From Pseudomonadota bacterium (GTDB lineage: Bacteria; Pseudomonadota; Gammaproteobacteria; Burkholderiales; REEB80), in NCBI GenBank assembly GCA_018971485.1, contig JAGXAQ010000003.1, forward strand, positions 62,001 to 126,000: a stretch of DNA of 64,000 bases, in the 5' to 3' direction. The position numbers were made by a program, and so were the translations under genes. Below the pieces are notes generated by a model that saw only the letters and a list, made by a program, of their open reading frames with translations, did no database searches and had not been told where the DNA came from. Shown here in pieces: positions 1 to 64,000 of this stretch; positions within the stretch are counted from its first letter, which is position 1, and every line of letters starts with the position of its first letter.

Positions 1-2
1 GG

Positions 3-863
3 ATGCCCTGGGTAGCGTTTCTTGCGCTTATTGGCACTCTGGCCATTGCCGGGCTTCCTCCTTTAAATGGATTTGTTTCTGAATGGCTGTTACTGCAGAC
101 ATTTCTGCTTACTACCGGTTTTCCCCAACCATATCTTAATATGCTGATACCAGTTGCCGCTGCAGGATTAGTACTCGTGGCGGCGGTTGCCGCTTATGTC
201 ATGGTCAAGTTCTATGCCCTAATTTTTCTTGGCCAGCCCCGTGAAGTAAGGCAACATGAGGCAAAGGATGCAAATTACTGGGAACGCCTGGGCTTGTCCT
301 GGCTGGCTAGTTGCTGTGTACTTCTAGGGCTGTTCCCGGTAGAAGTCATCAAGCTCCTAAATACAGTACCGGGCTTATTGCTAGGACAGGCAACTAAAAA
401 AGTAGCCAGCCAGGCAAACTGGCTTTTCCTTACACCCCTTTCTCCTGACAGGGCAAGTTACAGCCCCATGCTTTTCTTTGGCGCTGCAGCCATAATCATC
501 CTGATTACTTTCCTTGGAGTCAGGCTGGTCTATCACGGGCGAGTCCGGCGGAGTTCACCCTGGGACTGTGGTTATCCAATGCAAACCTCCAGAATGCAAG
601 AGACTGCGGAAAGTTTTGGTCAACCAATACGCACCATATTTTCACCCTTTTTCCGTATGCACAGTGAACTGCCTTCCCCATCAGATCTTGAACCACATTA
701 TCGCAACATCACTGAGGATCGGTTCTGGTATCTGCTTTATTTTCCGATTGGAAGATTTTTTCATTTCCTGTCCAATCTCTTCGGTCGCCTTCAGCAGGGA
801 CGTATTGCCATTTATTTACTTTACAGTTTTCTAACGCTGATTTTGTTACTGCTATTAATATGA
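3..863 (+). CDS. hyfB: Hyf/NuoL-like proton-translocating membrane subunit (HyfB-like), 5' end truncated by window edge
   Basis: C-terminal part of a complex-I antiporter-like protein (GLPPLNGFVSEWLLLQTF motif, multiple TM segments); first gene of a collinear hyf-like cluster. Confidence 0.8.
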   Translation: MPWVAFLALIGTLAIAGLPPLNGFVSEWLLLQTFLLTTGFPQPYLNMLIPVAAAGLVLVAAVAAYVMVKFYALIFLGQPREVRQHEAKDANYWERLGLSWLASCCVLLGLFPVEVIKLLNTVPGLLLGQATKKVASQANWLFLTPLSPDRASYSPMLFFGAAAIIILITFLGVRLVYHGRVRRSSPWDCGYPMQTSRMQETAESFGQPIRTIFSPFFRMHSELPSPSDLEPHYRNITEDRFWYLLYFPIGRFFHFLSNLFGRLQQGRIAIYLLYSFLTLILLLLLI

Positions 864-1810
864 CAATTCCATATGGCTTTATTTTTCAGTTTATCCAGCT
901 TATTATGGCGCTGGTTTTGAGCCCGATGTTTCTTGGTTGGATTAACCAGTGCCGCTGCTGGCTCCAGAACCGGAAGGGCCCGGGAGTTTTCCAGCCCTAT
1001 CGGCAACTTGTTAAGCTTTTTTACAAAGATGCGGTTCTCGCTGAGAATGCTTCGCCTTTGTTCCGAATGACACCCTATTTCCTGTTTGCATGCATGTGTC
1101 TTGCAGGAACAATTGTCCCGGTGCTCGCAACCAACCTTCCATTTGCTTCTGTAGCTGATGTAATCGTTTTGGTGGGGATTTTTGCTCTAGCGAGGGTATT
1201 TCTTGCATTGGCGGCCATGGATATTGGAACCGCTTTTGGTAATCTGGGTGCGCGACGTGAAATGATGATAGGGTTCCTTGCCGAACCTGCATTATTGATG
1301 GTGCTATTTACCCTTGCTTTTATAAGCCACTCAACAAATCTGACCACCATTGTGGACACCCTCTCCCATACCAGATTTATCATTTATCCCAGCATGGCAT
1401 TTGCCATGGCAGCCTATCTCATGGTCCTTCTAGCTGAAAATTCACGTATTCCCGTAGATAATCCTTCGACCCATTTAGAACTGACCATGATCCATGAAGC
1501 CATGATGCTCGAATACTCTGCAAGACATCTTGCGCTGCTTGAATGGGCTAGCAGTATCAAACTTTATGACTATTTCGTGATCGGTTTCGCTCTTTTTGTT
1601 CCATGGGGGATCGCCTCTGGAAGCCACTTAAGCAGCATGCTCCTCGCATTTCTTGCCCTTTTCATAAAACTTGCAGTTGCAGGATTCGGGCTGGCCTTAA
1701 TTGAAGCCCTTTCTGCGAAAATGCGAATATTCCGTGTTCCCGAATTTCTAGGTACTGCATTCATGCTGGCTGTACTGGGTACACTAACCCACTTTCTCCT
1801 AGAGGCATGA
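860..1810 (+). CDS. hyfC: Respiratory chain complex I / hydrogenase-4 subunit 1-like membrane protein (HyfC/NuoH-like)
   Basis: NuoH-like features (QNRKGPGVFQPYRQLVKLFYKD, ENSRIPVDNPSTHLELTMIHEAM); overlaps upstream gene by 4 bp. Confidence 0.85.
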   Translation: MTIPYGFIFQFIQLIMALVLSPMFLGWINQCRCWLQNRKGPGVFQPYRQLVKLFYKDAVLAENASPLFRMTPYFLFACMCLAGTIVPVLATNLPFASVADVIVLVGIFALARVFLALAAMDIGTAFGNLGARREMMIGFLAEPALLMVLFTLAFISHSTNLTTIVDTLSHTRFIIYPSMAFAMAAYLMVLLAENSRIPVDNPSTHLELTMIHEAMMLEYSARHLALLEWASSIKLYDYFVIGFALFVPWGIASGSHLSSMLLAFLALFIKLAVAGFGLALIEALSAKMRIFRVPEFLGTAFMLAVLGTLTHFLLEA

Positions 1811-2472
1811 CCATGATCCCTTTGTCAAGTCAACTGCTCAACCTTCTTGCAGCATTGTTTCTACTCATTTCCTTTGCAATGCTTGCTCAAAGGCGGATAC
1901 TAAGCCTGATACACTTATATGCCTGTCAGGGGCTGGTGCTCAGTTTAAGCGCACTTATTGTTGCCTATTCAACCTCTCAATCTCACCTGTACTACTCAAT
2001 GTTTCTAAATTTTGCATTAAAAGTCCTGATAGTCCCCTGGATTCTCCATCGGTTGATTCATCGGCTTAACGTGCAATGGGATGTTGAAACCCTGATCAAT
2101 ATTCCGACAATCATGCTTCTGGGTCTTGCACTCGTCATTTTTGCCTTCAATCTGTCATTACCAATCGTGCATCTGGCAGGGACAATCAATCGCAGCACTC
2201 TGGGAATTGCCCTAGCCAGTGTGCTGCTTTCCTTTCTCATGATGATTACCCGTAGCAAAGCAGTTTCTCAGGTCATCGGTTTTCTGGCCCTGGAAAACAG
2301 CCTTATTTTTGCAGCAACAAGCATTACCTATGGGATGCCTATGATGGTTGAGCTTGGGATTGCCCTGGATGTCCTTGTCGGGATATTTATTCTTGGTGTT
2401 TTTTTCTTTCACATACGCAACCAGTTTGACAGTCTCGAGCTCAAGCATATGGAAAAACTCAAGGATAACTAG
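1807..2472 (+). CDS. hyfE: HyfE-like membrane subunit (hydrogenase-4 component E)
   Basis: Multi-TM protein at the hyfE position between hyfC- and hyfF-like genes. Confidence 0.75.
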   Translation: MTMIPLSSQLLNLLAALFLLISFAMLAQRRILSLIHLYACQGLVLSLSALIVAYSTSQSHLYYSMFLNFALKVLIVPWILHRLIHRLNVQWDVETLINIPTIMLLGLALVIFAFNLSLPIVHLAGTINRSTLGIALASVLLSFLMMITRSKAVSQVIGFLALENSLIFAATSITYGMPMMVELGIALDVLVGIFILGVFFFHIRNQFDSLELKHMEKLKDN

Positions 2473-2474
2473 CC

Positions 2475-3923
2475 ATGGAAATCCTCCTATTGCTTTTTAT
2501 ACCTCTTTTAGGCGGATTTCTCCTGGCCTTTTTTGGAAATCACCGCCTGGCGGCAGAACTAAACTCGATCATCAGTTTCCTGACCTTGATTAACGCAGGT
2601 TTTTTGGCTGCAAGAATAATCTCATATGGCTCCATAGTTGTCTTTCATGAACAGTTTTTTGTTGATCCTTTCAATATCTTCCTGGTAGCCCTGACAGCTC
2701 TGGTTGCCTTTACTACTTCGCTTTTCAGTCGTCCTTATATGAGAATTGAACAACATCACGGAAAACTGACCGAAAATCGGCTCCGCCTATACCACTGCAT
2801 GTATCAGTTCTTTACCTTCACCATGCTTCTTGCATTGTTGACCAATAACATGGGTATTCTCTGGGTCGCCATGGAAGCAGCAACCTTAACTACCGTTCTG
2901 CTCGTCAGTCTTTATCGGACCCCTGCAAGCCTTGAAGCAGCCTGGAAATATTTTATTCTTTGCGGGGTAGGTATTGCCCAGGCGCTATTTGGAACCATCC
3001 TGTTCTATTTTGCAGCAGAAAAATTGCTAGGAATTCATTCAAGTCTGCTCTGGACCCATCTTGATGAAGTCAAAAACCGGCTTGATCCTACGGTCATGTC
3101 GGTAGCATTTGTATTCCTGCTTGTTGGCTATGGTACAAAAGTCGGCCTCGCGCCAATGCATAACTGGCTTCCTGATGCCCATGCTGAAGGCCCTACCCCC
3201 ATATCTGCAGTTCTTTCAGGATTATTGCTCAATGTTGCTCTGTACGCTGTAGTGCGCTGTAAGATATTGACCGATGGAGCCCTCCACAACCATTTTGCCG
3301 GAAATCTGATGATCGGGTTTGGTTTGCTCTCACTGATCGTGGCGGTATTTTCTCTGTCACGCCAAAAAGATATCAAGCGCCTATTTGGCTATTCTTCTAT
3401 TGAACATATGGGGCTGATAACCTTTGCATTTGGCATGGGAGGGCCAATTGCCAATTTTGCCGGCTTACTTCATATGACTGTTCATTCACTGACCAAATCA
3501 GCAATATTTTTTACTGTAGGCCATGCTGCTCAAAAAACACGCACACAGATCATGGAAAATATCCGGGGTCTGCTTGTCCAAAGTCCAACAGTAGGATGGG
3601 GTCTGATGCTTGGCAGTCTTGCTATTCTGGGAATGCCCCCTTTTGGAGTTTTTGCAAGTGAATTTCTCATCCTGACCACAGCCATGAAGCAGGAGCCCTG
3701 GGCAACCCCTTTATTACTTATAGCTCTGGCAGTTGCATTTGCTGCAATTTTTGGCAAGGTTCAACCTATGGTTTTTGGTGAGACTACCGCTCAAAGAACC
3801 CCACACCCCCCGGCATTACTGCCTGTATTTTTACATTTGTCCTTCGTATTGATGCTGGGTTTATTCATTCCCATGTATTTAGCCAACTGGTACCGGGAAG
3901 CAGCCGGTCTCATCGGTTATTGA
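2475..3923 (+). CDS. hyfF: HyfF-like proton-translocating subunit (NuoL/M/N family)
   Basis: Antiporter-like motifs: GYGTKVGLAPMHNWLPDAHAEGPTPISAVLSGLLLN, FGYSSIEHMGLITF. Confidence 0.85.
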   Translation: MEILLLLFIPLLGGFLLAFFGNHRLAAELNSIISFLTLINAGFLAARIISYGSIVVFHEQFFVDPFNIFLVALTALVAFTTSLFSRPYMRIEQHHGKLTENRLRLYHCMYQFFTFTMLLALLTNNMGILWVAMEAATLTTVLLVSLYRTPASLEAAWKYFILCGVGIAQALFGTILFYFAAEKLLGIHSSLLWTHLDEVKNRLDPTVMSVAFVFLLVGYGTKVGLAPMHNWLPDAHAEGPTPISAVLSGLLLNVALYAVVRCKILTDGALHNHFAGNLMIGFGLLSLIVAVFSLSRQKDIKRLFGYSSIEHMGLITFAFGMGGPIANFAGLLHMTVHSLTKSAIFFTVGHAAQKTRTQIMENIRGLLVQSPTVGWGLMLGSLAILGMPPFGVFASEFLILTTAMKQEPWATPLLLIALAVAFAAIFGKVQPMVFGETTAQRTPHPPALLPVFLHLSFVLMLGLFIPMYLANWYREAAGLIGY

Positions 3924-3971
3924 CCCGGATGCATAAATTTCACCGATTTTAAAGAGGGTGCATTTTCCTAA

Positions 3972-5525
3972 ATGACTGACCTTAAAGAACTGAACATTGA
4001 GCTTAATCCATTACCTGGAGCAATTCCTGCCACCTTTGCTTTGGTAAACGATGAAACACTCCTGACAACATGTCGGACCTGTCAGGAAAATGGTGGGCGT
4101 CTTGTAGCAATTTGGGCAACCGATGCATGTTATCAAACCTCCAAAGTCCGGTTTACCCTTCATGTTGCTCTGGCGTTTTCCCAAGGACTTGTGTGCCTTT
4201 TTCATCCTATTCTCAATAATCCACCATCCTGCCCTGATCTGGGTGATATTTTTTTACCGGCAAGGCGGATGCAACGAGCCCTGTTTGACATGATGGGTAT
4301 TCATTTCACGGCGCATGACAAGCGTCCCTGGCTACGCCATGGGGCCTGGCCTGAGACCCTGTTTCCACTCAGAAAGGATGCAGATCAAACCCTGTGTTAT
4401 CCAAATGAGCACGAACCGTATCCATTCATAGAGGTTACTGGTGAGGGGGTTCATGAAATAGCTGTTGGCCCGGTCCATGCCGGAATCATTGAACCGGGAC
4501 ATTTCCGATTCCAGGTCGTTGGCGAAAAAATCCTTCGTTTGGAAGAGCGGCTTGGATATACGCACAAAGGAATCGAAAAACGTTTCGAATCCATGAAATG
4601 GGCCGAAGGGGTTAAACTTGCCGGAAGAATCAGTGGGGATAGTGCAGCCGCCTATAGCTGGGCCTATGCCATGGCGGTAGAAAGTCTGTATGGGCACACC
4701 GCTCCCATACGTTCCCTATGGTTACGCGCTCTTGCTCTTGAACGAGAACGTATAGCCAATCATCTAGGTGATCTGGGGGCATTGGGGAATGATGGGGGTC
4801 TGGCTTTCGGGCTATCGCAGTTTTCAAGAATAAAGGAAGACTGGATCCGGACAAATGATCTGATTTTCGGCCACCGCTACCTGATGGATTTTATCATTCC
4901 AGGCGGTGTAACCCATGATGTGACTCATTTACAAACCATCCAGATCCAACATGAAGTTCAGGTAATTCGAAAAGAGGTCCGCAATCTTAAACGTATTTAT
5001 GATGAACATGCAGGCTTACAGGATCGATTCTTGATGACCGGCAGAATTCCACCAAAACTCGCTACTGAATTGGGGATGATTGGGCTTGCAGGCCGTTCTA
5101 GTGGAGTCGCTTTTGATTTAAGAACGCAATTTCCCTGCGCGCCATATGATACCTTAAACATCAACATGATAACCCATCATAATGGTGATGTGGCTGCTAG
5201 GGTTATTGTGAGGTTTGAAGAAATATTTGAATCATTACGTCTGATTGAATTAATTCTAGCGAAATTACCTTTGGGAGGCGTTCAATCTGATTTGCCCGAA
5301 ACCTCCTCAAACAGTATCGGATTAGGCTGGGTAGAAGGATGGCGCGGAGAAATTTTTTTTGCCATTCATACAGATAATTCAAAAAAACCCTTCCGGATTC
5401 ACGTGCATGATCCTTCCTGGCAGAACTGGCCAGCAATTGAATATGCTGCTATGGGTAATATGGTTGCTGATTTTCCGCTCATTAACAAATCTTTTAACCT
5501 AAGTTACAGTGGCCATGATTTATGA
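3972..5525 (+). CDS. Fused NuoC/NuoD-like (HyfG-type) large subunit lacking the NiFe cysteines; Ehr-type
   Basis: NuoC-like N-terminus plus NiFe large-subunit/NuoD-like C-terminus (LEERLGYTHKGIEKRFE...RISGDSAAAYSW). RxCGxC appears as RISGDS; C-terminus ends DFPLINKSFNLSYSGHDL with no DPCxxC. Confidence 0.85.
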   Translation: MTDLKELNIELNPLPGAIPATFALVNDETLLTTCRTCQENGGRLVAIWATDACYQTSKVRFTLHVALAFSQGLVCLFHPILNNPPSCPDLGDIFLPARRMQRALFDMMGIHFTAHDKRPWLRHGAWPETLFPLRKDADQTLCYPNEHEPYPFIEVTGEGVHEIAVGPVHAGIIEPGHFRFQVVGEKILRLEERLGYTHKGIEKRFESMKWAEGVKLAGRISGDSAAAYSWAYAMAVESLYGHTAPIRSLWLRALALERERIANHLGDLGALGNDGGLAFGLSQFSRIKEDWIRTNDLIFGHRYLMDFIIPGGVTHDVTHLQTIQIQHEVQVIRKEVRNLKRIYDEHAGLQDRFLMTGRIPPKLATELGMIGLAGRSSGVAFDLRTQFPCAPYDTLNINMITHHNGDVAARVIVRFEEIFESLRLIELILAKLPLGGVQSDLPETSSNSIGLGWVEGWRGEIFFAIHTDNSKKPFRIHVHDPSWQNWPAIEYAAMGNMVADFPLINKSFNLSYSGHDL

Positions 5526-5565
5526 CTTTTTTTGAATATGATCGGATCAAAAAGCAGGGGGTTCA

Positions 5566-6117
5566 ATGTACAAACTGCTGAAACAAATTGTCAAGAACGG
5601 TATCAGAAGCGAGCCGGTACTCGAGTCTGATACTGCTCTGAAAATAACCTGCCAAAAACTAGGCGAAAACATATTAAAGCAGTTCGGTCGCTCGCTGGCT
5701 ATTCGACATATTGATACTGGCTCATGCAATGCATGTGAACTAGAAATCCACGCTTTAAACAACCCCTACTACAATCTAGAAGGATTAGGCATCCATTTTG
5801 TAGCAAGCCCCCGTCATGCTGATATGCTTTTGGTTACAGGCCCTGTATCACGGCATATGGAAGTAGCATTACGTAGAACCTATGAGGCCATTCCTGATCC
5901 AAAACTGGTTGTTTCTATAGGAGATTGCAGTTTTTCTGAGGGATTGTTTAAAAAAAATTATGCAACTATTGGCAGTGTATCTGAAGTTATCCCAGTAGAT
6001 ATCTTTATTCCGGGTTGCCCCCCTGATCCCAGAAGGATCATGACAGCCATCTTTGCTGCAATTCAGATAAAAAAACCAGAGGGAAATCCAACTGATTCTA
6101 ATATTAACCCCTTATAA
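5566..6117 (+). CDS. hyfI: HyfI/NuoB-like small subunit with [4Fe-4S] ligands
   Basis: GSCNACELE, SIGDCSF and PGCPPDP motifs, typical of group 4 hydrogenase small subunits/NuoB. Confidence 0.85.
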   Translation: MYKLLKQIVKNGIRSEPVLESDTALKITCQKLGENILKQFGRSLAIRHIDTGSCNACELEIHALNNPYYNLEGLGIHFVASPRHADMLLVTGPVSRHMEVALRRTYEAIPDPKLVVSIGDCSFSEGLFKKNYATIGSVSEVIPVDIFIPGCPPDPRRIMTAIFAAIQIKKPEGNPTDSNINPL

Positions 6118-6288
6118 AAAAAGAAGAACTTGTATTGAAAGTAATCTTTCTTCAACACAGGTAGATTTTCCCTCATTTCCTAAATTAATCCCATTAAAAC
6201 CATATTAATGGTCGCATAGCTGTGGCTCATAGTAGTTTTCTGCTTTTTTGGGCATGGATATTTTATAAAATATTGCTTATTTATTTTA

Positions 6289-6362
6289 TGGAGGCGGGGG
6301 TCGGAATCGAACCGGCGTCCACGGCTTTGCAGGCCGCTGCATAACCACTCTGCCACCCCGCC
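6289..6362 (-). tRNA. tRNA-Cys (GCA)
   Basis: Reverse complement GGCGGGGTGGCAGAGTGGTTATGCAGCGGCCTGCAAAGCCGTGGACGCCGGTTCGAATCCGACCCCCGCCTCCA; cloverleaf, GCA anticodon, encoded CCA. Confidence 0.93.
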
Positions 6363-6415
6363 ATAAACTTATTATCATAAGAAAAAAGGAAAGCTTTTGG
6401 CTTCCCCGGGTAATT

Positions 6416-6490
6416 TGGAGCGGGAAACGAGGTTCGAACTCGCGACCCCAACCTTGGCAAGGTTGTGCTCTACCACTGAGCTATTCCCGC
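6416..6490 (-). tRNA. tRNA-Gly (GCC)
   Basis: Reverse complement GCGGGAATAGCTCAGTGGTAGAGCACAACCTTGCCAAGGTTGGGGTCGCGAGTTCGAACCTCGTTTCCCGCTCCA; GCC anticodon, encoded CCA. Confidence 0.95.
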
Positions 6491-6933
6491 GCTGTTAAGG
6501 CAGACATTATAGCCGACTTGCCTACCCTGTCAAGCCGCTACCCAGTTGTGTCAACACTAGATAAATGCCTAATTTTTCTTGTCCGCTGCGCTACAGTGGA
6601 ACGCACTGCACGTTGGGGGCGGATTTGCCGGCAGGTATTTTCCCCAAAGGGGATCAGCGCCGATTTTTATGTCCTTTATTGTACCGTACGATTGCTTTAT
6701 CAACCTGTAGTGTGTTAATGGACTTAGTGTTTGCCACTGCAGCTTGGCTTTGGACTTGCCCAATTACACTACTGCTTTTTCTAGAATAGTTTCTGGCATC
6801 TATTAAAGCACCTTTATTACGCCTTGCGACTCGCACAATCCCGTCTTGTTTTGGGTTGTGTTGACTTGCTGTAGTTGGTTTCTTGTGCTGGCAAGACAGA
6901 TTTTGGAGAATGATCTTTGTCGCGCTTGTAGGG

Positions 6934-6971
6934 GAGAGCATCTCAGAAAACGGGAAACACAGCGCGCTAAG
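6934..6971 (+). repeat. Left terminal inverted repeat of mer element (Tn21-like, diverged outer end)
   Basis: CTCAGAAAACGGGAAACACAGCGCGCTAAG matches the inner part of the Tn21/Tn501 38-bp IR; outermost ~8 bp diverged. Confidence 0.8.
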
Positions 6972-7240
6972 CCGGTGTAGTGGTTGTAACGGCCTGAACT
7001 TACCCGTGACGACTGGCGCTGCTGCAGCCACAGGTAATCACCGGCCAGATTGATGTACCCCACCAGCCCTACGGCGACAGGTATTGCAACAGCATGTCAT
7101 CGGTGGCATGGCCATTGCCACGCAGCGCATGTATTGTGTGCTCCAGATAGACCGTATTCCATAATACGACGGCCGCCGTCACCAGGTTGATGTCGCCGCC
7201 CGCCGCATCGAGGGCCCGACACAGCCACGCTAAAACATCC
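6960..7240 (-). pseudogene. tnpA: Tn3-family transposase (TnpA) C-terminal remnant, frameshifted
   Basis: Fragments in three minus frames: [40 protein letters not shown](stop), then GYINLAGDYLW, then GKFRPLQPL; collinear with a Tn3-family TnpA C-terminus. Confidence 0.82.
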
Positions 7241-7346
7241 AGGCCGATGCCCGTTTCAAAAGCCGTGCGCACAACATGCACGCTCACTCCATCGTCATAC
7301 GCCAGTTGCAATACCGTGTAGGTGCCCACCGCACACATCCTTGCCC

Positions 7347-9330
<1,984 letters not shown>

Positions 9331-9342
9331 GACAATTTCCTT

Positions 9343-9693
9343 TTAATAGAACAGCGGCAGGATGTACGGAAAAACGAGTGCAACCAGGATCAATGTGGCC
9401 ACGACCCAGAAAAGCAGCCTGTAGGCCATGCGTACCTGCGGGAGCGCGCAGACCTCGCCCGGACTGCAGGCACTGGTTGGCCGGAAAATGCGTCGCCAGG
9501 CAAAGTACAGCGCAACCAGCGCCACACCAATGAAGATCGGCCGGTAAGGTTCCAGTACCGTCAGGTTGCCAATCCAGGCACCGGAAAAATCCAGGGCAAC
9601 CAGAACCAGTGGCCCCAGACAACAGGTCGATGCAAGGATAGCTGCCAGCCCGCCAGCGAGGAGTGTACCACGTCCGTTTCGCAGTTTAGACAT
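9343..9693 (-). CDS. merT: Mercuric ion transporter MerT
   Basis: STCCLGPL vicinal Cys pair in TM1, SACSPGEVCALPQ cytoplasmic loop; start at MSKLRNGRG. Confidence 0.95.
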   Translation of the reverse strand: MSKLRNGRGTLLAGGLAAILASTCCLGPLVLVALDFSGAWIGNLTVLEPYRPIFIGVALVALYFAWRRIFRPTSACSPGEVCALPQVRMAYRLLFWVVATLILVALVFPYILPLFY

Positions 9694-9728
9694 GCGTTTT
9701 CCCTTTTGAATTTGGATCGGATAGCGTA

Positions 9729-9759
9729 AAATTACTTCCGTAGTCATGTACGGAGTCAA
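9729..9759 (-). promoter_or_regulatory. mer operator/promoter (merTPA promoter with MerR dyad)
   Basis: Minus strand TTGACT-CCGTACATGACTACGGAAG-TAATTT: -35 and -10 separated by 19 bp with a central dyad (CCGTAC...CTACGG), as in Tn21/Tn501 merOP. Confidence 0.92.
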
Positions 9760-9764
9760 GCGAT

Positions 9765-10199
9765 ATGGAAAATAATTCGGGGAACCTGACCATTGGCGTT
9801 TTTGCCAGGGCGGCCGGGGTCAACGTGGAGACCATCCGTTTTTATCAGCGCAAGGGCTTGCTGACGAAACCAAACAAGCCTTACGGCAGCATTCGACGCT
9901 ATGGTAAAACGGATGTAACGCGAGTGCGATTCGTGAAATCGGCCCAGCGGCTAGGTTTCAGCCTGGACGAGATTGCTGAACTGTTGCGGCTTGACGATGG
10001 CACCCACTGCGGGGAAGCCAGCGGCCTGGCTGCGCACAAACTCAAGGACGTACGCGAGAAGATGGCCGACTTGGCGCGCATGGAGGCCATGCTATCTGAA
10101 TTGGTGTGCGCCTGTCATGCACGAAAAGAGAATGTTCCGTGCCCACTGATCACGTCGCTACAGGGCGGAGCAAGCCTGGCAGGTTCGGTTGTGCCTTAG
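9765..10199 (+). CDS. merR: Hg(II)-responsive transcriptional regulator MerR
   Basis: MerR HTH ([26 protein letters not shown]) plus the three Hg-ligand cysteines ([20 protein letters not shown]). Confidence 0.95.
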
Positions 10200-10232
10200 C
10201 GTGCTTTATTTTCCGTTTTTTGAGGTGGCCCC
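10195..10232 (-). repeat. Right terminal inverted repeat of mer element
   Basis: CTTAGCGTGCTTTATTTTCCGTTTTTTGAGGTGGCCCC, close to the Tn21-family 38-bp IR. Confidence 0.9.
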
Positions 10233-10343
10233 GATAAGGACGTGAAGCAGCTGTCCTGTTGCGCTGGCTGAGGAAAAGGAGGTGTTCGATAAATGTCTAT
10301 CAGTTTAAGAGACATGAGATATACTGCCTGAAGCTGGCAGCCA

Positions 10344-10922
10344 CTATCCGGTTGATTGGCGTCCGATTAACTCTGGTAGAGCAATACGCAAATAATAAAT
10401 CATTGACCATAATGTCAATAGCGCGGCAATATAAATTAATAACGTTCCAAACCATTGTGCATCAATACCAAAAATTCTATCGTGGTATAACAAAAGGGAG
10501 ATGGCTATCATTTGAGATGCTGTTTTTATTTTTCCGATATAGCTTACGGCTACGCTTTTTCTTTTCCCCAGTTGTGCCATCCATTCGCGTAATGCAGAGA
10601 TAGCAATTTCCCGCCCAATAATAATCAGAGCGATAAAAGCGCCTACTCGACTGATTGCAACTAAAATAATTAATGCGGCTGCAACCATCAATTTATCAGC
10701 AACAGGATCAAGAAAAGCACCAAATTGGGACATTTGATTAAGCTTGCGTGCCAGGTATCCATCAAGCCAGTCCGTGAGGGCCGCAAGAATAAATGCAATT
10801 GCGCCCAGAGTATTTACCCAGTGAGGTGCCAGCCAGGTATCTGGAAGATAAAATACTGCAGTAAAGACTGGAACCAGCAGGATGCGCAGGTAGGTCAGGA
10901 TATTAGGTATGTTTAAGGGCAT
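10344..10922 (-). CDS. pgsA: CDP-diacylglycerol--glycerol-3-phosphate 3-phosphatidyltransferase
   Basis: CDP-alcohol phosphatidyltransferase motif DWLDGYLARKLNQMSQFGAFLDPVADK; adjacent to uvrC. Confidence 0.95.
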   Translation of the reverse strand: MPLNIPNILTYLRILLVPVFTAVFYLPDTWLAPHWVNTLGAIAFILAALTDWLDGYLARKLNQMSQFGAFLDPVADKLMVAAALIILVAISRVGAFIALIIIGREIAISALREWMAQLGKRKSVAVSYIGKIKTASQMIAISLLLYHDRIFGIDAQWFGTLLIYIAALLTLWSMIYYLRIALPELIGRQSTG

Positions 10923-10927
10923 AAATG

Positions 10928-12727
10928 TTAATGCAATTCCTTGTATATGGTTTCGGCCAGCAGTTTGCTAATGCCTGCAATATGCATCAAATCATCTATG
11001 CTAGCCGCTTCAACTCCCCTGATACCCCCAAATGTTGATAACAGTTTTTGCCTGCGTTTAGCACCGATTCCAGTAATGTTCTCTAGTACAGAATGAGTTC
11101 TTGATTTGCCTCGTTTTGATCTATGGCCAGTTATAGCAAAACGATGGGCTTCGTCCCGGATGGTTTGAATCAAAAACAATCCGGGATGATTCTTTTCTAA
11201 TTGTAACGGGTTTTTTCGATCAGCAAAAATCAATTGTTCATAACCTGCTTTTCTTTCAGGCCCCTTTGAAACCCCAATCACTGGAATATGCTCTAATCCA
11301 TATTCTTTTAACAATTCCACAGCGATATTAACCTGCCCTCTTCCACCATCAATTAGAATCAAATCAGGACCTAACTGTTCGCCTAGAGCAACTTTACGAT
11401 ACCGCCTTGACAGAATATTATTCATGGCAGCAAAGTCATCTCCAGGTGTAATTCCTGTTATATTGAAACGCCTGTATTGGGAAGGCTGCATAGTTAATTT
11501 GTCATAGACGACGCAGGACCCGATAGTTGCTTCACCCATCATATGGCTAATGTCAAAACACTCAATTCTATGGGTATCAGATGGAAGGCCCAAAGCTGAC
11601 TGGAGAGAAGCTAAGCGCTCTTTTTGTGAAGAAATTTGAGTATGATGATGAATTAAAGCAAGATCAGCATTTTTTTGTGCCATATCGAGCCAAACCTGTT
11701 TCTCTCCTCTGGTTTTAGAAATAATTCGCACCGAGTAACCGGCTTTTAAACTTAAAACTTCTTCAAGGGGATTCACATCAAATGCCTGGTTTACCAAAAT
11801 TAAGCCAGGGATAGGTTTTGATAGATAATGCTGCGCCATAAATGTCTCAATAATTGAGGTGTCAATTGCCTCGCTGGCATGTCTGGGAAAGAAACATTGA
11901 TCTCCCAAATGCCTCCCTCCTCGAATCATAACGAGATTAAGGCAATATTTCTCGCTGCTAGAACTTGCTGCAATTACATCTACATCCTGATCTTGTCCTG
12001 AACTAACAAACTGTTTTTCTTGAACCTTTCTTAAGGAGAAAATTTGGTCTCGTAGATGGGCCGCTCTTTCAAAAAGCTGTTGCTGAGCTGCAATATGCAT
12101 TTTTTTTTCAAGTAACTCAATAACTTCATTATGTTTTCCGCTAAGGAAAAGTTCTGCATGTTTAATCGTTTCAGCATAAGACACTGTATCAATTAATCCA
12201 GTGCACGGGGCAGAGCATCGTTTAATCTGGTAGAGCATGCAGGGTCGAGAGCGATTATTAAAAACTGAATCTTCACAGGTTCTTAATTGAAAAATTTTTT
12301 GTAGTAAATGAATGCTTTCCCTGACTGCCCCAGCATTTGGGAAAGGGCCATAATAATGCCCCTGTCGTTCCTGATTTCCCCGAAATAGTCCCAGCTTTGG
12401 AAATTGGTGGCCACTTAAAATGATATAGGGGTAGGACTTGTCATCCCGGAATAAAATATTAAAACGTGGGTTAAGTGACTTGATAAGATTATTTTCAAGT
12501 AGTAATGCTTCAGACTCAGAACGTGTTACAGTGACTTCAATCTGATGGATATGGCTGACCATCAATTGGGTACGAGGAGATAAGTTTGAGTTTTTAAAAT
12601 AAGAAGAAACACGCTTTTTTAGATTTTTGGCCTTGCCTACATAAATAACTTCTTCTTTATCATTGAACATCCGGTATACACCAGGCAATGATGTTAATTG
12701 TAATAGATAAGATTTATAATCAAACAT
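10928..12727 (-). CDS. uvrC: Excinuclease ABC subunit C
   Basis: GIY-YIG N-terminus (LPGVYRMFNDKEEVIYVGKAKNLKKRVSSYF), UvrC core and C-terminal HhH. Confidence 0.98.
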   Translation of the reverse strand: MFDYKSYLLQLTSLPGVYRMFNDKEEVIYVGKAKNLKKRVSSYFKNSNLSPRTQLMVSHIHQIEVTVTRSESEALLLENNLIKSLNPRFNILFRDDKSYPYIILSGHQFPKLGLFRGNQERQGHYYGPFPNAGAVRESIHLLQKIFQLRTCEDSVFNNRSRPCMLYQIKRCSAPCTGLIDTVSYAETIKHAELFLSGKHNEVIELLEKKMHIAAQQQLFERAAHLRDQIFSLRKVQEKQFVSSGQDQDVDVIAASSSSEKYCLNLVMIRGGRHLGDQCFFPRHASEAIDTSIIETFMAQHYLSKPIPGLILVNQAFDVNPLEEVLSLKAGYSVRIISKTRGEKQVWLDMAQKNADLALIHHHTQISSQKERLASLQSALGLPSDTHRIECFDISHMMGEATIGSCVVYDKLTMQPSQYRRFNITGITPGDDFAAMNNILSRRYRKVALGEQLGPDLILIDGGRGQVNIAVELLKEYGLEHIPVIGVSKGPERKAGYEQLIFADRKNPLQLEKNHPGLFLIQTIRDEAHRFAITGHRSKRGKSRTHSVLENITGIGAKRRQKLLSTFGGIRGVEAASIDDLMHIAGISKLLAETIYKELH

Positions 12728-12868
12728 AACATTATGAAAAATAGATTATTTTAATTTTTTATACTAAAAACAGCTTTCACAGGAATCATGTTGCGCAATC
12801 CCCCCGTATTGTTTTTTGGCAATAAATCTTCAGCCATTCATAATTAATATAAGAAGATTAGCATCACA

Positions 12869-13930
12869 TCATAAATTACCAACAATGTCATTAGAATGTG
12901 TTCTTTCTAAGCTTTCAGACAATATGGATAGTTCTTTCCTGGCCTCATGGTAACGTAATGCTGCATTATGATCATAATTTATCTTACGATACATGGTCAT
13001 TAGACGTTGGGTGCTTTTTTCTTCAACCCTGAATTGATTAGCGTAATCAAGAACTAAATCTGCCTGTTCCGGATAATTACATATGAGAACCATATCACAT
13101 CCAGCATCTAAGGCTATTTGGGTCCTTTCAACCATATTACCTCCAATGGCTGCCCCTTCCATGCTAAGATCATCACTAAAAATTACCCCATCAAACTTCA
13201 TCCCATTACGTAAAATGTCTTTAAGCCATGTTTTTGAAAAACCGGCAGGTTGACTATCCACATCTGTATAAAGCACATGAGCCGGCATAACAGAATCCAG
13301 TAAACCCAAAGCAATAAGATCACGGTACGGGATCAGGTCTTGGCTTTCAATCTGAGAGCGAGAACGGGAGTCAACTGGCAGACTTAAATGTGAGTCTGCA
13401 ACAGCATAGCCATGACCTGGGAAATGCTTACCACAGCACTTCATTCCAGTTGCATGCAAGCCTTCAATCAGATAATGGGATAGTTCACTGACAAGGAAGG
13501 GATTCGAAGAAAAAGAACGATCTCCAATCACACTACTGCGGCGAAAATCAATATCTAGCACCGGTGCAAAGCTGAAATCAATATCATGTTGTCCTAACTC
13601 ATAGCCCATTACATATCCAGCAGAAAAGGCAAGTTTTTTCGCAAGCGGTAATGATAGTCTGCCTATTCTGCTCATTGCCGGTATAGGTGTAAAGCCTTCC
13701 CTAAACCGTTGTACTCTACCTCCTTCATGATCCACAGCCACAAGCAAATTTGATCGTAATTCTCGAATATTCCGTATAAGTGTATCCAGCTCATCAGGGC
13801 CTATGAAATTACGTGTAAAAAGAATGACGCCTCCTGTCATAGGGTGCGTTAGACGGCGCTGATCCTCCTTGCTTAGAGAAGTTGAAACAATATCCAGCAT
13901 AATGAAACCGGAAGAAGCAGAACTCATCAT
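12869..13930 (-). CDS. nagZ: Beta-N-acetylhexosaminidase
   Basis: GH3 motifs (VAVDHEGGRVQRFREGFT, KHFPGHG, FSDDLSMEGA). Confidence 0.95.
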   Translation of the reverse strand: MMSSASSGFIMLDIVSTSLSKEDQRRLTHPMTGGVILFTRNFIGPDELDTLIRNIRELRSNLLVAVDHEGGRVQRFREGFTPIPAMSRIGRLSLPLAKKLAFSAGYVMGYELGQHDIDFSFAPVLDIDFRRSSVIGDRSFSSNPFLVSELSHYLIEGLHATGMKCCGKHFPGHGYAVADSHLSLPVDSRSRSQIESQDLIPYRDLIALGLLDSVMPAHVLYTDVDSQPAGFSKTWLKDILRNGMKFDGVIFSDDLSMEGAAIGGNMVERTQIALDAGCDMVLICNYPEQADLVLDYANQFRVEEKSTQRLMTMYRKINYDHNAALRYHEARKELSILSESLERTHSNDIVGNL

Positions 13931-14304
13931 TTTTCCATAATAACAAAGGCTAGAGCATATTGGGTTTCGTCCGCCAGAGACAAAAATGTGCTGCCAATAC
14001 CAAGATGATGAAGATATTGAGTTAGGTGTAATTCAAGCATAAACATTGGTTTTCCAAGAGTATTATGTGCAATTGCAATGTTTTGCAAGGTTACGGGTGA
14101 ACGTAAGCCAGTCCCGATAGCTTTAGAAAATGCTTCTTTTGCTGCGAAATGTTTCGCTAAAAATGAAGCAGGATTCAAAGCCAGATCATATTCTGTCAAT
14201 TCGGCTGGGGTTAGAATCTTACAGGCTATGCGGCGCCCATAGTGGCGGATTAGGTTTTCCATACGTTCTATGGAAACCAGATCCGTGCCGATTCCATGAA
14301 TCAT
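13927..14304 (-). CDS. acpS: Holo-[acyl-carrier-protein] synthase
   Basis: IGTDLVSIERM and FLAKHFAAKEAFSKAIGTG motifs. Confidence 0.95.
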   Translation of the reverse strand: MIHGIGTDLVSIERMENLIRHYGRRIACKILTPAELTEYDLALNPASFLAKHFAAKEAFSKAIGTGLRSPVTLQNIAIAHNTLGKPMFMLELHLTQYLHHLGIGSTFLSLADETQYALAFVIMEK

Positions 14305-15026
14305 GGCTGAATATTCGTTATAAGTTTTTTCATATCACGAACTGCCTGCCCTAATCCGCAAAAAATGGCCTGTGAAATAAGGGCATGGCCAATATTAAGT
14401 TCAGAAAAAAGTCCAAGTGAGGCAATAGCAGTAACATTATGATAATTGAGGCCATGGCCAGCATTTACTCTTAGGCCTAAATCTTTTGCCAAAAGGGCTG
14501 CCTTATGAATTTGCCTTAGCTCCGCTTGACGGAAAATATCATCAACAGCATCAGCATAATGTCCTGTATGAATTTCAATCACCTGTGCCCCTGCTTCATG
14601 AGAAGCATGAATTTGATCTGTATCTGGATTAACAAACAAGGATACCCTGACTCCTGCATTTGAAAATCTGTTAACTGTTGATTTGATCAGATCAAAAGAG
14701 CGGACCACATCTAATCCTCCCTCTGTTGTCCGCTCTTCGCGTCGTTCGGGCACGATGCAGACATCCTGTGGCAAAATACCCATAGCATGTTCAATCATTT
14801 CTTCGGTTAGCGCCAGCTCAAGATTCATGTGTGTGGATAATGCTTCCCGAATCAAGGCTACATCCCGATCTTGAATATGTCGTCTATCCTCTCTAAGATG
14901 CAGGGTAATAAAATCCGCGCCATTTTGTTCAGCTATGAGCGCTGCAGCCAACGGGCTGGGATAACTGGTTTTTCTGGTCTCGCGTAAAGTAGCGACATGA
15001 TCGATATTAACACCCAGTTTTAACAT
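14301..15026 (-). CDS. pdxJ: Pyridoxine 5'-phosphate synthase
   Basis: LGVNIDHVATLRETRKTSYPSP N-terminus; NAGHGLNY motif. Confidence 0.97.
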   Translation of the reverse strand: MLKLGVNIDHVATLRETRKTSYPSPLAAALIAEQNGADFITLHLREDRRHIQDRDVALIREALSTHMNLELALTEEMIEHAMGILPQDVCIVPERREERTTEGGLDVVRSFDLIKSTVNRFSNAGVRVSLFVNPDTDQIHASHEAGAQVIEIHTGHYADAVDDIFRQAELRQIHKAALLAKDLGLRVNAGHGLNYHNVTAIASLGLFSELNIGHALISQAIFCGLGQAVRDMKKLITNIQP

Positions 15027-15088
15027 ATTTAATTCCGTTGTAAATTACATTTTATCAATGAGAAAAAAAAGATAAAAATTTATAAATT

Positions 15089-15814
15089 TTATTTATGTTT
15101 TTTTAAATCATTCATCAACTGCACAGTTTTTAAAGGTTGGCCATTCAGATAATAGCTCATAACGTATCGTATCAGTTCACGTGATTCCTTAAGAGTCTTG
15201 TTGCGCTCATACAATTCCTGCTTCATATCAACAAGAGTCTGACCAGAGATCAAAAATCCCGAGTTATGCTGATTTACATTACGAACTGGGCCTTGCTCAA
15301 CAAAATAATCATATTGTGCATTTGGATCAATGGGTTGATTTGTAAAAGCTTCGCTATCAAGTACAAGCCCATACCCTAATGCACTTAGAAGTTTAATTTC
15401 GAAGCGCCGAAGAAGTGCTGATTGGTTATAAACTGCCTCACCTAATAATTTTAATGTAAGTTCGTACTCATCAAAGAGCTGATCATAAGCATCATGACGC
15501 ATAAGCAGTTTTAGCAAGATTTCATTCAGATAAAAGCCGCAAAATAGAGCTTGCCCTACAAGTAGCTTTTGCCCGCCCACCCATTCCGCTTTGGTTAAAG
15601 TCAGCAATTCGCCTTTACCCTGAGCATAAAGAAGTAAAGGTTGAAAAGGCATTAACAGACCGCGAAGATCAGATTTTGGACGTCTTGCCCCTCTTGCCAC
15701 CATGCCGACACGTCCGATATTCCGTCCAAAAATTTCAAGAATATAGCTTGTTTCACGATAAGGATAGGCATGGAGTACAAACGAAGGTTCATTTTCGATC
15801 CTGATTGACTCCAA
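15089..15814 (-). CDS. recO: DNA repair protein RecO
   Basis: RecO-like OB fold (FVLHAYPYRETSYILEIFGRNIGRVGMVARGARRPKS), syntenic with era. Confidence 0.94.
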   Translation of the reverse strand: MESIRIENEPSFVLHAYPYRETSYILEIFGRNIGRVGMVARGARRPKSDLRGLLMPFQPLLLYAQGKGELLTLTKAEWVGGQKLLVGQALFCGFYLNEILLKLLMRHDAYDQLFDEYELTLKLLGEAVYNQSALLRRFEIKLLSALGYGLVLDSEAFTNQPIDPNAQYDYFVEQGPVRNVNQHNSGFLISGQTLVDMKQELYERNKTLKESRELIRYVMSYYLNGQPLKTVQLMNDLKKHK

Positions 15815-15823
15815 GTCTCCCTC

Positions 15824-16729
15824 CTAGAGATCAAAGCCCAAACTTTTAATGGCCTGGTCATTGTCAGCCCATCCACTTTTAATTTTAACCCATAGCTTAA
15901 GATAGACCTTGTGGCCGAACAGCTTTTCCATACCCAGACGTGCATCAGTTCCAATCTGTTTAAGTCGCGTACCTTTGTTTCCTATCATCATGGCTTTCTG
16001 CCCATTTGTTTCAACGATAATGGCAGCATGGATATGGTAGAAATTTGTCCTTATTTCAAAAGATTCAATTTCAACAAATGTACTATAAGGAACCTCATCA
16101 CCCAGACTACGAAAGATTTTTTCGCGGATAATTTCAGCAGCTAGAAACCGCTCGCTTCTGTCTGTTATATCCTCTGCAGAGAAAAAAGCTTCACCTTCAG
16201 GAAGATAGGGTTCAATCTCATTTAATAACACTTCTAATTGAATGCCAGAAACAGCGCTCACAGGAACGACTGCGGCAAAACTATGTTTTTGAGCTATTTC
16301 TTCTATAAATGGTAATAAACGGGATTTATCGGTAATTTTGTCAATTTTGTTAATGGCCAGAATAACCGGAGTAGATTTTGATAGCAGATTGAGCATTTCC
16401 TCATCTGCAGGTGTGTATTTTAAGGCCTCAACCACCCAAAGAATAAGGTCAATATCTTTTAAAGCCTGAAGAACAGTCCGGTTTAAACTACGGTTTAATG
16501 CATTAAGATGATTTTTTTGAAAGCCAGGGGTATCCACAAATATGAATTGAGAAGCCCCTTTAGTCAGAATACCATGAATTCGATGTCGGGTAGTTTGTGC
16601 GCGTCTTGAAGTAATAGATAACTTCTGACCAATTAAATGATTAAGAAGGGTCGATTTGCCCACGTTCGGGCGTCCGATTAAACTAATATAACCGGTTCTG
16701 GATACTGAAGCGCGTGGTTCTTGAGTCAT
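15824..16729 (-). CDS. era: GTPase Era
   Basis: GRPNVGKSTLLN, DTPGF, NKID G motifs plus KH domain. Confidence 0.98.
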   Translation of the reverse strand: MTQEPRASVSRTGYISLIGRPNVGKSTLLNHLIGQKLSITSRRAQTTRHRIHGILTKGASQFIFVDTPGFQKNHLNALNRSLNRTVLQALKDIDLILWVVEALKYTPADEEMLNLLSKSTPVILAINKIDKITDKSRLLPFIEEIAQKHSFAAVVPVSAVSGIQLEVLLNEIEPYLPEGEAFFSAEDITDRSERFLAAEIIREKIFRSLGDEVPYSTFVEIESFEIRTNFYHIHAAIIVETNGQKAMMIGNKGTRLKQIGTDARLGMEKLFGHKVYLKLWVKIKSGWADNDQAIKSLGFDL

Positions 16730-17400
16730 GGCTGGACAACCTGTTCATAGGCTAATTGAGCTGCTGCCTGTTCAGCAGTTCTTCTGCTCGGACCTTCACC
16801 TCTTGTTCGAAGATCAAAGGCAGGCACATGACACTCTACCTCGAAATGTTGCGCATGAGCCTTACCACTAACTTCAATTACAGTATAAATTGGTAAGCCT
16901 ATCCGTTTGTTTTGCAAATATTCTTGTAGAGTTGTTTTGGCATCTTTACTTAATTTTTCCAGATCCACCATGTTTATTAATGATTCATAAAGTCGCAGAA
17001 TCATTTCCTGTGCGGCAATAAATCCTGAATCAAGATAAACGGCACCAATTAAGGCTTCAAGTGTATCAGATAAAATAGATTGCCGACGAAACCCGCCACT
17101 TTTAAGTTCCCCTTCACCCAATTTAAGATGGTTTCCCAAATTTAGTTTCTGAGCAATCTCAAATAGGGTTTCCGCGCGCACTAAATGGGAGCGGAATCGG
17201 CTTAACTCGCCTTCTGACAGTTTCGGATATTGATGATAAAGCGTGTCAGCTATGACCATATTTAAGATACTATCGCCTAAAAATTCCATACGTTCGTTAT
17301 GGGGCATCCCGAAAGAGCGATGGGTCAGAGCTGTTTGAAACAGTCTTAAATCATTAAATTGATGTCCTAACAGTTTAATGAGTCGATCGTTACTATCCAT
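16726..17400 (-). CDS. rnc: Ribonuclease III
   Basis: NERMEFLGDSIL signature, C-terminal dsRBD. Confidence 0.98.
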   Translation of the reverse strand: MDSNDRLIKLLGHQFNDLRLFQTALTHRSFGMPHNERMEFLGDSILNMVIADTLYHQYPKLSEGELSRFRSHLVRAETLFEIAQKLNLGNHLKLGEGELKSGGFRRQSILSDTLEALIGAVYLDSGFIAAQEMILRLYESLINMVDLEKLSKDAKTTLQEYLQNKRIGLPIYTVIEVSGKAHAQHFEVECHVPAFDLRTRGEGPSRRTAEQAAAQLAYEQVVQP

Positions 17401-17790
17401 TTAAGAATGTCCAGGGGGAGCTTTAACCTTAAAATCCATTAATAATGAAAAACGACCAAAAAGATGCGCCTTAACATGGTAATGAATGGTAATGACAAGG
17501 TTGCCTTGAGAGTTCTTAATAACAATGTCTCTATCTGAAACATCTGTTACATTGTTTACATTAAGTCGTTTTCTTAAATCAAGAAGGATTTCTTCTGGTG
17601 ATTTTGTTGCCTCAGCAGGATCAGAAACAATACCGTTGATAGATGTCTTGACTGAATAATATTCAACATATGCTGGTACTACATGAATAGTTATAAGCCC
17701 TCCTCCAACCAATACTATCAGCCAGCAAACAAGGGTTAATACGCCACCTTTCTGAGATCGGGTTATTCTTTTAGTGAATAAGGGTTCCAA
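17401..17790 (-). CDS. DUF4845 family membrane-anchored protein
   Basis: N-terminal TM small protein between lepB and rnc, a frequent proteobacterial position for this family. Confidence 0.8.
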   Translation of the reverse strand: MEPLFTKRITRSQKGGVLTLVCWLIVLVGGGLITIHVVPAYVEYYSVKTSINGIVSDPAEATKSPEEILLDLRKRLNVNNVTDVSDRDIVIKNSQGNLVITIHYHVKAHLFGRFSLLMDFKVKAPPGHS

Positions 17791-18574
17791 TTCGCTTAGG
17801 TTCCTTGAAATTAAACCAGATTAAAAAAGCCTTTCCAACCAGATCGCTATCTGGAACAAAACCCCAATAACGGGAATCGCGACTATCATCCCGATTATCT
17901 CCTAGCATAAAATATTCATGTTGAGGCACTTTGCAAGTAAATCCACCATCTGAATAAGTGCAATGATTTTTATCAGGAAAATCAACTACATCGCCAGGCC
18001 TTACAGTAGGTTCAGTTGGATCCAGAATGATATCATGAACTACATTTCCGAGTTTTTCATGATAGCGTACGGTTGTCACATAATTATATCCGGGGGTGGA
18101 ATAGCTGTATCCCCCCACTTTTTCAAGAGGCACCGGTACTCCATTAATTGAAAGCTTTTTGTTATGATAACTTACAATATCTCCAGGCAAGCCAATAAGA
18201 CGTTTTATATAATCAATACTGGTATTATCAGGATAACGAAAAACAACCACATCACCCCGCTGTGGCTTTTCTACATTAAAAATTTTCCAATTTAATACAG
18301 GCACCCGAATCCCATAGTCAAATTTATTGACTAAAATAAAATCACCCGGAATCAACGTAGGCATCATAGATCCTGAAGGAATTTTAAAGGGCTCTACCAG
18401 AAAGGAGCGGATTAAAAAAACAACCAGGATCACAGGAAAGAAGCTACGTGAATATTCAACCAGAACAGGCTCGCGTTGACTACTGGTTCGCTTATGTTTA
18501 CCCACTTTCGCGTCATAAAGCCAAACAAGTCCAGTGACAATCAGCGCGATAATCATGAATAGGGCAAAATCCAT
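17771..18574 (-). CDS. lepB: Signal peptidase I
   Basis: IPSGSMMPTL catalytic Ser box, GDVVVFRYP..YIKRLIGLPGD Lys box, GDNRDDSRDSRYWG. Confidence 0.97.
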   Translation of the reverse strand: MDFALFMIIALIVTGLVWLYDAKVGKHKRTSSQREPVLVEYSRSFFPVILVVFLIRSFLVEPFKIPSGSMMPTLIPGDFILVNKFDYGIRVPVLNWKIFNVEKPQRGDVVVFRYPDNTSIDYIKRLIGLPGDIVSYHNKKLSINGVPVPLEKVGGYSYSTPGYNYVTTVRYHEKLGNVVHDIILDPTEPTVRPGDVVDFPDKNHCTYSDGGFTCKVPQHEYFMLGDNRDDSRDSRYWGFVPDSDLVGKAFLIWFNFKEPKRIGTLIH

Positions 18575-18592
18575 CTCTACTCCATAGTTTTG

Positions 18593-20383
18593 TTATTTAT
18601 CAACTTGTAATACGGCAAGAAAGGCTTCCTGGGGGATTTCTACATTTCCAACCTGCTTCATTCGTTTTTTTCCGGCCTTTTGTTTTTCAAGTAACTTTCT
18701 TTTTCGTGTAATATCACCACCATAGCATTTCGCCAATACGTTTTTTCGTAAGGCCTTAATGTTTTCTCTTGCGATAATATGTGATCCAATTGCTGCCTGA
18801 ATAGCTATGTCGAACATTTGCCGTGGAATTAGCTCTCGCATTTTGGCCGCAACTTCTCGACCGCGAAAAGCAGCATTGGCCCGATGCACGATAAGTGAAA
18901 GTGCATCGACTTTTTCACTATTAATAAGAATATCCAGCTTAACAAGATCCCCTGCCCTAAAGTTAGCCAGCTCATAATCCAAAGACGCATATCCACGGGA
19001 AACAGATTTTAGTCGGTCAAAAAAATCCAGAACTACTTCATTAAGCGGTAATTCATATGTCAACATAACCTGACGACCCAAATATTGAAGGTTATTTTGA
19101 GTGCCCCTTTTAGATTCACAAAGTGTGATAACAGGACCCAAATATTCCTGAGGCATAAGGATTCTGGCCATAATAACAGGCTCTCGAATCTCTTTGATTT
19201 TAGAAAAGTCTGGAAGTTTCGCTGGATTTTCTATTTCATTGACAGAGCCATCATTTAGTTCAACTTGATAAACTACCGTTGGTGCGGTGGTAACCAAATC
19301 CATATCATATTCGCGTTCCAATCTTTCTTGTACAATATCCATATGCAGCAAGCCTAAAAACCCACACCGAAATCCAAACCCTAAAGCCTGCGAGACTTCG
19401 GGCTCATACATAAGAGAAGCATCATTTAGCTTTAATTTTTCAAGTGCATCGCGCAATGCTTCATATTGGTTGGATTCAACAGGATATAAGCCAGCAAAAA
19501 CCTGCGGTTTGATCTCCTTAAATCCCGGAAGCGATTTTTGGGCCGGCTTATCAGCCAAAGTAATTGTATCGCCTACTTTTGCAGCCTTAAGCTCTTTTAT
19601 GCCTGCGATGATAAATCCAACCTCACCTGCAACAAGTTGCGCACGCATAACCGATTTTGGAGTAAAAACACCCACTTGTTCACACAGATAATTAGCTTTT
19701 GCTGCCATTAGACGGATTTTATCGCGAGGCTTAAGAGTCCCATCAAATACTCGGACCAGCATAACAACACCCACATAATTATCAAACCAAGAGTCAATGA
19801 TTAAGGCTTTAAGGGGAGCTTGTGCATCTCCTGATGGCGGAGGAATTTTGGCAATAACCGCTTCTAATAACTCCAGAACTCCCTGTCCTGTTTTCGCTGA
19901 ACATTGTAGAGCATTTTGGGCATCAATACCTATGACATCCTCAATTTCCTCAATGACACGGTTTGGATCTGCTGCAGGTAAATCAATTTTATTTAAAACT
20001 GGAATAACTTCCATGTTCTGTTCAATCGCTGTATAACAATTGGCAACAGTTTGTGCTTCAACACCCTGAGATGCATCAACCACAAGCAATGCGCCCTCAC
20101 AGGCAGCAAGAGAACGGGAAACTTCATATGAGAAATCAACATGTCCAGGCGTATCGATCAGGTTAAGCTGGTATAGCTCACCATCACGTGCCCTATATTC
20201 AAGAGCTGCTGTCTGAGCCTTGATGGTAATGCCGCGCTCACGTTCTAATTCCATTGAATCAAGTACTTGGGTTGCCATCTCTCGATCGCTAAGCCCCCCA
20301 CAAGATTGAATAAAGCGATCAGCTAAAGTGGATTTACCATGATCAATGTGGGCAATAATAGAAAAATTACGGATTCGGTTCAT
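18593..20383 (-). CDS. lepA: Elongation factor 4 (LepA)
   Basis: [28 protein letters not shown]; LepA C-terminal domain. Confidence 0.98.
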
Positions 20384-20476
20384 GAAAACTTGACTATAGC
20401 CTGGGGGAAAATGTGCAATTTTACTTCATTTTTATGAGGTTTGGCTGCACTTGTTGCAAAAAACCATATTAGACGC

Positions 20477-20734
20477 TTAAACAGAATTATTCTTGCAGTT
20501 TGCAAGCCATGCATTAAGTTTTAATGGATCTGATCCATAACGGAATAATTCATCATCTTTATCCATCACTACAGGGACAAGCAGGCCATATTCTTCGAGC
20601 AAAGCCTCATGTTGATCTACATTTTGAATTTCCATGGTAAATATATGCGTTACTGCCATTTGCGAAAGGAATGAAATAATCTCCTCGCACAAATGGCAGC
20701 CTTCCCTGCTAATAACAGTTAACTTTCTACTCAC
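20477..20734 (-). CDS. Glutaredoxin-like thioredoxin-fold protein (CxxC)
   Basis: VISREGCHLCEEI motif, ~85 aa. Confidence 0.8.
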   Translation of the reverse strand: MSRKLTVISREGCHLCEEIISFLSQMAVTHIFTMEIQNVDQHEALLEEYGLLVPVVMDKDDELFRYGSDPLKLNAWLANCKNNSV

Positions 20735-22128
20735 TTAAGGGCTGGAATCTGCAAAGGCACATAAATTGAGGTAGTTCCTCTCATAATGAGCAGAGCAATA
20801 TTCTTCCCTGGCGCAGCCTTATTTACAATTTTGTCAAACATTTCGGCACTGCTAATACGGGTATTGTTGACAGCTAAGATTACATCCCCTTCTTCAAGCC
20901 CGAGATTGGCTGCAGCTCCCTTGACACCAATGATAATGACTCCATGCTTGATACCAAGCTTGTGCCTTTCTTCTTCAGTCAGGTTTCTAACTGCAAGCCC
21001 AAGCTTGTCAAGCTTGAGTGGTTTATGTGTTGCTGTAGATGATTTGGAGCCAGAGCTCAATGTGCCAACCACCACGGATACAGTCAGTTTATGGCCGTGT
21101 CTCCACAACTCAACATTGACACGGGTTCCCGGGCGTGTTTCACCCACATATCGAGGTAAATCAGTAGCATCACGAATGGTATGACCTGCATAAGCAAGAA
21201 TAATGTCGCTGACCCGGATACCTGCTTTTGCGGCAGGCCCATGAGGATCTACGCTGGAGACCAGTGCGCCGCGTGCCTGTGATAAGCCGAATGATTGGGC
21301 GAGCTCTGGTGTAACCTCTTGAATACCAACACCTAATCTTCCATGGCTTGCTTTTCCGAATTCGCGCAACTGCTGGCTTACATTCAATGCTACATCAATT
21401 GGAATGGCGAAACTTAAACCCATGTAACCACCTGTTTTGGAGTAAATCTGTGAATTGATACCTACAACTTCACCATCCATGTTAAACAGGGGGCCGCCAG
21501 AATTACCAGGATTAATTGGTACATCAGTTTGAATAAATGGGACATAGTTATCATCTGGCAATGAGCGGCCCAGAGCACTAACTATACCTGCAGTCACGCT
21601 ATTATCAAAACCAAATGGAGCACCTATAGCTACAACCCACTGTCCCGGCTTTAATGTTGCTGGGTTTCCAATTTTGACTGTAGGTAAGTTTTTTGCATTA
21701 ATCTTAACCAGTGCAACATCAGTTCGCTTGTCTTCACCAATCAATTTACCCTTGAATTGGCGTCTATCTGTCAATTTCACTACAATAGAATCTGCCCCAT
21801 CCACAACATGGGCATTTGTCAAGATATACCCATCAGAGCTAATGATAAAACCTGAACCAAGGGAACGCTCCGTAATATTGTGAGGCTGGCGCATTTCAGG
21901 CGGCATTAACTGCTTGAATAGCTGCGCGAAAGGATCGCCTTCAGGGAAATTAAAATTAGGGAACCCTTGCTCATGAATCGTCTGGGTTGTACTGATATTA
22001 ACTACTGCATTGCCATACTTCTGTACTATGGATGTAAAATCCGGTAACGAATGGGCGAAAGCAGCTGCTGGAAAAACTAGAGTCACAAACAAAAAAATAC
22101 GAACATATTGGCTTAAAGCTTTTCTCAT
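20731..22128 (-). CDS. mucD: DegP/MucD-type periplasmic serine protease
   Basis: Trypsin-like triad context (TNAHVVDGA, NPGNSGGPL) plus two PDZ domains; downstream of rpoE-rseA-rseB. Confidence 0.95.
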   Translation of the reverse strand: MRKALSQYVRIFLFVTLVFPAAAFAHSLPDFTSIVQKYGNAVVNISTTQTIHEQGFPNFNFPEGDPFAQLFKQLMPPEMRQPHNITERSLGSGFIISSDGYILTNAHVVDGADSIVVKLTDRRQFKGKLIGEDKRTDVALVKINAKNLPTVKIGNPATLKPGQWVVAIGAPFGFDNSVTAGIVSALGRSLPDDNYVPFIQTDVPINPGNSGGPLFNMDGEVVGINSQIYSKTGGYMGLSFAIPIDVALNVSQQLREFGKASHGRLGVGIQEVTPELAQSFGLSQARGALVSSVDPHGPAAKAGIRVSDIILAYAGHTIRDATDLPRYVGETRPGTRVNVELWRHGHKLTVSVVVGTLSSGSKSSTATHKPLKLDKLGLAVRNLTEEERHKLGIKHGVIIIGVKGAAANLGLEEGDVILAVNNTRISSAEMFDKIVNKAAPGKNIALLIMRGTTSIYVPLQIPALK

Positions 22129-22282
22129 TGATGTAAAGTCCTTCCTTCGAGGATTGATTTTTTCGCGGGTTCCACCCACTAATACATTAAATGTTATACA
22201 GCGTTTTGATATTGATTGCTGTATTTTCTTGCACTATATGACGGCATAAAATAGTTATTACATTTTTACCGCCTCACTTTTT

Positions 22283-23257
22283 CTAATGAGAAACAAAAAG
22301 TCTAACTGCCCTGGCAAAATTCGTGACAGTTACAGCTGGAACCTCACCTAAAGCAGTAATAGTGTACCCTTTGTCTAAACGTGTATATACGTGCATTACT
22401 CCAGCATGAGACAAACCTATTCTAAAAACAGGATCACTACCAGCCGGTTCTATAAAAAGTGAAACTGCTGTAAAACCATCTGAATAAATAAGATGCTCAA
22501 CAGGTTGGGAACGCCCCGGGATATTTCGCATGACCTGAGCAATCTTATGAAAGCCAGGCGGTAGCGGATTTAAGGAAAAAGGCACACTACCAGCCATTGT
22601 TTTTTCAAGTGAAGACTGCTTGATCTGCCAGTTACCTCCCAGGCCATCAAAAATCATCGAACGTTTAATAGGACCACCAATCCTAAGCTCAGTAAATGTC
22701 ATTTCCTCTATAGGTTTTTTTTGGTTATTAATAACGCTTTCATGGAGAAGGAGGCCACTTTTGAGAGCAATACACATATGACGGGTATACCGTAAGTCAT
22801 CGATTGGCGTCAAGTTAACTCTTTGGCATGACAATCCGCTATAGCGGGATTTTTGACCTAAAGTTATATGATAATATTGGGACTGATGAAGCCACTTATC
22901 TGCGAATACTGATGGAAAATTACCGGCTGAAGGTAAAGGTTCAATCATCTCGGTATGTTGCTTAAGGTTATAGTAACGAATATTTTGACTGGTCCGAATG
23001 ATAACCCTTGGTGTCCGATCTAACGATTCAAGTCTTTCTCTCTCACCTGAAGTTCCCATGCTATGAATAATGCGTGAAGTCTCAATATAGCGCCCATGCT
23101 GATAAATAAATATTCCTTGGTAATCAAGATGGTGTGCAGCTAAAGCGCTCCTTTTAAGCCAGGCTATGCCGTTTTCCGGCTGCATTCTAGAAGTAGCCCC
23201 CCAAGCCAGGATAGGAACTGCAATCCAGCATATGAAAAACCCTAACCACAAGCTCAT
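22283..23257 (-). CDS. rseB: MucB/RseB sigma-E regulator
   Basis: Position between rseA and mucD; MucB/RseB-like N-terminus (ALAAHHLDYQGIFIYQHG). Confidence 0.92.
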   Translation of the reverse strand: MSLWLGFFICWIAVPILAWGATSRMQPENGIAWLKRSALAAHHLDYQGIFIYQHGRYIETSRIIHSMGTSGERERLESLDRTPRVIIRTSQNIRYYNLKQHTEMIEPLPSAGNFPSVFADKWLHQSQYYHITLGQKSRYSGLSCQRVNLTPIDDLRYTRHMCIALKSGLLLHESVINNQKKPIEEMTFTELRIGGPIKRSMIFDGLGGNWQIKQSSLEKTMAGSVPFSLNPLPPGFHKIAQVMRNIPGRSQPVEHLIYSDGFTAVSLFIEPAGSDPVFRIGLSHAGVMHVYTRLDKGYTITALGEVPAVTVTNFARAVRLFVSH

Positions 23258-23739
23258 CGTGTCGTGCCCGTCCGGAAAGAAACAGAACGAACATAAGCTT
23301 CATCCCCTTGTATTGCTGAGGTAGGTGAAAATTCTTCATGGGCTAAAAGATAAGGGCTGATATCAGCAGATGCATTTGCTGCAGCAGAAGGTAATGCACC
23401 AGATAAACTGGTCGATGCTGTAAATGGCGAGCCACCTAAAACCACCCAGGTTCCTGTCACAAACATTAATAATGATGCAGCTGCTGAAAGATAAAGGAAC
23501 GGTTGTCTAAAACGAGATCTGCGAGGGGAAAGCACCGTTGGCTCGTGCATGATTTGCCTGGTAATTTTATCAGTCATATCATACGAACAATTCAGATGTT
23601 GTCGAAGTGCGTTTCCAATAAGCAGATAGGTTCTCCACTCCTGCCGTAAATCTTCGTCCGTAACCAGCCTCTCTATTAACCGGGATGCACTTTTGGCTGA
23701 AACTTCACCATCTACCAGCAAGGAAATCTCATCATTCAT
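23254..23739 (-). CDS. rseA: Anti-sigma-E factor RseA/MucA
   Basis: ISLLVDGEVSAKSASRLIERLVTDEDLRQEWRTYLLIGNALR N-terminal domain plus a single TM. Confidence 0.92.
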   Translation of the reverse strand: MNDEISLLVDGEVSAKSASRLIERLVTDEDLRQEWRTYLLIGNALRQHLNCSYDMTDKITRQIMHEPTVLSPRRSRFRQPFLYLSAAASLLMFVTGTWVVLGGSPFTASTSLSGALPSAAANASADISPYLLAHEEFSPTSAIQGDEAYVRSVSFRTGTTR

Positions 23740-23825
23740 TTCACTGACTCCACCATTCTATACATCCATCAACCATGACAAAATTCTACCTGCAGATAGC
23801 TACAAAAATCACCAAAGAAAAAAAG

Positions 23826-24425
23826 CTACCATCTTTTTTTCTTATGTGTGTCAAGAATTGGTCTTAGTTCATTTGCAATTACTTCACGTGCCCGATAAAT
23901 ACGTGAGCGAACAGTTCCAACGGGGCAATTCATCATTTGAGCAATATCCTCATAAGTCATGCCTTCAATCTCACGTAATGTAATGGCAGTTCTAAGATCT
24001 TCCGGTAATTTTTCCATTGCCGCATTAACAGTTTGCATTACCTGTTTACTCATCAATTCTGTTTCAGGGGTAGAATAACTTCTCAGGAGGTTGCCACTTT
24101 CGAATCCCTCAGCATCTTCTGCATCAAATTCAGTCACTGTCGGCGCACGCCGGTTTCTGGCAGCCAGATAATTTTTGGCAGTATTAATACCGATTCGATA
24201 AAGCCAGGTATAAAAAGCACTCTCGTTTCTAAAAGTCGACAAGGCCCGATATGCCCGAATAAATGTCTCCTGTGTGATATCTTCAATTTCCGAAGCATCC
24301 GGAATAAATCTTGATATCAATCTACCTAGTTTATGTTGGTATTTTTCAACCAGCAAACCAAAAGCCTTCTTATCGCCTTGCTGGACGCGTTCGACCAATC
24401 CATGATCGACTTCACGCTGCCCCAT
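23826..24425 (-). CDS. rpoE: RNA polymerase sigma factor RpoE/AlgU
   Basis: ECF sigma-70 regions 2 and 4 (IEDITQETFIRAYRAL, TAITLREIEGMTYEDIAQMMNCPVGTVRSRIYRAR); start at MGQREVDHGL. Confidence 0.96.
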   Translation of the reverse strand: MGQREVDHGLVERVQQGDKKAFGLLVEKYQHKLGRLISRFIPDASEIEDITQETFIRAYRALSTFRNESAFYTWLYRIGINTAKNYLAARNRRAPTVTEFDAEDAEGFESGNLLRSYSTPETELMSKQVMQTVNAAMEKLPEDLRTAITLREIEGMTYEDIAQMMNCPVGTVRSRIYRAREVIANELRPILDTHKKKRW

Positions 24426-24661
24426 TGACCCTTCCTCTCCCCAATCGAATGTACGATCAGTATACCTTATATCGACTAGCGCTTTCGTCCAGGTCAATAC
24501 CCCGTTCGACAATGAAGGCTTGAAATAGTTCAATCAAACGCCATACATAATTCGCCCTGTAATTAATCCAGATGAAAGCCACCCTTTTTCATATAGGGTT
24601 ATTTCCCTATTTTTACCCTATGCGTCACATCATATATCAATATTAAAAATGTTGAACAATA

Positions 24662-25903
24662 TCATGGCTTTTCAAGAATTACTATGCGATTTGTAAGTGT
24701 CCCGTGCCGGTTATTTTTAATACCCCAAATATTTGCAGTTTTAGTGAATTGTTGCTTATTTAAAAATACCGCGCGGGGAATAAAACCAGATTGATTCGCG
24801 ATAGGCAATACTGTCTCCTCAAGCCTGATCGAACCATGCTGTAATTCTCCTACTTCAAACACAACAAAACCACCCTGCCAAGTTACCCGAAACAGTTCGG
24901 AAAAAACCTGTTTCATGGTAGTAGCCCAAGCTTCCAGGGAATGGGGAACAGTTAATTGAGAAACTATTGTTTCCTTATCGAGTTGATTAAACCAGAGCCG
25001 AAGCCAATTATCGCTGCCATAATCAACAATATTAAGAAAAGGAGGTGATGTTACGGTAAGTTGGATAGAATTATCCGAGATTTGAGGAGTAGCAGTCGCA
25101 TTTCCACACAAAATTAATGCATCATCAGATGCTTGAGCCAGTATTCTTCTTACCTGCTCATTAACATCCCGAAGTAATTGACGTGATTTTTTCAGGATTA
25201 ATTCAGCTACCGGACGATATGTCGGAGTTTGATTGCGTTCCCGGTTAATTTTACGCTGACGCTCTGGAAGAACAGCCTGATTAGGGGGGAGAGAATACAC
25301 TGAAAAAAATCCAGGTGAATGCCCGCTTAACCTGTTACTTGCAACCATTCGAATCCATTGATCTACATGGTCCTCTTGATTTAAAGCCTTTTTTTCCTGA
25401 AGATAGCATCGTAAACTCAATAACTCTCTTAATGTTTTTTCATGATAGAACATAGACAGATCCAGCTCTGCTTTCAATGAGTTATCCCATTTTATATGAT
25501 TGAGCCTAATCTCTAATTCTTCCAAAACCGGCGGGAATAGACGGGGACGATATAAAATAGGTGACAGTGGATTGATGTCATTGGCTACAATATGTCTACA
25601 ACGAAGTGCAGCTTCAATTGGCGTCGTCCCCCGCCCTGAAAAAGGATCATAAACGCTCTGTCCAATCTCACTTAAGGCTTCAATAAAAAAAGCGGGGAGC
25701 TGAGGTTTAAAGCAGGCACGATAAGAGACTTCATGCAAACTTGAAGCTTGTCTTTGCCTGGATGTCCAAAAAGAATGAGTCAGAATGGGCACAGAAAAAC
25801 CTTCCATCTTGCTCTGCAACATGACTCCACCTTCTTGTTGTATTCGAGCAAACAGTTTTTCAAGGATGATTGGATTATTTGTCTGACTCAAGGGGGCAGA
25901 CAT
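24662..25903 (-). CDS. Orphan site-specific DNA methyltransferase (TSPPF-type N4/N6 MTase)
   Basis: AdoMet motif DPFSGRGTTPIEA...NDINP and catalytic motif TSPPFLNIVDY; no restriction endonuclease recognised nearby. Confidence 0.82.
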   Translation of the reverse strand: MSAPLSQTNNPIILEKLFARIQQEGGVMLQSKMEGFSVPILTHSFWTSRQRQASSLHEVSYRACFKPQLPAFFIEALSEIGQSVYDPFSGRGTTPIEAALRCRHIVANDINPLSPILYRPRLFPPVLEELEIRLNHIKWDNSLKAELDLSMFYHEKTLRELLSLRCYLQEKKALNQEDHVDQWIRMVASNRLSGHSPGFFSVYSLPPNQAVLPERQRKINRERNQTPTYRPVAELILKKSRQLLRDVNEQVRRILAQASDDALILCGNATATPQISDNSIQLTVTSPPFLNIVDYGSDNWLRLWFNQLDKETIVSQLTVPHSLEAWATTMKQVFSELFRVTWQGGFVVFEVGELQHGSIRLEETVLPIANQSGFIPRAVFLNKQQFTKTANIWGIKNNRHGTLTNRIVILEKP

Positions 25904-26196
25904 AACAGCCTTCCTGACATTCTAATACATCATGGATTAACGGGGTATCTGCCCAAACTCTTTAAATCCTTATAGGCCTATTAGTTATTATAAGGCATAT
26001 TTATTCTTCGTTTTCAGATTCAGTTTATTTTTACAGCATTTGGGGTAACCTGGGTAACCCAAGATGATTTTTTAAGACCCCTGTCGTAAATTAAATTATG
26101 AATAGTTCTATTTGTCCTGCCTGTCATGGTTAACTGCCATATAGTCTATTTAGACGTGCTAGAATTTCAATTTTCATTTCCAAACAGGGAAATCAA

Positions 26197-27804
26197 GTGC
26201 AACATTTTGACGTCGTCATTATTGGAAGTGGATTAGCAGGCTTAACCAGCGCATTAAACCTTGCTGAACACAAAAACGTTGCAATTGTTACCAAGCGGTT
26301 ACTAATGGATGGCTCAAGCAGCTGGGCCCAAGGAGGTATTGCAGCAGCTTTGGGTGAAAATGACAGCATTGAATCTCATGTGCACGATACCCTTGTTGCC
26401 GGTGCAGGGTTAAGTGATCTGGCCATAGCTCAACGGGTGGCGAGGCAAGCTCCAAAAGCTATTGAATGGCTTATTAAAAACGGGGTTGTTTTTGATATGG
26501 AATCAGATACAGCAGATACCATGTTGCACTTGACGCGTGAAGGTGGGCATAGCCAAAGAAGGATCGTTCATTCTGCTGATGCGACTGGTGAAGCTATCCA
26601 GCAGGTATTAACTAAAAAAGTTCTTGGTCACCCCAATATTGAAGTACTTGAACATCATATTGCAGTTGATCTGATTACGGGTAACAAACTTGGCCTGCCT
26701 GAAAACCGCTGTTACGGCGTATATTTGTTAAATAACAAGACAAATCAAGTGATCACATGCCGGGCAGACCATACTATTTTAGCTACAGGAGGAACTGGCA
26801 AGGTCTATCTTTATACAACCAATCCTGATGTCTCCACAGGAGATGGAATTGCAATAGGCTGGCGAGCCGGATGTGATGTAGCTAATATGGAGTTTATCCA
26901 GTTTCATCCAACCTGTTTGTACCATCCACATGCCAAATCTTTTCTAATTTCAGAAGCCGTTCGTGGAGAAGGCGGCCTCCTTCAGCTTCCGGATGGTCAA
27001 CGCTTCATGTTGTGGCATGACAAGCGAGGGGAGCTTGCCCCGCGAGATATAGTTGCCCGGGCTATAGATTTTGAAATGAAAAAACGGGGACTTGACTGTG
27101 TCTATCTTGACATCTCGCATAAAGGGCCAGATTTTATAAAAAAACACTTTCCTACGATTTACTCGCGCTGTCTTGCATTCGGTATTGATATTACAAATAC
27201 CCCCATTCCAGTTGTCCCTGCAGCACATTATTCATGTGGCGGGCTTCTAACTGATCACGATGCCCGAACCAATGTACCTAACTTATATGCGGTGGGTGAA
27301 GTAGCTTGTACAGGTTTACATGGTGCAAATCGCCTCGCTTCAAATTCACTGCTTGAATGCATAGTATTTGCCTTTGCAGCTACAGAAGCCATCCTTTCTT
27401 CTGTCTCGCCGCCTTGTTATCCCCTTCCCCCTTGGGATGAAAGTCGTGTAACCGATGCCGATGAAGAAATTGTCATTGCACATAACTGGGAAGAACTCAG
27501 GAGATTCATGTGGGATTATGTGGGAATTGTACGTACGACCAAACGATTAACCCGGGCTATGCACAGGATTGCTTTATTACGTGAAGAAATTGATGAGTTT
27601 TATAGTAATTATAGAATTAGCCATGATTTGCTGGAATTACGTAATTTAGTCGTAACGGCCGACTTGATTATACGTTCTGCCTTAGCAAGGAAAGAAAGTC
27701 GAGGCTTGCACTATAGCCGGGATTATCCCCGCCTTTTACCGAATGCCTTGCCTACAATCCTGCATCCACAGTCTGATATGGTTCAGCACTCCGGTTTTGT
27801 CTAA
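26197..27804 (+). CDS. nadB: L-aspartate oxidase
   Basis: FAD-binding VIIGSGLAGLTSALNLAE, SSSWAQGGIAAALG, HGANRLASNSLLE; GTG start. Confidence 0.97.
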   Translation: MQHFDVVIIGSGLAGLTSALNLAEHKNVAIVTKRLLMDGSSSWAQGGIAAALGENDSIESHVHDTLVAGAGLSDLAIAQRVARQAPKAIEWLIKNGVVFDMESDTADTMLHLTREGGHSQRRIVHSADATGEAIQQVLTKKVLGHPNIEVLEHHIAVDLITGNKLGLPENRCYGVYLLNNKTNQVITCRADHTILATGGTGKVYLYTTNPDVSTGDGIAIGWRAGCDVANMEFIQFHPTCLYHPHAKSFLISEAVRGEGGLLQLPDGQRFMLWHDKRGELAPRDIVARAIDFEMKKRGLDCVYLDISHKGPDFIKKHFPTIYSRCLAFGIDITNTPIPVVPAAHYSCGGLLTDHDARTNVPNLYAVGEVACTGLHGANRLASNSLLECIVFAFAATEAILSSVSPPCYPLPPWDESRVTDADEEIVIAHNWEELRRFMWDYVGIVRTTKRLTRAMHRIALLREEIDEFYSNYRISHDLLELRNLVVTADLIIRSALARKESRGLHYSRDYPRLLPNALPTILHPQSDMVQHSGFV

Positions 27805-27814
27805 AGGAAAGCCC

Positions 27815-28768
27815 ATGTATTCCAACTGGCTATCATTCGTTAAATCAATTGAATGCAATACCTCAAGTAAAGCGTCTGTAATTTATTTAGATCACTTAGG
27901 GATACTGAGTTTTTCAGGTTCTGACAGTGAAAAATTTCTTCATAATCAGCTAACCTGCGATATTGAAAACCTTGATAGTACACAGGCAAGTCCGGGAGGA
28001 TACCTAACTGCTAAAGGACGGCTGTTATGTACATTCCTCATCTGGCGCTCTGGAGATGAATTTTTGATGCAACTACCAAAAGCACTTGCTCAACCCACTA
28101 TGGCCCGGCTTAAGATGTTTATTCTACGTGACAAGGTCAACATTCAGGACCGCTCTGAGGAAATGGCCTGTTATGGCACCATTGATGCCAATGATAAATT
28201 GATGGCGTTTACCGGTTTATCCAGAACCCCTTATGCTCGATGCAAACATGATGGGTTTGAGGTTCTAAATTATATCAAGAATAGAGCTCTAATAATCGGG
28301 GATGCTGAAATTTTTGGAAAAGATCTTCAACTTGATCCTGAGAAAAATAATAAGAACTTGATGGCAACTTTATGGAGAAAAATTGATATTCAGGATGGAT
28401 GGCCTAATATTATGCCCGAAACACAAGATTTATTTATCCCTCAAATGATCAACCTTGAAAAATGGGGGGGAGTTAGTTTCAAAAAAGGCTGTTATCCAGG
28501 CCAGGAGATTGTTGCGCGAATGCAATACAGAGGGATGCTTAAAAAAACCCTGCATCAAATTCGTCTGGAGCCTCAAGGAATAATTCATTCAGGTGATCCC
28601 ATTATGCACCACGATGTATCAATCGGGCATATTGTTAATGCAGAGCCTGATAAAAATGGTTCCATTGCACTTGCTGTCATGCAAAATGATACTGAGCGGA
28701 CTAACTTAACCGTAAACGGTTATGCTATAAAGCATGTTAATACTGTCGATACTATCAACATAACCTAA
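27815..28768 (+). CDS. ygfZ: YgfZ-type folate-binding/Fe-S assembly protein
   Basis: KKGCYPGQEIVARMQYRG signature (YgfZ/GcvT). Confidence 0.93.
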   Translation: MYSNWLSFVKSIECNTSSKASVIYLDHLGILSFSGSDSEKFLHNQLTCDIENLDSTQASPGGYLTAKGRLLCTFLIWRSGDEFLMQLPKALAQPTMARLKMFILRDKVNIQDRSEEMACYGTIDANDKLMAFTGLSRTPYARCKHDGFEVLNYIKNRALIIGDAEIFGKDLQLDPEKNNKNLMATLWRKIDIQDGWPNIMPETQDLFIPQMINLEKWGGVSFKKGCYPGQEIVARMQYRGMLKKTLHQIRLEPQGIIHSGDPIMHHDVSIGHIVNAEPDKNGSIALAVMQNDTERTNLTVNGYAIKHVNTVDTINIT

Positions 28769-28898
28769 AACAGGGTTTGGTCTGTCTTAAACAAGAATAT
28801 AGAATATATCAAAATTTACACATAAATAATGATGATGCTTTAATGTTTATCCATTGTATTCTGGCAGAAAACTAAAATATACGAATAGAGGTCAAATC

Positions 28899-29216
28899 AT
28901 GGAAGATAAACAGCAGGTTTGCCATTATTTTATTTATTACACTCTGGGGGCACGAGATAAGGATGAAGTATTTAATCTGACCCTCAATCTGATGCAAAAA
29001 ATTAAAGAGGAAACAGGAATTAGTGGGCGGTTACTAGAAAAAGGTGATATCGCCACAACCTGGCTTGAAATCTACGAGGGTATCCAGGATTCCGAGGCAT
29101 TCGAAACCGTTATGACCCTACATGAAAAAGACTGGCACAATGCCTATGATACTATGGGCTTGGAACGCATAACTGAAAAATTTACTGAACTGGCCTGTCT
29201 GTTTTTAAAGAGTTAG
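28899..29216 (+). CDS. DUF4936 family protein
   Basis: ~105 aa protein resembling DUF4936 (MEDKQQVCHYFIYYTLGARDKDE..). Confidence 0.7.
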   Translation: MEDKQQVCHYFIYYTLGARDKDEVFNLTLNLMQKIKEETGISGRLLEKGDIATTWLEIYEGIQDSEAFETVMTLHEKDWHNAYDTMGLERITEKFTELACLFLKS

Positions 29217-29526
29217 CTACTACGGCAGCAACATCTTCAGGGGGTGCATTGATGGGATCACCAATAATCTGAATATATTGCTCATTTCCCTTAATCATAC
29301 CTAATTCGTAACGCGCTCTTTCCTCTATAGCTGAATATCCGGTTTTAAGATCAACAACTTCAGCAGCCAGCGCCTCGTTTCGATGCTCTAATTGAACATT
29401 TAAGCTACGTTGCTGAGCAATTTGTTTTTTCAGGGCATAAACATGCAGCATTCCACCCCGACCAAACCACAATGGGTACTGTGTAGCAATCAGGACCAAC
29501 ACTAAAATTACGGTTAACCAGCGCAT
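29182..29526 (-). CDS. ftsB: Cell division protein FtsB
   Basis: N-terminal TM plus coiled coil, directly downstream of eno. Confidence 0.9.
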   Translation of the reverse strand: MRWLTVILVLVLIATQYPLWFGRGGMLHVYALKKQIAQQRSLNVQLEHRNEALAAEVVDLKTGYSAIEERARYELGMIKGNEQYIQIIGDPINAPPEDVAAVVANSLKTDRPVQ

Positions 29527-29558
29527 GGGTTCCCGCTCCTTATAACCCATACCAGCAT

Positions 29559-30878
<1,320 letters not shown>

Positions 30879-30898
30879 TTAAAATTTACAGATACCAA

Positions 30899-33414
<2,516 letters not shown>

Positions 33415-33521
33415 TCACCCACAATGAAACGCCATAACCTGATATCAACTGATTAGGGTATATTGCCGAGATTTATAGACTTGTTTAGACTAGATACAAT
33501 CATCCACTAAAGGTAGCGTAC

Positions 33522-33653
33522 ATGGCCCGAATAATAAAATATCTCCTCTTCCTCATTGTTATCCCTACCCTTTTAAGCGGTTGCCTCGCAGTAGCAGCAG
33601 GTGGAGTTGCAGGATATGAATTGGGCAAACATGTCAGCGTCTCCACCCATTAA
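33522..33653 (+). CDS. Small (43 aa) predicted lipoprotein, below the ORF-track size cutoff
   Basis: MARIIKYLLFLIVIPTLLSGCLAVAAGGVAGYELGKHVSVSTH*; lipobox LLSGC; AAAGG about 8 nt upstream of ATG. Confidence 0.65.
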   Translation: MARIIKYLLFLIVIPTLLSGCLAVAAGGVAGYELGKHVSVSTH

Positions 33654-33921
33654 CCATCTTAAAATTCTTTACTGCACGCAATGTAACTGGATGTTGCGAT
33701 CAACCTGGATAGCACAAGAGCTATTAACTACTTTTCCAGGAAAATTGACTGAGGTTTCTCTTATCCCATCAACTGGCGGCTTATTTGAAATTTGGCTTAA
33801 CACAGAAATGATATGGAACCGGAAAGAAAAAGGACGTTTTCCGGAATTACGAGAAATCAAACAGCTTGTTCGGGACATTGTCGACCCTGGGCGTTCTTTA
33901 GGACATAGCGACAATCCTTGA
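33631..33921 (+). CDS. SelT/SelW/SelH (Rdx) family protein, CxxC form
   Basis: KILYCTQCNWMLRSTWIAQELLTTFPGKLTEVSLIPSTGGLFEIWLN; Rdx-fold with CTQC motif; exact start uncertain. Confidence 0.8.
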   Translation: MSASPPINHLKILYCTQCNWMLRSTWIAQELLTTFPGKLTEVSLIPSTGGLFEIWLNTEMIWNRKEKGRFPELREIKQLVRDIVDPGRSLGHSDNP

Positions 33922-34016
33922 TATCTCCCGTGAGGACAGCTTAGTGCTTTCACTATAAAGCAAATAATTAATTGGCCCATTTTTAAAATAAGCCCTAACA
34001 TTTTTAAGAGTAAAAC

Positions 34017-34787
34017 ATGCTTATTCTACTGTCCCCTTCCAAAACACAAGATTTTTCCCGGCCTTCCATTAACCTTGGAACCACCCAGCCGCGTCATTTG
34101 GAGGAGTCATTAATTCTAATAAAGGAATTAAGAAAACTGTCCGTTTTAGATATTGCCACTCTCATGAATATAAGCGAAAAATTGGCCTTATTAAATCATG
34201 CACGCTACAAAGACTGGTCGCTACCTTTTACAATGGAACGTTGCAAGCCTGCTATCTATGCTTTTAAAGGAGATGTTTATGAGGGGCTTGAAGTACAGAC
34301 AATACCGCTACATCTCATTGAATCATCACAGAAAAATTTTCGCATTCTTTCAGGATTATACGGGGTATTAAGACCCCTTGATTTAATTTTACCCTATCGA
34401 CTGGAAATGGGGATAAAGTTAAACAACCCCAAGGGTAAAAACCTTTATATATTTTGGGAAGATATAATTAACAGAATCTTGCAAGAGGACCTTTTACTAC
34501 AAGAAGACAACTTGATAGTTAATCTAGCTTCCAAGGAGTATTTTTCTGTCATAAACCCTAAGAAGATAAACGGTAAAATTATTACACCCCGATTTCTTGA
34601 TGGAAAGAATGGTCAATATCGAATGATTTCATTTTATGCAAAACGGGCACGCGGCCTTATGGCCAAATGGATATTAAATCATCAGCCCCGGCAAATTGAA
34701 GAGCTAAGGCTTTTTAACAGTGAGGGGTATCATTTTGATACCAAGACAAGCACTGATAGCCTTAACCCGATTTTTATGCGCCCTTAG
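34017..34787 (+). CDS. yaaA: Peroxide stress protein YaaA (DUF328)
   Basis: MLILLSPSKTQDF N-terminus, YTF/DGKNGQYRMISFYAKRARGLMAKW. Confidence 0.94.
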   Translation: MLILLSPSKTQDFSRPSINLGTTQPRHLEESLILIKELRKLSVLDIATLMNISEKLALLNHARYKDWSLPFTMERCKPAIYAFKGDVYEGLEVQTIPLHLIESSQKNFRILSGLYGVLRPLDLILPYRLEMGIKLNNPKGKNLYIFWEDIINRILQEDLLLQEDNLIVNLASKEYFSVINPKKINGKIITPRFLDGKNGQYRMISFYAKRARGLMAKWILNHQPRQIEELRLFNSEGYHFDTKTSTDSLNPIFMRP

Positions 34788-35568
34788 TTAGGGAACACTG
34801 CCTGGTTCGTTCAAAAAGTAAGATGGCTGCTGCTGCTGCAACGTTTAAAGATTCAATTGAACCAGGCATAGGAATCTTTACTTTCTGGGTTGAGCAAGCT
34901 GCAAGAGCTGGGGTAACCCCCGAACCCTCATTACCCAGAACAAGGGCTAAAGGAGAACTAAAATATGCATCAAAATACGGAACTCCATTATTGGGAAAAG
35001 TTGTTATTACTTCTCCTTTAAACTCCCTGGCAACATTCAAAATATCCGCATGCTCGTAAATAGACATAAGAAAATGAGCCCCTTGAGCCGCCCGAAGTAC
35101 ACGAGGGGAGTAGACATCAGCGCATCCGCTAGAAAGATAAACGGTTTCTACTGCAGAAGCTGCTGCACTTCTCAAAATACTGCCAAGATTACCTGGATCC
35201 TGAATATTTTCCAGAATGAGTACAAATGATTGCAGTTCACGGTTTGGTCGAGGTATATCAACTCTCGCTACAAGCCCAACCTCAGGGTTTGTCAAAGACA
35301 GCACTTTAAAGAGGTTATCTGGCAATTCAATAATACCTGTTTCCTCCCCCTTCAGTAGTTGCCTAATTTCTGGATCGCATATGGAACGTTTTGTCACTAT
35401 ATATGTATCTACCTTGACACCATTTTCTCGTGCGGACTTGATCAAATGAACTCCATCAAGTACCGTTTTTCCACTTTGCTTACGAAATCGTGATGAAACC
35501 ACAAGTTTGTGCAGGCTTTTATAAAAAGCATTATCTGATGAAGAAATTTGCTTGGCTGATAAGTTCAT
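34774..35568 (-). CDS. TrmH/SpoU-family RNA methyltransferase
   Basis: LENIQDPGNLGSILRSAAA, LVLGNEGSGV, IPMPGSIESLNVAAAAAILLFE. Confidence 0.92.
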   Translation of the reverse strand: MNLSAKQISSSDNAFYKSLHKLVVSSRFRKQSGKTVLDGVHLIKSARENGVKVDTYIVTKRSICDPEIRQLLKGEETGIIELPDNLFKVLSLTNPEVGLVARVDIPRPNRELQSFVLILENIQDPGNLGSILRSAAASAVETVYLSSGCADVYSPRVLRAAQGAHFLMSIYEHADILNVAREFKGEVITTFPNNGVPYFDAYFSSPLALVLGNEGSGVTPALAACSTQKVKIPMPGSIESLNVAAAAAILLFERTRQCSLTKGA

Positions 35569-35645
35569 GAAAATTATTTCTGAAACTAAATATAATGTGT
35601 TTTTAAAATCTATACACCTTTTTACTTAAGTATGATTTATCAGCC

Positions 35646-36509
35646 TTATATATGTGACCGTTCATTCAGGGTGTCATTCAACTCAAGTATGCGTTTGGCC
35701 TCATCAACATGCAGATTTTCAATAAACCAACCATCAACTGTTGCAACTCCAAGGCCTTTTTTTCGGGCTTCATCCCAGGCTAAATTAACCTTTCTAGCCC
35801 ATTCAACTTCTTGTAATGAAATGCCATACTCTAAATTCGCACTCGCTATCTGAGAAGGGTGAATCAAGGTAACACCATCAAAACCCAATTCCCTACCCTG
35901 TTTACAAAAATAGACGAATCCTTCTTTATCCCCAATATTAGGGTAAACTCCATCAAGCACTGTTTGCCCATTAGCACGAGCAGCCAGAATAACCCGTGAA
36001 AACGAATATAAAAATTGTTTCCGACTAACTGTATATTTAGAGCGAAGTGCGTAGCCTAAATCATTCGTTCCCATAACAAGACAAGTTACCCGTTTGTTTT
36101 GTGCCAGCTTTTCAATATTCAAAACCGAAAATGGTGTTTCAACCATCAACCAGATCGGGAGAGCAGATCCCCCTAAACCATCAAGCCTGTCAAGCGCAGC
36201 TTTCAGCAGTTCAATTGAATCAATCTTAGTAAACAATACGGCATCAGGATTAATTTTAGTCGCCAATTGTAAATCTTCATCAGTATAAGGAGAACTTAAA
36301 CCATTCACCCTAAGAACCTTAAAACGATGGCCATAATCTTTTGAGAAAGCATTTGCAACAATAAACCTGGCTTCTTCTTTCTTAGATACCGCAACCCCGT
36401 CTTCAAGATCGGCGATAATGGCATCCACATCCAAAGTCCGGGCTTTTGTTAAAGCACGCTCATTAATGGCCGGCATATAAAGAACAGAACGTAACAATAA
36501 AGAAGACAT
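35646..36509 (-). CDS. HpcH/HpaI-CitE family CoA ester lyase
   Basis: RSVLYMPAINERALTKARTLDVDAIIADLEDGVA, WLMVETPFSVLNI; CitE/malyl-CoA lyase-like. Confidence 0.87.
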   Translation of the reverse strand: MSSLLLRSVLYMPAINERALTKARTLDVDAIIADLEDGVAVSKKEEARFIVANAFSKDYGHRFKVLRVNGLSSPYTDEDLQLATKINPDAVLFTKIDSIELLKAALDRLDGLGGSALPIWLMVETPFSVLNIEKLAQNKRVTCLVMGTNDLGYALRSKYTVSRKQFLYSFSRVILAARANGQTVLDGVYPNIGDKEGFVYFCKQGRELGFDGVTLIHPSQIASANLEYGISLQEVEWARKVNLAWDEARKKGLGVATVDGWFIENLHVDEAKRILELNDTLNERSHI

Positions 36510-36672
36510 TACTACTCCAGTTAAGAATATTTTTAAAAATCTATCCAGATAATATATTGTTTATAATTAGGTTTTAAATTTCATGCTCCTATCTGCATTG
36601 CGCTATGAAAATCAGGCGGTAATCTGCTAAGATAACATCGTGCAGTTCCATTTTAATCGATAGGAGGCAAAT

Positions 36673-37098
36673 ATGCTTATCCGCGATATCTTGGGCACAA
36701 AATCTCCAGATATTCATGCCATTTATCCCGATGAACCTATCAGTGTAGCCATAGATAAAATGGTTAAGCTAGATATTGGCTCACTTATTGTCATGCAAGG
36801 GGGGCGAATGGCCGGCTTAGTAACCCTTCGTGAGATCTTGCGTGGCATCAATCGTTATGGGCGTGAAATTACAGATATGCATATTTCCGAGATCATGTGC
36901 ACAAATCCTGTCATTGGGGCACCAGATAGTACGGTTGAATATGTTCGCGCCGTTATGACTGATAACCATGTTTCACATTTACCCGTTCTAGAAGGCGATA
37001 AGTTGGTTGGGGTTATTTCCTTACATGATGTAGCTCGTGCCTGTCTGAATGAGGCAGAATATGAAAACACCATGCTCAAACGTTATATAGCAATGTGA
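36673..37098 (+). CDS. CBS-domain pair protein
   Basis: Two CBS repeats (ISVAIDKMVKLDIGSLIVMQGGRMAGLVT; STVEYVRAVMTDNHVSHLPVLEGDKLVGVISLHDVAR). Confidence 0.92.
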   Translation: MLIRDILGTKSPDIHAIYPDEPISVAIDKMVKLDIGSLIVMQGGRMAGLVTLREILRGINRYGREITDMHISEIMCTNPVIGAPDSTVEYVRAVMTDNHVSHLPVLEGDKLVGVISLHDVARACLNEAEYENTMLKRYIAM

Positions 37099-38249
37099 CC
37101 CTTCTTTTTAGACGACAAAATTTTTTCTACGACGCCAGCGGCACGGTTAGCCGTGTCCTGGCGTAATTCCTGATGAATCTGAATGAACCTTGATTTTATC
37201 TTGTCTGCTTTTTCAGCATCTTTTAAATAGCTTAACACTGCTTCAGAAACCGCTGTAGGTGTAGCCGCTTTCTGCAAGAATTCAGGGACCAAAGTTTCAT
37301 TTGCAAGAATATTAGGCAGACCCACCCAGGGAAGGTAAGCCTTTCGTCTCAAAAGAAGCCATGAAAGACAGGGCATTTTATAGGCGATTACCATCGGTTT
37401 GCCAATAAGCGCCGCCTCCAGGCTTGCAGTTCCAGAAGCCAGTAAAACCACATTGGCAGCAGTCATGGCTTCATGCGCGTGTCCAAACATCAAAACCATA
37501 CGGGGCAAAGCCCCAGAATGGGGAATTTTTTCTTCAAACCTCTGGCGGGTTTCCTTGTTAATAAAAGGCAATAAAAACTGAACCTGGGGTAACTGCTCTG
37601 AAATACGTATCATAACCTTAATAAATAGGGGGCCAAGATGATCAATTTCTGCCAATCGACTACCTGGCAAAATAGCGACTACCTGTGATTCAGTATCCAG
37701 ACGTAATTTCTTTCTGGTTTGCAACATTCCTTCTGCTAAAGGAAGCATATCAGCTAAGGGGTGGCCTACATAAGTCGCCGCTATGCCTTTCTCATCATAA
37801 AACGGTTTTTCAAATGGAAAAAGAGTTAAGACATGGTCAACAGCTCTTCTCATATTATCAAGCCGCTCCTTTCTCCATGCCCAGATACTGGGGCTGACAT
37901 AATGCAAGACAGGGATGCCTTTTGCCTTTAACCGGGTCTCAAGCGCGAGATTAAAATCTGGTGCATCAATACCAATAAACAAATCTGGAGGGTTATTTAG
38001 AAAATATCGGGCCAGATGTTTACGGATCCCAAGTATCTTTTTTAAATTTCGAAGAACTTCAACATAACCGCGAACAGACAGCCAATCCATAGGGTAAAGT
38101 GTTTTTGCGCCCAAAGCCTGCATTTTAGGGCCGCATATCCCTATGAATGTAACGTGGGGGATTCGTTGCTGGATGGCAGCAATTAGATTTGATCCAAGTA
38201 AATCTCCAGAAGCTTCTCCTGCAACAATCCCTATTTTTATCGCCGGCAT
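37083..38249 (-). CDS. lpxB: Lipid-A-disaccharide synthase
   Basis: GIVAGEASGDLLG, GIDAPDFN, LLASGTASLEAALIGKPMVIAY. Confidence 0.96.
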   Translation of the reverse strand: MPAIKIGIVAGEASGDLLGSNLIAAIQQRIPHVTFIGICGPKMQALGAKTLYPMDWLSVRGYVEVLRNLKKILGIRKHLARYFLNNPPDLFIGIDAPDFNLALETRLKAKGIPVLHYVSPSIWAWRKERLDNMRRAVDHVLTLFPFEKPFYDEKGIAATYVGHPLADMLPLAEGMLQTRKKLRLDTESQVVAILPGSRLAEIDHLGPLFIKVMIRISEQLPQVQFLLPFINKETRQRFEEKIPHSGALPRMVLMFGHAHEAMTAANVVLLASGTASLEAALIGKPMVIAYKMPCLSWLLLRRKAYLPWVGLPNILANETLVPEFLQKAATPTAVSEAVLSYLKDAEKADKIKSRFIQIHQELRQDTANRAAGVVEKILSSKKKGHIAI

Positions 38250-38252
38250 AAT

Positions 38253-39026
38253 TTAACGAATAATCCCGCGCTGACTAGAACCAATAAACTCAGCCAGTAT
38301 TTTTATATCCTGGTTTTGAATACCTCGCTTAAGTAATTCAGCCTCAGCTTCTTTAAGACTCAAACCGGATTTATATAATATTTTATAGGCGTGTTTTAGA
38401 TGCAGCAGCTGCTCTGAAGAAAATTGTCGCCTTTTCAGGCCTTCACTATTAATACCATAAGGTTTTGCTGGGTGGCCCGCAGCCGTAACAAATGGAGGAA
38501 TATCCTGTGTTACGCCTGATCCCATACCTATCATGACATGAGAACCAATCCTGCAAAACTGGTGGATCAGGGTAAACCCACCTAAAACAGCCCAATCTCC
38601 GATTTCAGCATGTCCAGCCAACGAAGCATTATTGGAGAATGTCACATGACTTCCAACCTGACAATCATGAGCAATATGAACATAAGCCATAATCCAGTTA
38701 TCCGAGCCAATACGGGTAACCCCACCTCCTTGAACAGTGCCAGTATTCAGTGTACAGAACTCGCGAATAAGATTACGATCACCTATTTCAAGTTTGGTTT
38801 CTTCTTGCCCATATTTTTTATCCTGGGGTATTTCCCCCACAGAAGCAAATTGGAAAATACGATTATCGCGCCCAATTAATGTATGCCCTGTAATAACGGT
38901 ATGTGCCCCAATAACACTTCCTGGTCCAATTTCTACATGCGGACCAATAATGCTATAAGCCCCAATTTCAACATCTGAGGCAATTTTCGCCCCTTTTTCA
39001 ATAATAGCAGTCTGGTGTATTTTCAC
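38253..39026 (-). CDS. lpxA: UDP-N-acetylglucosamine acyltransferase
   Basis: Left-handed beta-helix hexapeptide repeats; likely GTG start ([15 protein letters not shown]). Confidence 0.96.
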
Positions 39027-39027
39027 G

Positions 39028-39462
39028 CTAAATAGCCCGGATGGTGCACATGAGTTCTGCTTCAGCAACAATCTGATTTTCAACAATGGCCTGTGCTGTA
39101 TATTTCCAGACTCCCCTTATCTGGCGATTGATTGTAACAGACAGCCTTAACACATCCCCTGCAGATACCGGTTTCTTAAAGCGGGCATTATCAATTCCAA
39201 CGAAATAATAAACAGAGTTAGGATCAGGATAAATCTCCATTGTTCTAAATGATAGAATCGCAGCTGCCTGAGCAAGCGCTTCAATAATCAATACTCCAGG
39301 CATAACAGGATGGTTAGGAAAATGCCCATTAAAAAATGGCTCGTTAATGGTTACATTTTTTTGTGCCAGGATTGATTTTCCTGGCTCCATATCAATAACC
39401 CGATCAACTAATAAAAATGGATAGCGATGCGGGAGATATTTTCTAATTTCATGAATATCCAT
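39028..39462 (-). CDS. fabZ: 3-hydroxyacyl-[ACP] dehydratase FabZ
   Basis: [34 protein letters not shown]. Confidence 0.97.
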
Positions 39463-39464
39463 AA

Positions 39465-40529
39465 TCATTTGTCTTTCCTTTCCATCGCCATCAATTTTTG
39501 TTCAAGATCTTTAATTTTTTCATTCATATGATTTAAATGACGTAAATTCACAGCATTACGACGCCAGGTCTCATGTTCCTGAAAAGGCATAATAGATGTG
39601 TACACGCCTGGTTTTATAATTGATTTAGTAATTGCTGTTGCTGCTGAAATCTGCGCGCCATCGCAAATATCAATATGGCCATGAATCATGGCTGCCCCAC
39701 CAATTGTACAATGACGGCCAATTTTTGTACTGCCCGCAATGCCTACACATCCTGCAATAGCTGTGTGCTCCCCTATTACAACGTTATGGCCAATCTGGAT
39801 CAGGTTATCAAGTTTAACGCCATTTCCAATAATCGTATCACTGAGTGTTCCTCGATCAATTGTTGTGTTGGCTCCTATCTCCACATCAGAACCTATTACG
39901 ACACGGCCCATTTGAGGTATTTTTTTCCACTCGCCCTGTTCAGGAACCAAACCAAACCCATCACCACCAATAATAGCTCCACCGTTAATAATAGTACGAT
40001 CACCAATATTACAGTAGTGTCCAATCAAACAATGAGAACCGATCCGGCAATCCTTGCCTACTACTGCCCCGTCACCAATTGCAGCGAACGCTTCAATAAC
40101 TGTACCTGTTCCAACCCGGGCATCCTGGCCAATATAGGAAAATGCATCAATTTGAGCTCCGGCATCAATTTTTGCGGCCGGGTGAATATAGGCTTGAGGG
40201 CTAATACCAGGAGTCACAGGTATAACAGGAGAAAAATAAAGCGCTACCTGCCTAAATGCTGCATAAGAATCTGAAACAACCAGTTTCGCGAGAGAAGTAC
40301 AATCCTTATCCAGTTTGTTAATAATGACAGCACTAGCAGTACAAGAAGCCAGCTGGCTGCGATAGTGTGAATTAGACAAAAAGGTCAAATCGCCATTTCT
40401 AGCTTCATGAATAGGGGCAACCCTATAAACTTTAAGTTCAGCATCGCCTTCTAGTTCCGCATTCAGCAATCTAGCCAGCTCACTTAACGTTACAGATAAT
40501 CGGGAAGGAGAATGTAAGGGATGAATCAT
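39465..40529 (-). CDS. lpxD: UDP-3-O-acylglucosamine N-acyltransferase
   Basis: Hexapeptide repeats with LpxD N-terminal domain; GGDGFG motif. Confidence 0.96.
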
Positions 40530-41071
40530 TACTTGCTCGCAAGGGCTGCAATGACTTGATTGGTAATATCAATCTTTGGGTTGGCATAAAAAACCCCTTC
40601 ATAAAGAACGAGGTCTAGCTTATTTTTCTGAGCTACTTTCAAGATTGCATGCTTGACTTGATCCTGTAAACGGGCCAACTCCTCACCACGGCGCATGTTT
40701 AAATCCTCTCGAAACTGTCTTTGTTGCCGTTCAAATTGCTCACTCAATGCGGCCAGCTCCTGCTCACGTGAATTCCTATCAGCTACAGACATGTTTGTTC
40801 CATGCGCCTCTAGTTCTGATTGCAGCCCCTTAGCTTGCTTTGCTAACTTTTGCAACGCCCGGTCACGCGGGGCAAATTCCTTTTCAAGTTCTTTTTCAGC
40901 CTTCAATGCGGGGGCTGACTCACGAAAAACCCGTTGAGTATCCACAACACCAACAGTCAGGTTCTTAAACGAGCTTGCCACTGCCAGCATGGGAGAAAAC
41001 ACCAGCAATAATAACACTATAAAAGCAGTTTTACGGAAAGCAGTTCCTTTAGACAACAGATGAACCTTCAT
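40529..41071 (-). CDS. skp: OmpH/Skp periplasmic chaperone
   Basis: Signal peptide, long coiled coil; between lpxD and bamA. Confidence 0.92.
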
Positions 41072-41089
41072 GTTTAACTCCTAAGCTGC

Positions 41090-43375
41090 CTAGAAGCTTG
41101 AACCAATGTTGAACTGAAATTCCTGAATCTGATCTCCGGGAAATTTACGGATGGGAACCGCATAGCTAAAAGTAATCGGGCCAACAGGGGAACGCCAATC
41201 AATGCCAACGCCAGTGGCAACTCGCAATTGGCCTAAGTTTACTTTCTGATCCTGGGCATACGCATCTCCAGAATCAACAAACGCAGAAATCCTCAATGCC
41301 TGGCTATTTTCAAACCCTGGGAAAGGCATTAACAGTTCTGCACTCGCCAATATTTCTTTATTTCCTCCTAAACCAAATCCGTCTTCTTGCGGCCCAACTC
41401 CCCCATATGCAAAACCACGAAGGCTATCTGGGCCACCCACATAAAAATTCTTGAAAAATGGAATTGGCTTATTCATATACCCGTTGATATAACCTAATTG
41501 GCCAGACAGCATCAAGGAAACGTGAGTAGATAAAGGTTTCAGATATTGTTGTTTATAATTAAGCATATAATAAGTTAAATCTGGCCCAGGCAAGCCAATC
41601 TGAGCCGTTAAACTTTCCAGACTCCCTTTGGTAGGAAACAAGATAGAGTCGCGGGTATCACGGCTCCATCCAAGTGTGGCAGTCACATCTGTAACAGTAA
41701 CACTATTAATTCCACCAAACTGATGTACAAAATCAATATAGGGTTGAATCGAATTAACATCAGTTGCTATATTTGTACTTTCGGCACCCAAACCAAGTGT
41801 CGCGCTGCTAACCTCAGTTAATGGAATACCAAAAGTAACATCTGCACCTGTTGTATCTGAATTATAATCACCAAAGCTTTGACCTATTGTGTCATAACGT
41901 CGTTTGTACACACCAAAGCCACGACTGATTCCATTATCAGTAAAATATGGATTGTTATAGGACAATTCATAATCACGAACAATCTGGCTTGTAGTAGCCT
42001 GAATAGATACCGCATTGCCTGTACCAAATACATTGTTTTGGCTAATCGAGCCATTTAAGAGCACGCCTAACTGGTTAGAATATCCTACACCAGCCATAAT
42101 TGTTCCTGTTGAACGTTCCTTTACCCCAACATCAACATCCACTTCATCTGGCGAGCCTGTTACTGGTTTGGTTGACATGTTAACATGCGAAAAAAATCCC
42201 AACCGATTCAAGCGTTGTTTAGATCGTTTGATTTTTTGTTGCGAATACCATGAAGATTCAAGTTGACGTAATTCACGTCGAATTACTACATCTTCAGTGC
42301 GGACATTGCCATGAATATTAATTCGTCGTACATAAATCCGGTGACCGGGATCAATCAAAATTGTAAAACTTGCTGTACCTTTCTGCTTATTTAAATCAGG
42401 TACAGCCTGAATGTTGGCATAAGCGTAGCCTTTGTCTCCATAAAGATTAGTAAGCTTGTTTGTTGATTCTGTAAGCTTTTTGCGGGAAAAAATCTCCCCT
42501 GGCTTAAGAGCAAGCAATGATTCCAGCTTTTTCTTTGGAAAGAGCAAATTACCGCTAAAATTAATTGAGCTCACAGTATATCGGCGACCCTCATGTAGAT
42601 TGATAGTTAAATCAACACCGTTTTTCTGCGGCGACATTGCAACCTGAGTCGAAAGAATACGAAAATCAAGATAGCCTTGATCCATATAAAAGGAGCGAAG
42701 TGCTTCAAGATCAGCGCCAAACTTTTCACGGGAGTATTGATCATCATCAGTAAACCATGTGGTATAGCCCGGAGTGCTTAATTTCATTACGCTACGAAGT
42801 TTTGAAGTAGGGAAACGGTGATTTCCGACAATGTTAATGTGAGCAATCTTGGCAACTTTACCTTCAAGAATCTGCAAATGTATACTAACTCGATTTCGGG
42901 GCAAATACGTTACCGTTGGTGTAACCTTAACCCCATATTTTCCTTTCGAAAAATAACCTTCCTGAATATCAGTTACAACTTGATCTAATTGTTTTTGATC
43001 AAAAATATGCGCCCTGACCAGCCCATCATCCTTAAGCAGGCCATTCAACACTTTTTTATTAAAAGCATGATTACCACTGAAAGAAATATTAGCTATAGCC
43101 GGTCGCTCATGAACATGAACTACCAGAACACCATGATCATCTGCCAAATTAACATTAGTAAAAAACCCTGTTGCATACAAACTATGAATCGCTTCAGAAG
43201 CTTTACCTGCTGTCATGGTTTGACCCACCTTGACAGGCAAATAATTAAAGATAGTCCCAGGTTCGATTCGCTGGATACCAACTACTCGAATATCCTTTAT
43301 TTTAAAATCAGAGAATGCGTACGCACAAAGGGCATGAGTACCCAATAACAAAAAGGCAAGTGATTTAAATTTCAT
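41090..43375 (-). CDS. bamA: Outer membrane assembly factor BamA
   Basis: POTRA repeats plus Omp85 beta-barrel; C-terminal aromatic FQFNIGSSF. Confidence 0.97.
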   Translation of the reverse strand: MKFKSLAFLLLGTHALCAYAFSDFKIKDIRVVGIQRIEPGTIFNYLPVKVGQTMTAGKASEAIHSLYATGFFTNVNLADDHGVLVVHVHERPAIANISFSGNHAFNKKVLNGLLKDDGLVRAHIFDQKQLDQVVTDIQEGYFSKGKYGVKVTPTVTYLPRNRVSIHLQILEGKVAKIAHINIVGNHRFPTSKLRSVMKLSTPGYTTWFTDDDQYSREKFGADLEALRSFYMDQGYLDFRILSTQVAMSPQKNGVDLTINLHEGRRYTVSSINFSGNLLFPKKKLESLLALKPGEIFSRKKLTESTNKLTNLYGDKGYAYANIQAVPDLNKQKGTASFTILIDPGHRIYVRRINIHGNVRTEDVVIRRELRQLESSWYSQQKIKRSKQRLNRLGFFSHVNMSTKPVTGSPDEVDVDVGVKERSTGTIMAGVGYSNQLGVLLNGSISQNNVFGTGNAVSIQATTSQIVRDYELSYNNPYFTDNGISRGFGVYKRRYDTIGQSFGDYNSDTTGADVTFGIPLTEVSSATLGLGAESTNIATDVNSIQPYIDFVHQFGGINSVTVTDVTATLGWSRDTRDSILFPTKGSLESLTAQIGLPGPDLTYYMLNYKQQYLKPLSTHVSLMLSGQLGYINGYMNKPIPFFKNFYVGGPDSLRGFAYGGVGPQEDGFGLGGNKEILASAELLMPFPGFENSQALRISAFVDSGDAYAQDQKVNLGQLRVATGVGIDWRSPVGPITFSYAVPIRKFPGDQIQEFQFNIGSSF

Positions 43376-43632
43376 GTTATACAGCGTAAACTCTGACCAG
43401 AAAACCATCTAAGTCAAAGAAAACGACTCTTTCCTTAATAATTACAGATCTTCAAAACGATACGACAGGTATATCTGGTCGCACCCCTTGTGTAATTAAC
43501 TTCTATATTCAGTCAAGCTAAAAACAAAATGATTTCCCGATTGACCACACAAAACGACCCAACGTAAAAATGATCCATGCAGGGCTTATTAATATTCAAA
43601 AAGAAAAACTTTAGCAGTTTTAATTGAACAGG

Positions 43633-44994
43633 CTAGCTTATAAAAAGCCGATTTATGTCATTGTAAAATGCAAATATCATTAAACAAATTAACAGTACCC
43701 CACCAATACGCTGCCCAATAAGTTGGGCCTTTTCTGAAACAGGCCCCCCTTTCACTATCTCAGCCATATAATACAACAGATGCCCACCATCCAATAAGGG
43801 AATAGGCAATAAATTTAAAATGCCCAAACTAATACTAACAAGAGCCAGGAAAGTCATATAGGGGATCAGTCCCATTCTAGCAGACTGCCCCGCATAATCA
43901 GCAATTGTCAACGGCCCGGACAAATTACTCAAGGCCGCATGACCAATTATTAATTTTCCAATCATCTCCAAAGTAAACCATGACATAGAAGTTGTGCGAG
44001 AGATGCCATGAATGAAAGCAGTTAATACAGTATCATGCTCAATAATACGAAGAGCATTTACCTGCACTGGATCAACAAGAGGCCCTACGCCAATCCATCC
44101 ACGCTTTTGATGATGAACATAAATTAACCTCGGAGTAACAGTGGCGTAGCTTGTCTGTTTCCCATGGCTCACCACTAATTGAACCGGCTTGTTTGGTTCT
44201 GAACGAACCACCGCAACCAGATTCTCCCAATTAGTAAACGCGCGACCCTCAATCGCCATAATTTTATCTCCGGCCACAAGCCCTGCTTTAGCTGCCGGGC
44301 TACCGGGTTCAACTGTTCCTAAAACCCCGGGCACAAAAGGCTCTGGCGGAAATATCCCTAATTGTTTCACTAGATTCTGATCCAAAGAGACAGTGGTGAG
44401 CAACTTTGAATTTAAAACAATATGAGTTTTTGCTTTGTTTTTACTGACTATAAGGTTTATAGAATGACCTGTTGCTGCAGCTTCTGTTAAACGAACAGCC
44501 ATAGATTGCCAAGTCAATATCGGATGTCCATTAATCGAATAGATTACATCACCTGGAACCAGATTAATTTTAGTGGCAATGCTACCAGGCGCAACATATC
44601 CTATAACTGGCCTGACACCTGGAACACCATAGATAAACATGCTTGTATAAATAAGAATGGCCAGTATTAAGTTTGAAAATGGACCAGCACATACAATAAA
44701 AATTCTATGCCAAACAGATTGTCTGTTAAAAGCTCGATGGGCCTCTTCAGGAAATACGTCCCCTTCACGTTCATCAAGCATACGAACAAAACCACCAAGG
44801 GGGAGTAAACACACCGTCCATTCCGTAAGATCCTGGCCATATTTCCGAGCCCACAACGGTTTGCCAAAACCGATCGAAAACCGTAAAACTTTTACGTTAC
44901 ACAATTTCGCGGCTAAATAATGGCCTAGCTCATGAAATATAATCAACACGCTAATCGCAACAACAAAAGCGATTAGAGTGACAAAAATTTGCAA
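43633..44994 (-). CDS. rseP: RIP metalloprotease RseP
   Basis: IIFHELGHYLAAK (HExxH), PDZ domains, LLPIPLLDGGHLLYY. Confidence 0.97.
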   Translation of the reverse strand: MQIFVTLIAFVVAISVLIIFHELGHYLAAKLCNVKVLRFSIGFGKPLWARKYGQDLTEWTVCLLPLGGFVRMLDEREGDVFPEEAHRAFNRQSVWHRIFIVCAGPFSNLILAILIYTSMFIYGVPGVRPVIGYVAPGSIATKINLVPGDVIYSINGHPILTWQSMAVRLTEAAATGHSINLIVSKNKAKTHIVLNSKLLTTVSLDQNLVKQLGIFPPEPFVPGVLGTVEPGSPAAKAGLVAGDKIMAIEGRAFTNWENLVAVVRSEPNKPVQLVVSHGKQTSYATVTPRLIYVHHQKRGWIGVGPLVDPVQVNALRIIEHDTVLTAFIHGISRTTSMSWFTLEMIGKLIIGHAALSNLSGPLTIADYAGQSARMGLIPYMTFLALVSISLGILNLLPIPLLDGGHLLYYMAEIVKGGPVSEKAQLIGQRIGGVLLICLMIFAFYNDINRLFIS

Positions 44995-45005
44995 GCCAAC
45001 CTCCT

Positions 45006-46187
45006 TTAATGAATGGTTTCTTGATTAATAAACCTGTTCGCTATCCGACGAGTCATCGCATCTATTTCTAATATATCCTCAATGTTTTTAGCTTGAGTAA
45101 CCGCTACCGTCTCAAGTGCCTCTTCAATAACATTGGAAATAGACATGAAGCGGAGCCGGTTTCCTAAGAATGCTGCAACGGCCTCTTCATTTGCTGCATT
45201 TAAAACCGTTGGTGCAGATGCCCCTGCATCAAGTGCACGGTAGGCTAAATCAAGGCAAGGAAATCTTGTAGAATCCGGTTGAGTAAAAGTTAGGCTACCT
45301 TGGCGAATTAAATCAAGAAAATTAGCTCCTGAGGTCATTCTTTTTGGGTAAGCCAAAGCATGAGCGATGGGAATGCGCATATCCGGGCTACCTAATTGGG
45401 CTATGACAGAACCATCAATATACTCTACCAGGGAATGAATCACACTTTGTGGATGCACAACAACTTCGATTTTATTGGCTGGAACACCAAATAACCAATA
45501 GGCCTCAATAACTTCAAGGCCTTTATTCATCAAACTGGCTGAATCAACAGATATTTTTTTTCCCATCACCCAATTTGGATGGCGTATGGCGGCTTCTGGA
45601 GTCACTTGAGCCAACATGGTTTCAGTATGATTCAAAAATGGCCCGCCAGAAGCAGTTAACAAAATACGACGCACTCTATCTGCTAAATTACGATCATAAT
45701 CCATAGGCAAAGACTGAAAGACGGCATTATGTTCAGAATCAATCGGTAAAAGTTCAGAACGATATTGATGCACTGCATCCATAAATATTTGCCCCGACAT
45801 TACCAGTGCTTCTTTATTTGCAAGCAAAATCCTTTTCCCTGCCCTGGCAGCTGCCAGGGTCGGCTTTAATCCGGCAGCGCCTACAATTGCTGCCATAACT
45901 GTATCTACTCTAGCATCTGTTGCAGCCGCAATCAGGCCTTGCTCCCCATATAAAACTTCCGTTTTTAGCATCTTGCCTTTTAAACCTCTAGAGACCTCTT
46001 CGGCCTGCTTAGCATTAGCAACAACCGCTAAGGAGGGATGATAATACCGACAACAAGCAATTAAGCGCTCCATCTGGCTATAGGCTGTTAATGCAAAAAC
46101 TGTATAGGATTCTGGATGCTGCTTAATGACATCCAGTGTATTTGTACCAATTGAACCAGTTGCTCCAAGAATAGTAATATGCCGCAT
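45006..46187 (-). CDS. dxr: 1-deoxy-D-xylulose-5-phosphate reductoisomerase
   Basis: ILGATGSIGTNTLDVI, LLANKEALVMSG, SVDSASLMNKGLEVIEAYWLF. Confidence 0.98.
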   Translation of the reverse strand: MRHITILGATGSIGTNTLDVIKQHPESYTVFALTAYSQMERLIACCRYYHPSLAVVANAKQAEEVSRGLKGKMLKTEVLYGEQGLIAAATDARVDTVMAAIVGAAGLKPTLAAARAGKRILLANKEALVMSGQIFMDAVHQYRSELLPIDSEHNAVFQSLPMDYDRNLADRVRRILLTASGGPFLNHTETMLAQVTPEAAIRHPNWVMGKKISVDSASLMNKGLEVIEAYWLFGVPANKIEVVVHPQSVIHSLVEYIDGSVIAQLGSPDMRIPIAHALAYPKRMTSGANFLDLIRQGSLTFTQPDSTRFPCLDLAYRALDAGASAPTVLNAANEEAVAAFLGNRLRFMSISNVIEEALETVAVTQAKNIEDILEIDAMTRRIANRFINQETIH

Positions 46188-46192
46188 GCGCT

Positions 46193-46963
46193 TTACCTGA
46201 TTAAAAGAAGAGCCAAAGGCAGGGCTGCAATTTGTGAATCAAGCCGATCAAGTATACCGCCATGACCGGGAAGAAGCCGGCCGCTATCTTTAACCCCGGC
46301 CTGTCTTTTTATCATCGACTCAAACAGATCTCCAATGATTCCAATTACAGCCATAGCAAGCATGCCGTAAAATTGAAAATTCATCAAAAATTGTGGAGTT
46401 ACAATTATCGCATAAATTGTAACTGCTATCATGCCTCCGGCAACCCCTTCCCAGGTCTTACCAGGACTAGTTTGAGGAGCAAGCTTATGGTGGCCGAATA
46501 TCCGGCCAGAAAAATATGCAAATGTATCTGAAACCCAAAACACTGCCATATAACGTAAAAGAATCCAAGGAGAAAGATCTCGTAACAGCACAAGGCTTAC
46601 AGAAAAAGGAAGCAGAAGGGTAATACCAATACATGCCTTAACCCATCTACGAAGAAGAACGCCTCGTGCAATCCAGATTGGAGCCAAGAAAATCCAGAAC
46701 AACACGTCTAAATAAATTAGCCAGCGCCAATGTTCTAATTTTGAGTGCCTGATAAAAAATGCCAAGCCCAGTGAGACAATGAATGTCAGCGAAAAAAACA
46801 AATTCGGGTGTGTCAGAAGATACCCGGATAGCTTCAACCATTCCTGAACACACACTGAGAAGCCGGTAATGACTATAACCAGCCAAAACAAATTAGGGGA
46901 AAAAAACAAGGCACCGACAAACAGCAAAGCTGCAAAAGAAGCAGTCCAGATGCGCTCAGACAT
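46193..46963 (-). CDS. cdsA: Phosphatidate cytidylyltransferase
   Basis: SDTFAYFSGRIFGHHKLAPQTSPGKTWEG...KDSGRLLPGHGGILDRLDS signature. Confidence 0.97.
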   Translation of the reverse strand: MSERIWTASFAALLFVGALFFSPNLFWLVIVITGFSVCVQEWLKLSGYLLTHPNLFFSLTFIVSLGLAFFIRHSKLEHWRWLIYLDVLFWIFLAPIWIARGVLLRRWVKACIGITLLLPFSVSLVLLRDLSPWILLRYMAVFWVSDTFAYFSGRIFGHHKLAPQTSPGKTWEGVAGGMIAVTIYAIIVTPQFLMNFQFYGMLAMAVIGIIGDLFESMIKRQAGVKDSGRLLPGHGGILDRLDSQIAALPLALLLIR

Positions 46964-47711
46964 TTTCTTCTAACTGCTCACTAGTGCGTCCAAAACGTCT
47001 TTCTCTGCCCTGATATGAATCAATCGCAGCACTTAATGCCGCCTTATCAAAATCAGGCCATAAAATAGGAGTGAAATAAAGTTCTGTATAGGCAAGTTGC
47101 CACAATAAAAAATTAGAAATTCGCATTTCCCCCCCCGTTCTAATAAACAAATCAGGCTCGGGAGCATAATGCATGGCAAGATATGGTAAAAGATCTGCTT
47201 CGTTAAGTTCAACAAGAGCCTGTGGATTCACATCAGCAATCTGTTTTATTGCTTGCATAATATCCCAGCGCCCACCGTAATTAGCAGCTATAGTCAAAGT
47301 CAAGCCAAGGTTATTCTGGGTTTGATCCACACCCTCTCGGATCAGATTCTGCAGTCTAGTAGAAAAAGAGGAAATATCTCCAATTACCTTTAAACGAATA
47401 TTGTTTTCATGCATTGCCTCTATTTCAGCCTCAAGCGAGCGCACAAACAATTCCATTAATAGGTTGACTTCTTCCTTAGGGCGTCGCCAGTTTTCACTAC
47501 TAAATGCAAAAAGGGTTAAATAATCAACACCGAATTCAGCGCAGGCTTTAATAATCCCACGCACTGCTATTACACCTTGGCGGTGACCTGCCACTCTTGG
47601 CAAAAACCGTTTTTTTGCCCAACGCCCATTACCGTCCATAATAATTGCAATATGTTGCGGTATACATCTGGCCTGAGGCACTTGCTGGGTAGAACTACCA
47701 AATAATGTCAA
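46956..47711 (-). CDS. uppS: Di-trans,poly-cis-undecaprenyl diphosphate synthase
   Basis: HIAIIMDGNGRWAKKR signature. Confidence 0.98.
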   Translation of the reverse strand: MTLFGSSTQQVPQARCIPQHIAIIMDGNGRWAKKRFLPRVAGHRQGVIAVRGIIKACAEFGVDYLTLFAFSSENWRRPKEEVNLLMELFVRSLEAEIEAMHENNIRLKVIGDISSFSTRLQNLIREGVDQTQNNLGLTLTIAANYGGRWDIMQAIKQIADVNPQALVELNEADLLPYLAMHYAPEPDLFIRTGGEMRISNFLLWQLAYTELYFTPILWPDFDKAALSAAIDSYQGRERRFGRTSEQLEENV

Positions 47712-47726
47712 ATTATGCCCCGTCCA

Positions 47727-48284
47727 TTATACGGCAAGAAGATCAGATTCCTTTACCTGCAACGCTTTATCAATTTCTTGGATAAAATGATCTGTCAACT
47801 TTTGTATCTCATCTTGCCCACGTCGTTCATCATCTTCGTTAATCTGCTTGGACTTCATCAAATCTTTTAAATAAGCATTAGCATCACGGCGAATATTACG
47901 CACAGCAATTCTTGCATTTTCACCTTCATTTCGAACAACCTTAATCAACTCGCGACGCCTTTCTTCTGTTAGCGCCGGCATAGGAACACGAATAGTTTCA
48001 CCAAAAGTGACCGGATTAAGCCCTAATCCAGCATCACGAATCGCCTTTTCAACTGCACCCGCCAATTTTTTTTCCCAAGGCTGAACGGTAATTGTTCTCG
48101 CATCACCTAGCGATAAATTTGCAACCTGGCTAAGCGGAACCTGGGAGCCATAATAATCTATAGTCACATGATCAAGTAATCCCGTATGCGCCCTGCCCGT
48201 TCTTACTTTGGACAATTCAGAACGCAAGGATTCTATTGATTTTTGCATTTTCTGCTCAGCAGTTTTTTTTACCTCTGCAATCAT
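47727..48284 (-). CDS. frr: Ribosome recycling factor
   Basis: [27 protein letters not shown]; start MIAEVKK. Confidence 0.97.
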
Positions 48285-48294
48285 AATCCATTCC

Positions 48295-49035
48295 TTAACA
48301 AACTGTTGCAGATAACACGGTTCGAACCAATGTTCCTTCCATCTCACCCATGACCACTCTTTTAAGAGCGCCAGGTTTAAAAATTGAAAAAACACATAAG
48401 GGCATATTGTAGTCCCGGCACAAAGTTAACGCTGTTGCATCCATCACTTTAAGATTACGAGAAATCGCTTCATCAAACGTGAGCTTATCGTATCGAACGG
48501 CTTTTTCATCTTGCATGGGGTCTGAAGTGTAAACGCCGTCTACTTTTGTAGCCTTCAAAACTATATTCACATTCATTTCCATACCACGTAAAGCAGCTGC
48601 AGTATCAGTCGTAAAAAACGGGTTACCAGTACCAGCACCAAAAATAACCACGCGCCCCTCTTCTAAATAACGCATGGCCTTGCCACGAACATAGGGCTCA
48701 GCCACTTGCTGGATTGTTAACGCAGACTGCACACGTGAAACTATATCAACACGGCGAAGCGCATCCTGCAAAGCAAGTGCATTCATGACTGTCGCCAGCA
48801 TGCCCATGTAATCAGCTGTCGCTCGGTCCATGCCTGCTGCAGCCGGGGCAACGCCCCTGAAAATATTACCACCGCCTATTACTATTGCAACTTGTACACC
48901 AAGACATACTATGTCCTTAATTTCAAGTGCAATCCTTTCTATAGTATCTCGATTGATGCCATAAGGATCATCGCCCATGAGGGCTTCACCACTTAATTTT
49001 AATAAGATTCGTTTATAGCCAAGCGGTATATTCAT
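48295..49035 (-). CDS. pyrH: UMP kinase
   Basis: [25 protein letters not shown]. Confidence 0.98.
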
Positions 49036-49113
49036 ATTATTGCGCCAATAATTAAGAGCACAACATAAAATCCCTATCAGAAGAACAAGCCTATGTCAGC
49101 CCCAAAACATAAA

Positions 49114-49992
49114 TTAACCAGCCTGGCCAACTTGAGCAGCAACCTCAGCAGCGAAGTCTGTCACCTTCTTTTCAATACCTTCACCAACAGTGTACATGGC
49201 GAAACGATAAATTTTAGCCTTTTTAGATAATAGCAACTTCTCAATGCTCATATCTGGGTTCTTAACAAATGGTTGTCCAAGAAGAGTAACTTCAGCCAGA
49301 TATTTGGCAATCCTTCCTTCAACCATACGCGTAATAATATCAGCAGGTTTTCCTGTTTCAGCAGCTTGAGCGGAGTAAATCTCCCTTTCCCGTTCAATTA
49401 AATGACCGGGAACTTCGTCAGCGGAAACACAAACAGGTTTGGAAGCGGCAATATGCATAGCCACATCCTTACCCAACGATTCTTCGCCTTCGTATTCCAT
49501 CATAACGCCGATTCTGGTTCCATGTATGTAGCTTGCAAGTTTGCGCTGAGTTTCAAAACGCACAAAACGACGAATATTAATATTTTCGCCTAATTTCATG
49601 ATTAATGCCTTACGACGATCCTCAATGCTCTCTCCAGCTGCTGATATAGCTAAAAGAGCTTCTGCATCAACCGGATTATTTAAGACAATTAATTCAGCAA
49701 GTTTCTTGGTAAAAAATACAAAATCATCATTCTTAGCTACAAAGTCAGTTTCACAATTAACTTCAATTAGAGCACCTATTGATTCTGCTGGATTAATATA
49801 ACAGGCTATCAGGCCTTCCGCGGCTATCCTTGAAGCCGCCTTGCCTGCTTTTGCTCCTGATTTAATACGAAGTAAATTCTCTGCTGCATCCATATCACCG
49901 TTGGTTTCCGTGAGCGCTTTTTTGCACTCCATCATGCCAAGGTCAGTTCGTTCACGCAATTGTTTAACCATTGATGCGGTGATATCCACCAT
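49114..49992 (-). CDS. tsf: Elongation factor Ts
   Basis: [34 protein letters not shown]; start MVDITAS. Confidence 0.98.
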
Positions 49993-50048
49993 ATCTAACT
50001 CCTTACCAATCATTGAGGACATCGTCAACAAAACTCAGATAAAAAAAG

Positions 50049-50065
50049 GGGGCGGCATCCGCCCC
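50049..50065 (-). terminator. Intrinsic terminator/attenuator between rpsB and tsf
   Basis: Minus strand GGGGCGG-ATG-CCGCCCC followed by a T run. Confidence 0.85.
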
Positions 50066-50079
50066 TCTATCATAATCAT

Positions 50080-50823
50080 CTAGTTTTCAGCAGTTTCGCT
50101 TTCTTGTACCTCGACAAATTCTTCACCTGTTATTTCCTGCAATGACTGACTGCGACCTTCCAAAATAGCATCAGCAACACCTCGTGCATATAACCGTATA
50201 GCACGCGAAGAATCGTCGTTCCCGGGAATTACATAATCAACTTCTGTTGGAGAATGATTGGTATCAACCACACCAATAACAGGGATACCTAATTTTTTTG
50301 CTTCAGTCACCGCTCCAGACTCATAGCCAACATCAATAACAAAAATAGCATCAGGCAACCCGGTCATATCCTTAATTCCACCCAAAGAACGCTCCAGTTT
50401 TGCAAGCTCTCTTTGAAACATCAGAGCCTCTTTCTTGCTCATTCGCTCAATACTGCCATCAGTCATAGCGGCTTGCATCTCATGTAAACGCTTAATTGAC
50501 TGTTTTACCGTCTTAAAATTCGTTAACATTCCTCCAAGCCATCGATGATCTACAAAAGGAGCACCCGCACGCAAAGCTTCTTCTCGAATAATTTCACGAG
50601 CCTGGCGTTTGGTGCTAACGAAAAGAACCGTTCCTTTATTTGCAATTAATCGTCGAATAAATGTCATTGCCTCAACAAACATCGGCAATGTCTTTTCAAG
50701 ATTAATGATATGGATTTTGTTTCGATCGCCGAATATGTACGGCGCCATTTTCGGATTCCAATATCGGGTCTGGTGCCCAAAATGGACGCCAGCCTCAAGC
50801 ATCTGGCGCATAGTAACAGCCAT
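50080..50823 (-). CDS. rpsB: 30S ribosomal protein S2
   Basis: [22 protein letters not shown]; upstream of tsf. Confidence 0.98.
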
Positions 50824-50987
50824 GATTATCTCCAGTTAAGGGTTAAAACCTCCACTTTGCCATGTTCACACCCATACGGGCACCCTCAAAAAGGCAAGTG
50901 TGCGAATTTTGCAATACCAACATCTACAACCATAATGTAAATATTGCGTGCGGATTATAGCATAATGGACGCTTGGCTCAAAGCACA

Positions 50988-52064
50988 TCAACCAAGAAAA
51001 GCCAACAGGTCTACAAAAGAGTCCTTGAATTTCTGCACTCCCTCTTGTTGCAAAATTTCACCAACTTCTTTCATGTTAATCCCTGCATGCTCAAGGGCAG
51101 AAAAGGTTTCTCCTGCTTTTTCTATATCCTGTGTCAGGGTAGAAGCCACCTTCCCTTTATTTTCAAAGATACCCAATGTCTCATCAGGCATAGTATTAAT
51201 TGTCTGTGGTCCAATTAACGGCTCAACATAAAGTAAAGGGCTATAGGACGGGTTCTTTGTCCCGGTGCTTGCCCAAAGCAGGTATTGGGGCTTAGCTCCA
51301 GCTTCACGTAAACGGGTAAAGCCTGATCCATTGAATATTTCAAGGTAACGCTGATAGGCCAATTTGGCCATCGACACGGCAGCCTGACCGCGTAAAGATA
51401 AGCAAACATCGGTATTAAGCGTTTCTAGCCTCTTGTCTACAAGTGTATCAACACGGCTCAAAAATAAACTTGAAACTGACTTGATATGGGTTATATCTTG
51501 TCCTGCGGCAAGGCGCCGCTGAAGACCGTTAATATAAGCTTGAGCAACAATAAAAACATGCTCCAAAGAAAACATAAGTGTTACATTAATGCTAATACCT
51601 TCTGAAATCAGCTGTTCTATTGCTTTAACTCCAGCAGAAGTAGCAGGAATCTTAATCAACAGATTCTTGCGTGACACTAATGCCGAAAGTCTTCTAGCTG
51701 AAGCTATAGTGCCTTTTTCATCATGAGCAAGATTCGGCGACACTTCAAGGCTAACATACCCATCCTCACCCTGACTGGCAGAATAAACTGGCAGGAACAA
51801 ATCGCAAGCAGCCTGTATATCAGGAACAGCCAGAGCTTCAAATCGACCCTCTAGCGGGATACTTGTTGACTTAAGTTTTTTAAGGTCACCTGCATAATAA
51901 GGTGAGTGAGTAATTGAATTTAAAAAAATGCTTGGATTGGAGGTCACACCTGCCAAACCCCGCGCAATCAAAGCTGCCAAGCCACCTTCTTCCAGCAAGG
52001 TTCTTGATAAATTATCCAGCCAGATACCCTGGCCCAATCGATTCGCATCATTCAGTACACTCAT
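50988..52064 (-). CDS. tal: Transaldolase
   Basis: GVTSNPSIF, LLIKIPATSAGVKAIE, LWASTGTKNPSY. Confidence 0.95.
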   Translation of the reverse strand: MSVLNDANRLGQGIWLDNLSRTLLEEGGLAALIARGLAGVTSNPSIFLNSITHSPYYAGDLKKLKSTSIPLEGRFEALAVPDIQAACDLFLPVYSASQGEDGYVSLEVSPNLAHDEKGTIASARRLSALVSRKNLLIKIPATSAGVKAIEQLISEGISINVTLMFSLEHVFIVAQAYINGLQRRLAAGQDITHIKSVSSLFLSRVDTLVDKRLETLNTDVCLSLRGQAAVSMAKLAYQRYLEIFNGSGFTRLREAGAKPQYLLWASTGTKNPSYSPLLYVEPLIGPQTINTMPDETLGIFENKGKVASTLTQDIEKAGETFSALEHAGINMKEVGEILQQEGVQKFKDSFVDLLAFLG

Positions 52065-52129
52065 GCGCCCTCCTTAAGTGCATATCTTAAAATAGAACGC
52101 GAAGAACCCATCTCACATTTACTGAATGT

Positions 52130-52693
52130 TTAATTTGATTCCTGCGCTGTAACAATACCAGGGGTAGGCAGACTAATATTAGAACTACAAGTCGATGCCT
52201 CCTGATTTACTGGAACACCAGGATAGAAATTAGTGCCCACTAGTTGCATTGCGTTGGTCCATGATTGTGCACTATCATCCGTATCAGTTAGCAAGGCATG
52301 AACCCTGTCCACAGCATTAAGCGGGAGGTTAGTGTCTGCATGCATTATGGTTCGAGCAATATAAAATACACAATCCACTGCTCTCCCTTCCGCAACGTTT
52401 TCTTTATACGCCTCATCCGGCGTTTGGGCAGACATAAATTTTTCGCTCGCCTGAGCATAATTCATCAATGCCTGGGTAAATAATCCCTGCGAACCATAAT
52501 TTATCTTAATATAATTATCTGCAGCTTTTAACGTTGCATCAGACTTTAATGGAAATGACGGATTAGAATTCAATATGGGATGAACATTTTTGCCTGATTC
52601 CGTTTCAGTTTTTTTCCCGGTATGTTCAAAATGACCTGCCAAGATCACGGCCAGAACAAAAAAAAGGCCAATATATAAAGGGGAAACTTTCAT
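52130..52693 (-). CDS. Hypothetical membrane-anchored or secreted protein
   Basis: N-terminal hydrophobic segment MKVSPLYIGLFFVLAVILAG; no family recognised. Confidence 0.6.
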   Translation of the reverse strand: MKVSPLYIGLFFVLAVILAGHFEHTGKKTETESGKNVHPILNSNPSFPLKSDATLKAADNYIKINYGSQGLFTQALMNYAQASEKFMSAQTPDEAYKENVAEGRAVDCVFYIARTIMHADTNLPLNAVDRVHALLTDTDDSAQSWTNAMQLVGTNFYPGVPVNQEASTCSSNISLPTPGIVTAQESN

Positions 52694-52850
52694 CTGCAAA
52701 AAAACCAACCCGGCAAAATTTCAACACTTCACTTCTATTCTAGCTCGCGATTACAATGAATACCAGCCTATCGTTAAGAACATGATCAGTGATATTCTGA
52801 TCATATAGAAATAACCAATAGAAATAACGTCATAATGAAAGAAACTTACC

Positions 52851-53708
52851 ATGGAAACATATCAGACTCTAATTCAAGCGGAGACTCTTGCAAGTTTATT
52901 AGCTTCCAACTCTCCTGATATAGTCATATTGGACTGCCGCTATAATTTAACCAATCTCAATTATGGATATCAATCGTACATCCAAGGTCATATTTCCCAA
53001 GCTCAATTTATATCGCTTGAAAAGGATTTAGCAGGATTGCCCAATGGCAAAAATGGACGTCATCCCTTACCTGATGAGGGAAATTTAACTAAAAAACTAG
53101 CTAAACTAGGTATAGGCAACCACACACAAGTTATTGTATATGATGATAACACTGCAATGTCTCCAAGATTATGGTGGCTTTTACGTCATCTGGGCCACTA
53201 TAAAGTAGCAGTACTTGATGGAGGAATCAGTAGATGGAGGAAACTCGATCTTCCCTTAACAACGCAAACCCATGAGGTTAAACCAAAGCAATTTGTAACG
53301 AAAAGCCGAACAGATGATTACGTCACCGCTACTGATATTCTTCAAGAACTTGGAAAACCGGCACAGCTCATCATTGATGCCCGCTCACCTGATCGATTTA
53401 AAGGTGAAAATGAGACATTAGATCCAGTAGGAGGGCATATTCCAGGTGCCATAAACCACTTTTTTATGGACAACCTATCTCAAAATGGCATGTTCAAAAA
53501 CGCCGCAGAATTAGCGGAAATCTTTAACAAGCTAGGCGCCTTCGATCCCAGAAAAAGAATAATCAGTCAATGTGGATCCGGAGTGACAGCATGTAATAAC
53601 TTGCTTGCCATGGAAATCGCCGGGATAAATGGAGCTTTACTTTACCCGGGCTCTTGGAGCGAATGGTGTAGTGAACCCTCACGGCCAGTTTCACAAGGCC
53701 ATTTTTAG
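52851..53708 (+). CDS. Rhodanese-type sulfurtransferase (two domains)
   Basis: VILDCRYNL, GHIPGAINHF and catalytic loop SQCGSGVTAC. Confidence 0.92.
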   Translation: METYQTLIQAETLASLLASNSPDIVILDCRYNLTNLNYGYQSYIQGHISQAQFISLEKDLAGLPNGKNGRHPLPDEGNLTKKLAKLGIGNHTQVIVYDDNTAMSPRLWWLLRHLGHYKVAVLDGGISRWRKLDLPLTTQTHEVKPKQFVTKSRTDDYVTATDILQELGKPAQLIIDARSPDRFKGENETLDPVGGHIPGAINHFFMDNLSQNGMFKNAAELAEIFNKLGAFDPRKRIISQCGSGVTACNNLLAMEIAGINGALLYPGSWSEWCSEPSRPVSQGHF

Positions 53709-53790
53709 CCTTAATTCATTGAATCAAGTCACCCCCTTCCCGATATAAAGCCAACACAGCAATATACAAGAAGGGGGTTACAGCTATTAA

Positions 53791-54732
53791 TTATTCAACC
53801 ACATTTATTGGGCTGCCGACTGCATATGCCTCTATATTATCAACCATCATATCTGAAAGGGTTTGCATCGCCTGCTGTGATGCCCAAGCAACATGCGGTG
53901 TGATAATCAAATTAGGAATTTTTAAATCCAGAAGAACATTCCCCTGTTTTGGCGGTTCAACAGTAAGGACATCAAAGCCAGCTCCAGCTATTTCACCGTT
54001 TTTCAAAGCTTCAGCCAAAGCAAACTCGTCAACCAGACCACCCCGGGCAGTATTAATCAAAATAGATGATTTTTTCATCATCTTTAACTGCCTCTCTCCA
54101 ATCATATTTTTTGTAGTCTCTGTCAAGGGACAATGAAGCGTTACAATATCAGATTCATTTAAAATTCTGTCCAGATCAACCATGCCTTCAACAGGAAAAT
54201 GATCGGTATAAAGGACTTTCATATCAAGTGCACGTGCGATCTTCGCAACTGATCGCCCTAATGAGCCATATCCCACAATTCCCAGAACAGATCCTGCTAA
54301 ATCCTGTATCTTATGATCAAAAAAACAGAATTGATCAACCTCTGCCCATCGTCCACGACGAACATCTTCATGATATGCAATCAGCGCACGTCTTAAAGCA
54401 AAAATCAGTGAAAAAGTATGTTCCGGAACGGTATTTACGGCATAATTTCGAATATTTGAAATAATAATATCATGTGCCTTGCAATACTTTTTATCTACAA
54501 TGTCAGTTCCAGTAGCAGCGACCGCAATCATCTTAAGATTAGGTAATTGCTTAAGCACTTCCTCTCGCATAGGCACTTTATTGACAATTGCAATAGTCGC
54601 ATCTTTAAGCCGTTCAACAATTTGATCCACTGTCGTGACTTGATATTCAGTATAAGTATGATCAAAATTTGGCTTACGAACCCGTGCATCCAAAGTTGAA
54701 CGATCTAGAAAAACGATATGATGTTTTGCCAT
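53791..54732 (-). CDS. D-2-hydroxyacid dehydrogenase (probable hydroxypyruvate/glycerate dehydrogenase)
   Basis: GIVGYGSLGRSVAKIA Rossmann, INTARGGLVDE, TPHVAWAS; adjacent to serine-glyoxylate aminotransferase. Confidence 0.88.
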   Translation of the reverse strand: MAKHHIVFLDRSTLDARVRKPNFDHTYTEYQVTTVDQIVERLKDATIAIVNKVPMREEVLKQLPNLKMIAVAATGTDIVDKKYCKAHDIIISNIRNYAVNTVPEHTFSLIFALRRALIAYHEDVRRGRWAEVDQFCFFDHKIQDLAGSVLGIVGYGSLGRSVAKIARALDMKVLYTDHFPVEGMVDLDRILNESDIVTLHCPLTETTKNMIGERQLKMMKKSSILINTARGGLVDEFALAEALKNGEIAGAGFDVLTVEPPKQGNVLLDLKIPNLIITPHVAWASQQAMQTLSDMMVDNIEAYAVGSPINVVE

Positions 54733-54765
54733 AAGAACCTCGCTAATTTATATGTAGTTCAAATA

Positions 54766-54791
54766 AACGGGACGGCTAAAGCCGTCCCGTT
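54766..54791 (-). terminator. Intrinsic terminator hairpin after the aminotransferase gene
   Basis: Perfect 11-bp stem AACGGGACGGC-TAAA-GCCGTCCCGTT, followed on the minus strand by TTTATTT. Confidence 0.85.
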
Positions 54792-54812
54792 AAAACAGCC
54801 TGGAAGTCATAA

Positions 54813-56015
54813 TCAAGCCACTACTGGCTTACCAGCTACTTTTGAATGAGATACAGAACTACAATAATATTCAACTGCCGCACCCACACCGCTGCCCGGC
54901 TTAAAAGGGATACCCACATCACGCATGGCCATTTCTACACCACCCAATCCAGCAAGAACCATGCACTCGTTCAAATCACCAAGATGCCCAATACGAAAAA
55001 GCTTTCCTGAAACTTTAGACAACCCGGCTCCCAAACTCAAATTATATTTATGGTAAGCAGTAGCAATAACGTCCTGGCCATTAAAGCCATCAGGAACCAT
55101 CACAGCCGATACCGTATCTGAATACCATTGTGGTGCTTGTGCACATAATTTAAGACCCCAACCTTTAACCGCAGCGCGAACACCTTCCGCCAAGCGATGA
55201 TGTCTGGAAAATACGTTCTCAAGCCCTTCAGCCAGAAGCAGTTTGATCGACTCGCGTAATCCATAAAGTAGTGGTAATGACGGAGTATAGGGGAAATATC
55301 CCTGCGCATTGGTGGTAACCATATCATTCCAGTCAAAAAAACAACGCACAAGCTTAGCATCCTTGCTTTTGGCGAGTGCTTTCTGACTAACACAAATTAT
55401 GGCCAATCCAGCTGGAAGCATAAATCCTTTTTGTGAACCCGACACAGCAACATCAACTCCCCACTCATCCATACGGAAATCGATTGAAGCAATAGAAGAA
55501 ACGCCATCCACGAGTAATAAAGCAGGATGCTTAACATTATTCATAGCCTGTCGCACAGCTGCAATATCCGATGTCACTCCCGTTGCCGTTTCGTTCTGGC
55601 AAACCAGAACAGCTTTAATTTTATGTTGTGTATCAGCTTTCAGGGCAGCTTCATATCTATCTGCTGGTGCTCCTTGACCCCATTCTGTTTCAAGAATTTC
55701 AACATCCAACCCTAAACGTTGACACATATCAATCCACAAATGTGAAAATTGACCGAACCGGGATGCCAGCACTTTATCTCCTGGAGATAAAGTATTTTGA
55801 AGAGCAGATTCCCACCCCCCCGTACCCGAAGCGGGGAAAATAAAAGGCTGGCCATCTTTAGTTTTAAAAATCTTACGTAAATCCGCAAAAATTGGCTTTA
55901 CTAATTCAGGAAAAATCGGCGAACGATGATCTTCCATAGAAACATGCATTGCACGTAAAACACTATCCGGAATATTTGTAGGTCCGGGAACAAAAAGAAA
56001 ATTACGACCTGCCAT
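54813..56015 (-). CDS. Serine--glyoxylate aminotransferase (class V PLP enzyme)
   Basis: FLFVPGPTNIPDSVLRAM, PLP lysine in SGSQKGFMLPAGL. Confidence 0.92.
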   Translation of the reverse strand: MAGRNFLFVPGPTNIPDSVLRAMHVSMEDHRSPIFPELVKPIFADLRKIFKTKDGQPFIFPASGTGGWESALQNTLSPGDKVLASRFGQFSHLWIDMCQRLGLDVEILETEWGQGAPADRYEAALKADTQHKIKAVLVCQNETATGVTSDIAAVRQAMNNVKHPALLLVDGVSSIASIDFRMDEWGVDVAVSGSQKGFMLPAGLAIICVSQKALAKSKDAKLVRCFFDWNDMVTTNAQGYFPYTPSLPLLYGLRESIKLLLAEGLENVFSRHHRLAEGVRAAVKGWGLKLCAQAPQWYSDTVSAVMVPDGFNGQDVIATAYHKYNLSLGAGLSKVSGKLFRIGHLGDLNECMVLAGLGGVEMAMRDVGIPFKPGSGVGAAVEYYCSSVSHSKVAGKPVVA

Positions 56016-56116
56016 GATAATTGTCCTTATCGTTTATAAAAGGGTATATGACCAACATTTCGTCATGAGCCATTTAACTATTGCTAATCGTTCGCAAATG
56101 CAACATCGCGTTACAG

Positions 56117-57367
56117 TTATTTATCGTAAACAGGAAAAGCATCACATAGCTTTTTAACTTCTGCTGCAACTCGCCGAATCACCGATTCATCACCATGTGC
56201 ATCAAGTACATCAGCACATAAATGCGCTAATTTTTCAGCTTCAGCCTCTTTAAAACCCCGTGTTGTCATAGCTGGTGAGCCAAAACGCAACCCGGAAGTA
56301 ACAAAAGGCTTTTCAGGATCATTCGGAATGGCATTTTTATTAATAGTGATACTGGCCTGCCCCAAAGCGGCTTCGGCATCTTTCCCAGTAATTTTTTTTG
56401 CCCGTAGATCCACAAGGAAAACATGTGAATCTGTTCCACCAGAAACAATACGCAAACCACGTTCCGTAAGAACCTTTGCCATTGTTTTTGCATTTTTAAG
56501 AACCTGGGCCTGATACTCTTTAAAAGAAGGCTGTAGTGCCTCTTTGAATGCTACCGCCTTAGCAGCGATAACATGCATTAAAGGCCCTCCCTGAATCCCC
56601 GGAAAAATAATTGAATTCAAAGCCCGATCATACTCTTGCTTTGCAAGAATAAATCCACCGCGGGGACCTCGTAATGTTTTATGTGTAGTAGACGTGACAA
56701 AATCGGCAATCCCAACCGGACTAGGATAAAGCCCTGCTGCAATCAAGCCAGCATAATGCGCCATATCAACGAACAAATAAGCCCCGACTGAATCAGCAAT
56801 TGAACGGAATCTTTTCCAGTCAATCACGCGTGAATACGCAGAAGCACCCGCAACAATCATTTTAGGTTTATGTTCTTTGGCAAGCCGCTGTACCTCATCA
56901 TAATCAATTTCTTCTGAAGTTGGGTGCAAGCCATACGTAATTGCATTAAACAATTTGCCTGAAATATTGACAGATGCGCCATGCGTCAAGTGTCCGCCAT
57001 GGGCTAAAGACATACCTAAAATCGTATCGCCAGGTTTCAAAACAGACAAATAAACACCCTGATTCGCTTGCGAGCCAGAATGAGGTTGAACATTGACATA
57101 TTCAGCGCCAAAAAGTTCTTTTAACCGATCAATAGCCAACTGTTCTGCTATATCAACAAATTCGCACCCCCCATAATAACGCTTGCCCGGATAGCCCTCT
57201 GCATATTTGTTAGTTAGCTGCGACCCTTGCGCTTCCATAACTGCCGGGCTAACATAATTCTCTGAAGCGATAAGCTCAATATGATCCTGCTGACGCTTGT
57301 TTTCTGAACAAATGGCCTCCCACAATTCAGGATCCACATTTTTGATTGTCTGATTTTTGCTGAACAT
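56117..57367 (-). CDS. glyA: Serine hydroxymethyltransferase
   Basis: [36 protein letters not shown]. Confidence 0.98.
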
Positions 57368-58093
57368 TTTATAGCTCTCTAAATTTATGAGGTTATTGCG
57401 ATCCCTTAATCCCGGTAAAGCTGACAGGCAACTATTCCATTTGCGCGCATATTAGTGCGCCAAAAACCCTTCATGAATTGATTCCACCAGAATCCCAGAA
57501 TCACTTACAATCATGAACAAGATTATTTTTAGGATATTATTAGCCGGAAAATTAAAAATGATAACGCATGAAGGCTTACCTCGCAAGATTAGCCCCATCA
57601 AACCTTTCATTTATTTCTATAAATATATTTATTTGAAGCTTCCGGGTTGCTTAAGTCAGCATTAATGCTCAAGTTAGGTCGACACAATCTTGGCCTCAAC
57701 AAAAATATTCAATTGCAACGCTGTGACAAATAGTGATAAATGCATAGAATTATTTCAAATAACATATTGAATTACAAATAAAAATAATATTGGCGAAATG
57801 CTACACAGTTCAATAAAAATCCTTATCCAGCAAGCCCTTTACTCCGTCATGCGCATCCTTATCAACATGGTTATCCACAACCTTTGTGAACAACCTCTAG
57901 AATTCATTATCTGTGATTGGGTTAGGAACGACTGTTGAAGTTTGCCATGGAATACCCACTTTAAGTAAAACCGACAGAAACGTATACGCAACTGTGAATG
58001 CAGGCAAAATAATGATTAAATAATTTATTGTCTAATGCTTTTGCAAAAAATACCTTTAAAGTCTAAACTATTCCCTAACCGCTTTGGAATAGA

Positions 58094-58915
58094 ATGATTA
58101 TGTCCGTTACAATAAAGACCCCCGATGAAATTGAAAAAATGCGAACGGCAGGAAGACTCGCATCTGAAGTTCTGGATTACATAACTCCTTATGTCAAACC
58201 CGGAGTAACCACTGGTGAGCTAGACCGACTATGTCATGATTTTATGGTTTATGAACAAAAAACAATACCAGCCCCATTGAATTACGCGCCACCAGGCCAT
58301 ACACCTTATCCCCGATCAATATGTACATCAGTTAACCATGTAATTTGCCATGGTATTCCTGGAGAAAAAATTCTAAAACATGGCGATATCATCAATCTGG
58401 ATATCACAGTCATCAAAGATGGATATCATGGCGACACATCCAGAATGTTTACAGTAGGCCAGCCCTCTATTCAGGCCAAGCGACTCTGTGATATTACATA
58501 TGAATGTATGTGGATTGGAATCGATCATGTTCGTCCTGGTGCCTATTTAGGTGATATTGGCTATCAAATTCAAAAACATGCAGAACAAAATGGCTTCAGC
58601 GTGGTTCGTGAATTTTGTGGGCATGGGATTGGCAAACGTTTTCATGAAGACCCGCAAGTATTACATTATGGTCAGCCAGGAACTGGTCTCAAACTAAAAG
58701 AAGGAATGATCTTCACTATAGAGCCCATGATCAATGCAGGCCGCCGCGATATCCGTCAGCTTGCTGATGGCTGGACTATCGTTACACGTGATCATTCTTT
58801 ATCTGCACAATGGGAACATACAGTCTTAGTCACGGCAGATTCCTATGAGATCCTCACTCAGTCTTCAGGTACACCAGCAAAACCTGCCTTTTTAAAGGCA
58901 ACCACTCTAGCTTGA
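58094..58915 (+). CDS. map: Methionine aminopeptidase type I
   Basis: ICTSVNHVICHGIP, DITVIKDGYHGDTSRMF, FCGHGIGKRFHEDP. Confidence 0.97.
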   Translation: MIMSVTIKTPDEIEKMRTAGRLASEVLDYITPYVKPGVTTGELDRLCHDFMVYEQKTIPAPLNYAPPGHTPYPRSICTSVNHVICHGIPGEKILKHGDIINLDITVIKDGYHGDTSRMFTVGQPSIQAKRLCDITYECMWIGIDHVRPGAYLGDIGYQIQKHAEQNGFSVVREFCGHGIGKRFHEDPQVLHYGQPGTGLKLKEGMIFTIEPMINAGRRDIRQLADGWTIVTRDHSLSAQWEHTVLVTADSYEILTQSSGTPAKPAFLKATTLA

Positions 58916-61489
58916 ATGAATACCACTGGATTACCTCTTCAAGTTACAACTTGGCGTGATTCGTTGTCACAGGGCCAGTTTTGTCTCAAACAGGCCTATT
59001 TTACCCGGACATCTGCTAAAATTCTTCTTGCAGGTTTGGCTGCCTTGGTTGATAAACATCTTGTTGAAATATGGAACCAGATAAAAATCCCATCTGATAT
59101 GTCACTCATAGCCGTTGGCGGTTATGGCCGAAATGAGCTCTACCCTTATTCAGACATCGATTTACTCATATTATTACCGGATGAGCAGTCCCAGCAAACT
59201 GATAAACTTGAATATTTTATTAGCATACTTTGGGATATAGGCCTCAATGTTGGCCATAGTATTCGTACTATTGATGATTGTATTCATCAGGCAGAAATCG
59301 ATGTAACGGTGCTGACAAACCTACTTGAATCACGTTTACTCTACGGCTCTCAAATTCAATTCAAACGCTTTCGTCAAGCTATTAACATGAATATTAACCG
59401 TACTGGTTATGCTAAAAGTAAATATGATGAACAAGTTAAACGACACTTAAGATATCATAATACCGCATATAATCTCGAGCCCAACTTAAAAGAAAGCCCC
59501 GGGGGATTGCGTGATCTTCATAGCATATTATGGATAGCAAGCGGGTTAGGAATCGGAAGCTCATATAAAACTATTTCAGAAGCAGGTTTTTTAACCCGAC
59601 AGGAAGTCAATGACCTTCATTCTCTAGAAAGAAAGCTGGCAGATTTACGTATCCACCTTCATTACCTGGCCAGAAGGCGCGAAGATCGTTTGCTTTTTGA
59701 ATATCAGGAGCTTCTTGCCAAACAGATAGGTTTTACTAAAAATTCACATCGTTTGGCCAGCGAACAATTCATGCAATATTATTTTCTTATTGCCAGAAGT
59801 GTCAGCCTATATAACGAAATATTACTCCAGGAAATGAGGGTAGCCATTGAACCTGGATCTGAACAACCCCATCCGGAAGGTATTTACTACCACAGAACAG
59901 GCCATAACCTTTCATTAAACAAAGGGGTTCAGTTTGAAACCAATCCAGATGCCTTACTTGATGGATTTGTCAGATTAGCCATGAACCCTAAACTGGAAAG
60001 CTTTTCACCTGATACACTCCGGGCAATTAAACAGTCCACTATACTCATTAACAAAAAATTTCGAGATAATCCAACGCATCAACAACAATTCATAACTATT
60101 CTGAATTATATCCAGACAGCCCCAAAAGTATTACGCCTTATGAATCACTATCGCGTTTTGGGTAAATATATACCAGCATTTGGTCGTATTATCGGGTTAA
60201 TGCAACATGATTTATTTCATGTCTATACAGTAGATGAACACATCTTATTTGTACTTGCCAATCTAGGGCGCTTTTTCAATGAGCCACCGGAAGACAGTTA
60301 TCCTTTACCCTACAAGTTGATGCGCGACTTCAGAAAGCCTGAAGTATTACTCTTAGCTGCATTATTTCATGATATTGCAAAAGGCCGGGGGGGTGATCAT
60401 TCCAGATTGGGGATGAAGGATATTAAACGTTTTTGTAATAAACATTACCTTGATAGCAATACATGCCTCCTTGCTTCATGGCTAGTTGAAAACCATCTCA
60501 TTATGTCTGCAACTTCCCAGAAAAAAGATTTAAGCGATCCTGTTGTCATTAAAACATTCGCTCACCTCGTCAAAGATGAATATCATCTCGACGCACTCAT
60601 GCTTCTGACAATTGCAGATATTCAAGGCACGAATCCAGATATCTGGAATGCCTGGAAAGGCAGGTTGCTTGTAGTTCTTTATGAACAGACAAAAAAATAT
60701 TTAAGGGGCGAACTTTCAAAAGGTCCCGCACGAATATCAGAAAAACAGAATCAAGCAAGGCGTAAAATGATTCAGCATACTTTGCCCAGCGGAATTGAAC
60801 ATCAACTATGGGCAACACTAGATGAAGATTACTTTATTGGGGAAGAAGTTGAAGACATTGTCTGGCATGCCAAAATACTTAATCAACAAGCCAATACAAA
60901 AAAAACCATCGTTAAAGCTAGAATTTTACCCAATAAACAAGGGATAAAAGTTCTGGTTTATACCCCCACCCAGCCTGCCCTTTTTCTTAAGCTTTCTCGA
61001 ACATTTGAACATTTGCAGTTCAATATTGTTGAAGCAAGACTCTATACCACTATAACTGGTTACGCACTTGATAGCTTTGTCGTGCTTAATGAAAATCTTA
61101 CAGCTTCAGGTTATCGTGATTTAATCAATTTTATTGAATATCAACTTCATGAAAACATATGTAATTCAGACATTCCTTTTTCAAAACCTACATTATATCC
61201 CCGTATTAATAGACAACTACGCCATTTTCCAATTACACCAGAAGTAAAACTCGAAAACAGAATTAAGACAGGAGAATACACTATATTGCTTCTTGCCGGA
61301 GATCGGCCCGGCCTATTATCTGTTATAGCTCAAGTATTGCACAATGCGCAGATTAATATTCAAAGTGCTCGGATTAATACCTTAGGTCATCGGGCAGAAG
61401 ACAGTTTTTATGTTCGGACAAAAAAACTTACTGATTTAGAAAAGAAAGAGTTACAGAATGCGCTTTTGGAAGCGCTCGAAACAAAATAA
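58916..61489 (+). CDS. glnD: [Protein-PII] uridylyltransferase GlnD
   Basis: VGGYGRNELYPYSDIDLLILLP nucleotidyltransferase, HD domain (LFHDIAKGRGGDHS), two ACT domains. Confidence 0.97.
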   Translation: MNTTGLPLQVTTWRDSLSQGQFCLKQAYFTRTSAKILLAGLAALVDKHLVEIWNQIKIPSDMSLIAVGGYGRNELYPYSDIDLLILLPDEQSQQTDKLEYFISILWDIGLNVGHSIRTIDDCIHQAEIDVTVLTNLLESRLLYGSQIQFKRFRQAINMNINRTGYAKSKYDEQVKRHLRYHNTAYNLEPNLKESPGGLRDLHSILWIASGLGIGSSYKTISEAGFLTRQEVNDLHSLERKLADLRIHLHYLARRREDRLLFEYQELLAKQIGFTKNSHRLASEQFMQYYFLIARSVSLYNEILLQEMRVAIEPGSEQPHPEGIYYHRTGHNLSLNKGVQFETNPDALLDGFVRLAMNPKLESFSPDTLRAIKQSTILINKKFRDNPTHQQQFITILNYIQTAPKVLRLMNHYRVLGKYIPAFGRIIGLMQHDLFHVYTVDEHILFVLANLGRFFNEPPEDSYPLPYKLMRDFRKPEVLLLAALFHDIAKGRGGDHSRLGMKDIKRFCNKHYLDSNTCLLASWLVENHLIMSATSQKKDLSDPVVIKTFAHLVKDEYHLDALMLLTIADIQGTNPDIWNAWKGRLLVVLYEQTKKYLRGELSKGPARISEKQNQARRKMIQHTLPSGIEHQLWATLDEDYFIGEEVEDIVWHAKILNQQANTKKTIVKARILPNKQGIKVLVYTPTQPALFLKLSRTFEHLQFNIVEARLYTTITGYALDSFVVLNENLTASGYRDLINFIEYQLHENICNSDIPFSKPTLYPRINRQLRHFPITPEVKLENRIKTGEYTILLLAGDRPGLLSVIAQVLHNAQINIQSARINTLGHRAEDSFYVRTKKLTDLEKKELQNALLEALETK

Positions 61490-61498
61490 GGTGATCAT

Positions 61499-61843
61499 AT
61501 GTTCAAACTGCTTATCCTGCTATTATTATCCGGATGTAGCTTTATAGCTACGCATCAAAACACAACTCAGCACAAATCTTCATCAGAAAATACACCACGC
61601 GCAGGACAGTCGACACCTCTCTTTTGGCCGGATCAAGTTATTGCGCGACAAGTAATTGCAGGCATCAATCATGATCCAATTATGATTGATGCCCATATTA
61701 TCGTATCTGTAAAGAACGGGAATGTTTTATTAAGAGGACATTGCCAATCAATCCGGCAAGCGTTAGATGCAGACGCAATTGCCGGGAAAGTAATAGGTGT
61801 TAAGCAAGTCATTGATGAAATAAGGGCACCAGGCCGATCTTAG
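61499..61843 (+). CDS. BON-domain lipoprotein
   Basis: Lipobox LLLSGCSF; BON-like ARQVIAGINHDPIMIDAHIIVSVKNGNVLLRGHCQS. Confidence 0.8.
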   Translation: MFKLLILLLLSGCSFIATHQNTTQHKSSSENTPRAGQSTPLFWPDQVIARQVIAGINHDPIMIDAHIIVSVKNGNVLLRGHCQSIRQALDADAIAGKVIGVKQVIDEIRAPGRS

Positions 61844-62328
61844 CCTGCTGGTTCAACACTAACACGGATATTCAATTCATTACCTGGATTATATGGTAAC
61901 GTATCTGTAAAAACATGCCCATTAAAACGATAAGTTACGCGGTAACCCTGAGGTTGGCGTACCCAATGATTCTGCATAACGCAATTTTGCTGAGGTTGGT
62001 TCATATTATTGGCAACATGGTTGCCTAACATGGCGCCTCCGATAGCACCAGCAATAGTGGCGGCCGTATTTCCACGCCCATTACCTACTTGGTGGCCTAT
62101 TAAGCCACCTGCAAGACCTCCAATCAGTGTACCGGCAGTTCCCGTACCTGGTGAGGAAGATGCCTCTGGTTGTGTATATCCACAAACCTGTTCCGGGCGG
62201 TTTACTTCAACATAAGCCGGTTCGCTGGATATCACTGTTGCCCGTTCAGAAAAAGCATGGATACCTATTGCCATGGCTGTATTACATATCCCAGCACTAA
62301 CTAATATCAGAACAATCTTTTTTATCAT
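61840..62328 (-). CDS. Glycine zipper 2TM domain protein
   Basis: GTLIGGLAGGLIGHQVGNGRGNTAATIAGAIGGAMLGNHV glycine zipper. Confidence 0.88.
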   Translation of the reverse strand: MIKKIVLILVSAGICNTAMAIGIHAFSERATVISSEPAYVEVNRPEQVCGYTQPEASSSPGTGTAGTLIGGLAGGLIGHQVGNGRGNTAATIAGAIGGAMLGNHVANNMNQPQQNCVMQNHWVRQPQGYRVTYRFNGHVFTDTLPYNPGNELNIRVSVEPAG

Positions 62329-62494
62329 GGAACTTCCCCTATGGCATCAAAACTCAGCAATTTTCAATATAACCAAAAATAACCCAGGCAACCCCAACCA
62401 ATTCGGAATATAAACCTAACTTATTAATAAAACATAAACAAGAAGCCATCACCTACAATTACGACACAAGTTCAAATCAGCAACAGTTCGTCTT

Positions 62495-62896
62495 TTATTT
62501 AATAATTCTTCTTACCTTTTCCTGCACCCTTTCATCAAACCGGTGAACATTAACAATAATACGTTCGTGTATCCCTTCCCCTATTTTTTCTACTTCATCT
62601 TCTGCGCTTAAATGAAATACCAGCCGTCGATCAACAACCTCAAGCAGATCTGCTTTTGCCCTTACACGCATTCCAACAGGTGTAGCTTTAAAATGGGAAA
62701 TGTGGAGACGCGTTCCAACAGTTTGATATCCCTCTTCCAGATACGCTTCCACTGCACCCAATGCCGCAGTTTCAAAAAAATTAACCAGAACAGGGGTTGC
62801 AAGAACCATAATGACCCCACTTCCTACATGAGAAGCAGTATGTTCTTGAGAAACTTTTATATCAACGCTAGAAGACAATCCGATTTTAAGATTCAT
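62495..62896 (-). CDS. Hot-dog thioesterase, fluoroacetyl-CoA thioesterase (FlK)-like family
   Basis: TASHVGSGVIMVLATPVLVNFFETAALGAVEAYLEEGYQTVGTRLHISHFKATPVG pattern. Confidence 0.8.
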   Translation of the reverse strand: MNLKIGLSSSVDIKVSQEHTASHVGSGVIMVLATPVLVNFFETAALGAVEAYLEEGYQTVGTRLHISHFKATPVGMRVRAKADLLEVVDRRLVFHLSAEDEVEKIGEGIHERIIVNVHRFDERVQEKVRRIIK

Positions 62897-62962
62897 ATTT
62901 TCTATTTAAGATGGTGGCTAATTTGTATTACATACCTAGTTGAATAAAAATAAAATTATTTT

Positions 62963-63526
62963 TTAGGCTGCATGTAAGCGACTGCTTGCCGGAACCCGGC
63001 TCATTAAATAATCCATTTGATCAGCCAAAATACGGCGGTTGATCAAAATAAAATGCTCATATCTATTAGGGATATAAGGTACATATAATAGAGGCATGCC
63101 TGATTGTTCAGGGGTACGGTTACCTTTTTTATGATTGCAAGCATGGCAAGAAGCAACAAGATTCATCCAGGTATGCTCACCACCTTGTGCCCTTGGTTGG
63201 ACATGATCCTGAGTCAACAGCCGGGTGGGATAAATTTCACCGCAATATGCACACATATGTCGATCACGAACAAACAAAGCATCGCTCATCACCTGAGGCG
63301 TAGCAAATGTAGCCACTCTCATCTCTGGGCCATCAACTGCGATAATGCTGCTTGCAGAAATAATTGATTGGCATCCCGTCAACCGGGATATTCCACCTCG
63401 ATAAGTAAAAGTCGTGTCACCCAAACTCCAAAGAATCATTCCACGCACATAATAACGAACTGCCTGTTCGCAATCGATCCATCTGCTTGGATAGCCGGCT
63501 ACATCAAGTGCCAAAATTTGAGGCAC
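62963..63526 (-). CDS. HNH endonuclease family protein
   Basis: CAYCGEIYPTRLLTQDHVQPRAQGGEHTWMNLVASCHACNHKKGNRTPEQ; GTG start at VPQILALDVAGYP preceded by GGGAGGGG. Confidence 0.9.
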   Translation of the reverse strand: MPQILALDVAGYPSRWIDCEQAVRYYVRGMILWSLGDTTFTYRGGISRLTGCQSIISASSIIAVDGPEMRVATFATPQVMSDALFVRDRHMCAYCGEIYPTRLLTQDHVQPRAQGGEHTWMNLVASCHACNHKKGNRTPEQSGMPLLYVPYIPNRYEHFILINRRILADQMDYLMSRVPASSRLHAA

Positions 63527-63698
63527 ATCCCCTCCCTTCCTTAATAAACACCTATAGCTATTAAGACAAGAAAAGCTCAAGCATGCATTGCTCTGCGCGT
63601 CATTATATACTGTCAAAAGGCATGAAATAAAGCACTGCCTGAAAGCTCTGGGTTTGCACCCAGACCTAATCTGTTTACGTGGAAAAAATCTAAGGAGG

Positions 63699-64000
63699 CT
63701 AATTGCTAGACTTGAAACGCTCAGGGTGAGCCCAAAAATCATTATTTAGCCATTCAGGGACAACTTTATATGAACTTAATGAAAACCCATAAAGTTGATA
63801 ACCTACTAAACATTCATCCCAAGACAGGAGTTGTTGTAACCCAAGTGCCAAAAAATCGTTTAATTGCCATAAATTATCTTCAGTTCGATGAATAACCCAA
63901 AGATTACCTCCGGTCCAATCTCTTAAGCGAGCAATTATATTCTCGGCTTTATCCTTGGGGAGGGAAACAAAATTCGCTGCAACGATAACAAGATCAAAAT
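63699..64000 (-). CDS. Partial hypothetical protein (DUF6231-like), 5' end beyond window
   Basis: Open minus frame to the window edge: FDLVIVAANFVSLPKDKAENIIARLRDWTGGNLWVIHRTEDNLWQLNDFLALGLQQLLSWDECLVGYQLYGFSLSSYKVVPEWLNNDFWAHPERFKSSN*. Confidence 0.65.
   Translation of the reverse strand, partial: FDLVIVAANFVSLPKDKAENIIARLRDWTGGNLWVIHRTEDNLWQLNDFLALGLQQLLSWDECLVGYQLYGFSLSSYKVVPEWLNNDFWAHPERFKSSN

Follow-up and report, generated by a model that had tools for sequence, protein, structure and literature searches.

Gene content and operon structure

The window, by which we mean the whole 64,000-nucleotide stretch of DNA that was analysed, opens within an operon of six genes, arranged in the order hyfB, hyfC, hyfE, hyfF, large subunit and small subunit (Table 1). 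The first of these, hyfB, starts approximately 1173 bases upstream of the window and encodes a product of 678 amino acids (G000 C15:60827-62863). An identical six-gene order is seen in 87 of 108 loci, the remainder being mostly interrupted by locus ends, and the same operon is found on plasmids of Variovorax, Paraburkholderia, Burkholderia, Rhizobium, Methylovirgula and Methylocalor, members of the alpha-, beta- and gamma-proteobacteria. The plasmid copies are annotated as hydrogenase 4, formate hydrogenlyase or NADH-quinone oxidoreductase, which, together with PMC5178258, bears out a caution in the initial annotation that the complex is easily mistaken for formate hydrogenlyase.

Table 1. Positions in the window of the operon's genes and of the motifs discussed in the text
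Feature	Position	Strand	Remarks
hyfB-like subunit (NuoL-type antiporter-like, EhrA-type), 3' part	1..863	+	NCBIfam 'hydrogenase 4 subunit B'
hyfC-like subunit (NuoH-type, EhrB-type)	860..1810	+	NADHdh, E 3e-34
Altered ND1 loop PVDNPSTHLELTMIHEAMMLEYS, residues 198-220 of the hyfC-like product	within 860..1810	+	
hyfE-like subunit (NuoK-like membrane subunit, EhrC-type)	1807..2472	+	NF008556 hydrogenase 4 membrane subunit, E 3e-24
hyfF-like subunit (NuoM/N-type antiporter-like)	2475..3923	+	NF005045, 866 bits, cut-off 543
Large subunit (EhrL-type), fused NuoC and NuoD domains	3972..5525	+	517 aa, intact ORF
RISGDS, residues 219-224, in place of RxCGxC	4626..4643	+	HycE alignment, 81 homologues
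FNLSYSGHDL, large-subunit C-terminus, in place of DPCxxC and the cleaved tail	5493..5522	+	
Small subunit (EhrS-type, HyfI/NuoB-like)	5566..6117	+	Oxidored_q6, E 7e-28

As in Ehr (energy-converting hydrogenase-related) complexes, membrane subunits of the complex I type, antiporter-like ones among them, are encoded in the same operon. The antiporter-like proteins possess the residues of proton-pumping subunits, Glu in TM5, Lys in TM7 and Lys/Glu in TM12. E150, K235, K266, K364, E419 and C581 are conserved in the hyfB-like subunit, and E134, K222, K341 and E396 are retained in the hyfF-like subunit, where the TM8 Lys is replaced by Asn253, as it is in E. coli HyfF.

A large subunit devoid of nickel ligands

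The N-terminal, NuoC-like domain of the large subunit matches Complex1_30kDa and the C-terminal, NuoD/hydrogenase-like domain matches Complex1_49kDa, and a sequence comparison with the PDB gives E. coli HycE as the best match (7z0s_E, E 1e-57). The initial annotation had read the loss of all four Ni ligands from the two motifs at which hydrogenases carry RxCGxC and DPCxxC, and alignment with HycE confirms it: RVCGIC is replaced by RISGDS and DPCYSC by NLSYSG, so that none of the four cysteine ligands of group 4 hydrogenases is present, and the cleaved C-terminal tail of HycE is absent as well. The loss extends to relatives of the protein, as a CxxC was found at neither position in any of the 81 homologues aligned, which share 53-59% identity with the window protein. 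Position 221 is Ser in 80 of these homologues, position 222 is Gly in 80 and position 223 is Asp in all 81, while position 224 is Ser, Thr or Ala, position 511 is Ser or Ala, and position 514 is Gly. S221, G222, D223, N509, L510, Y512 and G514 are practically invariant, and 156 positions of the subunit are at least 97% conserved.

In complex I, a His and a Tyr of NuoD bind quinone. Neither is found in the large subunit, where alignment places I173 opposite His38, and G222 opposite Tyr87, of Thermus Nqo4. Because the Ni ligands and the quinone His/Tyr pair are both missing, the subunit would support neither Ni chemistry nor a standard quinone site. Other parts of the hydrogenase have been retained, including the 'EPGHFR' loop of HycE and HyfG, the beta1-beta2 loop Glu (E174, corresponding to HycE E193) and the canopy Arg (R458). 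Asn509 takes the place of the canopy Asp, a residue called strictly conserved in PMC9474812, where roles for the beta1-beta2 loop Glu and the canopy Arg are described.

It had been suggested in the initial annotation that a predicted structure might reveal what occupies the former NiFe pocket. The prediction recovers a HycE-like fold (nearest structure 7z0s_E, TM 0.88), but although the AlphaFold model has an overall pLDDT of 82, segments 151-166, 168-198 and 507-517 fall below 50, and because these segments form much of the pocket its occupant is not readable from the model.

Some genomes possess a second copy of the complex that is 42-45% identical, including L093, with two operons approximately 7 kb apart, L098 and L108. 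These paralogues keep the hydrogenase His that follows the motif (RVSGDSTVAH, as compared to RVCGICGFAH). A second, very divergent ligand-less complex (SIVGDSS...SFDLSYCGNDL) is found on a Variovorax plasmid (L112:1-3479), and its small subunit is fused to a ferredoxin-like domain.

An altered ND1 loop in the NuoH-type subunit

The ND1 loop of the NuoH-type subunit couples the active site to the pump, and mutation of E199/E201/E203 in the ND1 loop of HycD lowers H2 production by 99% (PMC9474812). In the window this loop, DNPSTHLELTMIHEAM, is three residues longer than in hydrogenases and is rich in His and Glu, with THLELTMIHEA standing where hydrogenases have AEAEQEL---QEG. Five hydrogenase homologues and the NuoH of the host share the sequence D-x-AE[AG]E-x-E-[LI], immediately after which the next helix begins, and the coupling-loop motif of NuoH proteins (D-x-AEGE/AEAE-x-E) is absent from the hyfC-like subunit. 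The replacement is itself strongly conserved, as H205, E207, M210 and E213 are found in 98 of 98 relatives and H212 in 97 of the 98.

The longer loop is also seen in Rhodococcus and Allomeiothermus, and in a further-altered form in Burkholderia cenocepacia and Mycobacterium branderi; the large subunit is ligand-less in each. In the sequences sampled, the change in the ND1 loop and the loss of Ni ligands are always paired, and the loop occurs in no hydrogenase or complex I sequence. A limited search, covering excerpts of the literature, found no earlier description of the long loop, and its novelty is not proven.

One iron-sulfur site and no ferredoxin subunit

The small subunit was originally described as retaining the cysteines of a [4Fe-4S] cluster in the motifs GSCNAC, GDC and PGC, and the description holds: C54, C57, C121 and C151 each show at least 95% conservation among 101 relatives. 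All four proximal-cluster cysteines have nevertheless been lost in two distant relatives, Mycobacterium branderi (L128:13652-14446) and Allomeiothermus silvanus (L129:13463-14335), where GSCNACELE has become GSNGSDEWE and GNTGLDDTE, respectively, and PGCPP has become PGAPA and PGSPA. As the operon is complete in both despite the loss, these two cases show that the predicted architecture of the complex can persist without the proximal [4Fe-4S] cluster. Because they are distant relatives, their loss of cysteines does not make the complex of the window non-redox.

The ferredoxin-like subunit of the hydrogenases appears to have no counterpart. A search for proteins bearing two [4Fe-4S] motifs no more than 2 kb from the operon gave a match in one of 87 complete loci, as against 6 of the 6 hydrogenase and complex I clusters that served as controls. 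We take the single match, from its sequence, to resemble a neighbouring RnfB. HycI, HycH, HycF, HycB and FdhF are likewise absent from the operon cluster, unlike the formate hydrogenlyase clusters of Pantoea, Rhodovastum and Azospirillum, which also hold HycB/HyfA and HycF ferredoxins, HycH, HycI, FdhF and Hyp genes.

Descent, distribution and selection

In a tree of 31 sequences, a step proposed at the outset, the 25 ligand-less large subunits form one monophyletic group (support 100/99) that joins E. coli HycE and HyfG (99/94) and stands apart from Nuo proteins and MbhL, beside the group 4 hydrogenases as would be expected of Ehr proteins. The tree is midpoint-rooted, holds some long rows and few references, and includes no Ehr sequence from Nitrospira, Geobacter or Sulfobacillus. 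The link to formate hydrogenlyase agrees with the retained 'EPGHFR' loop and with the His-bearing paralogues described above.

The host genome is 1.93 Mb in size and rated 100% complete (G000). HypD, a maturase of the NiFe cofactor, was not found in it by a search in which the E. coli control was positive, and the building of a [NiFe] site is thus not to be expected in this host. A full complex I locus is present elsewhere in the genome. RuBisCO was found neither in the host nor in its sister species.

Orthologues of the complex (E < 1e-100) are present in 53 of 220 genomes of the order, with one further match, G175, representing a divergent form; HypD is missing from 17 of the 53 carriers. 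As raw counts that ignore kinship, presence of the complex associates with RuBisCO (37 of 53 carriers as compared to 44 of 167 other genomes; odds ratio 6.5, p 2e-8), with HypD (odds ratio 7.7) and with NifH (odds ratio 7.2), and the three associations may mark one shared lifestyle. A role in support of nitrogen fixation, suggested by the NifH association, was rejected, as NifH was not found in the host genome. A role in carbon fixation was retained as a lead only, since the association at the level of the order is not matched by RuBisCO in the host or its sister.

Relative to the sister species, dN/dS is 0.05-0.14 for all six genes, indicating purifying selection and not decay, and the window copy differs from the family at only 2-7% of near-invariant columns per protein.

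Neighbouring genes and candidate partners

No conserved partner gene was found among the neighbours of the operon in the loci of relatives. An oxalyl-CoA decarboxylase gene (TIGR03254, above cut-off) lies approximately 1 kb upstream of the operon in the host (G000 C15, ~58.0-59.8 kb; L004:12037-13794), and was rejected as a conserved formate partner because the sister species does not have it next to the complex. Nor does a formate dehydrogenase qualify, there being no enrichment of this enzyme in carriers (odds ratio 1.4, p 0.40, from a loose family search). Apart from the complex itself, the loci of host and sister species have only a divergently transcribed 170-amino-acid protein in common. 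MetG, Mrp and Dcd are frequent neighbours of the operon, and were set aside as partners since they look like inherited synteny.

SulP anion transporters of two subfamilies are found near the operon in approximately 20 loci, often directly upstream and on the same strand; SulP/STAS genes occupy this position before hyfB in L016, L018-L020, L027, L031, L035, L036, L044, L063, L083, L085 and L097, and are preceded in some loci by DmsC. A CsoSCA-like carbonic anhydrase neighbours the operon in L016, where RuBisCO is 6 kb away, and in L020 and L109; hexapeptide (gamma-type) carbonic-anhydrase-like genes lie near it in some beta-proteobacteria; and the hyf cluster of Acidithiobacillus caldus adjoins a beta-carbonic anhydrase gene (PMC3826726). 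A partner of the zinc carbonic anhydrase type was found neither in the window operon nor in the sister species, such neighbours being confined to a few relatives.

The window also contains, at 7069-10199, a mercury-resistance-like cluster of MerA-, MerP-, MerT- and MerR-like ORFs, named from their sequences, which is adjoined by tRNA-Cys and tRNA-Gly genes at 6289-6490.

Comparison with known systems

Ehr proteins are defined as homologues of group 4 hydrogenases that lack the NiFe-binding CxxC pairs (PMC10284858, PMC10432482 and PMC4378227), and the same class had been reached earlier in several studies (PMC6002666, PMC4378227, PMC12342949, PMC10284858 and PMC10432482). Large subunits of the group 4 type without Ni ligands are likewise described for the Ehr complexes of Geobacter (EhrA/C/L/S), Nitrospira, ammonia-oxidising archaea and Sulfobacillus, the last with six syntenic genes (PMC4378227), and the published complexes resemble that of the window, by description and not by alignment, in their NuoL-, HyfE- and NuoH-like membrane subunits (PMC12342949, PMC10432482, PMC7894505). 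No increase of Ehr expression with H2 is seen in Nitrospira moscoviensis (PMC12342949). The closest published likeness in motifs is the hydrogenase-like cluster of Acidithiobacillus, also of six genes (PMC6002666 and PMC3826726), for which SGD[TS] and NLSYSGHDL have already been reported (PMC6002666); fdh genes are described in the A. thiooxidans cluster (PMC6002666), whereas none is seen in the window operon. With the large-subunit motifs already published, this analysis adds the ND1-loop signature, the missing ferredoxin subunit and the loss of Fe-S cysteines in relatives; the excerpts of the Ehr literature contain no mention of the first or the last.

E. coli formate hydrogenlyase and hydrogenase 4 (HycE, HyfG; 7z0s) share with the window complex a fused C/D subunit, the membrane arm and the proximal [4Fe-4S] site, whereas the window lacks the Ni ligands, the C-terminal tail, the HycB/HycF/HyfA/HyfH ferredoxins, FdhF, HycH and HycI, and its ND1 loop has been rewritten. 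Respiratory complex I (NuoD/NuoB/NuoH) has a homologous core and pump, but the window complex is without the quinone His/Tyr pair and the NADH module, and its small subunit carries CxxC in place of CC. NuoL-type subunits are also common to the inorganic-carbon systems DAB/MpsAB and NDH-1MS; here the likeness is one of functional analogy only, as the window operon encodes neither DabA nor a Cup protein.

Function of the complex and alternative readings

The locus almost certainly encodes an Ehr complex. This non-hydrogenase assignment, made at first from the motifs, has been strengthened by the family-wide loss of ligands, the monophyly of the ligand-less group and the lack of HypD in the genome. 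It is a complex in which the predicted pump residues and one putative [4Fe-4S] site are retained, and from which the ferredoxin subunit, a conserved partner and the canonical quinone site are missing. Ehr complexes are present in about a quarter of the order's sampled genomes and on plasmids, yet are annotated as hydrogen producers, and metabolic reconstructions that infer H2 production or formate hydrogenlyase from such genes, for instance in PMC5178258, may be wrong. The paired signature of large-subunit pocket and NuoH-type loop provides a simple test that distinguishes Ehr complexes from true hydrogenases, and flags residues of interest.

The explanation that we judge most probable as a whole is that an Ehr complex has arisen from a formate-hydrogenlyase-like (group 4a) ancestor and, devoid of H2 chemistry, would act as a single-cluster redox pump. 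Redox-coupled proton pumping is the mechanism that we favour; it rests on homology, and we hold it with evenly balanced confidence. Proton movement in HyfB/HyfF would be coupled, via the altered pocket and the ND1 loop, to electrons or to changes of charge at the one [4Fe-4S] cluster. A redox step of this kind is plausible, and the likely reaction would be an exchange of electrons by a soluble carrier, for instance a ferredoxin, with an acceptor in the former NiFe pocket other than H+ or a quinone bound by the His/Tyr pair of complex I. Against this explanation stand the missing ferredoxin subunit, the missing partner gene and link to formate dehydrogenase, the distant loss of cysteines, and Asn509.

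The ND1-loop signature, the missing ferredoxin subunit and the loss of Fe-S cysteines in relatives make a non-redox alternative worth considering, although we regard it as unlikely. Modelled by analogy on DAB/MpsAB and NDH-1MS, it proposes that proton-motive force would power chemistry or transport in the altered pocket, such as vectorial CO2 hydration or bicarbonate accumulation, at a site that the Ser/Asp pocket would form together with the His/Glu loop of HyfC. The association with RuBisCO is in keeping with such a role, as are the SulP transporters, the CsoSCA-like neighbours and the beta-carbonic anhydrase of A. caldus (PMC3826726), and the cluster cysteines are gone in two distant relatives. 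Yet RuBisCO is absent from host and sister species alike, and within the clade to which the window copy belongs conservation of the four cysteines is 95% or higher. The association statistics ignore kinship; MetG, a housekeeping gene, is a still commoner neighbour, so that synteny alone can yield such counts, and SulP adjoining DmsC may export sulfate instead. A further version of this reading, which also strikes us as unlikely, holds that the complex would no longer be an electron-transfer enzyme but a machine derived from complex I, in which proton movement would drive, or be driven by, non-redox chemistry such as CO2/bicarbonate conversion where the SGD...NLSYSG pocket meets the His/Glu ND1 loop; the Fe-S site would be a leftover of evolution, already gone in some relatives. 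Were the non-redox reading true, the coupling machinery of complex I would be working without its redox half.

It is also unlikely that the complex is a quinone oxidoreductase, a stripped complex I in whose former NiFe pocket quinone would take up electrons supplied by a soluble donor. The large subunit resembles NuoD in fold and position, its region 160-440 scores well with NuoD models, and the pump is intact, but I173 and G222 stand in place of the complex I quinone ligands, the ND1 loop is unlike that of NuoH, and the genome already encodes a full complex I.

That the complex is a working [NiFe] hydrogenase or formate hydrogenlyase whose ligands are unusual is very improbable, even though it is so annotated in databases and papers (PMC5178258) and Ehr proteins reach higher levels in Geobacter on formate than with hydrogen (PMC7894505). 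All four ligands are missing in every relative checked, the host has no HypD, and the cluster lacks HycI, HycH, HycF, HycB and FdhF, unlike those of Pantoea, Rhodovastum and Azospirillum.

A decaying, functionless hydrogenase remnant, which the ligand loss and the small host genome might suggest, is scarcely credible given the low dN/dS of all six genes, the few deviations at near-invariant columns, and the widespread occurrence of the complex with fixed replacement motifs.
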